A stretch of DNA of 64,000 nt, from positions 124,023-188,022 of the forward strand of contig NZ_JACYVH010000005.1 in assembly GCF_014842255.1 (NCBI RefSeq), given 5' to 3'. Position 1 is the stretch's first letter, and every line of letters starts with the position of its first letter. Of this stretch, positions 1 through 64,000 are shown piece by piece. The notes beneath the pieces were generated by a model. That model worked only from the letters and a program-made list of their open reading frames with translations. It was not told the origin of the DNA and did no database searches. Position numbers and translations under genes: made by a program. The DNA is from Frigoribacterium sp. CFBP 13712. GTDB taxonomy: Bacteria; Actinomycetota; Actinomycetes; Actinomycetales; Microbacteriaceae.

Positions 1-739
1 GGCCGGCGTCATGGAGCGGCTCGCGTCGAACATGGCCCGCAAGACGTTCGAGTTCCTCGACGAGGCCGACCCCGGTCAGGTCGTCGCTCTGCTCGACGGC
101 GAACTGCCGCAGACCATCGCCCTCGTGCTCGCGCATGTGCGTCCGCCCCAGGCGTCCGCCGTGCTCGCCGGGCTCGACCTCGACGTCCGAGCCGACGTCG
201 CCCAGGCGATCGCCACCATGGGCACCGCCACGCCCGAGGCCGTCGGGATCGTCGCGGCGACGCTCAAGATCCGGGCCGGGGCCGTCGTGGCTCCGCGCGA
301 CCAGATCGAGGTCGTCGGCGGCATCCAGCCCCTCGTCGAGATCATCAACCGCAGCGACAGCGCGACCGAGCGGGCGCTGCTCGACGGTCTCGACGCCCGC
401 GACCCCGAGCTGGCCGAGGAGGTCAGGTCGCGGATGCTCACCTTCGAGGACATCGTCCGACTCGAGACGCGCGACATCCAGCAGGTGCTGCGCGGCATCG
501 ACGCGGCCGTGCTCGCCCTGGCGATGAAGGGCGCGCCGTCGGCCGTGACCGAGGTCATCCGCGGCAACGTGTCGGCCCGCAACGCCGAGCTGCTCGACGA
601 CGAGCTGGCCTCGCTCGGACCGGTGCGCCGGTCGCAGGTCGAGGAGGCGCGGGCCGAGGTCGTCCGCGCCATCCGCGAACTCGAGGCGCTCGGCTCGATC
701 ACCGTGCACCGCGCTGACGACGACGCCCTGGTCGAGTAG
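1..739 (+). CDS. fliG: Flagellar motor switch protein FliG, C-terminal part (5' end outside window)
   Basis: FliG is the rotor protein of the flagellar C-ring that touches the stator and sets torque and direction. The open frame runs in from the left edge, so about the first third of the usual ~335 residues is missing. Visible are the middle-domain stretch LPQTIALVLAHVRPPQAS and the C-terminal torque helix region FEDIVRLETRDIQQVLRGID followed by LALAMKG, both diagnostic of FliG. The frame ends at 739 with TAG. Upstream fliF would be expected outside the window. It is followed by a 141-base gap carrying a putative sigma-28 promoter for fliH, so fliG may end one transcription unit. Identity is firm; only the start is unseen. 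Confidence 0.93.
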   Translation, partial: AGVMERLASNMARKTFEFLDEADPGQVVALLDGELPQTIALVLAHVRPPQASAVLAGLDLDVRADVAQAIATMGTATPEAVGIVAATLKIRAGAVVAPRDQIEVVGGIQPLVEIINRSDSATERALLDGLDARDPELAEEVRSRMLTFEDIVRLETRDIQQVLRGIDAAVLALAMKGAPSAVTEVIRGNVSARNAELLDDELASLGPVRRSQVEEARAEVVRAIRELEALGSITVHRADDDALVE

Positions 740-777
740 CCCGGCCACCCACCGCGGCCCCCCTTCGGGGCAGCTCC

Positions 778-804
778 TAACGCCGGCCCGCCCCCGGTCG
801 AGAG
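778..804 (+). promoter_or_regulatory. Putative sigma-28 (FliA/SigD) promoter upstream of fliH
   Basis: TAAC at 778-781, a 15-base spacer and GTCGAGAG at 797-804 fit the TAAA-N15-GCCGATAA layout known for flagellar sigma-28 promoters. The same arrangement with the same spacing occurs before flbD and fliM. The expected transcript start, near 811, gives a leader of about 70 bases before fliH. The -10 is the weakest of the three (GAGA instead of GATA). Confidence 0.55.
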
Positions 805-880
805 TCGCAGCTGAGCACGGATCGCTCACCTCACCCCGGCCACGGATCGGCCGTCGTCCTCGAACGCCGAACGGCCCGTG

Positions 881-1699
881 ATGCTCGATCCCGTGATGAA
901 CCCCCCGGCCTCCGCGCCGGGCTCCGTCGCGCGTGTCGTGTATCCGACCATCGCCGGACCGGGGTCCGACCGCGCCGCCGCCCGCGACGCCGACGACGTG
1001 CGCGCCGAGGCCCGGGGCCACGCCGCCGGGTACGCCGCGGGTCTCCGCGCCGCCGAGCTCGAACTCGCCGCGCGCCGTGCCGCCCTCGAGGCCGAGCACG
1101 CCGAGCTGCACGAGCGGCTCATGGCGCACGGCATCGCCGCGGCGGACATCCTGGTCACGGCAGCGAGGGCGCTGGACGCCCGCGTGGTCCAGTCGGTCTC
1201 CGACGCCGAGGAGGTGCTGGTCGCCACCGCATTCGACCTCGCGGAGGCGGTGGTCGGCTACGAACTCCGCGCCTCCGAGCCCTCGGCGGACGCGCCCGCG
1301 GCGGACGCGCCCGCGGCGGACGCGCCCGCGGCGGACGACCCGTCGGCGGACGAGCCGTCGGTGGACGAGCCCGCGACCCCCGGAGACCCCGATCCCCGCG
1401 CCGGACGCACCGCCCGGGCCGCCGTCGCGCGCGCCCTCGCCGGAGCGGACGGGAGCGTCGTGACCACCCTGCGGCTGCACCCTCTCGATCTGGCGCTCCT
1501 AAACGAGTCGACCCGTGCCTCCTCGGCTCCGGGGGTCGTCTTCGCCGCGGATCCGTCGCTCGGACGGGGCGACGCCGAGGCCGATCTGCCGGTCGGGCTG
1601 ATCGACGCCCGTCTCGACACGGCGCTCGCCCGCGCGCGACAGGCCCTGCTGGGCGCGCCCGCGGACACCCCGCCGTCCACGACCGGAGCGACCTCGTGA
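881..1699 (+). CDS. fliH: Flagellar assembly protein FliH
   Basis: FliH is the peripheral stator-like partner that holds the FliI ATPase at the base of the flagellar export gate. The 272-residue product has an Ala/Glu-rich helical region (about 28-125) and a C-terminal part ending in repeated Ala-Arg helices, typical of FliH; sequence conservation in this family is low, so position between fliG and fliI carries much of the call. Residues about 136-164 are a 5-residue repeat (ADAPA type) coded by a 15-bp tandem array. GTG at 878 and ATG at 896 are alternative starts; ATG 881 is chosen arbitrarily among them, no clear ribosome site decides. The stop overlaps the fliI start by four bases (GTGA). 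Confidence 0.82.
   Translation: MLDPVMNPPASAPGSVARVVYPTIAGPGSDRAAARDADDVRAEARGHAAGYAAGLRAAELELAARRAALEAEHAELHERLMAHGIAAADILVTAARALDARVVQSVSDAEEVLVATAFDLAEAVVGYELRASEPSADAPAADAPAADAPAADDPSADEPSVDEPATPGDPDPRAGRTARAAVARALAGADGSVVTTLRLHPLDLALLNESTRASSAPGVVFAADPSLGRGDAEADLPVGLIDARLDTALARARQALLGAPADTPPSTTGATS
1286..1372 (+). repeat. 15-bp tandem repeat inside fliH
   Basis: Nearly six units of a 15-bp sequence beginning GCGGACGCGCCC start at 1286, 1301, 1316, 1331, 1346 and 1361; the first three are identical and the later ones diverge. The unit length keeps the reading frame, so gain or loss of units would only lengthen or shorten a flexible Ala/Asp/Pro linker. Confidence 0.85.
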
Positions 1700-3123
1700 C
1701 CGCGCCGACCGCCCTGGCGCCCGCCCCCGTCGCCCGCGTCGCACCCGCACCCGCCCGCGTCGCCCCCGCACCCGCCCGCGTCGCCCAGGCCCGCGTCGCG
1801 CAGACCCGCATCGCGGCCGCCCGCGCCGCCGCCCGCCCGCAGCGCGTCGGCCGGGTCAGCACCGCCGTCGGTCTCGGCATCACGATCGTCGGTCTCGACG
1901 CCGCGGTCGGCGACGTCGTCAGCGTCGGTGACGCGACCGACGGTTCGAACCTCGCCGAGGTCGTCGCGACGACTCCCGACGGCGTCCGCTGCATGCCGCT
2001 CGGCAGGCTCGCCGGGATCACCTCGGGCACGTCGGCGCGGTCGACCGGGCGCCCGCTGCTCGTCCCGACCGGTGCGGGGCTGTTCGGCCGCGTGCTCGAC
2101 GGCCTCGGTCGTCCGATCGACGGCAGGGGTCCGCTGGTCGGCCCGGGCGGCGGCCCCGTCGATCTCGTGCCGCTCGACCACGCGACCCCCTCCGCGATGC
2201 ACCGGGCGCGCATCGATACGCCGCTGCAGCTCGGCGTCCGCGTGCTCGACACCCTGACGACCGTGGGCCGAGGTCAGCGCGTGGGGCTGTTCGCCGGGTC
2301 GGGCGTCGGCAAGTCGTCGCTGCTGTCGATGATCGCGCGCGGCTCCGACGCCGAGGTCAGCGTGATCGCCCTCGTCGGCGAGCGCGGCAGGGAGGTGCGC
2401 GAGTTCCTCGAGGACGACCTCGGCCCCGAGGGTCTCGCCCGCTCGATCGTCGTCGTCTCGACCAGCGACGAGCCCGCCCTCATGCGTCTGCGCGCGGCCT
2501 TCGTGGCGACGCGGATCGCCGAGTCGTTCCGTGACGCGGGCTCCGACGTGATGCTGATGATGGACTCGCTGACGCGCGTCGCCATGGCGCAGCGCGAGAT
2601 CGGCCTGTCGGTGGGCGAGCCCCCGGCGACGCGCGGCTACCCGCCGTCGACGTTCTCGGTGCTCGCGGGGCTGCTCGAGCGCGCCGGCACCGATCGGGTC
2701 GGCTCGGTGACGGGCATGTACACGGTGCTGGTCGACGGCGACGACCACAACGAGCCGATCGCCGACGCGGCCCGCAGCATCCTCGACGGCCATGTCGTGC
2801 TCGACCGGAAGCTGGCCGTGACCGGGCACTTCCCGTCGGTCGACGCGCTCGGCTCGGTGTCGCGCGTGGCGTCGAAGGTGACGAGTCCGCCGCAGCGCGC
2901 CGCCGCGACGGTGCTGCGCAAGGTGATGGCCGCGCGTCGGGCCGCTCAGGATCTGCTCGACGTCGGCGCCTATCAGCGCGGGGCGAACCCGCTGGTCGAT
3001 GCGGCCGTCGACAACCAGTCGGCCATCGACGCGTTCCTGCAGCAGGGCATGGACGAGCGGTCGACGTCGGCCGACTCGTGGAACCGCCTCGCGCAGCTGA
3101 CCTCCCGGCTCGGGGGTGCCTGA
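1696..3123 (+). CDS. fliI: Flagellum-specific export ATPase FliI
   Basis: FliI is the hexameric ATPase that feeds substrates to the flagellar type III export gate. The 475-residue protein shows the Walker A motif GSGVGKSS (K206), the ATP-synthase-like segment DSLTRVAMAQREI, and the family stretch PPATRGYPPSTFS, followed by SVTGMYTVLVDGDDHNEPI. The length fits the family (~440) plus an unusual N-terminal extension of about 40 residues built from Ala-Pro-Ala-Arg-Val repeats. GTG start at 1696 overlaps the fliH stop; the TGA overlaps the fliJ ATG. Translational coupling fliH-fliI-fliJ fits their shared complex. Confidence 0.97.
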   Translation: MTAPTALAPAPVARVAPAPARVAPAPARVAQARVAQTRIAAARAAARPQRVGRVSTAVGLGITIVGLDAAVGDVVSVGDATDGSNLAEVVATTPDGVRCMPLGRLAGITSGTSARSTGRPLLVPTGAGLFGRVLDGLGRPIDGRGPLVGPGGGPVDLVPLDHATPSAMHRARIDTPLQLGVRVLDTLTTVGRGQRVGLFAGSGVGKSSLLSMIARGSDAEVSVIALVGERGREVREFLEDDLGPEGLARSIVVVSTSDEPALMRLRAAFVATRIAESFRDAGSDVMLMMDSLTRVAMAQREIGLSVGEPPATRGYPPSTFSVLAGLLERAGTDRVGSVTGMYTVLVDGDDHNEPIADAARSILDGHVVLDRKLAVTGHFPSVDALGSVSRVASKVTSPPQRAAATVLRKVMAARRAAQDLLDVGAYQRGANPLVDAAVDNQSAIDAFLQQGMDERSTSADSWNRLAQLTSRLGGA

Positions 3124-3542
3124 TGGCGCGCGTCTTCTCGCTGATCGGGCTGCTCCGACTGCGTCATGCCCAGCAGGGTCAGGCGGCGGCGACGTTGGCC
3201 GATGCGAATGAGCGGCTGCGCGAGGCGTCCGATCGTCGCATGGCGGCGCGTCGCACCCTCGACGACGGCCCGGTCGAGGTCTCCGACGCCGCGATGCTCA
3301 GTGCGATCGCGGCCTCGCGGGCGTCGACGCGGGGGATGCTCTCCGAGCTCGACGCCGTCGCCGAGCGTCGTCGTGCTGAGGCCGACGAGGCGCAGCGGGC
3401 CTTCAACGAGGCGCGCCGTGCCGCCCTGGCGCTCGAGAAGCTCGAGGCGCAGCACGCCGCGACGACCGCCGCCGACGATCTCCGGGCCGAGCAGACCGTG
3501 CTCGACGAGATCGCATCGCAGAGCCGAGGAGGCGCGACATGA
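3123..3542 (+). CDS. fliJ: Flagellar export chaperone FliJ
   Basis: FliJ is the central-stalk-like coiled coil that activates FliI in the export apparatus. The 139-residue product begins MARVFSLIGLLRLRHAQQ, like the N-terminal FliJ helix, and is almost entirely heptad-compatible Ala/Arg/Glu/Leu helix to residue ~130. ATG 3123 sits in TGATG with the fliI stop, and the end overlaps the next ATG (ATGA, 3539-3542). The family diverges quickly, so the assignment rests on helix pattern, size and operon position. Confidence 0.82.
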   Translation: MARVFSLIGLLRLRHAQQGQAAATLADANERLREASDRRMAARRTLDDGPVEVSDAAMLSAIAASRASTRGMLSELDAVAERRRAEADEAQRAFNEARRAALALEKLEAQHAATTAADDLRAEQTVLDEIASQSRGGAT

Positions 3543-4357
3543 GTCCCGTGAGCGAGGTCCTGTCCCGGATCGACGACATCAGATCGCAGCTGGAGCAGGT
3601 CCGTGCGGGCCGTGCGGGTCTGATCGACGCGACCGGCGCCTCCGGGTCGTCGGCCGATCGGGCCGCGTCGGCGTCGGCGTTCGCGTCGGCGCTGTCGGCG
3701 ACCGGTTCGACGCTCGGCTCCGCGGGGTCGGCTGCGGCGGCTGCGGCCGCCCTCGGTCTGACCGGTGCGGGTGCGGCGGGTCCGTCGGCGACGGGTGCCG
3801 GGGCGGCTGGGGCGACCACCACCTCCGTCGATGCCGTGAAGGGAGCCGTCGCGTCGGGCAGCGGGGCCTCCGGGGCCGATGTGGTCTCGGGTGCCGAGAA
3901 GTACCTCGGGGTGCCGTACGTCTTCGGGGGAGAGGACCGCAGCGGGATGGACTGCTCGGGCCTCGTGCAGACCGTGTTCAAGGAGCTCGGTGTCGCGATG
4001 CCGCGCGTCGTGCCCGACCAGGCGCGGATGGGTGCGGAGGTCGGCTCGCTCGCCGATGCGCGGCCGGGCGACCTGCTCGTGGCGAAGGGCGAGGGGCACA
4101 TCGTGATCTACGTCGGGGACGGCAAGGTGCTGCACGCGCCTCGCCCCGGCAAGGACGTCCAGATCGTCGACAACTGGTACAGCGACGCCGACCTGTCGAC
4201 GATCCGTCGCGTCGTCCCGGCGACCGGGGCGGCGGGTGCGGTGTCGGCCGGAGCCGCGGGGGTCGGTGCGGCGGGGTTCGGTGCACCGGCGTTCGCCGGT
4301 ACCGACATGACGACCGCGGCGCTGCAGCAGCTCATGCGGGCGGGGGTCGGCTCGTGA
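3539..4357 (+). CDS. NlpC/P60-family peptidoglycan hydrolase in the flagellar operon
   Basis: A 272-residue protein with an NlpC/P60 cysteine peptidase domain at about 118-232. Catalytic residues are visible as C139 in the motif GMDCSGLV, H187 in GEGHIVIYVG and a third polar residue H199. These enzymes cut D-Glu/diamino-acid bonds in peptidoglycan stem peptides. The N-terminal ~110 residues are a short amphipathic helix then Ala/Gly/Ser-rich linker, and the C-terminus is again Ala/Gly-rich; no signal peptide is seen. The gene overlaps fliJ and fliK by four bases at either end, so it belongs to the export/hook operon. By analogy with FlgJ or rod-associated transglycosylases of Gram-negatives it may open the wall for the growing rod and could leave through the flagellar export gate; that role is inference. 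Confidence 0.88.
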   Translation: MSPVSEVLSRIDDIRSQLEQVRAGRAGLIDATGASGSSADRAASASAFASALSATGSTLGSAGSAAAAAAALGLTGAGAAGPSATGAGAAGATTTSVDAVKGAVASGSGASGADVVSGAEKYLGVPYVFGGEDRSGMDCSGLVQTVFKELGVAMPRVVPDQARMGAEVGSLADARPGDLLVAKGEGHIVIYVGDGKVLHAPRPGKDVQIVDNWYSDADLSTIRRVVPATGAAGAVSAGAAGVGAAGFGAPAFAGTDMTTAALQQLMRAGVGS

Positions 4358-6123
4358 GCGGTCTGCGCACCCTGCCGTTCGTGGCGGCACCCGTCGATGG
4401 TGCGGCGTCGAGTCGTGGGCGCGCCGGAGTCTCCGCCTCGGGCCGGGCGACCGACGTCGTGTTCGGAGCGGCGATGCTCTCGGCCGGTGCTGCGGGTGCC
4501 GCCGGAGCTGCCGGTGCCTCGTCATCCGACGCGCCCTCCGCCGGAACGACCCGAGGAGGCGCGACCCCCGACCGCCCGGACGTCGCCACCCCAGCCGCCC
4601 CGGCTCCCGACCGCGCCGCGGTCTCGACGGCTGCCCCGGTGTCCGGAGCCTCCGAGCCGGGAGCAACCTCGACATCGGCTATTACGCATGGGGTCGTAAT
4701 AGCCGATTCCGCCGACACGGCGCCCGCCGACGTGGCGCCCTCCGACGTGGCGCCCGCGGCAGCTCTGGCAGCTGCCCTCGCGTCCGCGCCCCCTGTGCCC
4801 CCCGTACCCGGAGCATCCTCGACATCGGCTATCACGCAAGAAGGCGTAGGAGCTCTTCGCACCAGCGCCGCCCCCGCCGCTCACCCGGCAACTGCGGGCA
4901 TGTCCGCGGCGTCGGCTCCGGTTGCATCCCCCTCTTCGGCTATTACGCATGCAGGCGTAACAGCTGATCCGACCGTCATCCCTGCTCCAAGAGCGAACGC
5001 CGCGGTCGCCGCCGCCCTGCCCGCATTCCCCGCCTCGCCCGCATCCCTCGCCGGTGCCGGTGCGGGCGCGGGCGCCGGTGCCGGTGCCGCTGCCGGTGCC
5101 TCCCCCGCCGCGCCTCCCTCCGCCGGTGCCGCTACGCATGCAGGCGTAATAGCGGAAGCGAGCGCACTCCCCGCCCCGCTCCCGGTCTCGCCCGCCGGCG
5201 GCGGCGCCGCCGGCCCCGACGCCTCACCTGCGACGCCGCCCGTAGGCGGCCCCGTCGCCAGCCCAGCCCCCGCGCCTGCGATGCCGCCCGCAGCCGCTGC
5301 ACCCACGATGCCGCCCGCCGCCGCACCGATGACGACGCCCGCCCCCGCCGACGCATCTCCCTCCCCGTCGCTCGGCGCACCCGTGTCGCTCACGGCGGGT
5401 TCGGACTCGTCGGAAGCCGCGCCTCCCGCCTCCTCCGCGACCGCGACTGCGTCCGCGGCGGCGACCGCGAACGCGACTGCGACTGCGACCGGGTCCGTGC
5501 AGGCCGCCGCCCTGCCTCCGGCGCTCCCTCCCGCGGCGCCCGCGCCGGCGACGCCCGGGCCCGGCACGGCGACCGCTCCGGCGCAGACCCCCGCCGCCCC
5601 GCAGACCCCCGCCCCGCTCGGCCAGCAGCTCGCCCGCCCCCTGTTCTCGCTCGCCTCGGCAGGCCGCGGCACCCACACGGTGACGGTGACCGTCGCCCCC
5701 GAGGCGCTCGGCCCCGTCACGGTGCGAGCCCACGTGTCGTCCACCGGGATGCAGGTCGAGATGTTCGCCGGCTCCGACGCGGCGCGCGACGCGGTGCGGG
5801 CGATCATCCCCGATCTCCGACGCGACATGGGAGGCGCGGGTCTTCAGGTCGGCATCGACCTGTCGAGCCAGAACCAGCCCTCCGACGCGCGCACCCAGAG
5901 CACCGGGGCGCAGCCCGGCCAGTCCGGCCAATCGGGCCAGCCCGGGGACCCCGGCCAGCCCGGTCGATCGGGCACCCCCGGCCAGCCCGGCGACACATCC
6001 ACCCCCGGCACCCGCCGCCCCGCGGTCGACGCCCTCGACCCGACCGACGCCCTCGACCCGACCGCCGCGGTCGACCCGACCCGCACCTCCCTCCCTTCGA
6101 CGTCCCTCGACGTCCTGGCCTGA
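4354..6123 (+). CDS. fliK: Flagellar hook-length control protein FliK
   Basis: FliK is exported during hook growth, measures hook length and switches the FlhB gate to filament substrates. The C-terminal hook-length domain lies at about residues 430-512, with the pattern VTVTVAPEALGPVTVRAHV, then IIPDLRRDMGGAGLQVGID. The preceding ~400 residues are an Ala/Pro/Ser/Thr-rich ruler region, and the last ~75 residues are Gln/Gly/Pro/Asp repeats. GTG 4354 overlaps the stop of the hydrolase gene (GTGA). Product 589 residues, within the variable range of the family. Inside the ruler are four copies of a 34-bp palindromic sequence, all read in one frame as variants of SAITHAGVIADS. Downstream flgD and flgE agree with the hook role. 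Confidence 0.9.
   Translation: MSGLRTLPFVAAPVDGAASSRGRAGVSASGRATDVVFGAAMLSAGAAGAAGAAGASSSDAPSAGTTRGGATPDRPDVATPAAPAPDRAAVSTAAPVSGASEPGATSTSAITHGVVIADSADTAPADVAPSDVAPAAALAAALASAPPVPPVPGASSTSAITQEGVGALRTSAAPAAHPATAGMSAASAPVASPSSAITHAGVTADPTVIPAPRANAAVAAALPAFPASPASLAGAGAGAGAGAGAAAGASPAAPPSAGAATHAGVIAEASALPAPLPVSPAGGGAAGPDASPATPPVGGPVASPAPAPAMPPAAAAPTMPPAAAPMTTPAPADASPSPSLGAPVSLTAGSDSSEAAPPASSATATASAAATANATATATGSVQAAALPPALPPAAPAPATPGPGTATAPAQTPAAPQTPAPLGQQLARPLFSLASAGRGTHTVTVTVAPEALGPVTVRAHVSSTGMQVEMFAGSDAARDAVRAIIPDLRRDMGGAGLQVGIDLSSQNQPSDARTQSTGAQPGQSGQSGQPGDPGQPGRSGTPGQPGDTSTPGTRRPAVDALDPTDALDPTAAVDPTRTSLPSTSLDVLA
4674..4707 (+). repeat. 34-bp palindrome in fliK, copy 1 (perfect)
   Basis: ATCGGCTATTACG at 4674-4686 and its exact reverse complement at 4695-4707 flank an 8-base loop. 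The region is AT-rich compared with its surroundings. Read in frame it gives SAITHGVVIADS. Confidence 0.9.
4824..4857 (+). repeat. 34-bp palindrome in fliK, copy 2 (right arm decayed)
   Basis: The left arm ATCGGCTATCACG (4824-4836) differs by one base from copy 1; the 8-base loop is kept; the right arm (4845-4857) retains only CGTAG and AGC. Same reading frame as copy 1, 150 bases further on. Confidence 0.7.
4935..4968 (+). repeat. 34-bp palindrome in fliK, copy 3
   Basis: Left arm TTCGGCTATTACG (4935-4947), loop CATGCAGG, right arm CGTAACAGCTGAT (4956-4968) with two or three mispaired positions. In frame it reads SAITHAGVTADP. It lies 111 bases after copy 2. Confidence 0.8.
5124..5157 (+). 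repeat. 34-bp palindrome in fliK, copy 4 (left arm decayed)
   Basis: The loop CATGCAGG is identical to copy 3 and the right arm begins CGTAATAGC (5145-5153); the left arm keeps only CTACG. In frame it reads ATHAGVIAEAS, again the same frame, 189 bases after copy 3. Confidence 0.7.
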
Positions 6124-6135
6124 ACGGACTACGCC

Positions 6136-6582
6136 ATGCCCTCGATCGACCAGATCAGCGGAAGCGTCGACGCCGCGAGCGCCGCCGCGGCCCTCGCGAA
6201 CTCGAACGCCGCGTCGCGCACCCCGAAGCAGAGCATGGACAGCGAGATGTTCATGCAGCTGCTCGTCTCGCAGCTCAAGAACCAGGATCCGTCGTCGCCG
6301 ATGGACACGAACGCCATGATCGGCCAGACGACCCAGCTCGCGATGATGGAGCAGATCACCAACCAGACCACGACGGCGACCGAGGGTTTCTCGCTGCAGA
6401 TGCGCATCGCCGCGTCGAACCTCGTCGGTCGCGAGGTCAGCTACACGGGCGCCGACGGCAAGCCCGTCACCGGCACGGCGACCAGCGTCTCGTTCGCCGA
6501 CGCCGTCCCCCGGGTCACGGTCGCCGGGAAGGAGATCGCGTTGGATCTCATCTCCGGCATCTCCGCGACGACCTCGCCCTGA
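6136..6582 (+). CDS. flgD: Flagellar hook assembly/capping protein FlgD
   Basis: FlgD caps the growing hook and promotes FlgE polymerisation outside the cell. The 148-residue product carries the conserved N-terminal segment MFMQLLVSQLKNQDPSSPMD (about 38-57) and ends with a short beta-rich part, NLVGREVSYTGADGKP onwards, that matches the shortened FlgD of Gram-positives. It starts 12 bases after fliK; only a weak ribosome site (GGAC) precedes ATG 6136. Hook genes fliK and flgE on either side confirm the role. Confidence 0.94.
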   Translation: MPSIDQISGSVDAASAAAALANSNAASRTPKQSMDSEMFMQLLVSQLKNQDPSSPMDTNAMIGQTTQLAMMEQITNQTTTATEGFSLQMRIAASNLVGREVSYTGADGKPVTGTATSVSFADAVPRVTVAGKEIALDLISGISATTSP

Positions 6583-6660
6583 CCCGCCTCACGCCCTGAC
6601 CCGCTTCACGCCCTCGGCCCGCCTCACGCGCTCGGCCCCCCTCACGCTCTCGACCCCCTC
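6576..6660 (+). repeat. 17/18-bp imperfect tandem repeat between flgD and flgE
   Basis: Units starting GCCCTGACCCGCCTCAC at 6576, 6593, 6610 and 6628, with a decayed fifth unit from 6646, fill most of the flgD-flgE gap and overlap the flgD stop codon. Strand-asymmetric (C-rich on plus). No promoter motif was recognised; the ribosome site GAAAGG for flgE follows. Confidence 0.75.
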
Positions 6661-6684
6661 TTCTCCTCTCGAAAGGCAGCACTC

Positions 6685-7860
6685 ATGCTCCGCTCGCTCT
6701 ACTCCGGCATCTCCGGCCTCCGCTCGCACCAGACCATGCTCGACGTCACGGGCAACAACATCGCCAACGTCAACACCTCGGGCTTCAAGGCGTCGACCAC
6801 GCAGTTCCAGGACACGCTGTCGCAGATGACCCAGGGCGCCGGCGGCCCGCAGACCGGTGTCGGCGGCACCAACCCGGCGCAGGTCGGTCTCGGCGTGCAG
6901 GTCGCGGGCATCTCGACGAACTTCGCGCAGGGCTCGGCGCAGGCCACCGGCAAGGCCACCGACCTGATGATCTCGGGTGACGGCTTCTTCGTCACGCGGC
7001 TCGGCAACGACACCGTCTACACGCGCGCCGGGTCGTTCGACTTCGACGCCCAGGGGCGTCTGACCTCGGCCGACGGCAAGCTCGTCCAGGGCTACTCGGC
7101 CACGAACGGCGTCGTGAACGAAGGAGGCGCGGTGGGCGACATCACGCTGCCCCTGAACGGCGCAGCACCCGCCGTCCGGACGACGACGGCGACCCTCGGC
7201 GGCAACCTGCCCTCCGACACCGCGATCGGCGGCGTCGTCCGTCGCGACACGAAGGTCTACGACGCGGCCGGCAACGAGAGCACCCTCTCGCTGACCTTCA
7301 CCCGCACCGCGCAGGGCTGGACCGTCCGCGGCGGCGACCAGGCGGGAGCGCCCGCGACGGCGCTCACCTTCGGGGCCGACGGCCGGCAGCCCGCCGGGGG
7401 CGCCTCCCTGACCGTCGGCGGCGTCTCCGTCGCACTCGGCGGCATCACCGGCTTCGCCACGCTCAACACGGTCGCCGTCACCGACCAGAACGGCCGGGAG
7501 GCCGGCACGCTGCAGGGCTTCTCGCTCTCGAAGGACGGCACGCTCGTCGGCCAGTTCAGCAACGGCGAGTCGCTGGCCGTCGGTCGCATCGCGCTCGCCA
7601 CGTTCGCCAACGCCGGCGGTCTCGAGAAGGCCGGCGGGTCGGGCTACCGCGCGACGGCGAACTCGGGCGACGCTCGCATCGGCGCTCCCGGCTCGCCCGG
7701 CGTCGGCTCGCTCGCCAGCGGCACGCTCGAGATGAGCAACGTCGACCTGTCGCAGGAGTTCACCAACCTGATCGTCGCGCAGCGCGGCTTCCAGGCGAAC
7801 GCCCGCATCATCACCACCTCCGACGAGGTGCTGCAGGAGCTGACGAACCTCAAGCGCTGA
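6685..7860 (+). CDS. flgE: Flagellar hook protein FlgE
   Basis: FlgE polymerises into the hook, the universal joint between rod and filament. The 391-residue protein has the flagellar rod/hook N-terminal signature (LYSGISGLRSHQTMLDVTGNNIANVNTSGFK region, residues 4-35), the D1 segment MISGDGFFVTR, and the C-terminal signature MSNVDLSQEFTNLIVAQRGF with QANARIITTSDEVLQELTNL. Length is normal for Gram-positive FlgE. The ribosome site GAAAGG lies 11-16 bases before ATG 6685. It ends the hook gene group; a GC-rich, hairpin-forming gap follows. Confidence 0.97.
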   Translation: MLRSLYSGISGLRSHQTMLDVTGNNIANVNTSGFKASTTQFQDTLSQMTQGAGGPQTGVGGTNPAQVGLGVQVAGISTNFAQGSAQATGKATDLMISGDGFFVTRLGNDTVYTRAGSFDFDAQGRLTSADGKLVQGYSATNGVVNEGGAVGDITLPLNGAAPAVRTTTATLGGNLPSDTAIGGVVRRDTKVYDAAGNESTLSLTFTRTAQGWTVRGGDQAGAPATALTFGADGRQPAGGASLTVGGVSVALGGITGFATLNTVAVTDQNGREAGTLQGFSLSKDGTLVGQFSNGESLAVGRIALATFANAGGLEKAGGSGYRATANSGDARIGAPGSPGVGSLASGTLEMSNVDLSQEFTNLIVAQRGFQANARIITTSDEVLQELTNLKR

Positions 7861-7941
7861 CCCGTGAGCCGGTGCCGGCCCCGCCACGGGGGTCGGCTCC
7901 GGCATGGGTGCCGGCCCCGCCACGGGTGCCGGCCCGGCACC
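7861..7941 (+). terminator. GC-rich direct repeats and hairpins after flgE
   Basis: A 20-bp direct repeat beginning GGTGCCGGCC lies at 7871-7890 and 7907-7926. CCCGTG (7861-7866) pairs with CACGGG (7885-7890), and GGTGCCG (7925-7931) with CGGCACC (7935-7941). There is no T-run, so a terminator role for the hook genes is plausible rather than shown. Confidence 0.45.
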
Positions 7942-8058
7942 GGGCCGACCGCCTCGGCGACGCGACATTCGCTCCGCGGCCAGCCCGCGCCTCCTCGGGC
8001 CCCGTCGCGGACCCCAGTTCTGGTCACAACGGGGCGGGCGGCCTCATCGGGGGGTGCC

Positions 8059-8080
8059 GTGTCCTCATTTCCGAGGACAC
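8059..8080 (+). promoter_or_regulatory. Perfect 8-bp hairpin just before the glycosyltransferase gene
   Basis: GTGTCCTC (8059-8066) and GAGGACAC (8073-8080) pair perfectly around the loop ATTTCC. The hairpin ends ten bases before ATG 8090 and covers the zone where a ribosome site would sit. It could be an operator, an attenuator or a translation-controlling stem. Confidence 0.4.
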
Positions 8081-8089
8081 GCTGAGGGC

Positions 8090-9859
8090 ATGGCCCCCGA
8101 CCCGACCCGCCCGTCGACGAGCGACGCCGACCGCACGGATCCGCCGCTCGACACCGCCGACGAAGCCGACACCGCCGACACCGCCGACACCGCCGAGACA
8201 GTCGACACCCTCGACACCGAGACGGTCCGCTTCGACCGTGACCTCGTGCGGTCGGGCTCGGGGCAGCGGTACATCGCCGAAGACTGGATGCCCGTGCACC
8301 GGCGTCGAGACGGCAGCGTGCTGGTCGCCACGGCGCGGCGTCCGACCCCCGACCGGCAGGCGGATCTCGAGGCCGAGCTCGGCGCCCCCGTGGAGTTCCG
8401 GGTGGCCTCGACCTGGGGCATCAAGGACGCGACGCTGCGGGTCTTCGACGACATCGTCGCCGACAGCGCGGCCAACGACCTGTACCGGGCGAACCCGGCG
8501 CTCTCGGCCCGCGTGGTGTTCTCGCGCGGTCAGAAGATCGGCGGGGCGGTGCTCGGGGCCGTGATGCTCGCGGCGGCCGTGCTCGCTCCGGCCGTCCTGG
8601 CCAGCACGCTGATCGCGATCGTCAGCGTGGTGTTCCTCCTCGGCACCGGCTTCAAGTTCGTCGTCGCGATGCGGGGCGCCCGGTTCGACGTGGTCGAGCG
8701 GATCACCGACGCCGAGGTCGCCGCGCTCGACGACGCCGACCTGCCGCGGTACACCGTTCTCGTGCCGGTGTTCCGTGAGGCGAACATCGTGGCGCAGCTG
8801 ATCGACAACCTCGGCGGGCTCGACTACCCGCTCGAGAAGCTCGAGGTGCTCATCCTCATCGAGGAGGAGGACGACGCCACCCGCGACGCGATCGCCGCCG
8901 CCGACCCGCCGGCGCACTTCCACGTCGTCACCGTGCCGAAGGGGCACCCGCAGACGAAGCCGCGCGCCTGCAACGTCGGTCTCTATCTCGCGTCGGGCGA
9001 CTTCCTCGTGATCTACGACGCGGAGGACACCCCCGACCCCGATCAGCTGAAGAAGGCCGTCATCGCCTTCGAGCGCGGCGGCGAGCGCACCGTCTGCGTC
9101 CAGGCGGCGCTCAACTACTTCAACGCCACCGAGAACGCGCTGACCCGCATGTTCACGCTCGAGTACAGCTACTGGTTCGACTACATGCTGGCCGGGCTCG
9201 ACCACGCCGACCTGCCCATCCCGCTCGGCGGCACGTCGAACCACTTCCGCACCGAGGCTCTCGTCGGGCTCGGCGGCTGGGACCCGTACAACGTCACCGA
9301 AGACGCCGACCTGGGCATCCGCGCGAGCGCCCTCGGCTACCGCGTGGGCGTCATCAACTCGACGACGATGGAGGAGGCCAACACCTCCATCCCGAACTTC
9401 GTGCGTCAGCGCAGCCGGTGGATCAAGGGCTACATGCAGACCACACTCGTGCACGCGCGCCGGCCGCTGCGGCTGATCCGTCAGATCGGGCTCGTCCGCT
9501 TCGCGTCGTTCGCGCTGCTGATCGGCGGCACCCCGGCGACGTTCCTGGGCGTGCTGCCCTCGTACATCGGCACCGTCGTCGCGCTGCTGCTGCCGTCGGA
9601 GTGGCTCGCGGCGGTGTTCCCCGCCTGGGTGCTCTGGATCTGCCTGTTCAACTTCGTCATCGGCAACGGGATCATGGTCTACCTCTCGATGATGGGCCCC
9701 TACAAGCGGGGCACCTTCCACCTGATCCACTGGGCGCTGCTCAACCCCGTCTACTGGATCCTCCACTCCGTCGCGTCGTACAAGGCGCTGGCCCAGCTGC
9801 TGACCCGACCGCACTACTGGGAGAAGACCGAGCATGGCCTCACCACGCACTCGTCCTGA
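8090..9859 (+). CDS. Membrane-bound family-2 glycosyltransferase (processive, cellulose-synthase-like)
   Basis: A 589-residue protein with an N-terminal soluble region (1-140), a membrane hairpin (about 148-190), a GT2 catalytic domain and C-terminal membrane helices. The processive GT2 residues are visible: the donor-binding aspartates in IYDAEDTPD (D310, D313), the general base in VTEDADLG (D405) and the Q-x-x-R-W motif QRSRW (440-444). Such enzymes polymerise UDP-sugars into an exopolysaccharide while extruding it. ATG 8090 is chosen because coding character starts there; only weak GAGGG precedes it. It overlaps the next gene by 26 bases, implying a two-gene unit. It sits between hook and motor genes, so a surface glycan that affects motility is possible. 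Substrate is unknown. Confidence 0.85.
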   Translation: MAPDPTRPSTSDADRTDPPLDTADEADTADTADTAETVDTLDTETVRFDRDLVRSGSGQRYIAEDWMPVHRRRDGSVLVATARRPTPDRQADLEAELGAPVEFRVASTWGIKDATLRVFDDIVADSAANDLYRANPALSARVVFSRGQKIGGAVLGAVMLAAAVLAPAVLASTLIAIVSVVFLLGTGFKFVVAMRGARFDVVERITDAEVAALDDADLPRYTVLVPVFREANIVAQLIDNLGGLDYPLEKLEVLILIEEEDDATRDAIAAADPPAHFHVVTVPKGHPQTKPRACNVGLYLASGDFLVIYDAEDTPDPDQLKKAVIAFERGGERTVCVQAALNYFNATENALTRMFTLEYSYWFDYMLAGLDHADLPIPLGGTSNHFRTEALVGLGGWDPYNVTEDADLGIRASALGYRVGVINSTTMEEANTSIPNFVRQRSRWIKGYMQTTLVHARRPLRLIRQIGLVRFASFALLIGGTPATFLGVLPSYIGTVVALLLPSEWLAAVFPAWVLWICLFNFVIGNGIMVYLSMMGPYKRGTFHLIHWALLNPVYWILHSVASYKALAQLLTRPHYWEKTEHGLTTHSS

Positions 9860-11306
9860 GGTCGACGAGCACGGCACGGGACCCGCAGGAGGCGCGGCGA
9901 CGGCAGACGGGGTCGCTCCGGTCGACGAGGCGGTCGCGACCGCCGCCCCGACCCGCGCCTCCTCGGTGGACCTCGGGCTGACGCTGCCGCCGCTGCGGCG
10001 ACCCGTCGCGGTGCAGCGACCCGCCCCGCAGCAGCGACCTGAGCCGCAGCAGCGATCCGTCCCGCTGCAGCGACCGGTCCCGGTGCAGCGACCCGCGCCT
10101 CCTGCGGCATCGGTCGGGCGACCGCGCGGCACGGCCCGCGCGCTCGCGTTGCGCGAGCTCGTCCAGGAGCGCCGCCTCGCGTCGGTGCTCGCCGGCATGA
10201 CGCACTCGGCGTTCCCGCGGACCCTCGCCGGGCGCACCGCGATGCGGCTGCTGCTGGCGGCGCCCTTCGTGATCGTCGCGGTGCTGCTCGAGGTCGGGGG
10301 AGTGTCCGAATCCGTGTCGGCGAACGTCCTGCTCGTGGCCCGGACCGCGACCGTCGACTGGACGGGGTCGGGGGCCGCCTGGCTGGGCGACACGTTCCCG
10401 CCCATCACGGGTGTGGTCGCGGCGATCACCCCGGGAGGCGCGTTCGGCCTGTCGATCGTGGGAGCCCTCTGCGCCGGCGTCGTCGTGCACGCCATGATCG
10501 AGCTGATGGTGCAGCGGGGCTTCCACGCGTCGACCGTCACGGCGCTGACGCTCGCCCTCGTCGCGAACCCGCTGTTCTTCTTCCTGGCGACCGAGAACCT
10601 GCCGGCGTTCCTCGGCATCGCGTTCTTCGGGCTCGCGATGACCGACGTCGTCCGGTTCGTGACGTACCGCAACACGCAGTCCGGGTTCCGGGCCGGCATC
10701 CTGCTGATGCTCGCGACACTCACCGACCCCAACGGGCTGCTCTACGCGACGGCCGCGGTGCTGACGGTGCCGTTCCTGACGCACGGGCGGCATCAGGTCG
10801 GCGTGCACCGGGCGCATGCGCTGGTGCTGGTGTTCCCGACGCTGTCGGCGCTCGCCGCCCTGATGTTCGTGCAGTGGAGCTTCGGCGGCGACCCCCTCGG
10901 GGCGTTCCGCAGCGTGCTCGACTACGACGCCTCGCGCTGGCCGATCTTCTGGTCGCTGTTCACGACGCCGTTCGGCCTGCTGCTGCTCGCACCCGTGGCC
11001 AGCGCATGGTTGATGACCACCGTGGTGCGGCGCCTCGCGGGAGGTGTGGTCGGGACGCTCCTGCTGGCGGCGGTGCTGCTCGGATTCGTGATCGGCACGG
11101 TCCCGATGAACTCGGCGGGCAACACCTTCGTGCTCGTGACCCTGGCCGCGATCGCCCTCGTGCCGCCGTCGACCACGGTGCCGCGGATCGCCTTGGCCAA
11201 CGTGATGGCGCTGCTCCAGCTGACGATCGCCATCGCCGCGGCCCTGCAGCGCGACGTGGTCGTGCAGTGGATGGACACCGTGCTGAGGTCGCTCGGCCTG
11301 ACGTGA
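9834..11306 (+). CDS. Multi-pass membrane protein coupled to the glycosyltransferase
   Basis: A 490-residue protein with a ~110-residue disordered N-terminus containing a Gln-Arg-Pro repeat (QRPAPQQRPEPQQRSVPLQR), then about ten hydrophobic helices from residue 138 on. No catalytic motif was recognised. The start lies inside the glycosyltransferase frame (26-base overlap), so the two are made together; it may help export or modify the glycan, but this is inferred from position only. It ends at 11306, converging on the minus-strand YitT-like gene. Confidence 0.72.
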   Translation: MASPRTRPEVDEHGTGPAGGAATADGVAPVDEAVATAAPTRASSVDLGLTLPPLRRPVAVQRPAPQQRPEPQQRSVPLQRPVPVQRPAPPAASVGRPRGTARALALRELVQERRLASVLAGMTHSAFPRTLAGRTAMRLLLAAPFVIVAVLLEVGGVSESVSANVLLVARTATVDWTGSGAAWLGDTFPPITGVVAAITPGGAFGLSIVGALCAGVVVHAMIELMVQRGFHASTVTALTLALVANPLFFFLATENLPAFLGIAFFGLAMTDVVRFVTYRNTQSGFRAGILLMLATLTDPNGLLYATAAVLTVPFLTHGRHQVGVHRAHALVLVFPTLSALAALMFVQWSFGGDPLGAFRSVLDYDASRWPIFWSLFTTPFGLLLLAPVASAWLMTTVVRRLAGGVVGTLLLAAVLLGFVIGTVPMNSAGNTFVLVTLAAIALVPPSTTVPRIALANVMALLQLTIAIAAALQRDVVVQWMDTVLRSLGLT

Positions 11307-11370
11307 CCGGGGTGATGCGCTCGGACTGATGCGCTCGGGGCGATGAGGCCGGCCGGTCGAGCTCGGCGGC

Positions 11371-12138
11371 TCACGTGCGGCCCAGGTACCGCCCCTGCTT
11401 GTGGTTGAGGGCGAGCACGAGGTTCAGCACGACCGCGCCGAGAGCCGAGAGCAGCACGACCCAGGGCGACGCGACGATCAGCGACAGGGCGACGATGACG
11501 ACGTCGACGGCCATCTGGACGTATCCGGCCCGCCAGCCGAGTCGCTCCTGCAGCACGAGGGCGAGGATGTTGATGCCGCCGAGGCTCGCACCGTGGCGGA
11601 AGAGGATGAGCAGACCGACGCCGACGATCAGGTTGCCGCCGAGGGTGCCGTAGACCGGGTTGAGGCTGTCGATCCGGAAGGCGAGGGGGTGCAGGTACGA
11701 GAACGCCGAGACGAGGGCGACGGTCAGGGTCGTGCGGAGGGTGAAGGCGAGGCCCTTCTTCCACAGGGCGAGGGCGAAGAACGGGATGTTGACGGCGAAG
11801 AACAGCACGCCGAACGAGATGTGGGTGGCGTAGCTGAGCAGCAGCGCCAGCCCGGCGGTGCCGCCGGACACCGATCCGCTCTCCTTGAGCAGATACAGCC
11901 CGAACGAGGCGAGGAACACCCCGGTCACGACGCCCATCACGTTCTCGACGAGGGTGTGCCGGTTGGCGTCGACGGTCGCGATGGTCTCGGTGAGGGCCGG
12001 GTCGTCGACGAGCGGGGTCGCCGTGTCGGGAGACAGCGCGGCGTCCAGCCCGGTCGAGGGGGAGGCGGTGGTGGGGGAGGAGGGCCGGGCGACAGGGGTG
12101 GCGTCGCGCGTGCCGTCGTTCGCGGGGGTATCGGTCAC
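11371..12138 (-). CDS. YitT-family integral membrane protein
   Basis: A 255-residue product with about five or six transmembrane helices beginning near residue 67 (VMGVVTGVFLASFGLYLL), and the family segments SVSGGTAGLALLLSYATHISFG and GASLGGINILALVL. YitT proteins are widespread membrane proteins of uncertain function. The GTG at 12138 is preferred (TDTPANDG follows; GGA lies 9-12 bases ahead); open reading continues to 12225 but that part runs into a palindromic repeat element. It is co-directional with the small membrane-protein gene upstream, separated by ~180 bases of repeat elements. Confidence 0.75.
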   Translation of the reverse strand: MTDTPANDGTRDATPVARPSSPTTASPSTGLDAALSPDTATPLVDDPALTETIATVDANRHTLVENVMGVVTGVFLASFGLYLLKESGSVSGGTAGLALLLSYATHISFGVLFFAVNIPFFALALWKKGLAFTLRTTLTVALVSAFSYLHPLAFRIDSLNPVYGTLGGNLIVGVGLLILFRHGASLGGINILALVLQERLGWRAGYVQMAVDVVIVALSLIVASPWVVLLSALGAVVLNLVLALNHKQGRYLGRT

Positions 12139-12194
12139 CGGAGCATCCTGCCAGCCCGGTGTTACGCGCTCGTGTCGCCGGCACCCACCCCGCG

Positions 12195-12257
12195 CATCGA
12201 AGTGACCCATCCGGGGCCCTCCCACCTCGCGAAGGCCCCGAACGAGTCACTTCGATG
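12195..12257 (+). repeat. 63-bp palindromic element, intergenic copy A
   Basis: Perfect 12-bp terminal arms CATCGAAGTGAC (12195-12206) and GTCACTTCGATG (12246-12257), with an inner pair CGGGGCC (12212-12218) and GGCCCCG (12234-12240). The same 63-bp design recurs at 13062 and twice inside fliO. Confidence 0.9.
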
Positions 12258-12281
12258 CCGCCCCGCCCTCCCTCCCTCCCC

Positions 12282-12310
12282 CCGAGGGCACCGAACGGGT
12301 CACTTCGATG
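12282..12310 (+). repeat. Right half of the 63-bp palindromic element
   Basis: Bases 12282-12310 repeat the right side of copy A, ending in the same arm GTCACTTCGATG (12299-12310); no left arm is present. It abuts the 3' end of the minus-strand membrane-protein gene. Confidence 0.7.
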
Positions 12311-12319
12311 CACCAGCCC

Positions 12320-12937
12320 TCACGCGGCGGTCGCCAGCACCAGGGGCACCACCACGATCGTCGTCGCGACGAGCACGAGGAGTCCCGTGACACCCGGCCG
12401 GCGGAGCGTGAACGTCAGGGTGCCCGGCATCTCCGCTTCGGCCTGAGGCCCCGTCATGGTCCGCTGCAGCGGCGTCGGATCCGCACCGACCCGTCGCGCC
12501 ACGTCGGCCAGCGCCTCGGGCGCGAAGTACGCCTCGGTCAGGCCGACCAGGCTGCCGGACGAGTCGCGCACGCCGACGTACTCGAGCTCTTCGAGGCCCT
12601 GCTTCAGGCGGCAGTGGACGCCGCGCTGCGTGCCGTCGAGCAGCACTGTGCTCTCGCGCCCGAGGCGCCGGTAGGTCAGGCGGTCGGCCGTCACGGTCAC
12701 CGTGGCGGTGCGGACGAAGACGATGAGGGTGGGGGCGACGATCGCGACGCCGACGGCGAGCACGATCAGCGTGCTGGGCCCCACGCGAGCCGTGACGAGC
12801 ACGAGGAGGAGGGCGAGCGGGATCAGCGTCCGCTTCGCCCGGCGCCCGAACGACGACCATGCGGGTCGGTGGACGACGGGCTCCGAACCGAGGGCGAGGG
12901 GGGATGCTGGCGAGGGGGAGGGGCGGAGGGGATCCAA
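12320..12937 (-). CDS. Small membrane protein of unknown function
   Basis: A 205-residue product with two adjacent N-terminal hydrophobic helices (about residues 37-76), a polar middle domain (TVTADRLTYRRLGRESTVLL onwards) resembling the small bacterial PH-like domains found after paired helices, and a third hydrophobic helix at the C-terminus (GLLVLVATTIVVVPLVLA). I do not recognise the family. The start is the TTG at 12937; no in-frame ATG or GTG lies close upstream and the ribosome site is weak, so the start is uncertain. Upstream (12938-13248, 311 bases) are a 6-bp inverted repeat CGATAG/CTATCG (12986-13008), a palindromic element and the flbD promoter. Confidence 0.65.
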   Translation of the reverse strand: MDPLRPSPSPASPLALGSEPVVHRPAWSSFGRRAKRTLIPLALLLVLVTARVGPSTLIVLAVGVAIVAPTLIVFVRTATVTVTADRLTYRRLGRESTVLLDGTQRGVHCRLKQGLEELEYVGVRDSSGSLVGLTEAYFAPEALADVARRVGADPTPLQRTMTGPQAEAEMPGTLTFTLRRPGVTGLLVLVATTIVVVPLVLATAA

Positions 12938-13061
12938 GGGCGTCGCTTTCGTCGGGCGGCGCTGTCGCCGCGTGGCCAGCCGTAACGATAGCGAATGTCA
13001 GCCTATCGCCCGATATCCGTACCCTCCCCTGTGGAAAGCCCCCGCGCCTCCTCGGCCGCCG

Positions 13062-13124
13062 CATCGATGCGACTCATCCGGGGGCCCCGCGCCCCGCGAA
13101 GGCCCCGAACGCGTCACCTCGATG
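13062..13124 (+). repeat. 63-bp palindromic element, intergenic copy B
   Basis: Left arm CATCGATGCGAC (13062-13073), right arm GTCACCTCGATG (13113-13124); the inner GGGGCC and GGCCCC pair is kept. The right 25 bases closely match copy A. It lies about 20 bases upstream of the putative flbD promoter. Confidence 0.85.
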
Positions 13125-13142
13125 CCGCCACCACCCCGCACC

Positions 13143-13169
13143 TAACGGCCACCGACCCCCGGCCGATAG
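13143..13169 (+). promoter_or_regulatory. Putative sigma-28 promoter upstream of flbD-motA-motB
   Basis: TAAC (13143-13146), 15 bases, then GCCGATAG (13162-13169): one base from the flagellar sigma-28 consensus in each half. Start expected near 13176, about 70 bases before the flbD ATG. Best match of the three sites in the window. Confidence 0.68.
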
Positions 13170-13248
13170 TGACCCGTAGCCACCCAGGACGGGAGGCCAC
13201 CCCGCCCCCACGGATGGAGGCGGGAGAACACAGACCTAGGACGGGCCG

Positions 13249-13605
13249 ATGATCGTCGTCACGCGACTCAACGACAGCAGATTCGCTGTCAATCCAGACC
13301 TCATCGAGCGCATCCACGAGACGCCCGACACGACGCTGATCATGGTCGACGGGGCGAAGTACATCGTGACCGAGCCGATGTCCGAGGTCATCGAGATGAT
13401 CGCCCGCTACCGGGCCCGCATCGTCGCGATCGCCTACGACGAGCCGCACGCGACGTCGCCGTCCGTGCAGCCGCTCGGCACGCGCAGCGGCACCGGTCCG
13501 CAGCTCGGGCTCGTCCGAGGCTCAGGAGGCGCGGGTCGACTCAGCGACCTCCGCCCGGCCCCCGCAGACGAACCCGCCCCGGCCACCACCCCCGCGGGGC
13601 GCTGA
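13249..13605 (+). CDS. flbD: FlbD-family flagellar protein
   Basis: A 118-residue protein whose first ~70 residues match the small Gram-positive FlbD family: IVVTRLNDSRFAVNPDLIER, then TPDTTLIMVDGAKYIV and EVIEMIARYRARIV. FlbD proteins of this kind are found next to motA/motB in Gram-positive flagellar operons; their role is not well defined (it is unrelated to the Caulobacter regulator of the same name). The C-terminal ~45 residues are a Gly/Pro/Ala-rich extension absent from most members. It is separated by one base from the motA GTG, and a sigma-28-like promoter lies 80 bases upstream. Confidence 0.88.
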   Translation: MIVVTRLNDSRFAVNPDLIERIHETPDTTLIMVDGAKYIVTEPMSEVIEMIARYRARIVAIAYDEPHATSPSVQPLGTRSGTGPQLGLVRGSGGAGRLSDLRPAPADEPAPATTPAGR

Positions 13606-13606
13606 C

Positions 13607-14425
13607 GTGGATCCCGCGACCATAATCGGCATCGTCCTCGCGTTCGGTGCGCTGTTCGGCATGATCCAGCTCGAGGGCGTGAACCTCATGGGTCTGCTGC
13701 TGCCCGCGCCGATCATCCTCGTGTTCGGGGCGACGATCGGCGTCGGCATCGCCGGCACCACGATCCGTGATGCGATCCTCAGCTTCACGAAGATCCCCCG
13801 CGCCTTCACCGGCAAGGTGATCCCGCCGCAGTCGGTGATCGACGGCATCGTGGGTCTCGCCGAGAAGGCGCGCAGCGAGGGGCTGCTGTCGCTCGAGGCC
13901 GAGGCCGAGAAGATGGACGACCCCTTCATGAAGGGCGCCCTGCAGAACATCGCCGACGGCACCGACGGCGAGGAGCTGCGGATCCTGCTGGAGGACGAGA
14001 TGGAGTCGCGTCTCGCGGCCGACCGCACGGCGTCGAAGTTCTTCATGAGTCTCGGCGGGTACGCGCCGACCGTGGGCATCGTCGGCACGGTCGTCAGCCT
14101 CACGCACGTGCTCGAGAACCTCGCCCAGCCCGACGAGCTCGGCCACATGATCGCCGCCGCGTTCGTCGCGACGCTCTGGGGCCTGCTCACCGCCAACTTC
14201 CTCTGGCTGCCCATCGGCGCCCGTCTCAAGAAGCTGGCCGATCTCGACGAGGCCCGCATGACGCTGCTGCTCGAGGGGGTGCTGGCGGTGCAGGCGGGAA
14301 GCCAGCCGCGCCTCCTCGGCGAACGCCTCAAGGCGATGGTCCCGTCGCATGCCCTCGAGCAGGGCGCGAAGGGCGCGAAGGCCACGAGCAGGGTCGACGC
14401 CGGCGACCGGGGGGTCTCGGTATGA
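13607..14425 (+). CDS. motA: Flagellar stator protein MotA
   Basis: MotA forms the ion-channel stator around a MotB dimer and pushes against FliG. The 272-residue product has four membrane helices (two N-terminal, two around 145-205). The FliG-contacting charges are conserved as R89 and E97 in KARSEGLLSLE. The channel prolines are seen in GGYAPTVGIVGTVV and in NFLWLPIGARL. GTG 13607 follows the flbD stop by one base and the stop overlaps the motB ATG (ATGA). The C-terminus has a short Lys/Ala-rich tail. Confidence 0.96.
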   Translation: MDPATIIGIVLAFGALFGMIQLEGVNLMGLLLPAPIILVFGATIGVGIAGTTIRDAILSFTKIPRAFTGKVIPPQSVIDGIVGLAEKARSEGLLSLEAEAEKMDDPFMKGALQNIADGTDGEELRILLEDEMESRLAADRTASKFFMSLGGYAPTVGIVGTVVSLTHVLENLAQPDELGHMIAAAFVATLWGLLTANFLWLPIGARLKKLADLDEARMTLLLEGVLAVQAGSQPRLLGERLKAMVPSHALEQGAKGAKATSRVDAGDRGVSV

Positions 14426-15462
14426 GCGGGTCGCGCGGCGCTCGCAAGAAGAAGGTCCACGAGGACGAGCACCCCGACGAGCGCTGGATGGCCTCGTACA
14501 TGGACATGATCACGGTGCTCATGTGCATGTTCATCGTGCTGTACGCGATGTCGACGGTCGATCAGGACAAATACGTCGCGCTCCGCAACTCGCTCGCGAC
14601 CGGCTTCGGGCAGACCGAGCTCGGCGCGATCGATTCGGCGTCGGGCACCGTCGTGCCGGTCGACCAGGTGACCCCCGAGGGCGAGGGGTACTCGGCGGGC
14701 GACGAGACCGACATGGCCGAGGCCGCGGCGTCAGGCGAGGCCGAGACCGGCGAGGGCACCGAGACGTCCGAGGCCCTGGCGAAGAGCGAGCTCGACGACC
14801 TGACGGCGATCAAGGCGGCCATCGAGGCGAATCTCGACGGGTCGGGCCTCAGCGCCGACGTGCAGTTCGCTACGGACGCCCGGGGGCTGACGGTGCGGCT
14901 GGTCGGCTCCGAGACGTTCTTCGGCACGAACAGCGCCGACCTGAGCGCCGAGGCGACGAGGGTCATGGACGCGATCGCGCCGGTGCTCAGCACCTCGGCG
15001 CACGACGTGTCGGTCGAGGGTCACGCCGATCAGCGCAGCTCGACGGCGCCGTTCGCGACGAACTGGGAGCTCTCGTCCGCGCGGGCGACGCAGGTGCTGC
15101 GCGATCTGGTCGAGCGGGGCGGCATGCCGGTCGAGCACATCCAGGCCGTCGGGTTCGGCTCGTCGCGTCCGCTGGCCGCCGGGGGGTCGCCCGCCGATCT
15201 CGCGGCGAACCGCCGGGTCGACATCGTCGTCCTGTCGAACCAGTCCGACGACGTCAGCGCCCTGCTGCCCGAGCTGCAGAGGGCCGCCGAGGGGGCCGGA
15301 GGCGCGGTGACCGCGGGCCGGAACGACGCCGCCGCCGAGGTGGCCGCCACCACGGCCGAGGCTCCCGAGCCGCTCGACGCCGAGGCGCCCGCCGCCGACG
15401 AGGCCCCCGACGACGCCGCCGCCGACCACGACTCCGAGGGGGCCCAGTCCGGGGGGCACTGA
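14422..15462 (+). CDS. motB: Flagellar stator protein MotB
   Basis: MotB anchors the stator to peptidoglycan and supplies the ion-binding aspartate. The 346-residue protein has one membrane helix (about 24-45) with the critical aspartate D28 in SYMDMITVLM, a long acidic linker, then an OmpA-like peptidoglycan-binding domain at about 155-275 with VEGHADQRSSTAPFATNWEL and LAANRRVDIVV. The last ~65 residues form an acidic Ala/Glu/Asp tail beyond the usual end. Overlap of four bases with motA shows coupling. No fliL follows; a putative sigma-28 promoter and fliM come next. Confidence 0.96.
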   Translation: MSGSRGARKKKVHEDEHPDERWMASYMDMITVLMCMFIVLYAMSTVDQDKYVALRNSLATGFGQTELGAIDSASGTVVPVDQVTPEGEGYSAGDETDMAEAAASGEAETGEGTETSEALAKSELDDLTAIKAAIEANLDGSGLSADVQFATDARGLTVRLVGSETFFGTNSADLSAEATRVMDAIAPVLSTSAHDVSVEGHADQRSSTAPFATNWELSSARATQVLRDLVERGGMPVEHIQAVGFGSSRPLAAGGSPADLAANRRVDIVVLSNQSDDVSALLPELQRAAEGAGGAVTAGRNDAAAEVAATTAEAPEPLDAEAPAADEAPDDAAADHDSEGAQSGGH

Positions 15463-15473
15463 TCACCGTTCTC

Positions 15474-15500
15474 TAACGCCCAGGAGGCGCGGGTCGATAG
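15474..15500 (+). promoter_or_regulatory. Putative sigma-28 promoter just before fliM
   Basis: TAAC (15474-15477), a 15-base spacer and GTCGATAG (15493-15500). The expected start near 15507 would leave almost no leader before GTG 15509, so a transcript from it would be leaderless or nearly so. The spacer contains the dispersed 9-mer GGAGGCGCG (15483-15491). Confidence 0.58.
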
Positions 15501-15508
15501 GTCCGTCC

Positions 15509-16444
15509 GTGACCCTCCTCGACGCTCCCGCACCGGCCGCGACCGCCGGCCCGTCGGCGCGCCCGCAGAGGACCGTCGAGGTCTACGACTTCCGCCGCCC
15601 GACGACGCTGGCGCGCGAGCACTCCCGCGTGCTCGAGCTGGCCTTCGAGACGTTCGCGCGCCAGTGGGGCACCCAGCTCACCGCGAAGGTGCGCGTGCTG
15701 TCGCAGGTCACCTCCGAGAGCGTCCAGATGCTCACCTACGACGACTACGCCGCGTCGCTGCCGGCGACCACGGCGATGGTGCTCTGCCCCCTCGAGGGGG
15801 TCGCGGCGAAGGCCGTCGTCCAGTTCTCGGCCTCGGCCGCGCTGGCCTGGGTCGGTCACATGCTGGGTGCGGCGAAGCCCCCGGTGACCCCCGAGCGCGC
15901 CTTCACGCCGATCGAGCAGGCGCTCGTCCGGCGTCTCATCGAAGACGCCCTCGACGATCTGCGGTACTCGTTCGGCGGGCTGCTCGTCGATCAGATCGGC
16001 GTCGGCGGCTTCCAGTACAACTCGCAGTTCGCCCAGGCGGCGCAGAAGTCCGATCTGATGATCGTCGCGGTCTTCACGATCCAGGTCGGCGAGCGCTCGT
16101 CGCTCGCGACCGTCGCCCTGCCGGCCGACGTGCTGCTGCCCCAGCTGGGCGACGCGACGCCGACGGTCGACCCGGCCGACGCCCGGCGTCTGCTCGGTGC
16201 GCAGCTGGCCTCGGTGCCGGTCGGCGTCTCCCTGCAGTTCGCCCCGGCCGCCGTGCTGCCGAGCGTGGTGCTCGGGTTGTCCGTCGGCGACGTGCTGCCC
16301 CTGCCGCACCCGCAGTCGCGTCCGCTCGAGATCCGCGTCGACGGTCAGCCCGTGGGTCGCGCCGCGGTCGCCTCGAACGGCTCCCGTCTCGCCGGGATCG
16401 TCGTCTCCACCTCACTGACCGGCACCGAAGAAGGAACCTCATGA
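15509..16444 (+). CDS. fliM: Flagellar motor switch protein FliM
   Basis: FliM links FliG to FliN in the C-ring. The 311-residue protein starts its conserved part at residue ~24 (EVYDFRRPTTLAREHSRVLE), followed by the CheC-like middle domain (about 40-230) and a SpoA domain at the end (VVLGLSVGDVLPLPHPQSRPLEIRV). The N-terminal CheY-P-binding motif found in most FliM (LSQxEIDALL type) is not present; the sequence before YDFRRP is a Pro/Ala stretch, and no in-frame start lies upstream that would add it. GTG 15509 is the only start between the motB stop and the conserved region. The stop overlaps the fliN ATG. Confidence 0.93.
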   Translation: MTLLDAPAPAATAGPSARPQRTVEVYDFRRPTTLAREHSRVLELAFETFARQWGTQLTAKVRVLSQVTSESVQMLTYDDYAASLPATTAMVLCPLEGVAAKAVVQFSASAALAWVGHMLGAAKPPVTPERAFTPIEQALVRRLIEDALDDLRYSFGGLLVDQIGVGGFQYNSQFAQAAQKSDLMIVAVFTIQVGERSSLATVALPADVLLPQLGDATPTVDPADARRLLGAQLASVPVGVSLQFAPAAVLPSVVLGLSVGDVLPLPHPQSRPLEIRVDGQPVGRAAVASNGSRLAGIVVSTSLTGTEEGTS

Positions 16445-17172
16445 CCGCCACGACCATCACCCTGCACACCGCGGCGGCCGAGGCCCTGGTCGCGAAGCTG
16501 CCGACGCCCACGCCGTTGCGGGCCGTCCTCCTCGACGCCGGGCAGTCCGCGCAGAACCGGACCGCCGCCTCCCCGGTCGTCGTCACGTCGTTCGTCGGCG
16601 GGGTCTCGGCCGACACGGCGCTGGTGCTCGTCGACATGGACCGTCTCGGTGCCGCCGCCGGCACCGACAGCCCGCTGGTCTCGGTGACCGACGTGCTCCG
16701 GCCTGCGCTCGAGGCCGCGACGTCGGTGCTCGGTGTGGGAGTGCTCGGCGAGAGCCGTCGCGAGCCCGCCGACACGCTGCTCGCCGACCCCGATACGGTC
16801 GTCTTCGATCTGACCGCAGCGGGAGCGCCCGCCGGCTGGTTCGCGATCCGCCTCCGCGAGAACGGGACGGTAGGAGGCGCGGCGCCCGTCGATCACGCCG
16901 CCCCGCTGTTCTCGTCGATGGCCGGCAACCTCGGTCGCATCAACAACGTCGAGATGGCCCTCACCGTCGAGATCGGTCGCACGCGGATGTCCGTCCGCGA
17001 CGTACTCGGACTCGAGCCCGGCGCCGTCGTCGAGCTCGACCGTTCGGCCGGGGCCCCCGCCGACGTGCTGCTGAACGGGCGCCTGATCGCGCACGGCGAG
17101 GTCGTCGTCGTCGACCAGGACTACGCGGTCCGCATCACGACCATCCTCGACGTCGCCGACGGCGCGATCTGA
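16441..17172 (+). CDS. fliN: Flagellar motor switch protein FliN (FliY-like, long form)
   Basis: FliN forms the lower C-ring and binds FliH. The 243-residue product is longer than Gram-negative FliN (~137): a CheC/FliY-like N-terminal part (about 1-155) precedes the SpoA domain (about 165-240) with NNVEMALTVEIGRTRMSVRD, VLGLEPGAVVELDRSAG and LLNGRLIAHGEVVVVDQDYA. The phosphatase signature of true FliY/CheC was not recognised. ATG 16441 overlaps the fliM stop and GAAGGAA lies about ten bases ahead. Confidence 0.93.
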   Translation: MTATTITLHTAAAEALVAKLPTPTPLRAVLLDAGQSAQNRTAASPVVVTSFVGGVSADTALVLVDMDRLGAAAGTDSPLVSVTDVLRPALEAATSVLGVGVLGESRREPADTLLADPDTVVFDLTAAGAPAGWFAIRLRENGTVGGAAPVDHAAPLFSSMAGNLGRINNVEMALTVEIGRTRMSVRDVLGLEPGAVVELDRSAGAPADVLLNGRLIAHGEVVVVDQDYAVRITTILDVADGAI

Positions 17173-17174
17173 TC

Positions 17175-17945
17175 GTGGACACGCTCTTCGTCGGACTCCG
17201 CGTCGTCCTCTCGCTCGGCGTCGTGCTCGCACTGCTCTACGTGCTGCAGAAGCGCATCGTCAAGGGCGGTCGCGCCGGTCGTCAGGCCGCGCAGGTGACG
17301 GTCGTGGCGCGCCAGGGGATCGGTGCGAAGGCCAGCGTCGTCGTGGTCGACGTCGAGGGCGAGCGACTCGTGCTCGGGGTCACCGACGCGTCGGTCACGG
17401 TGCTGGCCGCCGCCGACCGTCCGGTCGAACCGGTCGCGCTCGAGCTCGTCCCGGCTCCCGCTGCGGCCCCGGCTCGGGCTGCGACTCCGGCCCAGGCACC
17501 GGCTCCGAGCTTCGCCGCGGTGCTCTCCGCCCATCGAGGTGACGCGACCGGTGCGGTCCCCGCCCCGGAGGCCCCCCGACGCGTCACGTCGATCGCGCCT
17601 GTGCCCGCTGCGGCCGCCCAGAGCGTCGCCGCGGTGCTCTCCGCCCATCGAGGTGACGCAACCGGTGCGGTCCCCGCCCCAGAAGCCGCCCGACGCGTCA
17701 CATCGATCGCGCCTGCGCCCGCGGCCGGCGCGGCCGGCGACGCTGGCGCGAGCGCCGCGAGCAGCGAGCCGATGCTGCGGCCGCGCGGCGCCGCGCGCCG
17801 CGCGGCGGCCGTCCGCGAGCGCGCCCCGCGCGACCTCGCCGAGCGTCGCACCGGTCGCGCCGCGAAGGCCCTCGACGGCTCGATCCTCGCCCCCGACACC
17901 TGGCGGCAGGCGGCCTCGGCCCTCCGCAGCGGTCGAGCCGGATGA
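17175..17945 (+). CDS. fliO: Flagellar biosynthesis protein FliO, with two embedded palindromic elements
   Basis: FliO is a membrane chaperone for FliP assembly in the export gate. One helix at about residues 5-25 is followed by the conserved FliO core (VTVVARQGIGAKASVVVVDV, ERLVLGVTDASVTVL). The remaining ~165 residues are Ala/Pro-rich and contain a 38-residue tandem duplication (about 113-188); each unit holds a complete 63-bp palindromic element read in frame, starting HRGDATGAVPAPEA. The protein is 256 residues, about twice the length of a typical FliO. GTG 17175 lies two bases after the fliN stop; the end overlaps fliP by four bases. Confidence 0.9.
   Translation: MDTLFVGLRVVLSLGVVLALLYVLQKRIVKGGRAGRQAAQVTVVARQGIGAKASVVVVDVEGERLVLGVTDASVTVLAAADRPVEPVALELVPAPAAAPARAATPAQAPAPSFAAVLSAHRGDATGAVPAPEAPRRVTSIAPVPAAAAQSVAAVLSAHRGDATGAVPAPEAARRVTSIAPAPAAGAAGDAGASAASSEPMLRPRGAARRAAAVRERAPRDLAERRTGRAAKALDGSILAPDTWRQAASALRSGRAG
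17532..17594 (+). repeat. 63-bp palindromic element inside fliO, copy C
   Basis: Left arm CATCGAGGTGAC (17532-17543), right arm GTCACGTCGATC (17583-17594). Same length and orientation as the intergenic copies; 63 bases are 21 codons, and the element starts on a codon boundary (residue 120 of FliO). Confidence 0.88.
17646..17708 (+). repeat. 63-bp palindromic element inside fliO, copy D
   Basis: Left arm CATCGAGGTGAC (17646-17657), right arm GTCACATCGATC (17697-17708). It lies exactly 114 bases after copy C, and the flanks repeat too, so C and D arose by tandem duplication of a 114-bp unit. Confidence 0.88.
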
Positions 17946-19009
17946 CCCTCCGCGCTCCGTCCGCCCGGACGACCCGCGCCTCCTTCGCCACCGCCGTCGC
18001 CCGCCTCGCCGGGCCCACCCTGCGCGACGGCCTGCGCGGTCGAGCCCTCGCACGGCACGCCCTCGGCGCCGCCCCCGTCGGCACCGCCCCTCAGCGTTTC
18101 GCCGACACCCGTCTCGCCCGCGCCGTCGTCGTAGCCCTGCTCGCGATGATCGTCGCGTCGGGTCTCATCATGCTGATCGGTCAGACGGCCCTCGCCGCGC
18201 CCGTCGAGCCCACCGCCCCCACGGCCCCCGTCGAGCCCGGCACCGGCACCCCAGGCACAGGCACCCCCGGCACCACCGGCACCACCCCGACCGACTTCAC
18301 CGACGGCGACCAGACCGAGTCCGACGGCAGCGGCACCGGCGGTCTGAACATCGACATCAACGGCCCCGACGGTGCACCCAGCACGGCGGTCGTGACGCTG
18401 CTCGGCATCACGCTGCTGAGCGTCGCGCCGGCCCTGCTGCTGATGATGACGTCGTTCACGAAGATCTTCGTGGTGCTCGCGATGACCCGGAACGCCCTCG
18501 CGCTGCCGTCGATCCCGCCGAATCAGGTGCTGGCCGGGCTCGCCCTGTTCCTCAGTCTTTTCATCATGGCTCCGATCCTCGAGCACATCAACGCCGACGC
18601 GGTGCAGCCCTATCTCGACGGCAGCATCGACTTCCAGGCGGCGATCGACGCCGGCAGCGCGCCCCTCCGCGAGTTCATGCTCGCGCACACCCGCCAGGAG
18701 GACCTCGCGCTGATGACCCGCTCGGCCGACCAGCCGAACCCCGACAGCCAGGCCGACGTGCCGATGCTGACGCTCATCCCGTCGTTCATGATCAGCGAGC
18801 TGCGCGCCGCGTTCATCATCGGGTTCGTCATCTTCATCCCGTTCCTCGTCATCGACCTCGTCGTCAGCGCCGCGCTCATGTCGATGGGCATGATGATGCT
18901 CCCGCCGGTGATGATCTCGCTGCCGTTCAAGATCCTGCTGTTCGTGCTGGTCGACGGGTGGGGGCTCATCATCACGAGTCTCATCGAGAGCTATCAGGTG
19001 ACCGCCTGA
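17942..19009 (+). CDS. fliP: Flagellar export gate protein FliP
   Basis: FliP forms the core of the flagellar export gate with FliQ and FliR. The 355-residue protein has a basic N-terminal extension (1-60), a hydrophobic segment (about 63-88) that may be a signal or membrane anchor, a Gly/Thr/Pro linker, and the conserved FliP core from residue ~140: LLMMTSFTKIFVVLAMTRNA, PPNQVLAGLALFLSLFIMAP, SFMISELRAAFIIGF and SMGMMMLPPVMISLPFKILLF. ATG 17942 overlaps the fliO stop and TGATG joins it to fliQ. Longer than E. coli FliP (~245) because of the N-terminal part. Confidence 0.96.
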   Translation: MTLRAPSARTTRASFATAVARLAGPTLRDGLRGRALARHALGAAPVGTAPQRFADTRLARAVVVALLAMIVASGLIMLIGQTALAAPVEPTAPTAPVEPGTGTPGTGTPGTTGTTPTDFTDGDQTESDGSGTGGLNIDINGPDGAPSTAVVTLLGITLLSVAPALLLMMTSFTKIFVVLAMTRNALALPSIPPNQVLAGLALFLSLFIMAPILEHINADAVQPYLDGSIDFQAAIDAGSAPLREFMLAHTRQEDLALMTRSADQPNPDSQADVPMLTLIPSFMISELRAAFIIGFVIFIPFLVIDLVVSAALMSMGMMMLPPVMISLPFKILLFVLVDGWGLIITSLIESYQVTA

Positions 19010-19284
19010 TGGACTCCAACGCCGTCCTCGACATCTCGATGCAGGCCCTCGTCATCACGGCGAAGCTGGCCGCGCCGGTGCTCATCACCTCGCTGGTCGT
19101 GGGGTTCGCGATCTCGCTCCTGCAGTCGATCACGCAGATCCAGGAGGTCACGCTCTCGTTCGTGCCGAAGGCCGTCGCCGTCGGCATCGCCCTGATCGTC
19201 TGCGGGCACTGGATGATCGCCGAGATGGTCACCTTCACGCACGTGGTGTTCGACCGCATCCCGCAGCTGCTCACGGGCGGCTGA
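19009..19284 (+). CDS. fliQ: Flagellar export gate protein FliQ
   Basis: A 91-residue protein with two transmembrane helices, the normal FliQ size. Family residues are seen in LVVGFAISLLQSITQIQEVT and LSFVPKAVAVGIAL. FliQ wraps the FliP/FliR core in the basal body. ATG 19009 overlaps the fliP stop in TGATG. fliR starts eight bases after its stop. Confidence 0.96.
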   Translation: MDSNAVLDISMQALVITAKLAAPVLITSLVVGFAISLLQSITQIQEVTLSFVPKAVAVGIALIVCGHWMIAEMVTFTHVVFDRIPQLLTGG

Positions 19285-19292
19285 CCCCGACC

Positions 19293-20051
19293 ATGGATCT
19301 CGACCTCGACCTCAGCGGTCTCGAAGCGACCCTGCTCGCCGCCGTGCGGATGACCGCGTTCATCGTCGTCGCGCCGCCGTTCTCCTACCGGGCGTTCCCC
19401 GGCCGGGTGAAGGCGATGCTGGCGCTGGGGCTCGCGCTCGCCGTGGCCCCGCGGGTCTCGCCCGGCTACGAGTCGCTGGCGACGGGGCCGTTCGTGCTCG
19501 CCCTGGTGCTCGAGGTCGTCGTCGGCGCCGTGCTGGGGTTCCTCGTCCTCCTGGTCTTCTCGGCGGTTCAGGCGGCCGGCAGCCTGATCGACCTGTTCGG
19601 CGGGTTCACCCTGGCGCAGGCGTTCGACCCGCAGTCGATGATCAACGGCGCGCAGTTCACGCGGCTGTTCCAGATGACGGCCCTCGCGCTGATGTTCGCG
19701 AGCGGCGGCTACCAGCTGATCATCGGCGGTCTCACCCGGTCGTTCGACGCGGTGCCGCTGGGGCTCGGCATCGACCTGGCCGACCCGGTGTCGCTGATGA
19801 CCAACGGGGTCACGCAGATGTTCCTCGCGACGCTGCAGATCGCCGGGCCGCTCTGCGTCGTGCTGTTCCTCGCCGACGTCGGGCTGGGTCTGCTCAGCCG
19901 GGTCGCCCCGGCTCTGAACGCCTACGCGATGGGCTTCCCGCTGAAGATCCTGATGACGGTCATGCTCGCCGGCGGGGTGTTCCTGGCGCTGCCGAGCGTG
20001 GTGCAGAACCTCTCCGGTGACGCCGCCGACCTGCTCACGGGGGTGAGGTAG
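19293..20051 (+). CDS. fliR: Flagellar export gate protein FliR
   Basis: A 252-residue integral membrane protein with about six helices. Typical FliR segments are APPFSYRAFPGRVKAMLALG, the conserved GGFTLAQAFDPQSMINGAQF and RVAPALNAYAMGFPLKILMT. FliR completes the FliPQR gate. It stands between fliQ and flhB with two-base spacing to flhB, the standard order in many bacteria. Confidence 0.95.
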   Translation: MDLDLDLSGLEATLLAAVRMTAFIVVAPPFSYRAFPGRVKAMLALGLALAVAPRVSPGYESLATGPFVLALVLEVVVGAVLGFLVLLVFSAVQAAGSLIDLFGGFTLAQAFDPQSMINGAQFTRLFQMTALALMFASGGYQLIIGGLTRSFDAVPLGLGIDLADPVSLMTNGVTQMFLATLQIAGPLCVVLFLADVGLGLLSRVAPALNAYAMGFPLKILMTVMLAGGVFLALPSVVQNLSGDAADLLTGVR

Positions 20052-20053
20052 CC

Positions 20054-21310
20054 ATGGCCGACGACTCCGGCGAGCGCTCAGAGGACGCCACGCAGAAGCG
20101 GATGAAGGAGGTCCACTCGAAGGGCCAGCTGTCGAGGTCGCAGGACCTCAGCGCCTGGCTCGGGGTGGGCGCGGCCGCCGTCATGATCCCGACCACCATC
20201 GAGCGGGGCGCCGAGGCCGGCACCGATCAGCTGTTCTCGATCGGTCAGGCCATCCGGCATCCCGACGCGCAGACCGTGGTCACGCTGCTGGGCGAGGGCG
20301 TGGGCTCGATGGCGGCGACGATCGGCCCGATGCTCGCCGTCGTCGGCATCGTCGTGCTGCTCACCGCGATCGTGCAGGGCGGCGTCCACATCAAGCGGAT
20401 GACGGGCAACTACGAGCAGTTCAACCTGATCAACGGGCTGAAGACGACGTTCGGCGGTCAGGCCCTCTGGAACGGCGCGAAGGCCCTGATCAAGACGGCC
20501 GTGGTCGGTCTCGTGCTGTGGATGGCCATCCAGGGGCTGATGCCGGTGCTGATGAACGGCGGCGGCCTGAGCGTCTCGGCCCTGCTCGACGAGGCGACGT
20601 CCGGCACGGCGATCCTCCTCCAGGCCGCGGTCGTCGCCGGTCTGGTGCTCGCCGCCGCCGACGTCTTCGTCGTCATGCGCCGCAACCGCAAGAAGACCCG
20701 GATGACCAAGAAGGAGGTGCGCGACGAGAACAAGAGCACCGACGGCGATCCGCTGGTCAAGTCGCAGCGCCGTTCGCGGCAGCTCGCCATGAGTCGCAAC
20801 CGCATGATGGCCTCGATCGCCGACGCGGACGTCGTGATGGTCAACCCGACCGACTACGCGGTGGCCGTCCGCTACGAGCCGGGTCGTTCCGCTCCGCGGG
20901 TCGTCGCGAAGGGCGCCGGCGCCGTCGCGGCCCGCATCCGCGAGCAGGCGGCCGCCGACGGGGTCCCGCTCGTCGAGGACGTCCCGCTGACCCGCGCCCT
21001 GCACGCGAACTGCGGTCTGGGCGACGAGATCCCGGTCGACCTCTACACGCCGGTCGCCCGGGTGCTGACCTTCGTCATGGCCCTCCGGGCGCGCGGCGCG
21101 TCGGCCGTCGCGGGCACCCACGCGAACCCCCGTCCGACCACCCCCGACGAGGTCGCCGCCGTGCTGACGCCCGGGTCGCTCGCGGCCGAGGCGGTGCCGC
21201 AGCGGCTGCGGATCGCTCGCGACGCGGCCGCCCCACCCGCGCCTCCCGGGCTCGCAGCCCGCCCCTCCCGCCCCGCTCCCCGTCCGTCCGCCTCCGGAGG
21301 AACCGCCTGA
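20054..21310 (+). CDS. flhB: Flagellar export switch protein FlhB (NPTD instead of NPTH)
   Basis: FlhB recruits substrates to the export gate and changes specificity after self-cleavage. The 418-residue protein starts with the family signature GERSEDATQKRMKEVHSKGQ, has four membrane helices, then a cytoplasmic domain with MTKKEVRDENKSTDGDP. The autocleavage motif, normally NPTH, reads N264-P265-T266-D267 followed by YAVAVRYEP. Asn and Pro, which form the cleaved bond, are kept; His is replaced by Asp. A ~65-residue Pro/Ala-rich tail is added at the C-terminus. The stop overlaps the flhA ATG (TGATG). Confidence 0.95.
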   Translation: MADDSGERSEDATQKRMKEVHSKGQLSRSQDLSAWLGVGAAAVMIPTTIERGAEAGTDQLFSIGQAIRHPDAQTVVTLLGEGVGSMAATIGPMLAVVGIVVLLTAIVQGGVHIKRMTGNYEQFNLINGLKTTFGGQALWNGAKALIKTAVVGLVLWMAIQGLMPVLMNGGGLSVSALLDEATSGTAILLQAAVVAGLVLAAADVFVVMRRNRKKTRMTKKEVRDENKSTDGDPLVKSQRRSRQLAMSRNRMMASIADADVVMVNPTDYAVAVRYEPGRSAPRVVAKGAGAVAARIREQAAADGVPLVEDVPLTRALHANCGLGDEIPVDLYTPVARVLTFVMALRARGASAVAGTHANPRPTTPDEVAAVLTPGSLAAEAVPQRLRIARDAAAPPAPPGLAARPSRPAPRPSASGGTA

Positions 21311-23361
21311 TGATCAAGACCCTCCCCAAGCTCGCCGTCCCGGTCGGCATCGTCGGCATCGTGCTGCTGCTCGTGGTGCCGGTGCCGGCCCCGATGCTCG
21401 ACGTGCTGATCATCCTCAACATCCTGCTGGCGCTGGTGATCCTGCTGACGACCCTGTTCGTCAAGAAGCCGCTCGACTTCTCGGTGTTCCCGTCGCTGCT
21501 GCTCGTGGCGACGCTGTTCCGGCTCGGTCTCAACGTGGCGTCGACGCGGCTCGTGCTCGGCGAGGGCTTCGCCGGCGAGGTGATCGAGGCCTTCGGTCAC
21601 GTGGCGGTCAGCGGGTCGATCATCATCGGCTCGGTGATCTTCCTGATCCTCGTGGTCATCCAGTTCGTCGTCGTGACGAAGGGCGCCGAGCGCGTGGCCG
21701 AGGTCGGGGCGCGCTTCACCCTCGACGCGATGCCCGGCAAGCAGATGGCGATCGACGCCGACCTGAACGCGGGTCTGATCACCGACGAGGTCGCGAAGCA
21801 GCGCCGGGCCGACGTCAGCGCCGAGGCCGACTTCTACGGCGCGATGGACGGCGCGTCGAAGTTCGTCAAGGGCGACGCGATCGCCGGCATCATCATCATC
21901 ATCATCAACCTGGTCGGCGGGGTCGCGATCGGCGCCCTGCAGAACGGGATGGAGATCGGCGAGGCCCTGAACCACTACGGCCTGCTGACGATCGGCGACG
22001 GTCTCGTGACGCAGATCCCGGCGCTGCTGATGGCCGTCTCGACCGGCATGATCGTCACGCGCTCGGGCGCCGACAGCGACATGGGCTCGCAGGCCGCGAC
22101 CCAGCTCGGGCAGTCGCGCATCGCGATCGCGGTGGCCGGCGTCGCCGCGATCGGAATGGGGTTCATCCCGGGCATGCCGATCGTGCCGTTCCTGGTCGTC
22201 GGCGCGACGCTGCTGATCGTCGCCCAGCGGCTCGCGGCGAAGTCGAAGGCCGAGGAGGCGCGCGCGGCTCTCGAGAGCCGGCAGGCCGCCGTCGTCGCCC
22301 CCACCGACACCACCGACGACCTGCTCGAGCAGATGCGGGTGCACGCGCTCGAGATCCTCCTGGCACCCGACCTCGTCGACATGGTCGGCGGCTCGTCCGA
22401 CGACCTCCTCGGCCGCGTCAAGGCGCTGCGTCGCAAGATCGCCGTCGACCTGGGCATCGTGGTGCCCCCGGTCCGCACGCGCGACAGCGTCGATCTGCCG
22501 CCGTCGACCTACTCGATCCGGATCGCCGGGGTCGAGGCCGGCCGCGGTCAGGCGCCCGCCCGATCGGTGCTGGCCCTCGGCGAGCACCTCGACGCGCTGC
22601 CCGGCACGGCGACCGTCGAGCCGGTCTTCGGTCTGGCCGGCAAGTGGGTTCCCGCCGAGATGCGGCACAGCGCCGAGATGACCGGCGCGACCGTCATCGA
22701 CCGGGTGTCGGTGCTGGTCACGCACCTGTCGTCGATCATCGCGGACGAGGCGGCGCGGCTGCTCAGCCGCGAGGACGTCCGGGTGCTCACCGAGGGCGTC
22801 AAGCAGATCAACCCGTCGGCGATCGACGACCTCGTGCCCGGCATGCTCTCGCTGGCCGAGCTGCAGCGCGTGCTGCAGGGGCTCCTGGCCGAGCGGGTGC
22901 CGATCAACGACCTCGGGCGGATCTGCGAGGGGCTGACGCTGCGGGCGAAGGTGTCGACCGACCCGGAGGGGCTCGTCGAGGCGGCCCGCGCCTCCCTGGG
23001 GCCCGCCCTGGCGGCTCGTCATCTCGACGGTTCCGTGCTGCGGGTGATCATGATCGACCCGGGGCTCGAGCAGTCGATGCTCGAGGGGCTGCGGCCGTCC
23101 GACCAGGGCACGCAGATCCTGCTCGACGGGCACCGGGTCGAGCAGGTGCTCGGCTCGCTCCGCGACTCCGTGGCGGCGGTCGAGTCGCAGGGGCTGAGCG
23201 CGGTGCTGGTCTGCGCACCCGCCCTCCGCCCCGCGATCCACCGACTCGTCTCGGCGCAACAGAACGGCCTGCCCGTGCTGTCGTACCAAGAGGCGACGGC
23301 GGCCGGATCGACCATCGAGACCGTGGGCGTCGTGCGCGCCAGCGATGCGATCGTGGCCTGA
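21310..23361 (+). CDS. flhA: Flagellar export gate protein FlhA
   Basis: FlhA is the ring-forming export component that receives chaperone-substrate complexes. The 683-residue protein (typical ~680) has about eight N-terminal membrane helices, the segment PSLLLVATLFRLGLNVASTR, the FHIPEP-type region GARFTLDAMPGKQMAIDADL with NAGLITDEVAKQRRADV, and a four-subdomain cytoplasmic part ending near LVVCAP-like sequence (AVLVCAPALRPAIHRLV). ATG 21310 overlaps the flhB stop. An FlhF-like gene follows after one base. Confidence 0.97.
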   Translation: MIKTLPKLAVPVGIVGIVLLLVVPVPAPMLDVLIILNILLALVILLTTLFVKKPLDFSVFPSLLLVATLFRLGLNVASTRLVLGEGFAGEVIEAFGHVAVSGSIIIGSVIFLILVVIQFVVVTKGAERVAEVGARFTLDAMPGKQMAIDADLNAGLITDEVAKQRRADVSAEADFYGAMDGASKFVKGDAIAGIIIIIINLVGGVAIGALQNGMEIGEALNHYGLLTIGDGLVTQIPALLMAVSTGMIVTRSGADSDMGSQAATQLGQSRIAIAVAGVAAIGMGFIPGMPIVPFLVVGATLLIVAQRLAAKSKAEEARAALESRQAAVVAPTDTTDDLLEQMRVHALEILLAPDLVDMVGGSSDDLLGRVKALRRKIAVDLGIVVPPVRTRDSVDLPPSTYSIRIAGVEAGRGQAPARSVLALGEHLDALPGTATVEPVFGLAGKWVPAEMRHSAEMTGATVIDRVSVLVTHLSSIIADEAARLLSREDVRVLTEGVKQINPSAIDDLVPGMLSLAELQRVLQGLLAERVPINDLGRICEGLTLRAKVSTDPEGLVEAARASLGPALAARHLDGSVLRVIMIDPGLEQSMLEGLRPSDQGTQILLDGHRVEQVLGSLRDSVAAVESQGLSAVLVCAPALRPAIHRLVSAQQNGLPVLSYQEATAAGSTIETVGVVRASDAIVA

Positions 23362-23362
23362 G

Positions 23363-24442
23363 ATGGCTCCGACGCGAGTGGTGATGACGGGCGAGTCCCT
23401 CGACGAGCTGCGTCGGCGCGTGCGTGAGGCGCACGGCCCGGGCGCGCGGATCGTCGCGGCCCAGCGGGTGACCGTCGGGGGAGTGGGCGGGCTCTTCGCG
23501 CGCAAGCACTACGAGGCGACCGTCGACGTGCCCGACCCGTCGGCCGACCAGCCGTCGGCCCGCGTCACCATCACCCCGCCGGCGTCCCGGGCCGGCATCG
23601 CGGCGCTGCTGGCCGACGCCGACGCCGCCGACGGGTTCTCGCCTGCTGCGCCCGCTGCGCCCGCTGCGCCGGCCGCGCTCGGGTCCGCACCCTCGGCGAG
23701 TCCGGGGGCCGATCCGTTCGACCAGGTGATGTCGGGCGCGCGGGTGCCCGGCGACAGCCCGCGACGTGCGGCCCGTGCCGCCGCCGCGTCCGCCGCCGCA
23801 CCTCGCGACGCGACACCCGGGGTGCAGCCGGCCACCCGCAGCGACGCGTTCGCCGAGATCATGGACGACCTCACCTTCAACGGCATCGCCCCGGCATCGC
23901 GCGAGCCGGTCGTCCCCGCCGAGGAGGCGCGGCCCGGCCCCCTGACGAACGCCGCGGAGTTCCTCGCCGCGGCCGCCGCCTCCTCGTCCCCCGCGCTCGT
24001 CGCGAGGTCCGAGATCGACGTGCCCGCGCCTCCTGCCGTCCTGACCGGTGCCGGAGACCTCGTGGTCGTCGTGGGGCGCCCCGGAGACGCGTTCCGGGTG
24101 GCGGCGCAGATGGCGTCGTCGTTCGGCTTGCGGTCGGTCGACGTCGACGACCGGCGGAGCGCCATCCTGGCCCGCGCCGAGGGGGTCAACGGCGGCACGG
24201 CCGTGGTCACCGCGCTCGCGTGGGACGCGTCGGCGGCGGATGCCCTGCGCTCGATGTCCGCCGACCAGGTGTGGGTCGCGGTCGACGTCGGCCGCAAGCA
24301 CGACGACACGGCCCGCTGGGTCGAGGAGGTGCGGGTCGTCTCCGAGGTCGCCGCCGCCGCGGTCGTGGGCGAGGCCGACACCGCCACGCCGGGCACGGTG
24401 CACCTGCTGGGCGTGCCCGTCGGATGGCGCGAGTCCCTCTAG
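23363..24442 (+). CDS. FlhF-like protein lacking the SRP-GTPase P-loop
   Basis: A 359-residue product in the position flhF usually occupies (after flhA). The first ~55 residues resemble the FlhF N-terminal domain: MTGESLDELRRRVREAHGPG, ARIVAAQRVTVGGVGGLFAR, HYEATVDV. A long Ala/Pro-rich linker follows. The C-terminal ~130 residues have an alternating beta/alpha look (LVVVVGRPGDAFRVAAQMA from about 233), but where an SRP GTPase has GxxGxGKTT this has G238-RPGDAFR, with no lysine, and no recognisable DTAG or TKxD motif. It may be a non-GTPase derivative with a placement or counting role; function is inferred from position and the N-terminus. Confidence 0.65.
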   Translation: MAPTRVVMTGESLDELRRRVREAHGPGARIVAAQRVTVGGVGGLFARKHYEATVDVPDPSADQPSARVTITPPASRAGIAALLADADAADGFSPAAPAAPAAPAALGSAPSASPGADPFDQVMSGARVPGDSPRRAARAAAASAAAPRDATPGVQPATRSDAFAEIMDDLTFNGIAPASREPVVPAEEARPGPLTNAAEFLAAAAASSSPALVARSEIDVPAPPAVLTGAGDLVVVVGRPGDAFRVAAQMASSFGLRSVDVDDRRSAILARAEGVNGGTAVVTALAWDASAADALRSMSADQVWVAVDVGRKHDDTARWVEEVRVVSEVAAAAVVGEADTATPGTVHLLGVPVGWRESL

Positions 24443-24478
24443 ACCGATCGTTCGCGTCAGCCTGGGTAAGGTGGTCGG

Positions 24479-24718
24479 ATGCTGGTGTTGACGCGCAAGG
24501 TCGGGGAGCGGATCCTCATCGGTGACGACATCGTCATCACCGTGCTCGACTCCCGTGGCGACGGTGTGCGCATCGGCATCGACGCCCCTCGCGGGGTGAA
24601 GATCCAGCGCGAGGAGGTCGTCAAGGCCGTCGCCGAGGCCAACGCCGAGGCCGCCGCGGCCCCCGCCGACGCCGAGGCCCGCCTCCGAGCCGCCCTCGGC
24701 GGCCCCGCCCCCCGCTGA
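24479..24718 (+). CDS. csrA: Carbon storage/flagellin translation regulator CsrA
   Basis: CsrA is a small dimeric RNA-binding protein; in Gram-positives it represses flagellin translation and is held off by FliW. The 79-residue protein has the full conserved core [20 protein letters not shown], then [21 protein letters not shown] and REEV, with an Ala-rich tail of about 25 residues. AAGG lies about ten bases before ATG 24479. It ends the flagellar cluster seen here; fliW is not in the window. Confidence 0.96.
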
Positions 24719-24740
24719 CCCCCGCCGCACCTCCTCCGAC

Positions 24741-24774
24741 CGCGGCTACCGCGCCCCGAACACGCTCCGCGACG
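24741..24774 (+). repeat. 34-bp direct repeat, left copy (detached 3' end of the spermidine-synthase-like gene)
   Basis: Identical over 34 bases to 27075-27108, with weaker similarity for about ten bases on the left and six on the right. On the minus strand it spells the last nine codons plus TAG of the gene at 27080-27937, but that gene is absent here; upstream codons diverge at once. It marks the left edge of the ABC-transporter module. Confidence 0.9.
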
Positions 24775-24809
24775 ATCTGGTCGCCTGGCGCTGAAATGCC
24801 TCACGCCTG

Positions 24810-24842
24810 TAATGTTAACCGGGTGTCGGCAGATGGCGAGAG
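24810..24842 (+). promoter_or_regulatory. Possible promoter of the small-ORF/ABC module
   Basis: TAATGT (24810-24815), preceded by TG, could be an extended -10 without a clear -35. Alternatively TAAC (24816-24819) and CGAGAG (24837-24842) repeat the spacing of the fliH sigma-28-like site, but the second half is also the ribosome site for ATG 24850, which makes this reading doubtful. Confidence 0.3.
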
Positions 24843-24849
24843 GTGACTC

Positions 24850-24960
24850 ATGGTCGAAGACGACGTCAGGCCCCGAGATCCGGTTCGAGACGAGAGCGCG
24901 CCGGTCGGGCCGGGGCTCGAGCCAGGCATCGTGACCAGCTCGGCTCGAGGTCTCGCATGA
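24850..24960 (+). CDS. 36-residue peptide of unknown function, coupled to an ABC transporter
   Basis: The open frame begins MVEDDVRPRDPV and ends TSSARGLA. It has a good ribosome site, GAGAGGTGA, just ahead of ATG 24850. Its TGA overlaps the ATG of the ABC ATPase (ATGA at 24957-24960), the coupling used between the next two genes as well, which argues that it is translated. There is no signal peptide, no membrane helix and no cysteine. It could be an exported peptide, a leader controlling the transporter, or only a coupling device. No family was recognised. Confidence 0.5.
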   Translation: MVEDDVRPRDPVRDESAPVGPGLEPGIVTSSARGLA

Positions 24961-25625
24961 CCCGCATCGATCTACGAGATGTCGTCGTGACGCATCCCGA
25001 CCGGCGACGACCGCCGATCCTCGCCGGGATCGACCTGACCGTCCTGCCCGGGGAGTTCGTCGCCCTCGAGGGGGCATCGGGCGCCGGCAAGACGACCCTG
25101 CTGGCCTGCCTCGCCGGTCTCGATCGGCCGTCCCGGGGCCTCGTCGCCCTCGACGGAGTCGATCTCCGGTCGCTCTCACCTCGTCGTCTGGCCGCCCTGC
25201 GTTCCCATGGCGTCGGCCTCGTCCTGCAGCGCGACAACGTCCTCTCGGCTCTATCCGTCGCCGAGAACGTCGGCCTCCCTGCGCGCATCCGGGGTCGACC
25301 GCTTCCCGACACGCAGGTGCTCGAAGCGCTCCATGCGGTGGGTCTGGCCGACCGGGCCGAGGCTCGTCCGGCTCAGCTCTCCGGTGGAGAGCGTCAGCGG
25401 GTCGCCGTCGCGCGATGTCTCGCCTCCCGGGTGCCGCTGATCCTCGCCGACGAGCCGACGGAGGCGCTCGACCGACACGGCGCCGGCATCGTCGTCGATC
25501 TGCTCCGGCATCAGGCCGAGCGGGGGTGCACGGTCGTCATGGTGACGCACGACGCCGACGCGGCGGCCAGGGCCCATCGTCGGGTGCTGCTCGAGCGCGG
25601 GATGATCAGGAGCGACCGCAGGTGA
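24957..25625 (+). CDS. ABC transporter ATP-binding protein (LolD/MacB-like class)
   Basis: A 222-residue ATPase with Walker A GASGAGKTT (about 41-49), Q-loop VLQRDNVLSALSV, signature LSGGERQRVA, Walker B LILADEP and switch histidine MVTHD. Size and motifs fit ATPases that work with FtsX-like permeases in lipoprotein release, peptide export or antibiotic resistance. The start ATG 24957 overlaps the preceding 36-codon frame and the stop overlaps the permease GTG (GTGA), so the three are one unit. It lies between two 34-bp direct repeats, as if inserted as a module. Confidence 0.93.
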   Translation: MTRIDLRDVVVTHPDRRRPPILAGIDLTVLPGEFVALEGASGAGKTTLLACLAGLDRPSRGLVALDGVDLRSLSPRRLAALRSHGVGLVLQRDNVLSALSVAENVGLPARIRGRPLPDTQVLEALHAVGLADRAEARPAQLSGGERQRVAVARCLASRVPLILADEPTEALDRHGAGIVVDLLRHQAERGCTVVMVTHDADAAARAHRRVLLERGMIRSDRR

Positions 25626-27073
25626 GGCTGGTCGGGCTCGTCCATCGAGCCTCGTCCTCGCGAGCGGCCCTCTGGGCGGAGGTCATGGTCTCGTGCGCGT
25701 CCGTCCTCGCTCTCGCCCTCATCGTCTCCGCGCACCTGGCGGCAGTCGCCAGCGTGCCGTCTGCCGCCGACGAGTCGGCGGACGCGACTGCGACGGCGCT
25801 CACCTTCGCGGTCGTCACGGCTGCTGCGGTCGTCAGCGCCACCGTCCGGGCCGTCCACGACGCTCGGCGTCCGGTCCTGCTGGCCCTGATCAGTCTCGGT
25901 GCCGACCCCGCAGCCGTGACCGTCGCCTGTGCGCTGCGTTCGGTTCTGCTCGCCGCCGGCGGGGCCCTCATCGCCGGAGTGCTCATGATCCCGATCGTCG
26001 TCTCATCGGGACTCGACACCTCCGTGCGACTGCTCGACAGGGCCGCCCAGACCGTCCAGCCGCCCGTCGGTCAATCAGCCACCACGGTCGCGATGGCGTC
26101 TCTGGCGGTCATGTCGATGTTCTGCCTCTCCGCCTTCGCCGCGGCCATCCCCTCGCGACGGAGGCTGCCGGCCGCGGCGCTCCGCGAGACGAGTCGTCGC
26201 GCGTTCCCGTCCTCGGCATTCCGCGTGGCCGCGTCGCTCGTCGTCCTGGTCTCGGTGATCGGTCCCGTGGTGGCCCTCGCCCTCCTGTCTCCGGCGCTCC
26301 CACGGCTCGTCCGAGCGCTGAGCCCGGCCCTCTCGCCAGAGGAGCTGCGGGGCGTCGAGAGGCTGGTCGAGATGTCCGAGGGGTCGTGGGCGATGGCGTT
26401 CATGGTGGCCTCGACGCTGGCCGTGGTCGTGACCCTCGCGATGCTCGCTCCGGTCGTCGGAGTGGCATTGGTCCGGGCTGCCGCGGCCCTCGCCCCCCTG
26501 CGAGGCGTAGTCTGGTATCTCGCCCGCCGCATCGCAGTCGAACGAGTCGCCGTCACGTCCGCGTCCGCCTCCGCCACCGTCATCCTGGTCGGGCTGGTGG
26601 CTCTGACCCAGGCCACCTTCGACCTCGCCGCCATGACCGGCTTCGAACTGCAGACCACCGTCGCGGAGCAGTGGCTCGAAGTCGCCTGGAGCCTCGGCCC
26701 TGCGGTGGTGATCGCTCTCAGCGGGGGTGTCGCGGCGATGCTCGTCGCGTCCAGACAGGACTCGAGCGACTGGATCGCGCTCGCAGGGATGGGTCTGTCG
26801 CGGCGTTCCGCGCGACTCGTGCCTCTGGCTCAGGCGTCTCTGCAGACCTGCGCCGCCGGGGTGCCCCCTGTGGCGCTGGCCCTGCTGGCTCTCGGTGCCG
26901 CCCTCGGTCTCGCCGAGGTGACCGGGTCGACGGTCGTCGTCTCCGCGCCCGACCTCCGCCCCGCGGCGGCGGCTGTCCTGGTCTGCCTCGTCGTCGACGT
27001 CTCGGTGTCGATCCGGCGACTCCCCGACGCCCTGGGGCGGGGAGGGAGGGCCGGTGGGCGGCTCCTCCTGTGA
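25622..27073 (+). CDS. FtsX-like ABC transporter permease
   Basis: A 483-residue membrane protein with about eight to ten hydrophobic segments: one at 15-40, pairs near 55-75 and 90-130, and further groups around 150-220, 255-295, 310-330 and 360-460. The arrangement of a repeated three- to four-helix unit separated by a soluble stretch (about 220-250) fits the FtsX/MacB permease class, although the large extracytoplasmic domain is short. GTG 25622 overlaps the ATPase stop. The TGA at 27071-27073 ends one base before the right 34-bp repeat. Substrate unknown; export or immunity is more likely than uptake for this class. Confidence 0.8.
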   Translation: MRLVGLVHRASSSRAALWAEVMVSCASVLALALIVSAHLAAVASVPSAADESADATATALTFAVVTAAAVVSATVRAVHDARRPVLLALISLGADPAAVTVACALRSVLLAAGGALIAGVLMIPIVVSSGLDTSVRLLDRAAQTVQPPVGQSATTVAMASLAVMSMFCLSAFAAAIPSRRRLPAAALRETSRRAFPSSAFRVAASLVVLVSVIGPVVALALLSPALPRLVRALSPALSPEELRGVERLVEMSEGSWAMAFMVASTLAVVVTLAMLAPVVGVALVRAAAALAPLRGVVWYLARRIAVERVAVTSASASATVILVGLVALTQATFDLAAMTGFELQTTVAEQWLEVAWSLGPAVVIALSGGVAAMLVASRQDSSDWIALAGMGLSRRSARLVPLAQASLQTCAAGVPPVALALLALGAALGLAEVTGSTVVVSAPDLRPAAAAVLVCLVVDVSVSIRRLPDALGRGGRAGGRLLL

Positions 27074-27074
27074 T

Positions 27075-27108
27075 CGCGGCTACCGCGCCCCGAACACGCT
27101 CCGCGACG
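27075..27108 (+). repeat. 34-bp direct repeat, right copy (3' end of the spermidine-synthase-like gene)
   Basis: Exact partner of 24741-24774. It contains the stop codon (complement of 27080-27082) and the last nine codons of the minus-strand gene. The two copies enclose 2300 bases. Confidence 0.9.
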
Positions 27109-27937
27109 GCTCGGGCGACGGCACGGCGGTGGCGTCGGTGACGACCGGCGCTCCGGCGATGAAGTCGCGCAGCTCACGACCGTGCACGACCTTGGCCGGC
27201 AGCGGGTCCGACGAGTAGAGCCGGGGCATGCGGTCGGTGGGCAGCGGCGACGGCGAGCCGATGAGCACGACGTTGCCGAACCTCCTGCCCTTCAGGGTGG
27301 CGGGGTCCGCGACGGCCGCGACGTGCTCGAAGACCGTCGCCAGGGTCGACGCCTGCCCCCGGGCGAAGGCCAGGCCGGCGCCGTCGGCGGAGTTGACGAT
27401 GAGCATCCCGGTCGGCGACAGGAACTCCGCCGCGGCCGAGTAGAACTCGAGCGAGGTCACGTGCGCGGGGATCTGCGACCCGCCGAACACGTCGACCACG
27501 AGCAGATCCACCGTGCCCCGCAGCCCGGCCGGCAGCTTCACCATGACCTCGCGGGCGTCGCCGTAGCGGACCCGGATGGAGGCGCCCCGCGGGAAGGGCA
27601 GTCGCTCCCGTACCAGCGCCACGAGACCCGCCTCGAGCTCGATGACCTGCTGGCGCGACCCGGGGCGGGTGGCCTCGACGTAGCGGGGCAGCGTCAGGGC
27701 GCCGGCGCCGAGGTGCAGAGCCGTCACGGGGCCCTCGGGGAGCAGATCGATGGCGTGGCCGATGCGGTGCACGTACTCGAAGGCGAGGTGGGTCGGGTCG
27801 TCCAGGTCCACATGCGACTGCGGCGTCCCGTCGACGATCAGCGTGTAGGCGCCGGGGCGGTGGCGGTCCTCGTCGATGCGCGCGAGACCCGCGCCGATCG
27901 AGATCTCGGCGGGGGGTTCGTCGTGCTGTGCGGCCAT
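27080..27937 (-). CDS. Spermidine-synthase-like methyltransferase-fold protein
   Basis: A 285-residue protein with the aminopropyltransferase/SAM-methyltransferase fold: [20 protein letters not shown] (motif I), [13 protein letters not shown] with the acidic residue after strand 2, RYGDAREVM, and [20 protein letters not shown] at the position of the catalytic loop. Such stand-alone proteins are common in actinobacteria and often annotated as spermidine synthase or fused-MFS-like; polyamine activity is not assured. ATG 27937 (MAAQHDEPP) is chosen; reading is open to 27985 but that enters the rpoB promoter zone. Transcribed away from rpoB. Its last nine codons form one copy of the 34-bp repeat. 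Confidence 0.8.
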
Positions 27938-27994
27938 GGGGTCAACCCTGGCACGGGTTATACCGAATCCGGCACAGAAGGTCAACGACAGGGC

Positions 27995-28024
27995 TTGCCA
28001 GGCGTGTCCGCAGCGACCTAGTAT
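27995..28024 (+). promoter_or_regulatory. Promoter of rpoB-rpoC
   Basis: TTGCCA (27995-28000), 18 bases, TAGTAT (28019-28024): a good housekeeping-sigma match. The leader to the rpoB start is about 200 bases and otherwise shows no recognised element. Confidence 0.7.
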
Positions 28025-28232
28025 GGACCTTTGCGCTCCCCGTGCGTCGACTCGTCATATTCCGGTCGGCGACGCACCTCCGAGTTCAGGCCCCCGAATA
28101 TCGCGGCGGGGGCGTCCTCGGCTTCGACCTCCGGCCATGCGCCGCGGGGCCGACGTCCCCCGGGAGGGCCGTTCACCACTCACCATACTGTCCGACAGTG
28201 ATGACCCGACGGGGTCCACGGAGGTAACTTCC

Positions 28233-31200
28233 TTGGCTGCTGCGAACACCGCAAACACCAACTCACCCAAGAACGGCCGAGGCGCATCGCGACTCTCGTT
28301 CGCCAAGATCACCGACACGCTGACGGTCCCCGACCTTCTGGCGCTGCAGACGGAGAGCTTCGACTGGCTCGTCGGCAACGACATCTGGAAGGAGCGCCTC
28401 GCCGAGGCGACCGAGCAGGGTCGCACCGACCTCGCCCTCCACTCCGGCCTGGAGGAGATCTTCGAGGAGATCTCCCCGATCGAGGACCTCGGCGAGACGA
28501 TGCAGCTGTCGTTCACCGCTCCCGAGCTCGAAGAGCCGAAGTACACCATCGACGAGTGCAAAGAGCGCGGCAAGACCTACGCCGCACCGCTGTACGTCAA
28601 CGCCGAGTTCATGAACCACCTCACCGGTGAGATCAAGACGCAGACGGTCTTCATGGGCGACTTCCCGCTGATGACCGAGCGCGGAACCTTCATCATCAAC
28701 GGCACCGAACGTGTCGTCGTGTCGCAGCTCGTCCGCAGCCCGGGCGTGTACTTCGAGCGCGCCTCCGACAAGACCTCCGACAAGGACATCTACTCGGCTC
28801 GCGTCATCCCGAGCCGTGGTGCCTGGCTCGAGTTCGAGATCGACAAGCGCGACCAGGTCGGCGTCCGCATCGACCGCAAGCGCAAGCAGAGCGTCACCGT
28901 CTTCCTCAAGGCCCTCGGTCTGACGAGCGAAGAGATCACCGAGAAGTTCAAGGGCTTCGCCTCCATCGAGGCGACCCTCGAGAAGGACGCCATCCTCACC
29001 AAGGAGGAGGCGCTCAAAGACATCTACCGCAAGCTGCGTCCCGGCGAGCAGGTCGCTGCCGAGGCCGCGCGCGCGCTGCTCGACAACTTCTACTTCAACC
29101 CGAAGCGCTACGACCTGGCGAAGGTGGGTCGTTACAAGATCAACCGCAAGCTCGGCATCGACGCGCCCCTGGTCGACTCGGTCCTGACCGTCGACGACAT
29201 CGTCGCCACGATCAAGTACCTGGTGTCGCTGCACGCCGAGCAGAAGACGATGGACGGAGTCCGCGAGGGCGAGTCCGTCGAGCTGCGTCTCGACGTCGAC
29301 GACATCGACCACTTCGGCAACCGTCGCATCCGCGCGGTCGGCGAGCTGATCCAGAACCAGGTCCGCACCGGTCTGTCGCGCATGGAGCGCGTCGTCCGCG
29401 AGCGCATGACCACTCAAGACATCGAGGCGATCACGCCGCAGACCCTGATCAACGTGCGCCCCGTCGTCGCCGCGATCAAGGAGTTCTTCGGGACGTCTCA
29501 GCTGTCGCAGTTCATGGACCAGAACAACCCGCTGTCGGGTCTGACCCACAAGCGCCGCCTGTCCGCTCTCGGACCGGGTGGTCTGTCGCGTGAGCGCGCC
29601 GGCGTCGAGGTCCGAGACGTCCACCCCTCGCACTACGGCCGCATGTGCCCGATCGAGACCCCGGAAGGCCCGAACATCGGTCTGATCGGCTCGCTCGCGT
29701 CGTTCGCCCGCATCAACTCCTTCGGGTTCATCGAGACCCCGTACCGTCGTGTCGTCAAGGGCAACGTGTCCACGACGATCGACTACCTGACCGCGTCCGA
29801 GGAAGACGAGTACGTCGTCGCGCAGGCCAACGCGCCCCTCGACGACAAGTTCGACTTCGTCGACGACAAGGTCCTGGTCCGCAAGAAGGGCGGAGAGGTC
29901 GAGCTCGTCGGCAAGGACGAGGTCGACTACATGGACGTCTCGCCGCGCCAGATGGTCTCGGTCGCCACGTCGCTCATCCCGTTCCTCGAGCACGACGATG
30001 CGAACCGCGCCCTCATGGGTGCCAACATGCAGCGTCAGGCCGTCCCGCTGGTCCGCAGCGAGAGCCCGCTCGTCGGCACCGGCATGGAGGGCTACACGGC
30101 CATCGACGCCGGTGACGTGGTCACCGCCGACGCCGCCGGCGTGGTCGCCGAGGTCTCGGCCGACGTCGTCACCGTCCAGCTCGACGCCGGTGGAACCCAG
30201 GAGTACTACCTCCGCAAGTTCGACCGCTCGAACCAGGGCGCCAGCTACAACCACCGCGTGATCGTCGACGCCGGTCAGCGCATCGAGGTCGGCGAGGTCA
30301 TCGCCGACGGACCCGCGACCGAGAACGGCGAGCTCGCACTCGGCAAGAACCTGCTCGTCGCGTTCATGCCGTGGGAGGGCTACAACTACGAGGACGCGAT
30401 GATCCTGTCGCAGAACCTCATCAAGGACGACACGCTCTCCTCGATCCACATCGAGGAGTACGAGGTCGACGCCCGCGACACGAAGCTCGGCAAGGAGGAG
30501 ATCACCCGTGACCTCCCCAACGTCAGCCCGGATCTGCTGGCCGACCTCGACGAGCGCGGCATCATCCGCATCGGCGCCGAGGTCCGCCCCGGCGACATCC
30601 TCGTCGGCAAGGTCACGCCCAAGGGCGAGACCGAGCTCAGCGCCGAAGAGCGTCTGCTTCGTGCGATCTTCAACGAGAAGAGCCGCGAGGTCCGCGACAC
30701 GTCCCTGAAGGTGCCTCACGGCGAGCAGGGGACCGTCATCGGCGTCAAGGTCTTCGACTCGCAAGACGGAGACGACGAGCTCGGCTCGGGTGTCAACCAA
30801 CGCGTCGTGGTGTTCATCGCCCAGAAGCGCAAGATCACCGCGGGTGACAAGCTCGCCGGTCGTCACGGCAACAAGGGCGTCATCTCGACGATCCTCCCCG
30901 TCGAAGACATGCCCTTCCTCGCCGACGGAACCCCCGTCGACATCATCCTGAACCCGTTGGGCGTCCCCGGTCGAATGAACTTCGGCCAGGTGCTCGAGAT
31001 CCACCTCGGGTGGATCGCGGCGCAGGGCTGGAACGTCGAGGGCATCCAGGAGTGGGCGAAGAACCTGCCCCCCGAGGCGCTCAGCGCCGCTCCCGGCACG
31101 AAGGTCGCCACCCCGGTGTTCGACGGTGCCGCCGAGCGCGAGATCGAGGGTCTGCTCGACTCGACCCTCCCGACCCGCGACGGGGAGCGCCTCATCGGTT

Positions 31201-31724
31201 CGTCCGGTAAGGCCCGCCTCTTCGACGGTCGCTCGGGTGAGCCGTTCCCGAACCCGATCTCGGTCGGCTACATGTACATCCTCAAGCTGCACCACCTCGT
31301 CGACGACAAGATCCACGCTCGCTCGACGGGTCCGTACTCGATGATCACGCAGCAGCCGCTGGGTGGTAAGGCGCAGTTCGGTGGTCAGCGATTCGGTGAG
31401 ATGGAGGTCTGGGCCCTCGAGGCCTACGGCGCCGCGTACGCGCTGCAGGAGCTCCTGACCATCAAGTCCGACGACATCCTCGGCCGCGTCAAGGTCTACG
31501 AGGCGATCGTCAAGGGTGAGAACATCCAGGAGCCCGGCATCCCCGAGAGCTTCAAGGTCCTCATCAAAGAGATGCAGTCGCTCTGCCTGAACGTCGAGGT
31601 CCTCTCGGCCGACGGCCAGACGGTCAGCCTGCGCGACACGGACGACGAGGTCTTCCGTGCCGCCGAAGAGCTGGGCATCAACATCTCTTCCCGCTTCGAG
31701 TCGTCGAACGTCGACGAGATCTAA
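28233..31724 (+). CDS. rpoB: RNA polymerase beta subunit RpoB
   Basis: RpoB is one half of the RNA polymerase active cleft. The product is 1163 residues, the usual actinobacterial size. The rifampicin pocket reads [20 protein letters not shown], then [15 protein letters not shown], with D429, H439 and S444 in the sensitive state. Other landmarks are YEDAMILSQ and the C-terminal [23 protein letters not shown] 28233 is the start: GGAGGTAA precedes it by five bases and AAANTANTN follows; longer in-frame reading upstream crosses the promoter. rpoC follows after 46 bases. Confidence 0.98.
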
Positions 31725-31770
31725 GCCCTCCCCAGACGACGTCGACACTTTTTTCACAAAGGGATAAACA

Positions 31771-35652
<3,882 letters not shown>

Positions 35653-35657
35653 TCCGC

Positions 35658-35694
35658 GGAGGTGCGGTGAGGGTCAGTCCCGCACCGCGCCTCC
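35658..35694 (+). terminator. Hairpin after rpoC with GGAGGCGCG-type arms
   Basis: GGAGGTGCGGTG (35658-35669) pairs with CACCGCGCCTCC (35683-35694), twelve pairs with one G-U, 13-base loop. First of two hairpins behind rpoC. Confidence 0.65.
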
Positions 35695-35706
35695 TCGAAT
35701 CGACAC

Positions 35707-35745
35707 AGGGCCCCGGCCCACGCCTCGTGCGTGGACCGGGGCCCT
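35707..35745 (+). terminator. Terminator of rpoBC
   Basis: AGGGCCCCGG (35707-35716) pairs with CCGGGGCCCT (35736-35745); an inner CCACGC/GCGTGG pair (35718-35723, 35729-35734) extends the stem. No T-run follows, as is common in high-GC actinobacteria. Confidence 0.75.
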
Positions 35746-35802
35746 CCGTCGTCCCCGCCTCACTCCGGCGGGTGACCGTTACCGGGCGATAGGGTCGGCG
35801 GC

Positions 35803-36348
35803 GTGCGCTACGAACGGCAGCTGTCAGACACGGTCCACCTGAGGGAGGCGCGGGTCGACGACGCCGCGTCCCTCGCCGCCGCCTACGACCGCAACAGGGC
35901 GCACCTCGCCCCCTGGGATCCCGAGCGCACGCCCTCCTTCTTCACCGAGCACGGTCAGCGCAGCGTCCTGGCCGGTCGGCTCGCGTCCTCGGCGGCGGGG
36001 GAGGGGCAGTCGTTCCTCCTGATCGAGGGCGACGAGGTCGTCGGCGGCATCTCGCTCAACCAGATCGTCCGCGGCCCCGTGCAGCGGGCGACGGTCGGCT
36101 ACTGGCTCGACCACGAGCACGTCGGTCGGGGGCTGGCGACGGCCGCCGTCGGAGCCGTCGTCGACTTCGCGACCGTGACCCTGCGTCTGCACCGCCTCGA
36201 GGCGGGAGCGCTGCCCCGCAACGCCGCGTCACGGGCCGTGCTGACCCGCTCGGGCTTCGTCGAGTACGGCTATGCGGCGAGCTACCTGCGCATCGCGGGC
36301 GTGTGGGAGGACCACGTGCTGTACCACCGCCTCCTCGGCTCGGCGTAG
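35803..36348 (+). CDS. GNAT-family N-acetyltransferase (RimJ/RimL type)
   Basis: A 181-residue acetyltransferase. The acetyl-CoA-binding loop is seen as HVGRGLATAAVGAVV (about 106-120), preceded by the beta-4 strand TVGYWLDHEH and followed by LHRLEAGALPRNAASRAVL and SGFVEYGYA, the typical pattern of RimJ-like enzymes that acetylate protein N-termini or small amines. GTG 35803 is the start. It stands alone between the rpoC terminators and a small membrane-protein gene; the substrate cannot be told. Confidence 0.9.
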   Translation: MRYERQLSDTVHLREARVDDAASLAAAYDRNRAHLAPWDPERTPSFFTEHGQRSVLAGRLASSAAGEGQSFLLIEGDEVVGGISLNQIVRGPVQRATVGYWLDHEHVGRGLATAAVGAVVDFATVTLRLHRLEAGALPRNAASRAVLTRSGFVEYGYAASYLRIAGVWEDHVLYHRLLGSA

Positions 36349-36358
36349 CCTCGACGAC

Positions 36359-36904
36359 ATGAATCGCGCCGTCTACGCGGTGATGGGCACCGTCCTCTTC
36401 GCGGCGCTGATCATCACCACCGCCGCGTTCGAGAGCGTGCTCCTCGACCGCGACGTCATCGCCGAACCCGACGCCGGCACCCTCCTCGGCCCCGCGATGT
36501 TCGCGGTGGCGGTGCTGATCGTGCTGCTGTCGCTCCTGCGGTCCGCAGCCCTGGCCGACGCCGTCGACGGGGCCGCGCCGACCATGCGCGGCGCGTTCCC
36601 CGCCCAGCCGGCCGACGATCCCGCCCGGCGAGCCGCGACCCGGCCGGCGCTCGATCCCGACGACGAGCTCCGTCCGCGGCACGCTCCGCTGCTGCCGGCC
36701 GCGATCACGACCGCTGCGCTCGTCTATCTCGCGATGCTGCTCGTCGGGTCGGTCTGGTACGGGCTGGTCAGAGACGACCTGTTCTGGGCGACGCTCTTCG
36801 CCGGGCGGTACGCGCTGTCGCCGCTCGTGCTCGGCTCCGCGCTGTGGGCGGGTCTCGTCGTGGCGGGCACCGTCGCCGTCTCGCGTGTCGCACCCCAGAC
36901 GTAG
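36359..36904 (+). CDS. Small membrane protein of unknown function
   Basis: A 181-residue product with about four hydrophobic helices: residues 4-25, 44-63, 115-136 and 156-174. The middle (about 70-112) is polar and Pro/Arg-rich. No family was recognised. It begins ten bases after the acetyltransferase stop and probably shares its transcript. The rpsL promoter follows ~45 bases after its end. Confidence 0.72.
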   Translation: MNRAVYAVMGTVLFAALIITTAAFESVLLDRDVIAEPDAGTLLGPAMFAVAVLIVLLSLLRSAALADAVDGAAPTMRGAFPAQPADDPARRAATRPALDPDDELRPRHAPLLPAAITTAALVYLAMLLVGSVWYGLVRDDLFWATLFAGRYALSPLVLGSALWAGLVVAGTVAVSRVAPQT

Positions 36905-36948
36905 GTCGTCGGGGGCTGCCCGCGGTCTGCCCCGCGGCCGGCCGACAT

Positions 36949-36978
36949 TTGATTAACCCCCCGGGTCGAAGCTATGCT
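36949..36978 (+). promoter_or_regulatory. Promoter of rpsL-rpsG-fusA
   Basis: TTGATT (36949-36954), 18 bases, TATGCT (36973-36978). The ~180-base leader to rpsL can form two small hairpins, CGTCTCG/CGAGACG (37049-37067) and TCCGGCG/CGCCGGA (37073-37090). Strong promoter by sequence. Confidence 0.72.
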
Positions 36979-37165
36979 CTAGCGGGTGTGCGTTTAACCG
37001 CGCCCACACCGAATACCCCTCGGCGTCGCCGTCGAGTCGGGTAGCGACCGTCTCGGTCTCCGAGACGAGGATTCCGGCGATTCCGCCGGACAGAGCACAG
37101 CGATGCGAGAGCAGCGCGACTCGACCGGGTCGTCAGACCGGGCCGAGATCGAACGAGGAGAACCA

Positions 37166-37540
37166 GTGCCAACTATTCAGCAGCTGGTCCGCAAGGGACG
37201 CACGCCGAAGGTCGTCAAGACCAAGGCCCCCGCCCTGCGGTCCAACCCCCAGCAGCGTGGCGTGTGCACGCGTGTGTACACCACCACCCCCAAGAAGCCG
37301 AACTCCGCGCTCCGCAAGGTCGCTCGTGTGAAGCTCTCGAACGGCACCGAGGTCACCGCCTACATCCCCGGCGAGGGCCACAACCTGCAAGAGCACTCGA
37401 TGGTGCTCGTCCGCGGCGGTCGTGTCAAAGACCTCCCCGGTGTGCGCTACAAGATCGTCCGTGGCGCCCTCGACACCCAGGCCGTGAAGAACCGCAAGCA
37501 GGCTCGCAGCCTCTACGGTGCGAAGAAGGACAAGAAGTAA
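37166..37540 (+). CDS. rpsL: 30S ribosomal protein S12
   Basis: S12 lines the decoding centre and controls accuracy. The 124-residue protein starts [11 protein letters not shown] after a GTG and contains [18 protein letters not shown], with K43 in the streptomycin-sensitive form, and [22 protein letters not shown] 37166 is supported by GAGGAGAA six bases ahead. The TAA overlaps the rpsG ATG (TAATG). Confidence 0.98.
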
Positions 37541-38010
37541 TGCCTCGTAAAGGACCCGCGCCCAAGCGCCCTGTCGTCGCCGACCCGGTCTACGGTGCGC
37601 CGATCGTCAGCCAGCTCGTCAACAAGATCCTCCTCGACGGCAAGAAGGGGCTCGCCGAGCGCATCGTCTACGGTGCTCTCGCCGGCGTCTCCGCCAAGAA
37701 CGACCAGGACGCGGTCGCCACGCTGAAGAAGGCGCTCGACAACGTGCGCCCGACTCTCGAGGTCCGTTCGCGTCGCGTCGGCGGTTCGACCTACCAGGTC
37801 CCCGTCGAGGTCAAGCCCCACCGCGCCAACACCCTGGCTCTCCGCTGGCTCACCAGCTACGCCAAGGCTCGTCGCGAGAAGACCATGACCGAGCGTCTCA
37901 TGAACGAGATTCTCGACGCCTCGAACGGTCTCGGCGCCGCTGTCAAGCGTCGCGAAGACACGCACAAGATGGCCGAGTCGAACAAGGCCTTCGCGCACTA
38001 CCGCTGGTAA
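37540..38010 (+). CDS. rpsG: 30S ribosomal protein S7
   Basis: S7 nucleates the 30S head and binds the 3' domain of 16S rRNA. The 156-residue product begins [19 protein letters not shown] and has the conserved [18 protein letters not shown] and ending KAFAHYRW. The start overlaps the rpsL stop. A long hairpin separates it from fusA. Confidence 0.98.
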
Positions 38011-38015
38011 CCGGC

Positions 38016-38058
38016 CGAGGAGGCGCGGTGTGCGCATCCCGCGCACCGCACCTCCTCG
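38016..38058 (+). terminator. Long hairpin between rpsG and fusA with GGAGGCGCG-type arms
   Basis: CGAGGAGGCGCGGTG extended to 38033 pairs with the segment from 38041 to CCTCCTCG at 38051-38058: 18 positions, one mismatch, one G-U, seven-base loop. It probably attenuates the str operon transcript or protects the 3' end of the rpsL-rpsG message. Confidence 0.7.
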
Positions 38059-38094
38059 TCCCCCCACTCCCCACCTATCCCTTCGGAGGAACCC

Positions 38095-40209
38095 GTGGCA
38101 CAAGATGTGCTCACCGACCTGAACAAGGTCCGCAACATCGGCATCATGGCTCACATCGATGCTGGCAAGACGACGACCACCGAGCGCATCCTGTACTACA
38201 CGGGCATCACCCACAAGATCGGTGAGGTCCACGACGGTGCGGCCACGATGGACTGGATGGCGCAGGAGCAAGAGCGCGGCATCACCATCACCTCGGCTGC
38301 GACGACGTGCTTCTGGAACAAGAACCAGATCAACATCATCGACACCCCCGGTCACGTCGACTTCACGGTCGAGGTCGAGCGCTCGCTCCGCGTCCTCGAC
38401 GGCGCCGTCGCCGTCTTCGACGGCAAGGAGGGCGTCGAGCCCCAGTCCGAGACCGTCTGGCGTCAGGCCGACAAGTACGACGTGCCCCGCATCTGCTTCG
38501 TCAACAAGATGGACAAGCTCGGCGCCGACTTCTACTTCACGGTCGACACGATCATCAACCGCCTCGGCGCCAAGCCGCTGGTCATGCAGCTCCCCATCGG
38601 TGCCGAGAGCTCCTTCGAGGGCGTCGTCGACCTGGTCGAGATGCGCGCCCTCACGTGGCGCGGTGACGCCAAGGGTGACGTCGAGCTGGGTGCCAAGTAC
38701 GAGATCGAAGAGATCCCCGAAGACCTGAAGGAGAAGGCCGCGGAGTACCGCGCCAAGCTCCTCGAGACGGTCGCCGAGTCGGACGACGCGCTGCTCGAGA
38801 AGTACTTCGGTGGCGAAGAGCTCACGATCGCCGAGATCAAGGCCGCCGTCCGCAAGATGACGGTCAACTCCGAGCTGTACCCGATCTTCTGCGGCTCCGC
38901 CTTCAAGAACCGCGGCGTCCAGCCGATGCTCGACGCGGTCATCGACTACCTCCCCTCGCCGCTCGACGTGCCTCCCATGGAGGGCCACGACGTCCGCGAC
39001 GCCGAGAAGGTCATCATCCGCAAGCCCGAGTCGTCGGAGCCCTTCTCGGCTCTCGCCTTCAAGGTCGCGGTGCACCCGTTCTTCGGTCGTCTGACCTACG
39101 TGCGCGTCTACTCGGGTTCGATCGAGTCCGGCGCCCAGGTCATCAACTCGACCAAAGACAAGAAGGAGCGCATCGGCAAGATCTTCCAGATGCACTCCAA
39201 CAAGGAGAACCCGGTCGAGAGCGTGACCGCTGGCCACATCTACGCGGTCATCGGCCTGAAGTTCACCACGACCGGCGACACCCTGTGCGACCCGTCCGAG
39301 CAGATCGTGCTCGAGTCGATGACGTTCCCCGAGCCCGTCATCGAGGTCGCCATCGAGCCGAAGACCAAGGCCGACCAGGAGAAGCTCTCGCTGGCCATCC
39401 AGAAGCTCGCCGAAGAGGACCCGACGTTCCGCGTCGAGCTCAACGTCGAGACCGGTCAGACGGTCATCAAGGGCATGGGCGAGCTCCACCTCGACATCCT
39501 CGTCGACCGCATGAAGCGCGAGTTCAACGTCGAGGCGAACGTGGGCAAGCCCCAGGTCGCCTACCGCGAGACCCTCAAGAAGGGCATCGAGCGGTACGAC
39601 TACACGCACAAGAAGCAGACCGGTGGTTCGGGTCAGTTCGCGAAGATCCAGATCGCGCTCGAGCCCTACGAGGTCACCGCCGAGTCGACCTACGAGTTCG
39701 TCAACAAGGTCACCGGTGGTCGCGTGCCGCGCGAGTACATCCCCTCGGTCGACGCCGGCATCCAGGACGCCATGCAGGTGGGTGTCCTCGCGGGCTACCC
39801 GACCGTGGGTGTCCGGGCGCTGCTGCTCGACGGTGCGGCGCACGACGTCGACTCGTCCGAGATGGCCTTCAAGATCGCCGGGTCGATCGCCTACAAAGAG
39901 GCGGCTCGCAAGGCCCAGCCCGTTCTCCTCGAACCGCTCATGGCGGTCGAGGTCCGTACGCCCGAAGAGTATATGGGCGACGTCATCGGCGACCTCAGCT
40001 CGCGACGCGGGCAGATCTCGTCGATGGAAGACGCCAGTGGTGTGAAGGTCGTTCGGGCCAGCGTGCCGCTGTCGGAGATGTTCGGATACGTCGGTGACCT
40101 GCGGTCGAAGACCTCGGGTCGTGCCGTCTACTCGATGACGTTCGAGTCCTATCAGGAGGTCCCCTCGGCGGTCGCCGAGGAGATCATCCAGAAGAACAAG
40201 GGCGAATAG
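38095..40209 (+). CDS. fusA: Elongation factor G
   Basis: EF-G is the translocase of protein synthesis. The 704-residue protein has all GTPase motifs: [15 protein letters not shown] (G1), the switch I region [30 protein letters not shown] (G3) and [10 protein letters not shown] (G4). Domains IV-V are normal in length, with [14 protein letters not shown] and [17 protein letters not shown] 38095 is the start; CGGAGGAA lies ahead of it. It follows rpsG after a hairpin and precedes tuf. Confidence 0.98.
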
Positions 40210-40275
40210 TCCCGAACCACGCGGCCGAACCTCGACCGCGTAACATGTACACACACCAATCCGCAGTGTCCGGTA

Positions 40276-40296
40276 GGCCGGGTCATCGACCCGGCC
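40276..40296 (+). terminator. Hairpin in the fusA-tuf gap
   Basis: GGCCGGGTC (40276-40284) and GACCCGGCC (40288-40296) pair perfectly around a three-base loop. A weak -10 (TAACAT, 40241-40246) lies upstream without a convincing -35, so tuf may also have its own promoter. Confidence 0.5.
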
Positions 40297-40335
40297 CCCG
40301 GCTCCACTGCAACCGAGTCCTGAGGAGGACCCACA

Positions 40336-41529
40336 GTGGCTAAGGCCAAGTTCGAGCGGACCAAGCCGCACGTCAACATCGGAACCATCGGTCACGTCGA
40401 CCACGGCAAGACCACGCTCACCGCGGCGATCACCAAGGTGCTGCACGACAAGTACCCCAACCTCAACGAGGCGTCGGCGTTCGACCAGATCGACAACGCG
40501 CCCGAAGAGAAGCAGCGCGGCATCACGATCAACATCTCGCACGTCGAGTACCAGACCGAGAAGCGCCACTACGCTCACGTCGATGCACCCGGCCACGCCG
40601 ACTACATCAAGAACATGATCACCGGTGCGGCTCAGATGGACGGCGCGATCCTCGTGGTCGCCGCCACCGACGGCCCGATGCCCCAGACGCGTGAGCACGT
40701 CCTGCTCGCCCGTCAGGTCGGCGTGCCCTACATCGTCGTGGCCCTGAACAAGTCCGACATGGTCGACGACGAGGAGATCCTCGAGCTCGTCGAGATCGAG
40801 GTGCGCGAGCTCCTCTCCAGCCAGGACTTCGACGGCGACAACGCTCCCGTCGTGCAGGTCTCCGCTCTCAAGGCCCTCGAGGGCGACGAGAAGTGGGCCG
40901 CCACGGTCGCCGACCTGATGGACCAGGTCGACGAGAACGTGCCGGAGCCCGTCCGTGCGACGGACCAGCCCTTCCTCATGCCCGTCGAGGACGTCTTCAC
41001 GATCACCGGTCGTGGAACCGTCATCACCGGTCGTGTCGAGCGAGGCATCCTGAAGCCGAACGACGAGGTCGAGATCGTCGGCATCAAGGAGAAGTCCTCC
41101 AAGACCACCGTCACCGCCATCGAGATGTTCCGCAAGACCCTCGAAGACGCACGCGCCGGTGAGAACGTCGGACTCCTGCTCCGTGGCACGAAGCGTGAAG
41201 ACGTCGAGCGCGGCCAGGTCGTCGTCAAGCCCGGCTCGATCACGCCCCACACCGAGTTCGAGGCGAACGTCTACATCCTCTCGAAGGACGAGGGCGGCCG
41301 TCACAACCCGTTCTACGCGAACTACCGCCCGCAGTTCTACTTCCGCACCACCGACGTCACGGGTGTCATCACGCTGCCCGAGGGCACCGAGATGGTCATG
41401 CCCGGCGACACGACTGAGATCACCGTTCAGCTGATCCAGCCGATCGCCATGGAAGAGGGCCTCCGCTTCGCCATCCGCGAGGGTGGTCGCACGGTGGGTG
41501 CCGGTACCGTCACCAAGATCGTCAAGTAA
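40336..41529 (+). CDS. tuf: Elongation factor Tu
   Basis: EF-Tu delivers aminoacyl-tRNA to the ribosome. The 397-residue product has [20 protein letters not shown], the effector region [35 protein letters not shown] (Ala where many EF-Tu have Cys) and [10 protein letters not shown]. The beta-barrel domains end in [18 protein letters not shown] 40336 follows GAGGAGG by eight bases. Only one tuf is in the window. A T-rich-tailed terminator follows. Confidence 0.98.
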
Positions 41530-41560
41530 GTACTGGTCCTCCAGCACTGCTGATCTCGAG

Positions 41561-41590
41561 AGAGGTCGGACCCTTCGGGGTCCGGCCTCT
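41561..41590 (+). terminator. Rho-independent terminator of tuf
   Basis: AGAGGTCGGACCC (41561-41573) pairs with the complement at 41578-41590 around the loop TTCG; one G-U pair. TTTCTC follows. This is the most classical terminator in the window. Confidence 0.88.
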
Positions 41591-41652
41591 TTCTCGTCTC
41601 CGGGTACACGATGGACTCGAGCCGGACCGACCGGCACGGACGGGAGATCCCC

Positions 41653-41865
41653 ATGGCAGGCTTCGACGACATCAGCAAGAAGGCCCAGGCCTTCCTGAAA
41701 GACGGCAAGGTCCAGGAGGCGCTGAAGAGCGAGAAGGCGGAGGGCGTCAGCGACTCCGTGCTCGACGCCGTCGCCAAGGCGGCCGACAAGGCCACCGGCG
41801 GCAAGCACTCAGACAAGATCGAGCAGGCACGGCGGCAGGCCGACGAGAAGCTCGGCGACCGCTGA
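41653..41865 (+). CDS. Small MT0933/Rv0909-like antitoxin family protein
   Basis: A 70-residue soluble protein, MAGFDDISKKAQAFLKDGKV at the start and TGGKHSDKIEQARRQADEKL at the end. The latter matches the Lys/Asp-rich pattern of the MT0933-like family, annotated as antitoxins from Mycobacterium tuberculosis Rv0909. No toxin gene adjoins it, so a toxin-antitoxin role is unproven; many such proteins are orphan. ATG 41653 is chosen because conservation begins there. It lies between two terminators. Confidence 0.7.
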   Translation: MAGFDDISKKAQAFLKDGKVQEALKSEKAEGVSDSVLDAVAKAADKATGGKHSDKIEQARRQADEKLGDR

Positions 41866-41877
41866 CGGTGTCATGAA

Positions 41878-41914
41878 CGACGGGCGGCCAGGGATCACCC
41901 CGGGTCGCCCGTCG
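41878..41914 (+). terminator. Terminator after the small antitoxin-like gene
   Basis: CGACGGGCG (41878-41886) pairs with CGCCCGTCG (41906-41914); the 19-base loop can pair further (CC..GG). A short T-containing tail follows. The downstream topoisomerase gene starts 16 bases later. Confidence 0.65.
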
Positions 41915-41930
41915 GGTGTTTACTCGACGG

Positions 41931-42905
41931 ATGCCGCGCCTCCGCCGAACCGATGCCACGCGACCCGGCATCTCGCGCAGGCGGGCCGGCTCCGGTTTCT
42001 CCTACCGCGACGAGAACGGGGCGCTCGTGACCGACCCCGGGCTGAGGGCTCGGATCGATCATCTCGGCATCCCACCCGCCTGGACCGACGTCTGGATCGC
42101 GCCCTATCCGAACGGCCACGTGCAGGCGACGGGTGTGGACGCCGCCGGGCGTCGGCAGTACGTCTACCACCCCACCTGGCGTGAGCAGAAGGACCGCCTC
42201 AAGTTCGATCGCGCGATGGCTCTCGCAGAATCGCTGCCGGCGGCCCGCGGGCGCGTCACCCGGCATCTGCGACTCGCCGAGCCCGTGCGTGAGCGCGCTC
42301 TGGCGACCGGCTTCCGCATGCTCGACACCGGCTCCCTCCGGGTCGGGTCCGAACGCTACGCCGAGCAGCACGGCAGTCATGGGCTGTCGACGCTGCTCTG
42401 CGCTCACGTGTCGGTCTCCGGCGACGCGGTGTCGCTGGCGTTCCCCGCCAAGAGCGGTCAGGCGTGGGAGTCGTCGATCCGCGACGCGGACCTCGCCTCC
42501 GTCGTCCGCGGGCTCAAGAGCCGGGGCCCCCGGGCGCGCCTCCTGGCCTGGCGTCCTGCGGCCGGCGACCCGTGGCGCCCGCTGCACGCGGTCGAGATCA
42601 ACGACTACGTCCGAGAGCAGACCGGGGGAGACTTCACGGCGAAGGACTTCCGCACGCTGCACGGCACGGTGGCGGCAGCGGTCGGTCTCGCGAAGGCGGG
42701 CCCGCAGCAGACCCCCACGAGGAGGCGCAAGGCCGTCTCGCAGGCCATCGCGGCGGCCGCTGAGGTGCTCGGCAACACCCCCTCCGTCGCCCGGGCGTCG
42801 TACGTCGACCCGCGTCTGATCGACGCCTACGAGCACGGGGAGACCATCGATCCGGCTCGCATCGCCGCCGCCGAGTCGGAGGTCAGGGCGCTCCTCTACC
42901 GGTGA
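41931..42905 (+). CDS. DNA topoisomerase IB
   Basis: A 324-residue bacterial type IB topoisomerase, which relaxes supercoils through a 3'-phosphotyrosyl link. The N-terminal domain is seen in GFSYRDENGALVTD and IPPAWTDVWIAPYPNGHVQA with GRRQYVYHPTWRE. The catalytic domain has RVGSERYAEQHGSHGLSTLL (first catalytic Arg), AKDFRTLHGTV (the RxxH-type triad) and the nucleophile Y291 in ARASYVDPRLIDAY. ATG 41931 is preferred; a GTG at 41916 in the terminator region is an alternative. The DarT-like gene begins 95 bases after its stop. Confidence 0.92.
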   Translation: MPRLRRTDATRPGISRRRAGSGFSYRDENGALVTDPGLRARIDHLGIPPAWTDVWIAPYPNGHVQATGVDAAGRRQYVYHPTWREQKDRLKFDRAMALAESLPAARGRVTRHLRLAEPVRERALATGFRMLDTGSLRVGSERYAEQHGSHGLSTLLCAHVSVSGDAVSLAFPAKSGQAWESSIRDADLASVVRGLKSRGPRARLLAWRPAAGDPWRPLHAVEINDYVREQTGGDFTAKDFRTLHGTVAAAVGLAKAGPQQTPTRRRKAVSQAIAAAAEVLGNTPSVARASYVDPRLIDAYEHGETIDPARIAAAESEVRALLYR

Positions 42906-43000
42906 AGCCGCCCCGAGCGTTCGCCAGCGCTCGGCTCGATGACGTACCGTTGAGGGTTGCGTCGGATCGAGTCCGGCGCCCGAGAGGAACTACTGCAGTG

Positions 43001-43828
43001 ATGGACGAGTGCATCCACGGTTTCGAGAGAGAGCTGTGCGACATCTGCGCGCCTCGCCGACGCGAGCCCCAGGTCGACGCCGACGGTCAGGTCAAGACCC
43101 TCGTGCCCAAGCGGCGTGCCGCCTCCCGGAAGCCCGAGTCGCTCCGCAGCACCCCCGCACTCCCTCGAGACATGGCGGCGTCCGCTGTGGCCGCTCAGGC
43201 GGCCCAGACGCCCGTCCCCGTGTTCTCCCAGCAGCGCGTCTACCACTGGACCCACGTCTCCAACCTGCCCGGCATCCTCGAGTCCGGCGAGATCCGTGCC
43301 GGCGCCACGCCGGTGCTCGACGTCAGCTCCGAGGCCACCCGTGCGCTCCGCGCATCGGTGACCGCCGCCTCCGGCGCCCCGCTCGCCGACCACGTCCCGT
43401 TCTCGCTCTCGCCCCACGCCACCGCCTGGGACACCGTGCGCTCCGGTGCCGAGGGCTACGAGTGGTCCGACGCCGCCCGCACGGCGAAGGCCACGGACTT
43501 CGTCATGCTCGTCGTCCCGATCTCGGCCCTGGGCGACGACTTCGTCGTGACCGAGGGTGACGCTGCGGTCCAGGGCGTGCGCGCCGGTGTGGGCGTCGAC
43601 GACGCCGCGGGCATGGTGCGCCGGTTCTCGCTCGCCGACCCCGACCTGCTCGAGCCCGAGGTGCTCGTCCCGTCGCGTGTCGCCTTCGACGCCGTCACCC
43701 TCGTGGGCGTGCCGAACGACAAGGTCCGCGACGCCGTCAAGAACCTGGTGGCCGACGCCGGCGGGCACGCCCCGCGCATCTCGGTCTACCCGCCCTGGTT
43801 CCGACCCTCGCCCGTCGAGCAGGTCTGA
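43001..43828 (+). CDS. DarT-like (DUF4433) ADP-ribosyltransferase, orphan
   Basis: A 275-residue protein. Residues ~75-265 resemble DarT, the toxin that ADP-ribosylates thymidine in single-stranded DNA: VYHWTHVSNLPGILESGEI (NAD-binding start), LADHVPFSLSPHATAW (the VPFYF-type stretch) and EPEVLVPSRVAFDAV, which keeps the Glu that is catalytic in DarT. The N-terminus has a Cys cluster CIHGFERELCDICAP that may bind zinc. DarT normally pairs with the macrodomain antitoxin DarG; none is adjacent, so this may be a tamed or repair-related member. GTG 42998 is an alternative start. AGAGGAA lies upstream. Confidence 0.75.
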   Translation: MDECIHGFERELCDICAPRRREPQVDADGQVKTLVPKRRAASRKPESLRSTPALPRDMAASAVAAQAAQTPVPVFSQQRVYHWTHVSNLPGILESGEIRAGATPVLDVSSEATRALRASVTAASGAPLADHVPFSLSPHATAWDTVRSGAEGYEWSDAARTAKATDFVMLVVPISALGDDFVVTEGDAAVQGVRAGVGVDDAAGMVRRFSLADPDLLEPEVLVPSRVAFDAVTLVGVPNDKVRDAVKNLVADAGGHAPRISVYPPWFRPSPVEQV

Positions 43829-43834
43829 TCCACG

Positions 43835-43871
43835 AGGGGCCGCGTCCGCCCAGGAGGCGCGCGCGGCCCCT
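43835..43871 (+). terminator. Terminator after the DarT-like gene
   Basis: AGGGGCCGCG (43835-43844) pairs with CGCGGCCCCT (43862-43871). The loop contains the dispersed 9-mer GGAGGCGCG (43853-43861). Confidence 0.7.
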
Positions 43872-43896
43872 CCTCGAAATCCGCGACACGCCCGGG

Positions 43897-43925
43897 TTGC
43901 AGCAAATGCAGGCGTGTGGCAAAAT
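43897..43925 (+). promoter_or_regulatory. Promoter of the S10 ribosomal operon
   Basis: TTGCAG (43897-43902), 17 bases, CAAAAT (43920-43925). It is the best sigma-70-type match in the 427-base gap before rpsJ. Confidence 0.6.
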
Positions 43926-44255
43926 CGTCTAGTTCCACACTTCGGGTTGCGCCACGGGCGCCACCACGGATCACTGCCAGGCAGTGCACAGACGTATCGC
44001 GTCTGGGCCGCGGGTAGCAGGACGCATCTCACAATCGAATCCCTTGCGACGCCCGCCCTCCGGGGTGCGGCAGGCGGGGCGATGACCACGATGACTGCCC
44101 TCCCCGGGTCTTCTCCGCGGCCATCGGCCGGGTTCCGAGATGGATTGACACAAGAACAGCGGTACGCGAGAGACACGTAGTGCCAGATGTTTGCCCAGCA
44201 AACAGCGTCAGGCGGCCTTCGAGGTGCGCGACGTCCGAACGAGAGAGAGTCACAC
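43926..44255 (+). other. Long leader of the S10 operon
   Basis: About 325 transcribed bases without a gene. Small hairpins ACTGCC/GGCAGT (near 43975-43987) and CAGACG/CGTCTG (43989-44005) are visible. A perfect -35, TTGACA, stands at 44145 but has no acceptable -10 at 16-19 bases. The rpsJ ribosome site is a weak AGAGAG. The leader may regulate the operon; no known r-protein binding site was recognised. Confidence 0.5.
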
Positions 44256-44564
44256 ATGGCGGGACAGAAGATCCGCATCCGACTTAAGTCGTATGACCAC
44301 GAGGTCATCGACTCCTCCGCGCGCAAGATCGTCGACACGGTCACCCGCGCGGGCGCTACGGTGGTCGGCCCCGTGCCGCTGCCGACCGAGAAGAACGTGG
44401 TCGTCGTGATCCGTTCGCCCCACAAGTACAAGGACTCGCGCGAGCACTTCGAGAAGCGCACGCACAAGCGCCTCATCGACATCGTCGACCCGACGCCGAA
44501 GGCCGTCGACTCGCTCATGCGCCTCGACCTCCCCGCCGACGTCAACATCGAGATCAAGCTGTAG
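44256..44564 (+). CDS. rpsJ: 30S ribosomal protein S10 (NusE)
   Basis: S10 sits in the 30S head and, as NusE, joins antitermination complexes. The 102-residue protein reads [19 protein letters not shown], then [20 protein letters not shown] and [18 protein letters not shown] 44256 fits the family start. First gene of an uninterrupted 11-gene run to rpsQ. Confidence 0.98.
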
Positions 44565-44573
44565 GGGGCGACC

Positions 44574-45230
44574 ATGACCATCAGCACCACGAAGAACGTC
44601 AAGGGCCTGCTCGGCAAGAAGCTCGGCATGACCCAGGTCTGGGACGAGAACAACAAGCTCATCCCCGTCACCGTCGTCGAGATCGCTCCGAACGTCGTGA
44701 CCCAGGTCCGCTCGCTCGAGAAGGACGGCTACACGGCCGTCCAGATCGCCGCCGGTCAGATCGACCCCCGCAAGGCCACCAAGCCGGCCGTCGGTCACTT
44801 CGACGCCGCCGGTGTCACGCCCCGCCGCCACCTCACCGAGGTCCGCACCGCCGACGCCGCCGAGTACGCACTCGGCCAGGAGCTCACGGTCGACACCTTC
44901 GAGGCCGGCCAGAAGGTCGACGTCGTCGGCACCTCCAAGGGCAAGGGCTTCGCCGGTGTCATGAAGCGTCACAACTTCAAGGGCGTCGGCGCCTCGCACG
45001 GTGCCCACCGCAACCACCGCAAGCCCGGTTCGATCGGTGCTTCGTCGACCCCCAGCCGTGTCTTCAAGGGCATGCGCATGGCCGGTCGCATGGGTGGCGA
45101 CCGGGTCACCATCCTGAACCTCACGGTGCACGCCGTCGACGCCGAGAAGGGTCTGCTGCTCGTCAAGGGCGCCGTCCCCGGTGCTCGCGGCCGCATCGTT
45201 TTCGTCCGTACCGCCGTGAAGGGGAAGTAG
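44574..45230 (+). CDS. rplC: 50S ribosomal protein L3
   Basis: L3 initiates 50S assembly and reaches the peptidyl-transferase centre. The 218-residue protein has [20 protein letters not shown] and the central-extension sequence [20 protein letters not shown] with [15 protein letters not shown]. Normal length. ATG 44574 follows rpsJ by nine bases, GGGGG being the ribosome site. Followed by rplD after three bases. Confidence 0.98.
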
Positions 45231-45233
45231 CTC

Positions 45234-45896
45234 ATGGCCACCACTACCGCATCGGCCGCCTCGGTCGACGTCCTCGACGCCACCGGCTCGAAGACCGGCA
45301 CCGTCGAGCTGCCCGTCGAGCTCTTCGACGTCGTCACCAACGTCCCGCTGATCCACCAGGTCGTCGTCGCCCAGCAGGCCGCCGCCCGTCAGGGAACCCA
45401 CAAGACCAAGCGTCGTGGCGAGGTCTCCGGCGCCGGTCGCAAGCCGTTCAAGCAGAAGGGAACCGGTCGCGCTCGTCAGGGCTCGATCCGCGCCCCCCAG
45501 ATGACCGGCGGTGGCATCGTCCACGGGCCGCAGCCGCGTGACTACGCGCAGCGCACGCCCAAGAAGATGATCGCCGCAGCCCTCCTCGGCGCCCTGTCCG
45601 ACCGTGCACGCGGTGCCCGCGTCCACGTCGTCGAGAGCTTCGTCGCCGACTCGATCAGCACCAAGGTCGCGCTCGACCTCCTCGCGTCCGTCGCGTCGAG
45701 CAAGCACGTCCTGATCGTCGTCGACCGCGACGACGAGCTGACCCGCAAGAGCGTTCGCAACGTGACCACGGTCCACGTGATCACGTACGACCAGCTCAAC
45801 GCCTACGACGTGCTCGTCAGCGACGACATCGTCTTCACGAAGAGCGCCTTCGACGGCTTCGTCGCCTCGAAGACCAAGAAGGAGGCCTCCGCATGA
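45234..45896 (+). CDS. rplD: 50S ribosomal protein L4
   Basis: L4 has an extended loop lining the exit tunnel. In the 220-residue product the loop is seen as [20 protein letters not shown] and [20 protein letters not shown]. The globular part contains [16 protein letters not shown]. It starts with a ~20-residue Ala/Ser/Val-rich N-terminus. The end overlaps the rplW ATG by four bases (ATGA). Confidence 0.98.
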
Positions 45897-46192
45897 GCGG
45901 CTACGGCAAGGACCCTCGCGACGTCATCATCTCGCCCGTCGTCTCCGAGAAGAGCTACTCCCTGATCGATCAGGGCAAGTACACCTTCATCGTCGACCCG
46001 CGGTCGAACAAGACCGAGATCAAGCTCGCCATCGAGAAGATCTTCGACGTCAAGGTCGACAGCATCAACACGCTCAACCGGACGGGCAAGACCCGTCGCA
46101 CCCGTTTCGGCACCGGCAAGCGTAAAGACACCAAGCGCGCCATCGTGACGCTCAAGTCCGGTTCCATCGACATCTTCACGGCTGTCGGCTAG
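45893..46192 (+). CDS. rplW: 50S ribosomal protein L23
   Basis: L23 lies at the tunnel exit and is the docking point for trigger factor and SRP. The 99-residue product contains [40 protein letters not shown] and [20 protein letters not shown]. The start overlaps rplD. Normal size and position. Confidence 0.98.
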
Positions 46193-46210
46193 GGAGCAGA
46201 GGGATAAAAC

Positions 46211-47050
<840 letters not shown>

Positions 47051-47062
47051 GAGTTGTAGAAG

Positions 47063-47344
47063 ATGCCACGCAGTCTTAAGAAGGGCCCCTTCGTTGACGA
47101 CCACCTGCTCCGCAAGGTCGTCACGCAGAACGAGGCCAGCACCAAGAACGTCATCAAGACCTGGTCGCGCCGATCGATGATCATCCCGAACATGCTGGGA
47201 CACACCATCGCCGTGCACGACGGACGCAAGCACATCCCCGTGTTCGTGACCGAGAGCATGATCGGCCACAAGCTCGGTGAGTTCGCGCCCACCCGCACCT
47301 TCCGTGGTCACGTGAAGGACGACAAGAAGGGTCGTCGCCGCTAA
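47063..47344 (+). CDS. rpsS: 30S ribosomal protein S19
   Basis: S19 binds 16S rRNA in the head together with S13. The 93-residue protein reads [19 protein letters not shown], then [20 protein letters not shown] and [20 protein letters not shown]. The ribosome site AGGAG stands 12-16 bases ahead. Typical length. Confidence 0.98.
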
Positions 47345-47368
47345 CGCGGCGACGTAAGGAGGAGAGAA

Positions 47369-47761
47369 ATGGTGGAGTCGATCGCACGCGTGCGTCACAT
47401 CCGCGTCACCCCCATGAAGGCCCGTCGCGTCGTCAACCTGATCCGCGGCAAGCAGGCCCTCGAGGCCCTGGCCATCCTGAAGTTCGCGCCCCAGGGTGCG
47501 AGCGAGCCCGTCTACAAGCTCGTCGCGTCGGCCATGGCCAACGCCCGTGTCAAGGCGGACAAAGACAACAGCTACCTCGACGAGCAGGACCTCTACGTGA
47601 GCCGTGCATTCGTCGATCAGGGTGCAACCCTCAAGCGGTTCCAGCCGCGAGCCCAGGGGCGCGCCTTCCAGATCCTGAAGCGCACCAGCCACATCACGAT
47701 CGTCCTCGCGACGCCTGATGAGGTCGAGGCTGCCGACGCTACGAAGAAGGCGAGCAAGTAA
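47369..47761 (+). CDS. rplV: 50S ribosomal protein L22
   Basis: L22 sends a beta-hairpin into the exit tunnel. The 130-residue protein has [20 protein letters not shown], the family stretch [17 protein letters not shown] and [20 protein letters not shown]. It begins after a strong GGAGGAG site and its TAA overlaps the rpsC ATG. A short Ala/Lys tail ends it. Confidence 0.98.
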
Positions 47762-48540
47762 TGGGCCAGAAAGTAAACCCGTACGGCTTCCGTCTGGGCA
47801 TCACCACCGACCACGTGTCGCGGTGGTTCACCGACAGCACCAAGCCGGGCCAGCGTTACAGCGACTACGTCGCCGAAGACGTGAAGATCCGCACCCTGCT
47901 CAAGACCTCGCTCGACCGCGCCGGCGTGGCCAAGATCGAGATCGAGCGCACCCGTGACCGCGTCCGCGTCGACATCCACACCGCCCGTCCGGGCATCGTG
48001 ATCGGTCGTCGTGGCGCCGAGGCCGAGCGCATCCGCGGCGACCTCGAGAAGCTCACGAGCAAGCAGATCCAGCTCAACATCCTCGAGGTCAAGAACCCCG
48101 AGGCCGAGGCTCAGCTCGTCGCACAGGGCATCGCCGAGCAGCTCGCTGCTCGTGTCGCGTTCCGTCGTGCGATGCGCAAGGGCCTCCAGGGCGCGCAGCG
48201 CGCCGGTGCCAAGGGTGTCCGCATCCAGGTGTCCGGTCGTCTCGGCGGCGCCGAGATGAGCCGCTCGGAGTTCTACCGCGAGGGCCGCGTGCCCCTGCAC
48301 ACGCTCCGCGCGAACATCGACTACGGCTTCTACGAGGCCAAGACCACCTTCGGTCGCATCGGTGTCAAGGTCTGGATCTACAAGGGCGACATCACCAACA
48401 AGGAGCTCGCACGCGAGCAGGCGAACCAGAAGTCGTCTCGCCCCGAGCGCCGTAACGACCGTGACGGTGCCCGTCGCGGCGGGGGCGACCGCGCTCCCCG
48501 CGAGCAGAAGGCACCCGCCACCACAGGAGCTGAGGCGTAA
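47761..48540 (+). CDS. rpsC: 30S ribosomal protein S3
   Basis: S3 forms part of the mRNA entry channel. The 259-residue protein starts [20 protein letters not shown], has a KH domain with [17 protein letters not shown], and the C-terminal domain [20 protein letters not shown] and [20 protein letters not shown]. The last ~45 residues are a charged Arg/Gly/Asp-rich tail. TAATG overlap with rplV. Confidence 0.98.
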
Positions 48541-48542
48541 CC

Positions 48543-48962
48543 ATGCTTATCCCCCGTCGTGTCAAGCACCGCAAGCAGCACCACCCCGGTCGCAGTGGCC
48601 AGGCCACTGGTGGCACCAAGGTCAGCTTCGGTGAGTACGGCATCCAGGCACTCACGCCCGCTTACGTGACCAACCGTCAGATCGAGTCCGCTCGTATCGC
48701 CATGACGCGTCACATCAAGCGCGGCGGCAAGGTCTGGATCAACATCTACCCCGACCGCCCCCTCACGAAGAAGCCCGCCGAGACCCGCATGGGTTCCGGT
48801 AAGGGTTCGCCCGAGTGGTGGGTCGCCAACGTCAAGCCCGGTCGCGTGCTCTTCGAGCTCAGCGGCGTGTCTGACGAAATCGCGCGCGAGGCACTCACTC
48901 GTGCGATCCACAAGCTGCCCCTCAAGGCACGCATCATCAAGCGCGAGGAGGGCGACGCATAA
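48543..48962 (+). CDS. rplP: 50S ribosomal protein L16
   Basis: L16 helps shape the A-site of the 50S subunit. The 139-residue product begins [20 protein letters not shown] and contains [20 protein letters not shown] and [20 protein letters not shown]. It starts two bases after rpsC; the TAA overlaps the rpmC ATG. Confidence 0.98.
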
Positions 48963-49291
48963 TGGCGATCGGATCCAAAGAGCTCCGTCCGACCGAGCTC
49001 GACACTTTCGAAGACGAGCGTCTGGTCGACGAGCTGAAGAAGGCCAAAGAAGAGCTGTTCAACCTGCGCTTCCAGTCGGCCACGGGCCAGCTCGAGAGCC
49101 ACGGCCGCCTGCGTGCCGTGAAGCGCGACATCGCTCGCATCTACACGGTCCTGCGTGAGCGCGAGCTCGGCATCCGTGCCACCCCCGTCGCCGTCGAGGC
49201 CGCTCCCAAGGCGACCAAGAAGTCGACCAAGAAGGCCGCCGCCGACGAGGCGCCCGCCGCCGACACCGTCGAGACCGCCGAGGAGAAGTAA
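48962..49291 (+). CDS. rpmC: 50S ribosomal protein L29, with C-terminal extension
   Basis: L29 is a two-helix protein near the tunnel exit. The conserved part is [20 protein letters not shown], then [20 protein letters not shown] and [16 protein letters not shown]. At 109 residues it is some 35-40 residues longer than most L29; the surplus is a Lys/Ala/Thr then acidic tail. Overlaps at both ends (TAATG) show tight coupling with rplP and rpsQ. Confidence 0.96.
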
Positions 49292-49587
49292 TGGCTACCG
49301 AGAACAAGACCGAGGTCGACTCGGCAGCCGTCGAGACCCGCGGCTACCGCAAGACCCGTCGCGGCTACGTGACCAGCGACAAGATGGACAAGACCATCAC
49401 CGTCGAGGTCGAGGACCGCGTCAAGCACCCCCTGTACGGCAAGGTCATCCGCCGCACGTCCAAGGTCAAGGCGCACGACGAGGCCAACGCGGCCGGTGTC
49501 GGCGACCTCGTCGTGATCAGCGAGACCCGTCCGCTCAGCGCCTCCAAGCGCTGGCGCCTGGTCGAGATCCTCGAGAAGGCGAAGTAG
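49291..49587 (+). CDS. rpsQ: 30S ribosomal protein S17
   Basis: S17 is an OB-fold primary rRNA binder of the 30S body. The 98-residue protein has [39 protein letters not shown] and [20 protein letters not shown]. An N-terminal ~18-residue extension precedes the fold. rplN follows after a 34-base gap. Confidence 0.98.
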
Positions 49588-49621
49588 GCCTCGCGGCCTG
49601 CTTGCGTAGAAGGAGACACAA

Positions 49622-49990
49622 GTGATTCAGCAGGAATCCCGCCTCAAGATCGCCGACAACACCGGTGCGAAAGAGATCCTCACCATCCGCGTCCTCGGAG
49701 GCTCCGGCCGTCGTTACGCGGGTCTCGGTGACGTCATCGTCGCAACGGTGAAGGACGCCATCCCCGGCGGAAACGTCAAGAAGGGTGACGTCGTCAAAGC
49801 CGTCATCGTTCGCACCAAGAAAGAGGTCCGTCGTCCGGACGGCTCTTACATCAAGTTCGACGAGAACGCCGCAGTGATCCTGAAGGCCGATGGGGACCCC
49901 CGCGGTACCCGTATCTTCGGGCCGGTCGGTCGCGAACTTCGCGACAAGAAGTTCATGAAGATCATCTCGCTGGCGCCGGAGGTTATCTAA
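49622..49990 (+). CDS. rplN: 50S ribosomal protein L14
   Basis: L14 lies at the subunit interface. The 122-residue product reads [20 protein letters not shown], then [20 protein letters not shown] and [23 protein letters not shown] 49622 follows AGAAGGAGA by five bases. Typical size. Confidence 0.98.
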
Positions 49991-49993
49991 GTC

Positions 49994-50353
49994 ATGGCAA
50001 ACATCAAGAAGGGTGACCTGGTTCAGGTCATCACCGGCGCGACGCAGACGCGTGGCGGCGACCGTGGCAAGCAGGGCAAGGTCCTCGAGGTCCTCGTCGA
50101 GCGCAACCGCGTGGTCGTCGAGGGCGTCAACCTCGTCACCAAGCACGTTCGCGTCGGCCAGACGCAGCGCGGCACGAAGACCGGTGGCATCGAGACGCAC
50201 GAGGCACCCATCCACGTGTCGAACGTCGCCATCGTCGACCCCAAGACCAAGAAGCCGACGCGAGTGGGCTTCCGTGAAGAGACGGTCACCAAGGGCGGCG
50301 TCACCAAGACCGTCCGTGTCCGTTACGCCAAGGCGTCGGGAGAGAACCTCTGA
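49994..50353 (+). CDS. rplX: 50S ribosomal protein L24
   Basis: L24 starts 50S assembly and borders the tunnel exit. The 119-residue protein has a KOW-type N-terminus ([40 protein letters not shown]) and [20 protein letters not shown]. Three bases separate it from rplN; its stop overlaps rplE (TGATG). Confidence 0.98.
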
Positions 50354-50937
50354 TGACTGACACCACCACCACCCCGACTGCGCTGCCGCGCCTCAAGGCG
50401 AAGTACCGCGCGGAGATCCTTCCGCAGCTGAAGAGCGACTTCGGTTTCACGAACGTCCACCAGGTCCCCGGCCTGGTCAAGATCGTCGTGAACACCGGTG
50501 TCGGCGAGGCCGCCCGTGACAGCAAGATCATCGACGGTGCCATCAAGGACCTCACCGCCATCACGGGTCAGAAGCCTCAGGTCACGAAGGCTCGCAAGTC
50601 GATCGCCCAGTTCAAGCTCCGCGAGGGTCAGCCCATCGGCGCCCACGTGACGCTTCGCGGCGACCGTGCATGGGAGTTCCTCGACCGGCTGCTGTCGCTC
50701 GCTCTTCCCCGCATCCGCGACTTCCGTGGTCTCAGCGACCGCCAGTTCGACGGAAACGGAAACTACACGTTCGGTCTCACGGAGCAGAGCATGTTCCACG
50801 AGATCGATCAGGACCGCATCGACCGCGTGCGTGGATTCGACATCACCGTCGTCACCACCGCCAAGAACGACGACGAGGGGCGCGCGCTGCTGAAGGCGCT
50901 CGGCTTCCCGTTCCGTTCGGCCGACTCGGCCAAGTAA
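50353..50937 (+). CDS. rplE: 50S ribosomal protein L5
   Basis: L5 binds 5S rRNA in the central protuberance. The 194-residue protein contains [40 protein letters not shown] and [20 protein letters not shown]. In most bacteria rpsN (S14) follows; here two strong hairpins and rpsH follow instead. Confidence 0.98.
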
Positions 50938-50944
50938 GATCGTC

Positions 50945-50977
50945 CGGTCGGCAACTCGCACGTCGAGTTGCCGACCG
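50945..50977 (+). terminator. Hairpin 1 in the rplE-rpsH gap
   Basis: CGGTCGGCAACTCG (50945-50958) and CGAGTTGCCGACCG (50964-50977) pair over 14 bp around a five-base loop. It stands where rpsN usually lies and may be an internal terminator or a processing site. Confidence 0.8.
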
Positions 50978-50986
50978 TTCCCCTGA

Positions 50987-51011
50987 GGTCGCAGAGATTC
51001 GCTCTGCGACC
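50987..51011 (+). terminator. Hairpin 2 in the rplE-rpsH gap
   Basis: GGTCGCAGAG (50987-50996) and CTCTGCGACC (51002-51011) pair perfectly around a five-base loop, nine bases after hairpin 1. No separate promoter for rpsH was recognised in the remaining ~65 bases. Confidence 0.75.
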
Positions 51012-51078
51012 ACCCGATCGTCCAGGTCGGCACCCGGTGTACCGGATGTCGAAACCGGATGAGAAAGAGATCAATCGC

Positions 51079-51477
51079 ATGACGATGACAGATCCGGTCG
51101 CAGACCTGCTGACCAGACTGCGCAACGCGAACTCGGCCTTCCACGAGACCGTGTCGCTTCCGAGCAGCAAGCTCAAGTCCCACATCGCCGAGATCCTCAA
51201 GCGCGAGGGTTTCATCGAGTCGTGGAAGGTCGAAGACGCCCGCGTCGGACAGACCCTCACCATCGACCTCAAGTACGGCCCCGCCCGTGAGCGCTCCATC
51301 AAGGGCATCAAGCGCGTGTCGAAGCCCGGTCTCCGGGTCTATGCGAAGTCGACCGAGATCCCTCAGGTGCTCGGTGGACTCGGTGTAGCCATCCTGTCGA
51401 CTTCCTCCGGTCTGCTGACCGACCGTGAGGCCCAGAAGAAGGGCGTGGGCGGAGAAGTCATCGCCTACGTGTGGTAA
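51079..51477 (+). CDS. rpsH: 30S ribosomal protein S8
   Basis: S8 binds the central domain of 16S rRNA and in many bacteria represses the spc operon. The 132-residue product reads [39 protein letters not shown] and [23 protein letters not shown] 51079 is taken; ATG 51085 is equally possible. Preceded by a 141-base gap with two hairpins. Confidence 0.97.
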
Positions 51478-51483
51478 CTCGTC

Positions 51484-52020
51484 ATGTCTCGAATCGGAAG
51501 ACTCCCCATCTCGATCCCTGCCGGGGTCGACGTGAAGATCGACGGCCAGGCCGTCACCGTCAAGGGCCCCAAGGGTGAGCTGTCGCTCATCGTGAAGAGC
51601 CCCATCGAAGCCAAGCTCGAAGAGGGCACGGTCGTCGTGACCCGCCCCGACGACGAGCGCGAGTCGCGTTCGCTGCACGGCCTCACGCGTACCCTCATCG
51701 CCAACCAGATCATCGGTGTGACGCAGGGCTACACGAAGGGCCTCGAGGTCGTCGGAACCGGCTACCGCGTCCAGGCCAAGGGCTCGAACATCGAGTTCGC
51801 CCTCGGTTACTCGCACCCCATCACCGTCGAGCCGCCTGCGGGCATCAGCTTCACGGTCGAAGGCAACAACAAGCTCACGGTCGTCGGAATCGACAAGCAG
51901 GCCGTCGGCGAAGTCGCCGCCAACATCCGCAAGCTGCGCAAGCCCGAGCCCTACAAGGGCAAGGGTGTGCGCTACGCCGGCGAGGTCGTCCGCCGCAAGG
52001 CCGGAAAGTCAGGTAAGTAA
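51484..52020 (+). CDS. rplF: 50S ribosomal protein L6
   Basis: L6 lies near the GTPase-associated region. The 178-residue protein has [31 protein letters not shown] and [20 protein letters not shown], the family end signature. It follows rpsH by six bases and precedes rplR by two. Confidence 0.98.
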
Positions 52021-52022
52021 TC

Positions 52023-52394
52023 ATGGGTCTCGGTACACGAGGAAAGAGCAAGTCGGCCGCCACCAAGCGCCGTCACACCCGCCTGCGCAAGAAGGTCGTG
52101 GGCACCGAAGAGCGCCCCCGTCTCGTCGTCACCCGTTCGGCCCGGCACGTGTTCGTGCAGGTCGTCGACGACAGCAAGGGCTTCACCGTCGCCAGCGCAT
52201 CGACCCTCGAGGCCGACCTGCGGTCGTTCGACGGTGACAAGACCGCTAAGTCCCGCAAGGTCGGCGAGCTCGTCGCCGAGCGCGCCAAGGCAGCGGGCAT
52301 CGAGGCCGTCGTGTTCGATCGCGGCGGCAACAAGTACGCCGGACGCGTCGCGGCCATCGCCGAAGGCGCCCGAGAGGCTGGTTTGAACCTGTGA
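52023..52394 (+). CDS. rplR: 50S ribosomal protein L18
   Basis: L18 binds 5S rRNA with L5. The 123-residue product has [40 protein letters not shown] and [20 protein letters not shown]. Its stop overlaps the rpsE GTG by four bases (GTGA). Confidence 0.98.
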
Positions 52395-53149
52395 GCGACG
52401 CTACGAACACCACACCCCCCGCCGAGCCCGAGGCGACTGCGACGACCGAGGCGACCAAGGCTCCGGCCGAGGCCGTCGTCGAGCGTCCCGTCGAGACGGC
52501 TGCAGGCTCCGAGTCCAACAACCGCGAGGGTGGTCGTACCGACCGCCGCGGGGGTCAGGGACGCGGAGATCGCAACGCCGGTGGCCGAGGCCGCGGTGAC
52601 CGCGACGACAAGAGCCAGTTCCTGGAGCGCGTCGTCACCATCAACCGCGTGTCCAAGGTCGTCAAGGGCGGTCGTCGCTTCAGCTTCACCGCGCTCGTCG
52701 TGGTCGGAGACGGCAACGGACTCGTCGGCGTCGGCTACGGCAAGGCCCGCGAGGTCCCCACGGCCATCAGCAAGGGCGTCGAAGAGGCGAAGAAGAACTT
52801 CTTCCGCGTCCCCCGCATCGGCAACACGATCCCGCACCCCGTGCAGGGTGAGGCCGCTGCCGGCGTCGTCATGCTGCGTCCGGCTTCTGCCGGTACCGGT
52901 GTCATCGCCGGTGGTCCCGTCCGCGCCGTGCTCGAGTGCGCCGGTGTCCACGACGTGCTGAGCAAGTCGCTCGGTTCGTCCAACACGATCAACATCGTTC
53001 ACGCGACCGTCGAGGCGCTCAAGCAGCTCGAAGAGCCGCGTGCCGTCGCCGCCCGTCGTGGGCTCGACATCGACGCCGTCATGCCGGCCTTCATGGTCCG
53101 TGCAGAGCAGGCGGCGCGTGACGCAGCAACCGCGAAGGCAGGTGCATGA
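52391..53149 (+). CDS. rpsE: 30S ribosomal protein S5, with long N-terminal extension
   Basis: S5 influences decoding accuracy and mRNA unwinding. The conserved protein begins near residue 77 ([20 protein letters not shown], then [37 protein letters not shown]). Before it are ~75 residues rich in Ala, Thr and Glu followed by Arg/Gly ([20 protein letters not shown]). Total 252 residues against ~165-200 in many bacteria. GTG 52391 overlaps rplR, supporting the long form. Confidence 0.96.
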
Positions 53150-53334
53150 TGGCCGCCAACCTCAAGGTGACCCAGATCAAGTCCGTAATCAGCGAGAAGC
53201 AGAACCAGCGTGACACGCTGCGGAGCTTGGGCCTCAAGCGCATCGGCCAGTCGGTCGTGCGCGAAGACAACAAGCAGAACCGCGGCTACGTCAACACGGT
53301 CGCCCACCTCGTGAAGGTCGAGGAGATTGACTAA
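53149..53334 (+). CDS. rpmD: 50S ribosomal protein L30
   Basis: A 61-residue L30: [39 protein letters not shown] and [14 protein letters not shown]. The sequence ATGATG allows starts at 53146 or 53149; the second is taken because it places the AGG of the ribosome site at better distance. Overlaps rpsE and rplO at its two ends. Confidence 0.95.
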
Positions 53335-53963
53335 TGGCTGACGAGAAGAAGGAGACGGCTGAGAAGGCCGCTCCGAAGAAGGCCGCCGCCACCAAGGCGA
53401 CGACCACGAAGGCTGCCCCCAAGGCAGCCGCCAAGAAGCCGGCTGCCGACAAGGCCGCCGCTTCGACGGGTTCGACCACCAAGGCCGCTCCCGCCGCGAA
53501 GTCGTCCGACGACGTCGCCCGTCCCCAGGTGCTCAAGGTGCACCACCTTCGTCCGGCTCCCGGTGCCAAGAAGGCGAAGACCCGCGTGGGACGCGGTGAA
53601 GGTTCGAAGGGTAAGACCGCTGGGCGTGGAACCAAGGGCCAGAAGGCCCGGTACCAGGTCAAGGTCGGCTTCGAGGGTGGGCAGATGCCGCTCCACATGC
53701 GTACTCCGAAGCTGCGCGGGTTCAAGAACCCGTTCCGCGTCGAGTACCAGGTCGTGAACCTCGAGAAGCTCGGCGAGCTCTACCCCCAGGGTGGCGACGT
53801 CACCGTGAGCGACCTCGTCGCCAAGGGTGCAGTCCGCAAGAACGAGAAGGTCAAGGTCCTCGGACAGGGCGACCTCAGCGTCAAGCTGACCGTCGCGGTC
53901 GACAAGGTCTCCGGCTCCGCCGAAGACAAGATCGTCGCCGCCGGCGGGTCCGTCACCAAGTAA
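53334..53963 (+). CDS. rplO: 50S ribosomal protein L15, with Lys/Ala N-terminal extension
   Basis: L15 is a late-assembly 50S protein. The conserved start [20 protein letters not shown] occurs only at residue ~66, followed by [20 protein letters not shown] and [20 protein letters not shown]. The preceding ~65 residues are Lys/Ala/Thr-rich, histone-tail-like ([20 protein letters not shown]). ATG 53334 overlaps the rpmD stop (TAATG), so the extension is probably translated. Total 209 residues against ~145-150 usual. Confidence 0.95.
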
Positions 53964-53971
53964 TCACCTGA

Positions 53972-53997
53972 GGGGGTGGCCCGAGAGGGCCACCCCC
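53972..53997 (+). terminator. Hairpin between rplO and secY
   Basis: GGGGGTGGCCC (53972-53982) and GGGCCACCCCC (53987-53997) pair over 11 bp around a GAGA tetraloop. No T-run. It may be a partial terminator lowering secY expression relative to r-proteins. Confidence 0.75.
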
Positions 53998-54031
53998 ATC
54001 AGTCGTCTATCCTCGTACCGGGAGGCACCAC

Positions 54032-55354
54032 GTGTTCAGAGCTGTCGCGCGAATCATGCGCACCCCCGACCTGCGTCGCAAGATCGGGTTCACGCTCGGC
54101 ATCATCGCGCTCTTCCGGTTGGGTTCGTTCATCCCCGCACCGTTCGTCGACTACCAGAACGTGCAGCTCTGTCTCGCCGGCAACACCGGCACATCGGGTC
54201 TCTACGAGCTCGTCAACCTCTTCAGCGGTGGCGCCCTCCTCCAGCTCTCGGTCTTCGCGCTCGGCATCATGCCGTACATCACGTCGTCGATCATCGTGCA
54301 GCTGCTCCGGGTCGTCATCCCGCACTTCGACACCCTCTACAAAGAGGGCCAGTCGGGCCAGGCGAAGCTGACCCAGTACACCCGTTACCTCACGATCGCC
54401 CTCGGCATCCTGCAGTCGACGACCCTGATCACCGTGGCCCGTTCCGGCGCCCTGTTCAGCGGATCCGGCGCAGCCGAATGCAGCCAGCTCATCACGAACG
54501 ACGCCTGGTACGCCGTCATGCTCATGGTGATCACCATGACCGCCGGTACCGGCCTCATCATGTGGATGGGCGAGCTCATCACCGAGCGTGGCATCGGCAA
54601 CGGCATGTCGCTCCTCATCTTCACGTCGATCGCCGCCCGGTTCCCCACGGCTCTCTGGAGCATCGCCCAGGCCCGCGGCTTCGAGATCTTCCTCATGGTC
54701 ATCGCGGTCGGCCTGGTCATCATGGCCGCCGTGGTCTTCGTCGAACAGTCCCAACGCCGTATCCCGGTCCAGTACGCGAAGCGGATGGTCGGCAGACGGA
54801 CGTACGGCGGCAACAATACCTACATCCCGATCAAGGTGAACATGGCCGGTGTCGTGCCCGTCATCTTCGCCTCGTCGCTCCTCTACCTGCCCGCCCTCGT
54901 CGCGCAGTTCAACCAGCCCGCCGACGGCACGGCTCCGCCCGCATGGGTCAGCTGGGTCCAGGCCAACCTGACGTCCGGCGACAACCCCCTCTACATGCTC
55001 GTGTACTTCGCGCTCATCGTCGGGTTCACGTACTTCTACGTCGCGATCACCTTCAACCCCGAAGAGGTCGCCGACAACATGAAGAAGTACGGCGGGTTCA
55101 TCCCGGGCATCCGCGCCGGTCGCCCCACCGCCGAGTACCTCGACTACGTCCTGACGCGGGTCACGCTCCCCGGTGCGCTCTACCTCGGCATCATCGCCCT
55201 CATCCCGCTGATCGCGCTGGCGACCGTGGGCGCGAACCAGAACTTCCCCTTCGGAGGCGCGAGCATCCTGATCATCGTGGGTGTCGGTCTCGAGACGGTG
55301 AAGCAGATCGACTCGCAACTCCAGCAGCGTCACTACGAAGGGCTCCTCCGATGA
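54032..55354 (+). CDS. secY: Protein translocase subunit SecY
   Basis: SecY is the channel of the Sec translocon. The 440-residue protein has ten membrane helices; landmarks are [60 protein letters not shown], the cytoplasmic loop [20 protein letters not shown] and [23 protein letters not shown] 54032 follows CGGGAGG. The stop overlaps the adk ATG (ATGA). Confidence 0.98.
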
Positions 55355-55974
55355 GCATCGGTGTCGAAGGACACATCAGTCCGCGCCTCCTCATCGTGGG
55401 TCCCCCCGGGGCCGGCAAGGGCACTCAGGCGTCGGCCATCGCCGAGGCGTACGGCATACCCGCCGTGTCGACTGGTGACATCTTCCGTGCCAACGTCAAG
55501 AACGAGACCGAGCTGGGGCTCAAGGTCAAGGCCATCCTGGCGGCCGGTGACTACGTCCCCGACAGCCTGACCAACGAGCTCATCTCGGATCGACTCGAGC
55601 AGAGCGACGCCGCAGAGGGGTTCCTGCTCGACGGCTACCCGCGCACGATGGCTCAGGTCGACTTCCTCGACGCCCACCTCGCCGAGCGGGGCGAGTCGCT
55701 CACCGGCGTCGTGCAGCTCGTCGCCGATCGCGACGAGATCGTCGAGCGTCTCCGCAAGCGCGCACTCGAGCAGGGTCGTGAAGACGACACCGAAGAGGCG
55801 ATCCGTCACCGTCAAGACGTGTACCTGCGTGAGACGGCGCCGCTGGTCGAGACGTACCGCGAACGCGGTCTGCTCGTCGAGGTCGACGGTCTGGGCAGCA
55901 TCGCCGAGGTGGCGGCACGCATCGACTCGGCGCTGACCGAGCGCGGCTTCCGCTCCACCGCTGCGGCCTCCTGA
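55351..55974 (+). CDS. adk: Adenylate kinase
   Basis: Converts AMP and ATP into two ADP. The 207-residue enzyme has the P-loop [20 protein letters not shown], the AMP-binding [10 protein letters not shown] and DGYPRTMAQ, and the short LID form [20 protein letters not shown] without zinc cysteines, as in other actinobacteria. The start overlaps secY; map begins five bases after the stop. The secY-adk-map order is standard. Confidence 0.97.
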
Positions 55975-55979
55975 CCCGC

Positions 55980-56813
55980 GTGGGTCTGCGGAGACCCGGC
56001 ATCTACAAGAGCCGGGACGAGATGCGCTCCATGGTCCGTCCCGGTCTCCTGACGGCCGAATCGCTCGACGCGGTAGCCGCGGCCATCCGACCGGGTGTCA
56101 CGACCCGAGAGCTCGACGCCATAGCCGAGGCCGTCATCCGAGCCGGGGGCGGCGTGCCCAACTTCATGCTGGTGCCCGGATACCGCCACACCATCTGCGC
56201 GTCGGTCAACGACGAGGTCGTCCACGGCATGCCGGGTGATCGTGTGCTCCGCGCGGGTGACATGGTCTCCATCGACAGCGGCGCCGAGGTCGTCGGCTGG
56301 AACGGCGACAGTGCCCGCACCTTCGTCATCGACGATCCCTCGCGTCCCGACGTCGTCGCCTCGCGCCGACGGCTCAACGACGTCACCGAGCAGGCTCTGT
56401 GGCACGGCATCGCGGCACTCGCGACGGCGCGCAGGCTGGACGAGGTCGGTGGCGCCATCGAAGACCACGTCGAGAGCCAGGGCCGGTTCGGCATCATCGA
56501 GGACTACACGGGTCATGGCATCGGCCGCTCCATGCACGAAGACCCGCCCGTCTTCAACTACCGGGTCTCGGGGCGCAGCCCCTCGGTCAAGCCCGGCCTC
56601 GTCGTGGCCATCGAGCCCATGATCACCTCCGGCACGATCGACACCGTCACGGGTGCCGACGAGTGGACGGTCTCGACCGTCGATGCGTCCGACGCGGCGC
56701 ACTGGGAGCACTCGATCGCCGTCCACGATGACGGCATCTGGGTGCTGACCGCCGCCGACGGCGGCGCAGCCGGTCTCGCCCCGCTGGGCATCAGGCCGGT
56801 CCCGATCGCCTGA
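55980..56813 (+). CDS. map: Methionine aminopeptidase, type I
   Basis: Removes N-terminal Met from nascent proteins. The 277-residue enzyme begins GLRRPGIYKSRDEMRSMVRP. The five metal ligands can be traced: Asp in VSIDSGAEV, Asp in WNGDSARTF, His in GHGIGRSMHEDP, Glu in VVAIEPMITSG and Glu in HWEHSIAV. GTG 55980 is the start. No Zn-finger N-terminal domain. It ends before a minus-strand LCP gene whose 3' end is 54 bases away. Confidence 0.95.
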   Translation: MGLRRPGIYKSRDEMRSMVRPGLLTAESLDAVAAAIRPGVTTRELDAIAEAVIRAGGGVPNFMLVPGYRHTICASVNDEVVHGMPGDRVLRAGDMVSIDSGAEVVGWNGDSARTFVIDDPSRPDVVASRRRLNDVTEQALWHGIAALATARRLDEVGGAIEDHVESQGRFGIIEDYTGHGIGRSMHEDPPVFNYRVSGRSPSVKPGLVVAIEPMITSGTIDTVTGADEWTVSTVDASDAAHWEHSIAVHDDGIWVLTAADGGAAGLAPLGIRPVPIA

Positions 56814-56867
56814 GGCGACTCGAGCGCGGCGTCCGACGTGGTGGAGCCAGCACTCCGTCCGGTGGGA

Positions 56868-58118
56868 TCACCCGTTGCCGACGCTGCAGGTCTCTTCCGC
56901 TGCGGTCTGCCCGGAGATGGTCGAGGGCAGCGTCGAGACGGGCGCCTCGGTGGCAGGTGCCGTGGGCGCGGCCTCCGCGTCGGCCGCAGGAGTCGACGGG
57001 CTGGCGGGCGCGGAAGGCGCCGCGCTGGGATCCTGAGCGACGGATGCGCGACCGTTGCTCTCGTCGCCGACCGTGAACTTGGTGTCGGCCGCCAGCGCCG
57101 CGTTCAACGTCGCCGCATCGGCTTCGGACGCCACGACCCGGTTCGAGTCGTAGGGGTCGTCGACGACGGGGTACTGGACGAAGACGATCTCGGCCGGCGA
57201 GAGATCCCGTGCGGCGTAGGCCAGCTGCACGAGCGTGTCGGGGGAGTTCAGCGTCGACGAGAGCTCCATGTTGCTGAGCGCCGCGGAGGCGAGCTTGTAG
57301 AGCGTCGCCGGGTTGGACAGCGTGCCGACGGAGAGGATCTGCCGCATCATGGCCGACAGGAAGACCTGCTGGGAGCTGATCCGCGCGAGGTCGCTCCCGT
57401 CGCCGACGCCGTGACGGGTGCGCAGGAACGCCAGAGCGTCGACGCCCTGCAGGGAGTGCGTCCCGGGGGAGAGGTCCAGGCCGCTGTCCGTGTCCGTGAT
57501 CTGCTGGGCGACGCAGACGTCGACCCCGCCCAGGGCGTTGGACATCTCGATGACGCCGTCGAAGGTGATCGCCGAGGCGTAGGGGATCGCGAGCCCGGTG
57601 ATGGACTCGACCGTGGACACCGTGCAGGAGAGCCCACCGCGATCGAGGGTGGTGTTGAACTGGACGCGGCTCTCGGCCGGGTAGTACGTGCCGTCGGGTC
57701 CCGTGCAGTCGGGGACGGAGACGATCATGTCGCGGGGGAAGCTCACGGCGCTCATCTGGGAGTGGTCCTCCGAGAGGTGCACGAGGATCGTCACGTCGTT
57801 GCGAGCGCCGTCCGTCGTGCCGGCGTCGATCTGACTGTCGGCGGCTCGGACGTCCGTGCCGACGAGGAGGATGTTCGCCCCGCCGGTGATCTCGGAGATC
57901 CGGACGTCCTGGACGGTGTCCTCGTTACCCAGCACGACCGTCGACACCTCGGAGGTGGCCGAACGGACGGCGATGGCCGCCACCGATGCGCCGCTGACGA
58001 GCACGACGGCGAGCCCACCCGCCACGAGGGCGAGCAGAGGGCGGACCGGACCTCGACGTCGCAGCCGCCCGTGACGGGCGATGCCGCGGGGGCTCGTCGG
58101 AGTGGTTCGTCCGGGCAT
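56868..58118 (-). CDS. LytR-CpsA-Psr (LCP) family glycopolymer transferase
   Basis: LCP enzymes attach teichoic-acid-like or other glycopolymers to peptidoglycan. The 416-residue protein has an Arg-rich cytoplasmic start, one membrane helix (about 26-50) and an extracellular LCP domain: ANILLVGTDVRAADSQIDAG, ARNDVTILVHLS, MSAVSFPRDMIVSVP (conserved Arg and Asp) and ALAFLRTRHGVGDGSDLARI. The last ~70 residues are an Ala/Pro/Ser tail. ATG 58118 is chosen because AGGGAG lies five bases ahead; an in-frame ATG at 58139 is the alternative. It is transcribed against the ribosomal operon and splits map from infA. Confidence 0.92.
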   Translation of the reverse strand: MPGRTTPTSPRGIARHGRLRRRGPVRPLLALVAGGLAVVLVSGASVAAIAVRSATSEVSTVVLGNEDTVQDVRISEITGGANILLVGTDVRAADSQIDAGTTDGARNDVTILVHLSEDHSQMSAVSFPRDMIVSVPDCTGPDGTYYPAESRVQFNTTLDRGGLSCTVSTVESITGLAIPYASAITFDGVIEMSNALGGVDVCVAQQITDTDSGLDLSPGTHSLQGVDALAFLRTRHGVGDGSDLARISSQQVFLSAMMRQILSVGTLSNPATLYKLASAALSNMELSSTLNSPDTLVQLAYAARDLSPAEIVFVQYPVVDDPYDSNRVVASEADAATLNAALAADTKFTVGDESNGRASVAQDPSAAPSAPASPSTPAADAEAAPTAPATEAPVSTLPSTISGQTAAEETCSVGNG

Positions 58119-58176
58119 TCGGGCTCCCTGTCTCGGCATGTCTCGACGATCCGGCGTGTCGCATCGACAACGCAGG

Positions 58177-58206
58177 TTGCTGAACTATAGCGGCATCACA
58201 TAAGAT
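58177..58206 (+). promoter_or_regulatory. Promoter of infA-rpmJ-rpsM
   Basis: TTGCTG (58177-58182), 18 bases, TAAGAT (58201-58206). Divergent from the LCP gene; the spacer contains CTATAG, whose complement could serve as a -10 for that gene. Confidence 0.65.
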
Positions 58207-58297
58207 CGACCCTTGGTGTCTTGTGTCGGCTTCATCTGACAGAGGGCACCGCATCCCCGCACGACCAACACCCCCGAACCTGAGCGACAGTGAGGCT

Positions 58298-58519
58298 ATG
58301 GCCAAAAAAGACGGTGTCATCGAAATCGAAGGCGCAGTGATCGAGGCTCTTCCCAACGCGATGTTCCGCGTTGAGTTGACGAACGGCCACCGAGTTCTCG
58401 CCCACATCTCCGGCAAGATGCGTCAGCACTACATCCGCATCCTCCCCGAAGACCGCGTGATCGTCGAACTCTCGCCCTACGACTTGACCCGCGGCCGGAT
58501 CGTCTACCGCTACAAGTAG
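58298..58519 (+). CDS. infA: Translation initiation factor IF-1
   Basis: A 73-residue OB-fold protein: [40 protein letters not shown] and [23 protein letters not shown] 58298 is preceded by GTGAGG. Full length and unmodified. Confidence 0.98.
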
Positions 58520-58538
58520 GGCGTGCTGGAAAGGAACG

Positions 58539-58558
58539 GCCCCGCGCACCCGCGGGGC
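58539..58558 (+). terminator. Hairpin between infA and rpmJ
   Basis: GCCCCGCG (58539-58546) and CGCGGGGC (58551-58558) pair perfectly around CACC. It may balance infA and r-protein transcript levels. Confidence 0.55.
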
Positions 58559-58587
58559 ACGAAGCCAGCGAGATCAAGGAATCAGCA

Positions 58588-58704
58588 ATGAAGGTCAACC
58601 CCAGCGTCAAGCCCATCTGCGAGCACTGCAAGGTGATCCGCCGCAAGGGCAACGTCATGGTCATCTGCAAGAGCAACCCGCGCCACAAGCAGCGTCAGGG
58701 CTAG
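58588..58704 (+). CDS. rpmJ: 50S ribosomal protein L36
   Basis: A 38-residue L36, [20 protein letters not shown] at the start. The zinc ligands C11, C14, C27 and H32 are all present (the C+ form). AAGGA lies about ten bases before ATG 58588. A 177-base gap to rpsM follows and can form a GGGCCGG/CCGGCCC hairpin at 58739-58756. Confidence 0.97.
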
Positions 58705-58881
58705 CTCTCAGGCCGCGTCCGCGCGGTCTGAAGATGCCGGGCCGGTGAGCCGGCCCACAGCAACATCGACAAAGCAGCACCAGAACCACGAACGCTCCGG
58801 CGGTCGCGGGGACACCCCGGGGCGGAGGCCCGGGCACCGGTGCTGTGACAGACCTCCACCACTCTCTGAGGAGAAGCCACC

Positions 58882-59256
58882 ATGGCACGTCTAGCAGGCG
58901 TTGACATCCCGCGCGACAAGCGCGTGGAAGTCGCACTGACCTACATCTACGGAGTCGGCCGCACCCGTGCGCTCCAGACTCTCGCTGACACCGAGATCGA
59001 CGGCAACATCCGCGTCAAGGACCTGACGGACGACCAGCTCGTCCTTCTCCGCGACCACATCGAGGGCAACTTCAAGGTAGAGGGTGACCTCCGTCGCGAG
59101 GTCGCCGCCGACATCCGCCGCAAGGTCGAGATCGGCAGCTACGAAGGCATCCGCCACCGCCGCGGTCTGCCTGTCCGTGGACAGCGCACCAAGACGAACG
59201 CTCGTACCCGCAAGGGCCCGAAGCGCACCGTCGCCGGCAAGAAGAAGGCTCGATAG
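58882..59256 (+). CDS. rpsM: 30S ribosomal protein S13
   Basis: S13 contacts the P-site tRNA and the 50S subunit. The 124-residue protein reads [40 protein letters not shown] and [28 protein letters not shown] lies nine bases ahead of ATG 58882. Typical length. Confidence 0.98.
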
Positions 59257-59301
59257 GCCCCGGCTCCCGCCGTACTCGCCCTTAGGTTGTAGGAGAAAAA
59301 A

Positions 59302-59700
59302 TTGGCAGCACCGAAGTCGGCCGCGCGTAAGCCCCGCCGCAAAGAGAAGAAGAACGTCGCTGTGGGTCAGGCCCACATCAAGAGCACGTTCAACAACACC
59401 ATTGTTTCGATCACCGACCCCTCGGGTGCCGTGCTGAGCTGGGCTTCGTCCGGCGCCGTCGGCTTCAAGGGCTCGCGCAAGTCGACGCCCTTCGCCGCGC
59501 AGCTCGCGGCCGAGTCGGCTGCACGACAGGCGCAGGAGCACGGCGTCAAGAAGGTCGACGTGTTCGTCAAGGGTCCGGGTTCCGGTCGCGAGACGGCGAT
59601 CCGCTCGCTCCAGGCCGCAGGCCTCGAGGTGGGTTCGATCAACGACGTCACCCCGCAGGCGCACAACGGCTGCCGCCCGCCGAAGCGTCGTCGCGTCTAA
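59302..59700 (+). CDS. rpsK: 30S ribosomal protein S11
   Basis: S11 forms part of the 30S platform. The 132-residue product has [40 protein letters not shown] and [23 protein letters not shown] 59302 is the start, with AGGAG eleven bases ahead. rpsD does not follow as in E. coli; a long hairpin and rpoA come next. Confidence 0.98.
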
Positions 59701-59710
59701 CTGAGTTACC

Positions 59711-59761
59711 GCCCGTCGCGCCTCCCTCACCCGGTATCAGGGTCGAGGAGGCGCGGCGGGC
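59711..59761 (+). terminator. Long hairpin between rpsK and rpoA with GGAGGCGCG-type arms
   Basis: The 15 bases at 59711-59725, ending CGCGCCTCC, pair with 59747-59761, starting GGAGGCGCG, with one G-U pair; ACCC/GGGT can pair inside the loop. A further AAGAGTC/GACTCTT pair lies at 59849-59870, closer to rpoA. Confidence 0.75.
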
Positions 59762-59888
59762 TACACCGCGTTCGCACCGCCTCCTGCACCACCGGCAGGG
59801 GCATCACAACTCAACAGACCCGACCGGCCCGCCACCTGTCGTACCGCCAAGAGTCATATAGCGGACTCTTCGCCGAAAGGAATCCACA

Positions 59889-60881
59889 GTGCTCATTGCA
59901 CAGCGCCCCACCCTCACCGAGGAGAACATCTCGGAGTTCCGTTCACGCTTCGTGATCGAACCCCTCGAGCCCGGTTTCGGCTACACCCTCGGCAACTCGC
60001 TGCGCCGCACTCTTCTGTCGTCGATCCCCGGAGCCGCTGTCACCAGCATCCGCATCGACGGTGTGCTGCACGAGTTCACCACCGTCCCCGGTGTGAAAGA
60101 AGACGTCACCGAGGTCATCCTCAACATCAAGCAGCTCGTCGTCTCGAGCGAGCACGACGAGCCCATCACGGCGTACCTGCGCAAGCAGGGTGCCGGTCAG
60201 GTCACGGCCGCCGACATCTCGGCTCCCGCCGGTGTCGAGATCCACAACCCCGAGCTGGTCATCGCGACCCTGAACGACAAGGCCAAGTTCGAACTCGAGC
60301 TGACCATCGAGCGTGGCCGCGGCTACGTCTCCGCCGTCCAGAACCGCAGCGAGTTCAGCGAAGCGGGTCAGATCCCCATCGACTCGATCTACTCGCCCGT
60401 TCTCAAGGTGACCTACCGCGTCGAGGCGACTCGTGCCGGTGAGCGCACCGACTTCGACCGCCTGGTCGTCGACGTCGAGACGAAGCCGGCGATCTCGCCG
60501 CGCGACGCCATCGCGTCGGCCGGTCGCACGCTGACCGAGCTCTTCGGCCTGGCCCGCGAGCTCAACACCGCTGCCGAGGGCATCGAGATCGGCCCCGCGC
60601 CGGTCGACGCCGTCCTCTCGAGCGAGCTGCAGACTCCGATCGAAGACCTCGATCTCTCGGTCCGCAGCTACAACTGCCTGAAGCGCGAGGGCATCAACAC
60701 GGTGTCCGAGCTCGTCGCCCTCTCGGAGACGCAGCTCATGAACATCCGCAACTTCGGTCAGAAGTCGGTCGACGAGGTGAAGGACAAGCTCGTGGAGCTC
60801 GGCCTCTCGCTCAAGGACACGGTCCCCGGGTTCGACGGAGCCCACTTCTACAGCGGCTACGACGAGGAAGAGACCAACTAG
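59889..60881 (+). CDS. rpoA: RNA polymerase alpha subunit RpoA
   Basis: RpoA dimerises to start polymerase assembly and reads UP elements. The 330-residue protein has the N-terminal domain ([40 protein letters not shown]) and the C-terminal domain from ~245 ([40 protein letters not shown]). GTG 59889 follows AAAGGA. Normal length with a short acidic tail. Confidence 0.98.
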
Positions 60882-60932
60882 GTCTCGTCTCCCGACGCCC
60901 TGATCATCTTCGACAGCTAGGAAACAACGATC

Positions 60933-61496
60933 ATGCCCAAGCCCACCAAGGGTCCCCGCCTCGGAGGCGGCCCGGCTCACGAGCGTCTGATGCTCGCGAA
61001 CCTCGCCGCGTCGCTCTTCGAGCACAAGAGCATCAAGACGACCGAGACGAAGGCCAAGCGCCTCCGCCCCGTCGCCGAGCGCCTCGTCACCTTCGCGAAG
61101 CGGGGCGACCTCGCGTCGCGTCGTCGTGCGATGCAGACGCTGCGCAACAACAAGGACGCCGCGCACATGCTCTTCACCGAGATCGCGCCGCTCGTCGAGA
61201 ACCGTGAGGGCGGCTACACCCGCATCACGAAGCTCGGCTTCCGCAAGGGCGACAACGCCTCGATGGTGTCGATCGAGCTCGTGCTCGAGCCCGTCACCCC
61301 CAAGGTGAAGTCGTCGAGCAGCACGTCGGCCCCCGCGGCCGCCGCGCCCGCCGAAGAGGCCCCGGTCGAGGAGACCGAGACCGTCGAGGAGTCGGCACCC
61401 GTCGAGACCGAGACCGAGACGGCTGCCGCCGACGAGGTCGAGACCGACGCCGCCGAGAAGTCGGACGACGCCGCGAAGTCGGACGACACGAAGTAG
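60933..61496 (+). CDS. rplQ: 50S ribosomal protein L17, with acidic C-terminal tail
   Basis: L17 lies on the 50S solvent face. The conserved part (1-120) has [40 protein letters not shown] and [20 protein letters not shown]. About 65 extra residues follow, rich in Glu, Ala, Thr and Asp, giving 187 residues against ~120-130. The tail keeps the codon pattern of the gene and ends just before a strong terminator, so it is real. AGGAAAC lies ahead of ATG 60933. Confidence 0.96.
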
Positions 61497-61509
61497 TCCC
61501 GTTCCGCTT

Positions 61510-61547
61510 CGAAGGGCCCCGCAGCATCCGTGCTGCGGGGCCCTTCG
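61510..61547 (+). terminator. Terminator of the alpha operon
   Basis: A perfect 17-bp stem (61510-61526 with 61531-61547, starting CGAAGGGCCCCGC) and the tetraloop TCCG. No T-run. It closes the ribosomal supercluster. Confidence 0.85.
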
Positions 61548-61686
61548 GCGTCTCCGGTCCACCGCATGGGGGGCTGCGGTGTACCCCTCTCGGGGGGTGT
61601 TCATCTCGGCGACATGTGACAGAAACCTGTGAAGGAGCCAAGAAACGTAGGGTCGATTCATCCCTGCCTCTCCGACGAAGGATCAC

Positions 61687-64000
61687 ATGTCCGTTCGCCC
61701 CCGCCCTCTGACCCGGAAGCACATCGCCGTCGCGACCGGGTTCGCTCTCCTCGTCACACCCCTCGTCCCCTTCACCGCGGCGACCGCTGCGCCCGCGACG
61801 TCGACCGCCACCGCCGTGGCCGGCGGCCTGGTCATCGACGAGGCCTACCTGAAGGGCGGCAGCGCCAACGCACCCTTCACGAACAAGTTCGTGGAGCTCT
61901 ACAACCCCACGACCAGCGCGGTGACTCTGGCGGGCTGGTCACTGCAGTACCGTGCGGCCACGGCCAGCGCGGTCTCGGGTGTCGGCGCCCTCGCCGGCAC
62001 CGTCCCCGCAGGCGGCAGCTTCCTCGTCCAGCTCGGCAGCAACGGCACCACGGGTGAGGCCCTGCCGACGCCCGACGCCACGCTGGGTCTGAACCCGAGC
62101 GGCTCGACAGGCACCATCGTGCTGTCGGACCAGGCGACGGCCGTGACCCTGCCGACCGGCGCCTCCTCGGTGGGTGTCGACGGAGTCGTCGACCTGCTCG
62201 GCTACGGCACCTCGAACACCTACGAGACCACGGTCGCGGCGACCTCCGGCGGCAACGCCGTCCCCAACTCGCTGACGCGCACCGACCATGTCGACACCGA
62301 CGTGAACGCCGCCGACTTCAGCGTCACCGCCGACGTCACGCCTCGGAACTCGGCCGGCGGCGGCGACGTGCCGACCGACCCCGACGAGCCCGAGCTGCCG
62401 ACCGAGCCGACTCCCGCGGTCGACGTCACGATCGCCGAGCTGCAGGGGACGACCGATACGAGTCCGTTCGCCGGGCAGCGCGTGACCACCCGCGGCGTCG
62501 TGACCGCGGCGTACCCGACCGGCGGTCTGAACGGCTACGTCATCCAGACTCCGGGCACCGGAGGCGCGCTCGACTCCGCGACGCACGTCGCGTCGGACGC
62601 GGTCTTCGTCTACTCCTCGGCCACCGCCTCCTCGGTGTCCATCGGCGACTACGTCGAGACCACCGGCACGGCGAGCGAGTACTTCGGTCTGACCCAGCTG
62701 ACCGTCGCCACCGCCGCAGACCTCGCCGTGCTCGACGCCGCGTCCGTGACGGCGCCGGTGCCCGCGACGGTCGGGTTCCCCGAGACCGACGCCGAGCGCG
62801 AGGAGCTCGAGAGCATGCTCATCGCGCCGCAGGGCGACTTCACCGTCAGTGACGTCTACACGACGAACCAGTACGGGGAGGTCGTGCTGGCCTCCGGCAC
62901 GAAGCCGCTCATCCAGCCGACCGAGGTCGCCCGCCCGGGCAGTGCCGAGTACACGGCGACGGTCGCCGACAACGCCGCCCGGAAGCTCGTGCTCGACGAC
63001 GGCTCGTCGGTGAACTTCTTCACGGCCTCGAACCAGGGGATCCCTGTGCCGTACCTCTCGACCGAGGCCCCCGTCACCGTGGGCGCGGCCGTGACCTTCG
63101 ACGAGCCGCTCGTGCTCGACTTCCGCAACTCCAGCTGGAAGCTGCAGCCCACCGAGCGGATCACCGGCGACACCGACACGGCCGACCTGCCCGTCTCGTT
63201 CGAGGACATCCGTGAGGCGGCGCCCCGCGACGTCGGGGGAGACCTGCGCCTCGCCGGCTTCAACGTGCTGAACTACTTCCCCACGACGGGCGACCAGCTG
63301 AGCGGCTGCACGTACTACACCGACCGCTTCGGCAACCCGGTGACCGTCCAGGGCGGCTGCGACGCGCGAGGCGCCGCGAACCAGGCGAGCTTCGAGCGTC
63401 AGCAGGCGAAGATCGTGGCCGCCATCAACGGCCTCGACGCCGACGTCGTGTCGCTCGAGGAGATCGAGAACTCGGCCCGCTTCGGACAGGACCGCGACGC
63501 GGCGCTCTCGACCCTGGTCGACGCGCTGAACGCCGACCTGGGTGCCGACGAGTGGGCGTTCGTGCCGTCCCCCGCGACCGTCCCCGCCAACGAGGACGTC
63601 ATCCGCCTGGCCTTCATCTACAAGAAGGCCACCGCGGAGACCGTCGGCGAGTCGCGCATCCTGACGGACGCCCCGGCGTTCAGCAACGCCCGTCAGCCGC
63701 TGGCGCAGACCTTCGCGCCCGTCGGCGCCCCCGCAGACGCCGACTTCGTCGTCATCGCGAACCACTTCAAGTCGAAGGGCAGCGGGTCGGGGGTCGACGC
63801 CGACCTCGGTGACGGGCAGGGCGCCTCGAACGCCTCGCGCGTCAACCAGGCGGAGGCGCTGGCCGACTTCTCGACGCGGGTCCAGTCCGACGCCGGGACC
63901 GACAAGGCGTTCCTGGTCGGCGACTTCAACGCCTACTCGCAGGAGGACCCGATCGAGGTGCTGCGCGACGCCGGCTACACCGACCTGGGCTCGACCGAGA
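61687..64000 (+). CDS. Secreted ExeM/NucH-family endonuclease with lamin-tail domain (3' end outside window)
   Basis: The open frame runs from ATG 61687 (GAAGGA ahead) off the right edge, 771 codons visible. A signal peptide (about 1-35, ending near AATAAPA) is followed by a lamin-tail domain (about 46-175) with LVIDEAYLKGGSANAPFTNK and FVELYNPTTSAVTLAGWSLQ. An OB-like region follows (about 250-350). The exonuclease/endonuclease/phosphatase domain starts near 520: LRLAGFNVLNYFPTTG, DADVVSLEEIENSARFGQDR, VIANHFKSKGSGSG and FLVGDFNAYSQEDPIEVL, which carry the metal-binding Glu, the His and Asp/Asn residues of the fold. Such enzymes degrade extracellular DNA for biofilm release or phosphate supply. 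Confidence 0.92.
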   Translation, partial: MSVRPRPLTRKHIAVATGFALLVTPLVPFTAATAAPATSTATAVAGGLVIDEAYLKGGSANAPFTNKFVELYNPTTSAVTLAGWSLQYRAATASAVSGVGALAGTVPAGGSFLVQLGSNGTTGEALPTPDATLGLNPSGSTGTIVLSDQATAVTLPTGASSVGVDGVVDLLGYGTSNTYETTVAATSGGNAVPNSLTRTDHVDTDVNAADFSVTADVTPRNSAGGGDVPTDPDEPELPTEPTPAVDVTIAELQGTTDTSPFAGQRVTTRGVVTAAYPTGGLNGYVIQTPGTGGALDSATHVASDAVFVYSSATASSVSIGDYVETTGTASEYFGLTQLTVATAADLAVLDAASVTAPVPATVGFPETDAEREELESMLIAPQGDFTVSDVYTTNQYGEVVLASGTKPLIQPTEVARPGSAEYTATVADNAARKLVLDDGSSVNFFTASNQGIPVPYLSTEAPVTVGAAVTFDEPLVLDFRNSSWKLQPTERITGDTDTADLPVSFEDIREAAPRDVGGDLRLAGFNVLNYFPTTGDQLSGCTYYTDRFGNPVTVQGGCDARGAANQASFERQQAKIVAAINGLDADVVSLEEIENSARFGQDRDAALSTLVDALNADLGADEWAFVPSPATVPANEDVIRLAFIYKKATAETVGESRILTDAPAFSNARQPLAQTFAPVGAPADADFVVIANHFKSKGSGSGVDADLGDGQGASNASRVNQAEALADFSTRVQSDAGTDKAFLVGDFNAYSQEDPIEVLRDAGYTDLGSTE

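Follow-up and report, generated by a model that had tools for sequence, protein, structure and literature searches.

We identified a dispersed palindromic element in the Frigoribacterium source genome (G000) and its relatives that, judged by sequence, has a fixed length, carries different arms in different lineages, occupies shared sites with unlike arms and is biased towards gene 3' ends, in a genus from whose genomes Y1 transposases are absent. Our leading reading, held at somewhat short of an even chance, is that the element represents REPIN-like paired protein half-sites, independent of RAYT transposases and biased to gene 3' ends, which a putative protein would recognise. Protein binding and drift in specificity are what we infer from these patterns, and the same applies to whatever part the element may play in termination, in spread or in the structure of the chromosome.

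Copies in the window, in fliO and in the source genome

The window, the whole stretch of 64,000 nucleotides analysed, contains four full copies of exactly 63 bp, as originally predicted, each an imperfect palindrome (24, 22, 21 and 19 complementary pairs of 31). A copy with GTGAC arms (12195..12257, unstranded) is intergenic between two minus-strand genes, and another (13062..13124, unstranded) lies between divergent genes, upstream of an flbD-like gene (PF06289; 13249..13605, plus strand) that serves as the landmark flanking this site. The remaining two (17532..17594 and 17646..17708, both plus strand) lie within fliO (17175..17945, plus strand; FliO domain PF04347 at residues 24-118). The predicted half copy was recovered as the right arm only of a decayed, unstranded element (12282..12310), whose full 63-bp frame would begin at 12248. 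The shared orientation of the copies, also pointed out in the original prediction, carries little meaning for a palindrome. With a position-weight matrix whose training set took in the copies at 12195 and 13062 and left out both fliO copies, the four full copies scored 64.5, 58.0, 56.8 and 56.8 bits and the half copy 15.9 bits; the next best plus-strand position in the window scored -16 bits.

The first fliO copy adds 21 codons in frame, C-terminal to the FliO domain and ahead of the conserved C-terminus. At an offset of 114 bp within fliO, 115 of 141 bases are identical, and the pair is a single in-frame element plus a 114-bp tandem duplication of which the second copy is the product. The predicted locations of the copies, two intergenic and two in fliO, are correct, but the fliO pair does not represent two insertions. 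Orthologues of fliO carry the element in five of the 16 genus genomes, in the same linker, with GTGAC-like arms in G000 and G005 and TTGCC arms in G001, G007 and G011; the insert-free orthologues for which a search had been proposed were found in the other 11, in the sense that no copy is recognisable. The right arm of the fliO element overlaps a coding motif, RVT-P/S-IAP, that is present in element-free orthologues too. Within the leading reading, the fliO copy is a single element that a tolerant linker took up in frame and that was duplicated in tandem afterwards; it shows that a coding gene can tolerate such a dyad, in G000 even in duplicate. Other genera contain 62-, 63- and 64-bp versions and fliO is the sole verified coding case, so the frame-neutrality of 63 bp, taken earlier for an adaptive multiple of three, appears incidental.

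Across the G000 genome, the arm ATCGANGTGAC occurs 110 times (63 forward and 47 reverse; reversed control 0), and exact-arm element matches number 70, all of exactly 63 bp (control 0). The resemblance was to be dismissed as local had copies outside the window not existed; there are dozens in G000. When opposed arm pairs were counted in 20 fetched loci and the window, allowing up to 4 mismatches and spans of 30-119, 71 spanned 63 bp, one 62 bp and two 64 bp; one of the 71 pairs (window position 38300) is a coding coincidence. The span peak at 63 bp was found in G005, G006, G007, G011 and G012 as well as in G000. Interior identity between arrays was 0.51, where the columns alone predict 0.52: interiors of different arrays have nothing in common beyond column preferences, yet the length is constant. 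An early guess of six-base periodicity in the conserved columns was abandoned.

Arm types, shared sites and distribution

We identified four arm types within the genus (GTGAC, GTGCC, TTGCC and TGGTC) and many more across the family, all within a constant architecture. Exact GTGAC/GTGCC matches numbered 70 in G000, 20 in G006, eight in G011, seven in G005 and none in the remaining 12 genus genomes, and TTGCC pattern matches 29 in G007, 15 in G012 and 14 in G011 (controls 0-1). Model matches were present in eight of the 16 genomes, the others being non-carriers only in the sense of lacking a match to the GTGAC and TTGCC models. One such non-carrier, G015, contains a single TCGA-type palindrome with another arm. 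Several unrelated palindrome families of similar size occur side by side in both G007 and G015.

Twenty-one sites are occupied in at least two species, and the sets of arm types differ at 14 of them, at three solely through a hybrid copy. At the flbD site, relatives have GTGAC arms in G005, GTGCC in G006 and TGGTC in G001, G002 and G012; in G007 and G011 it holds a palindrome of another family, and some places may therefore simply tolerate palindromes. Where G011 (L296) and G001 (L316) share a site, 27 of 29 core bases agree while the arms are unlike, with 9 of 12 and 7 of 12 bases agreeing. G011 and G012 share six sites, against 0.2-0.7 expected, indicating that copies stay in place; the excess for G000-G006 and for G000-G011 is not significant if just 300 places are available. 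The flanks of most shared sites are not alignable by eye, and the Pfam domains of 20 proteins adjoining 12 shared sites revealed no common theme that would suggest a shared regulon.

Palindromic matches were found in at least 25 family genomes besides G000. A CM search matched 46 of 398 family genomes, a rough figure since generic GC palindromes are also rewarded and stricter filters were applied. Order-wide, seven of 274 non-family genomes matched, with lengths of 50-69 that were not palindromic by eye, in a search keyed to the arm motifs known here, which other arm motifs would escape. Many 49-bp matches among those listed in the contig scan were set aside as rpoC coding sequence by appearance (six judged by eye). 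The GTGAC pattern had no match in viral contigs (phages lay outside this search), and the one plasmid match to a 301-bp query was irrelevant; spread on viruses or plasmids was discarded as a candidate. Rfam, run over 14 loci, returned just a tRNA and, on L170, one sub-threshold miRNA match (E 0.094). We found no description of such a repeat in Microbacteriaceae in the open-licence literature.

Half-sites, mobile element or RNA hairpin as possible explanations

The element may consist of two half-sites in inverted orientation, each some 24 bp of double-stranded DNA with a specific sequence, set in a fixed 63-bp geometry (roughly six turns of the helix) and read together by a putative protein. 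Each half seemingly contains two subsites spaced by about 10 bp, with CGA at positions 4-6 and C-R-A at positions 14-16. Such an element would behave like a REPIN or BIME, as a dispersed lineage-specific palindrome that gathers mainly at gene 3' ends and in local arrays, and lineages would differ in their arms within one architecture because the specificity of the putative protein has drifted. The frozen length, the change of arm type between species at constant geometry, the sites shared with unlike arms and the excess of convergent junctions given below speak for this proposal, and pairing and spacing also bear on it. In G000, stem position 7 pairs in 31% of cases against 39% by chance and position 13 in 46% against 38%; neither co-varies above chance. 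Array spacings are phased at 10.4 bp (R=0.66, one spacing per array, 22 arrays), the observed maximum being 0.79 against a null 99.9% point of 0.61, with arrays that are not independent units; eight mostly new arrays concur (V-test u=3.3 for 19 spacings, 1.7 for one per array). The lack of co-variation and the spacings of about 10.4 bp together point to recognition of double-stranded DNA by a putative protein. Several observations count against half-sites: strong hairpin folds, a small overall pairing excess, most evident at pair 17/47 (0.051 at the true register, no more than 0.018 at slid registers), arm matching above independent assortment in G006 (11 A/A, 5 C/C and 4 hybrid pairs; p=0.015), weaker phasing with unique spacing values only (p=0.02), and, in both G000 and G006, spacings of 183-184 bp that do not fit. 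The palindrome of another family at flbD in G007 and G011, the unalignable flanks and the non-significant sharing of G000 with G006 and G011 weigh on the same side.

The element might instead be mobile but non-autonomous, a minimal MITE- or REPIN-like unit whose arms a putative transposase takes as ends without gain to the host; we consider this explanation rather unlikely. Its terminal inverted repeats are those of a MITE; REPINs are likewise built from two conserved ends around a spacer of constrained length (PMC3116915), and copy number varies widely within the genus, fliO is occupied in only some genomes, and G007 and G015 each harbour several unrelated families of similar size. However, the REP-associated transposase suggested by the original prediction did not materialise: Y1_Tnp (PF01797, RAYT transposases) was found in none of the 16 genus genomes and in three of 398 family genomes, one of which (G026) carries the element, in searches that were both positive in five of 14 control genomes. 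Flanking direct repeats were not in excess around the 70 G000 copies (two at 3 bp, where shuffles gave 2.4, and none at 4-9 bp), although the copies look old, so that repeats may be lost, and no clean empty site was alignable. No parent transposon with the element's ends was noticed among the arm positions listed in G000. Copies that stay put, and an exact length that survives where interiors have ceased to resemble each other, also argue against mobility. That an RNA hairpin acts at transcript 3' ends, as a terminator or exonuclease barrier with the DNA palindrome merely its template, seems to us improbable. RNA folding, a check proposed at the outset, gave strong hairpins for six copies (z -2.6 to -10.6), 85 of 131 stop-codon distances are at most 60 bp, and convergent junctions are in excess (41 of the 100 sites at junctions, compared with 28 of 135 ordinary ones, p=0.0009, with a baseline from another species, the G015 sample, and heuristic gene calls). 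Against this, the arms are fixed within a genome rather than co-varying, with positions 7 and 13 not paired above chance, copies also occur in fliO and between divergent genes, no T-tract was seen by eye after the copies inspected (the element may still be a terminator lacking one), and fixed length and array phasing would go unexplained. Chance resemblance or a merely local duplication is scarcely credible, and for the element family already refuted: the second fliO copy did arise by tandem duplication, and a coding motif runs through part of the right arm there, but exact-arm matches occur genome-wide with an empty control, the fliO copies score about 73 bits above the best non-element position in the window, and fliO copies recur in G005, G001, G007 and G011.

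Gene calls followed a GC3 heuristic, which labelled 19 of 121 sites as inside genes, four being relatives' fliO copies and the others unverified, and which wrongly labelled the window's own fliO site as tandem. Element densities are biased, since loci, including about half of the G007 stretches, were mostly picked around elements.

Comparison with known repeats

REPINs are REP doublets that form hairpins and show compensatory changes (in the parts of PMC3116915 consulted). The element resembles them in its two inverted conserved ends and length-constrained variable spacer, and in being dispersed, mostly extragenic, clustered in tandem and lineage-specific (PMC3116915, in part). It differs in its motif, in a genus without RAYT, in arms that vary by species at shared sites, and in the little compensatory change seen in G000. 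BIMEs, in which E. coli REPs are gyrase, IHF and Pol I sites, likewise form palindrome arrays frequent between convergent genes (PMC1525189, in part), and the element has the same 3'-end and convergent-junction bias; its motif and size are different, and any protein binding of its own is putative. Kinship with Rickettsia palindromic elements, suggested by the in-frame position within a protein gene, was not borne out: those measure about 150 bp and occur in many genes, in frame and with a conserved peptide (PMC10969869, in part), whereas the element described here is 63 bp, in one verified gene and mostly at gene junctions.

A wider proposal, possible but doubtful, is that Microbacteriaceae possess a RAYT-independent REPIN-like system in which a putative DNA-binding protein co-evolves with 62-64-bp dyads, orthologous sites keeping place and geometry as their half-sites are rewritten in each species, even within a flagellar gene. 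REP/REPIN biology would then extend to Microbacteriaceae and be separated from the RAYT transposase, and sites of constant place and length but unlike arms would, if this is true, be a natural experiment in which a DNA-binding specificity and dozens of sites change together.

The GTAG and CGTC super-families comprise REPs of 20-40 bp; CGTC REPs have stems of 8-9 bp, loops of 4-5 bp and no dedicated transposase, and are reported from Proteobacteria, Chlorobi, Bacteroidetes, Spirochaetes and Thermotogae (PMC3733652, as far as the portion consulted goes). The element shares with these super-families its palindromy, a downstream and convergent bias and some intragenic copies, and with CGTC REPs the lack of a dedicated transposase; it differs in its 62-64 bp and its occurrence in Microbacteriaceae. 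CGTC REPs carry an unpaired CGTC tag at one end of their short stem-loop; the element is 63 bp with paired ends, and although 19 of the 70 G000 copies happen to start with CGTC, these bases are paired and present at both ends.

A palindromic repeat of nearly fixed length

We recovered, with high significance, the four 63-bp palindromic copies that the original prediction had placed at 12195, 13062, 17532 and 17646, and found further copies beyond the window, defining a genome-wide family in G000, the genome of the window (110 arm matches against 0 for the reversed control). Exact arms of the GTGAC or GTGCC type at the fixed span gave 70 matches in G000, and in the fetched loci, with at most 2 mismatches allowed in the arms, 93 pairs had a span of 63, a few of them by chance. 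When spans from 30 to 119 bp were counted, 71 opposed arm pairs lay at 63 bp, against 1 at 62 and 2 at 64.

The arm consensus is C/G-A/G-TCGA-N-GTGAC-N-C, with variable positions 7 and 13. Positions 14-16 read C-R-A in 55 of the 70 G000 copies, echoing, at a distance of one helical turn, the CGA found at positions 4-6. The interiors keep column preferences (G20, C44), with an identity of 0.76 within arrays and 0.51 between them, against 0.52 expected from columns and 0.29 for random sequence of the same GC, indicating no kinship between arrays beyond those preferences. That the length is frozen despite such unrelated interiors points to a constraint on spacing. Single strands of the element fold well; the G000 copies show a small mean pairing excess, clearest at 17/47, and no significant Watson-Crick excess at positions 7 and 13.

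A covariance model matched 8 of 16 genus genomes at E <= 1e-4 and, at E <= 1e-5 across the family, 46 of the 398 genomes, spread over 25 of the 85 genera; the element is also present in records of Frigoribacterium endophyticum and F. faeni. A second family-wide search left the gap free between arms of a generic pattern and gave at least 71 matches outside G000; among the matches listed, 55 are palindromic. These come from 25 genomes, mostly with their own arm sequences, and all have 58, 59 or 60 core bases (15, 34 and 6 matches), or 62-64 bp overall; the other 16 listed matches are of scattered length, 6 of them at 58-59 core bases. Of 274 genomes from beyond the family, 7 gave matches, with chance-like lengths. 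We conclude that the repeat is real and family-wide: a palindrome whose length is nearly fixed and whose half-sites are lineage-specific.

Our best reading, which we hold as possible rather than probable, is that the elements are putative paired protein half-sites, REPIN- or BIME-like in their working. REPINs, which are associated with RAYTs, share with this element two conserved ends, a length-constrained spacer and tandem clusters, according to excerpts of their description (PMC3116915). As excerpted, CGTC REPs (PMC3733652), BIMEs (PMC1525189) and Rickettsia elements (PMC10969869) differ from it in size or setting, and a search of open-licence papers found no account of this near-fixed-length repeat class. 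The suggested REP-associated tyrosine transposase did not materialise, as no Y1 transposase was found in the genus genomes; there was no excess of flanking direct repeats around the 70 G000 copies, and the arm pattern had 0 matches in viral contigs.

Genomic places, arrays and arm types

The 121 sites analysed comprised 49 tandem, 41 convergent and 10 divergent junctions, 19 sites inside genes and 2 unclear. Compared with ordinary junctions 100 bp or longer sampled from G015, another genome of the genus (78 tandem, 28 convergent, 29 divergent), convergent junctions were in excess (p=0.0009) and divergent ones in deficit (p=0.02), on heuristic gene calls. The distance to a stop codon was 60 bp or less in 85 of 131 cases. 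Clusters arise by local duplication, with spacers often about ten bases apart in length, and array spacings gather near multiples of 10.4 bp. In eight arrays, most of them new, the spacings (among them 93, 95 and 104 bp, in G007, G012 and G006) agreed moderately with this phasing, which from unique spacing values alone gave p=0.02; spacings of 183-184 bp are off phase, and we regard the phasing as suggestive.

Arm types vary between genomes: G000 and G005 carry chiefly GTGAC, GTGCC copies and hybrids with two different arms being in the minority; G006 mixes GTGAC and GTGCC; TTGCC arms occur in G007, G012 and G001; and G011 has both GTGAC and TTGCC. We additionally noted in G006 a further element type with TGAGTTGCCACTTTG arms, several copies lying close together (stretch L225).

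By comparison of flanking genes, the 121 sites, from 8 genomes, reduced to 83 places. Two or more species have an element at 21 of these, and type sets differed at 14 of the 21 (at 3 only through a hybrid copy). Sharing exceeded chance, as for G011-G012 (6 places against 0.2-0.7 expected), the excess for G000-G006 (5) and G000-G011 (4) hinging on how many places are available. In the case of G011 L296 and G001 L316, which share a place, the cores agree at 27 of 29 bases and the arms at only 9 and 7 of 12. Most flanks of shared places could not be aligned by eye, and the site upstream of the flbD-like gene (13249..13605, +) holds a palindrome of another family in G007 and G011, both of which count against a simple switch of arms. 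This palindrome, where other species hold 63-bp elements, is CCGACGCG-type (G011 L208:2265; G007 L211), and in G011 it adjoins an apparent decayed half element of the TGGTC arm type.

The element in fliO

Among 16 orthologues of fliO (17175..17945, +), we identified two copies of the element in G000, a single decayed copy in G005 (30.7 bits), and a 63-bp TTGCC-type element within the same linker in G001, G007 and G011. Orthologues without a recognisable insert, sought in the original prediction, do exist, with no element found in 11 of the 16. The element lies between the FliO domain and the conserved C-terminus, and its right arm overlaps a coding motif also found in element-free orthologues, so this sequence may in part predate the element. 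In G004 fliO (L202/L217), the frame diverges past RVTPIAPVA and the conserved C-terminus is lost, probably through a frameshift or sequencing error.

Other motifs and palindromes

A second over-represented motif, AGGAGGCGCGGGTC, has 23 matches (up to 2 mismatches) in the 64-kb window against 3.1 expected, a count reached by 0 of 100 shuffles. Exact copies lie at 9950, 10090, 13524, 15482 and 17971, with 18 more matches besides; the motif often adjoins 63-bp copies, and codes for part of QEARVTPIAP in the fliO of relatives. Further families of palindromes, roughly 60 bp long, were observed in G007 and G015 stretches (L226-L265; for example L229:17887, L232:472, L249:4334, L265:16034 and L228:7326), with a plan of 8-11-8-6-8-11-8 as read by eye. 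In several, each arm contains a direct repeat (GAACCGCG, GAACCCCG, GCACCCGG, CCGACGCG and others), and such palindromes occur even in G015, a genome without the GTGAC and TTGCC types.
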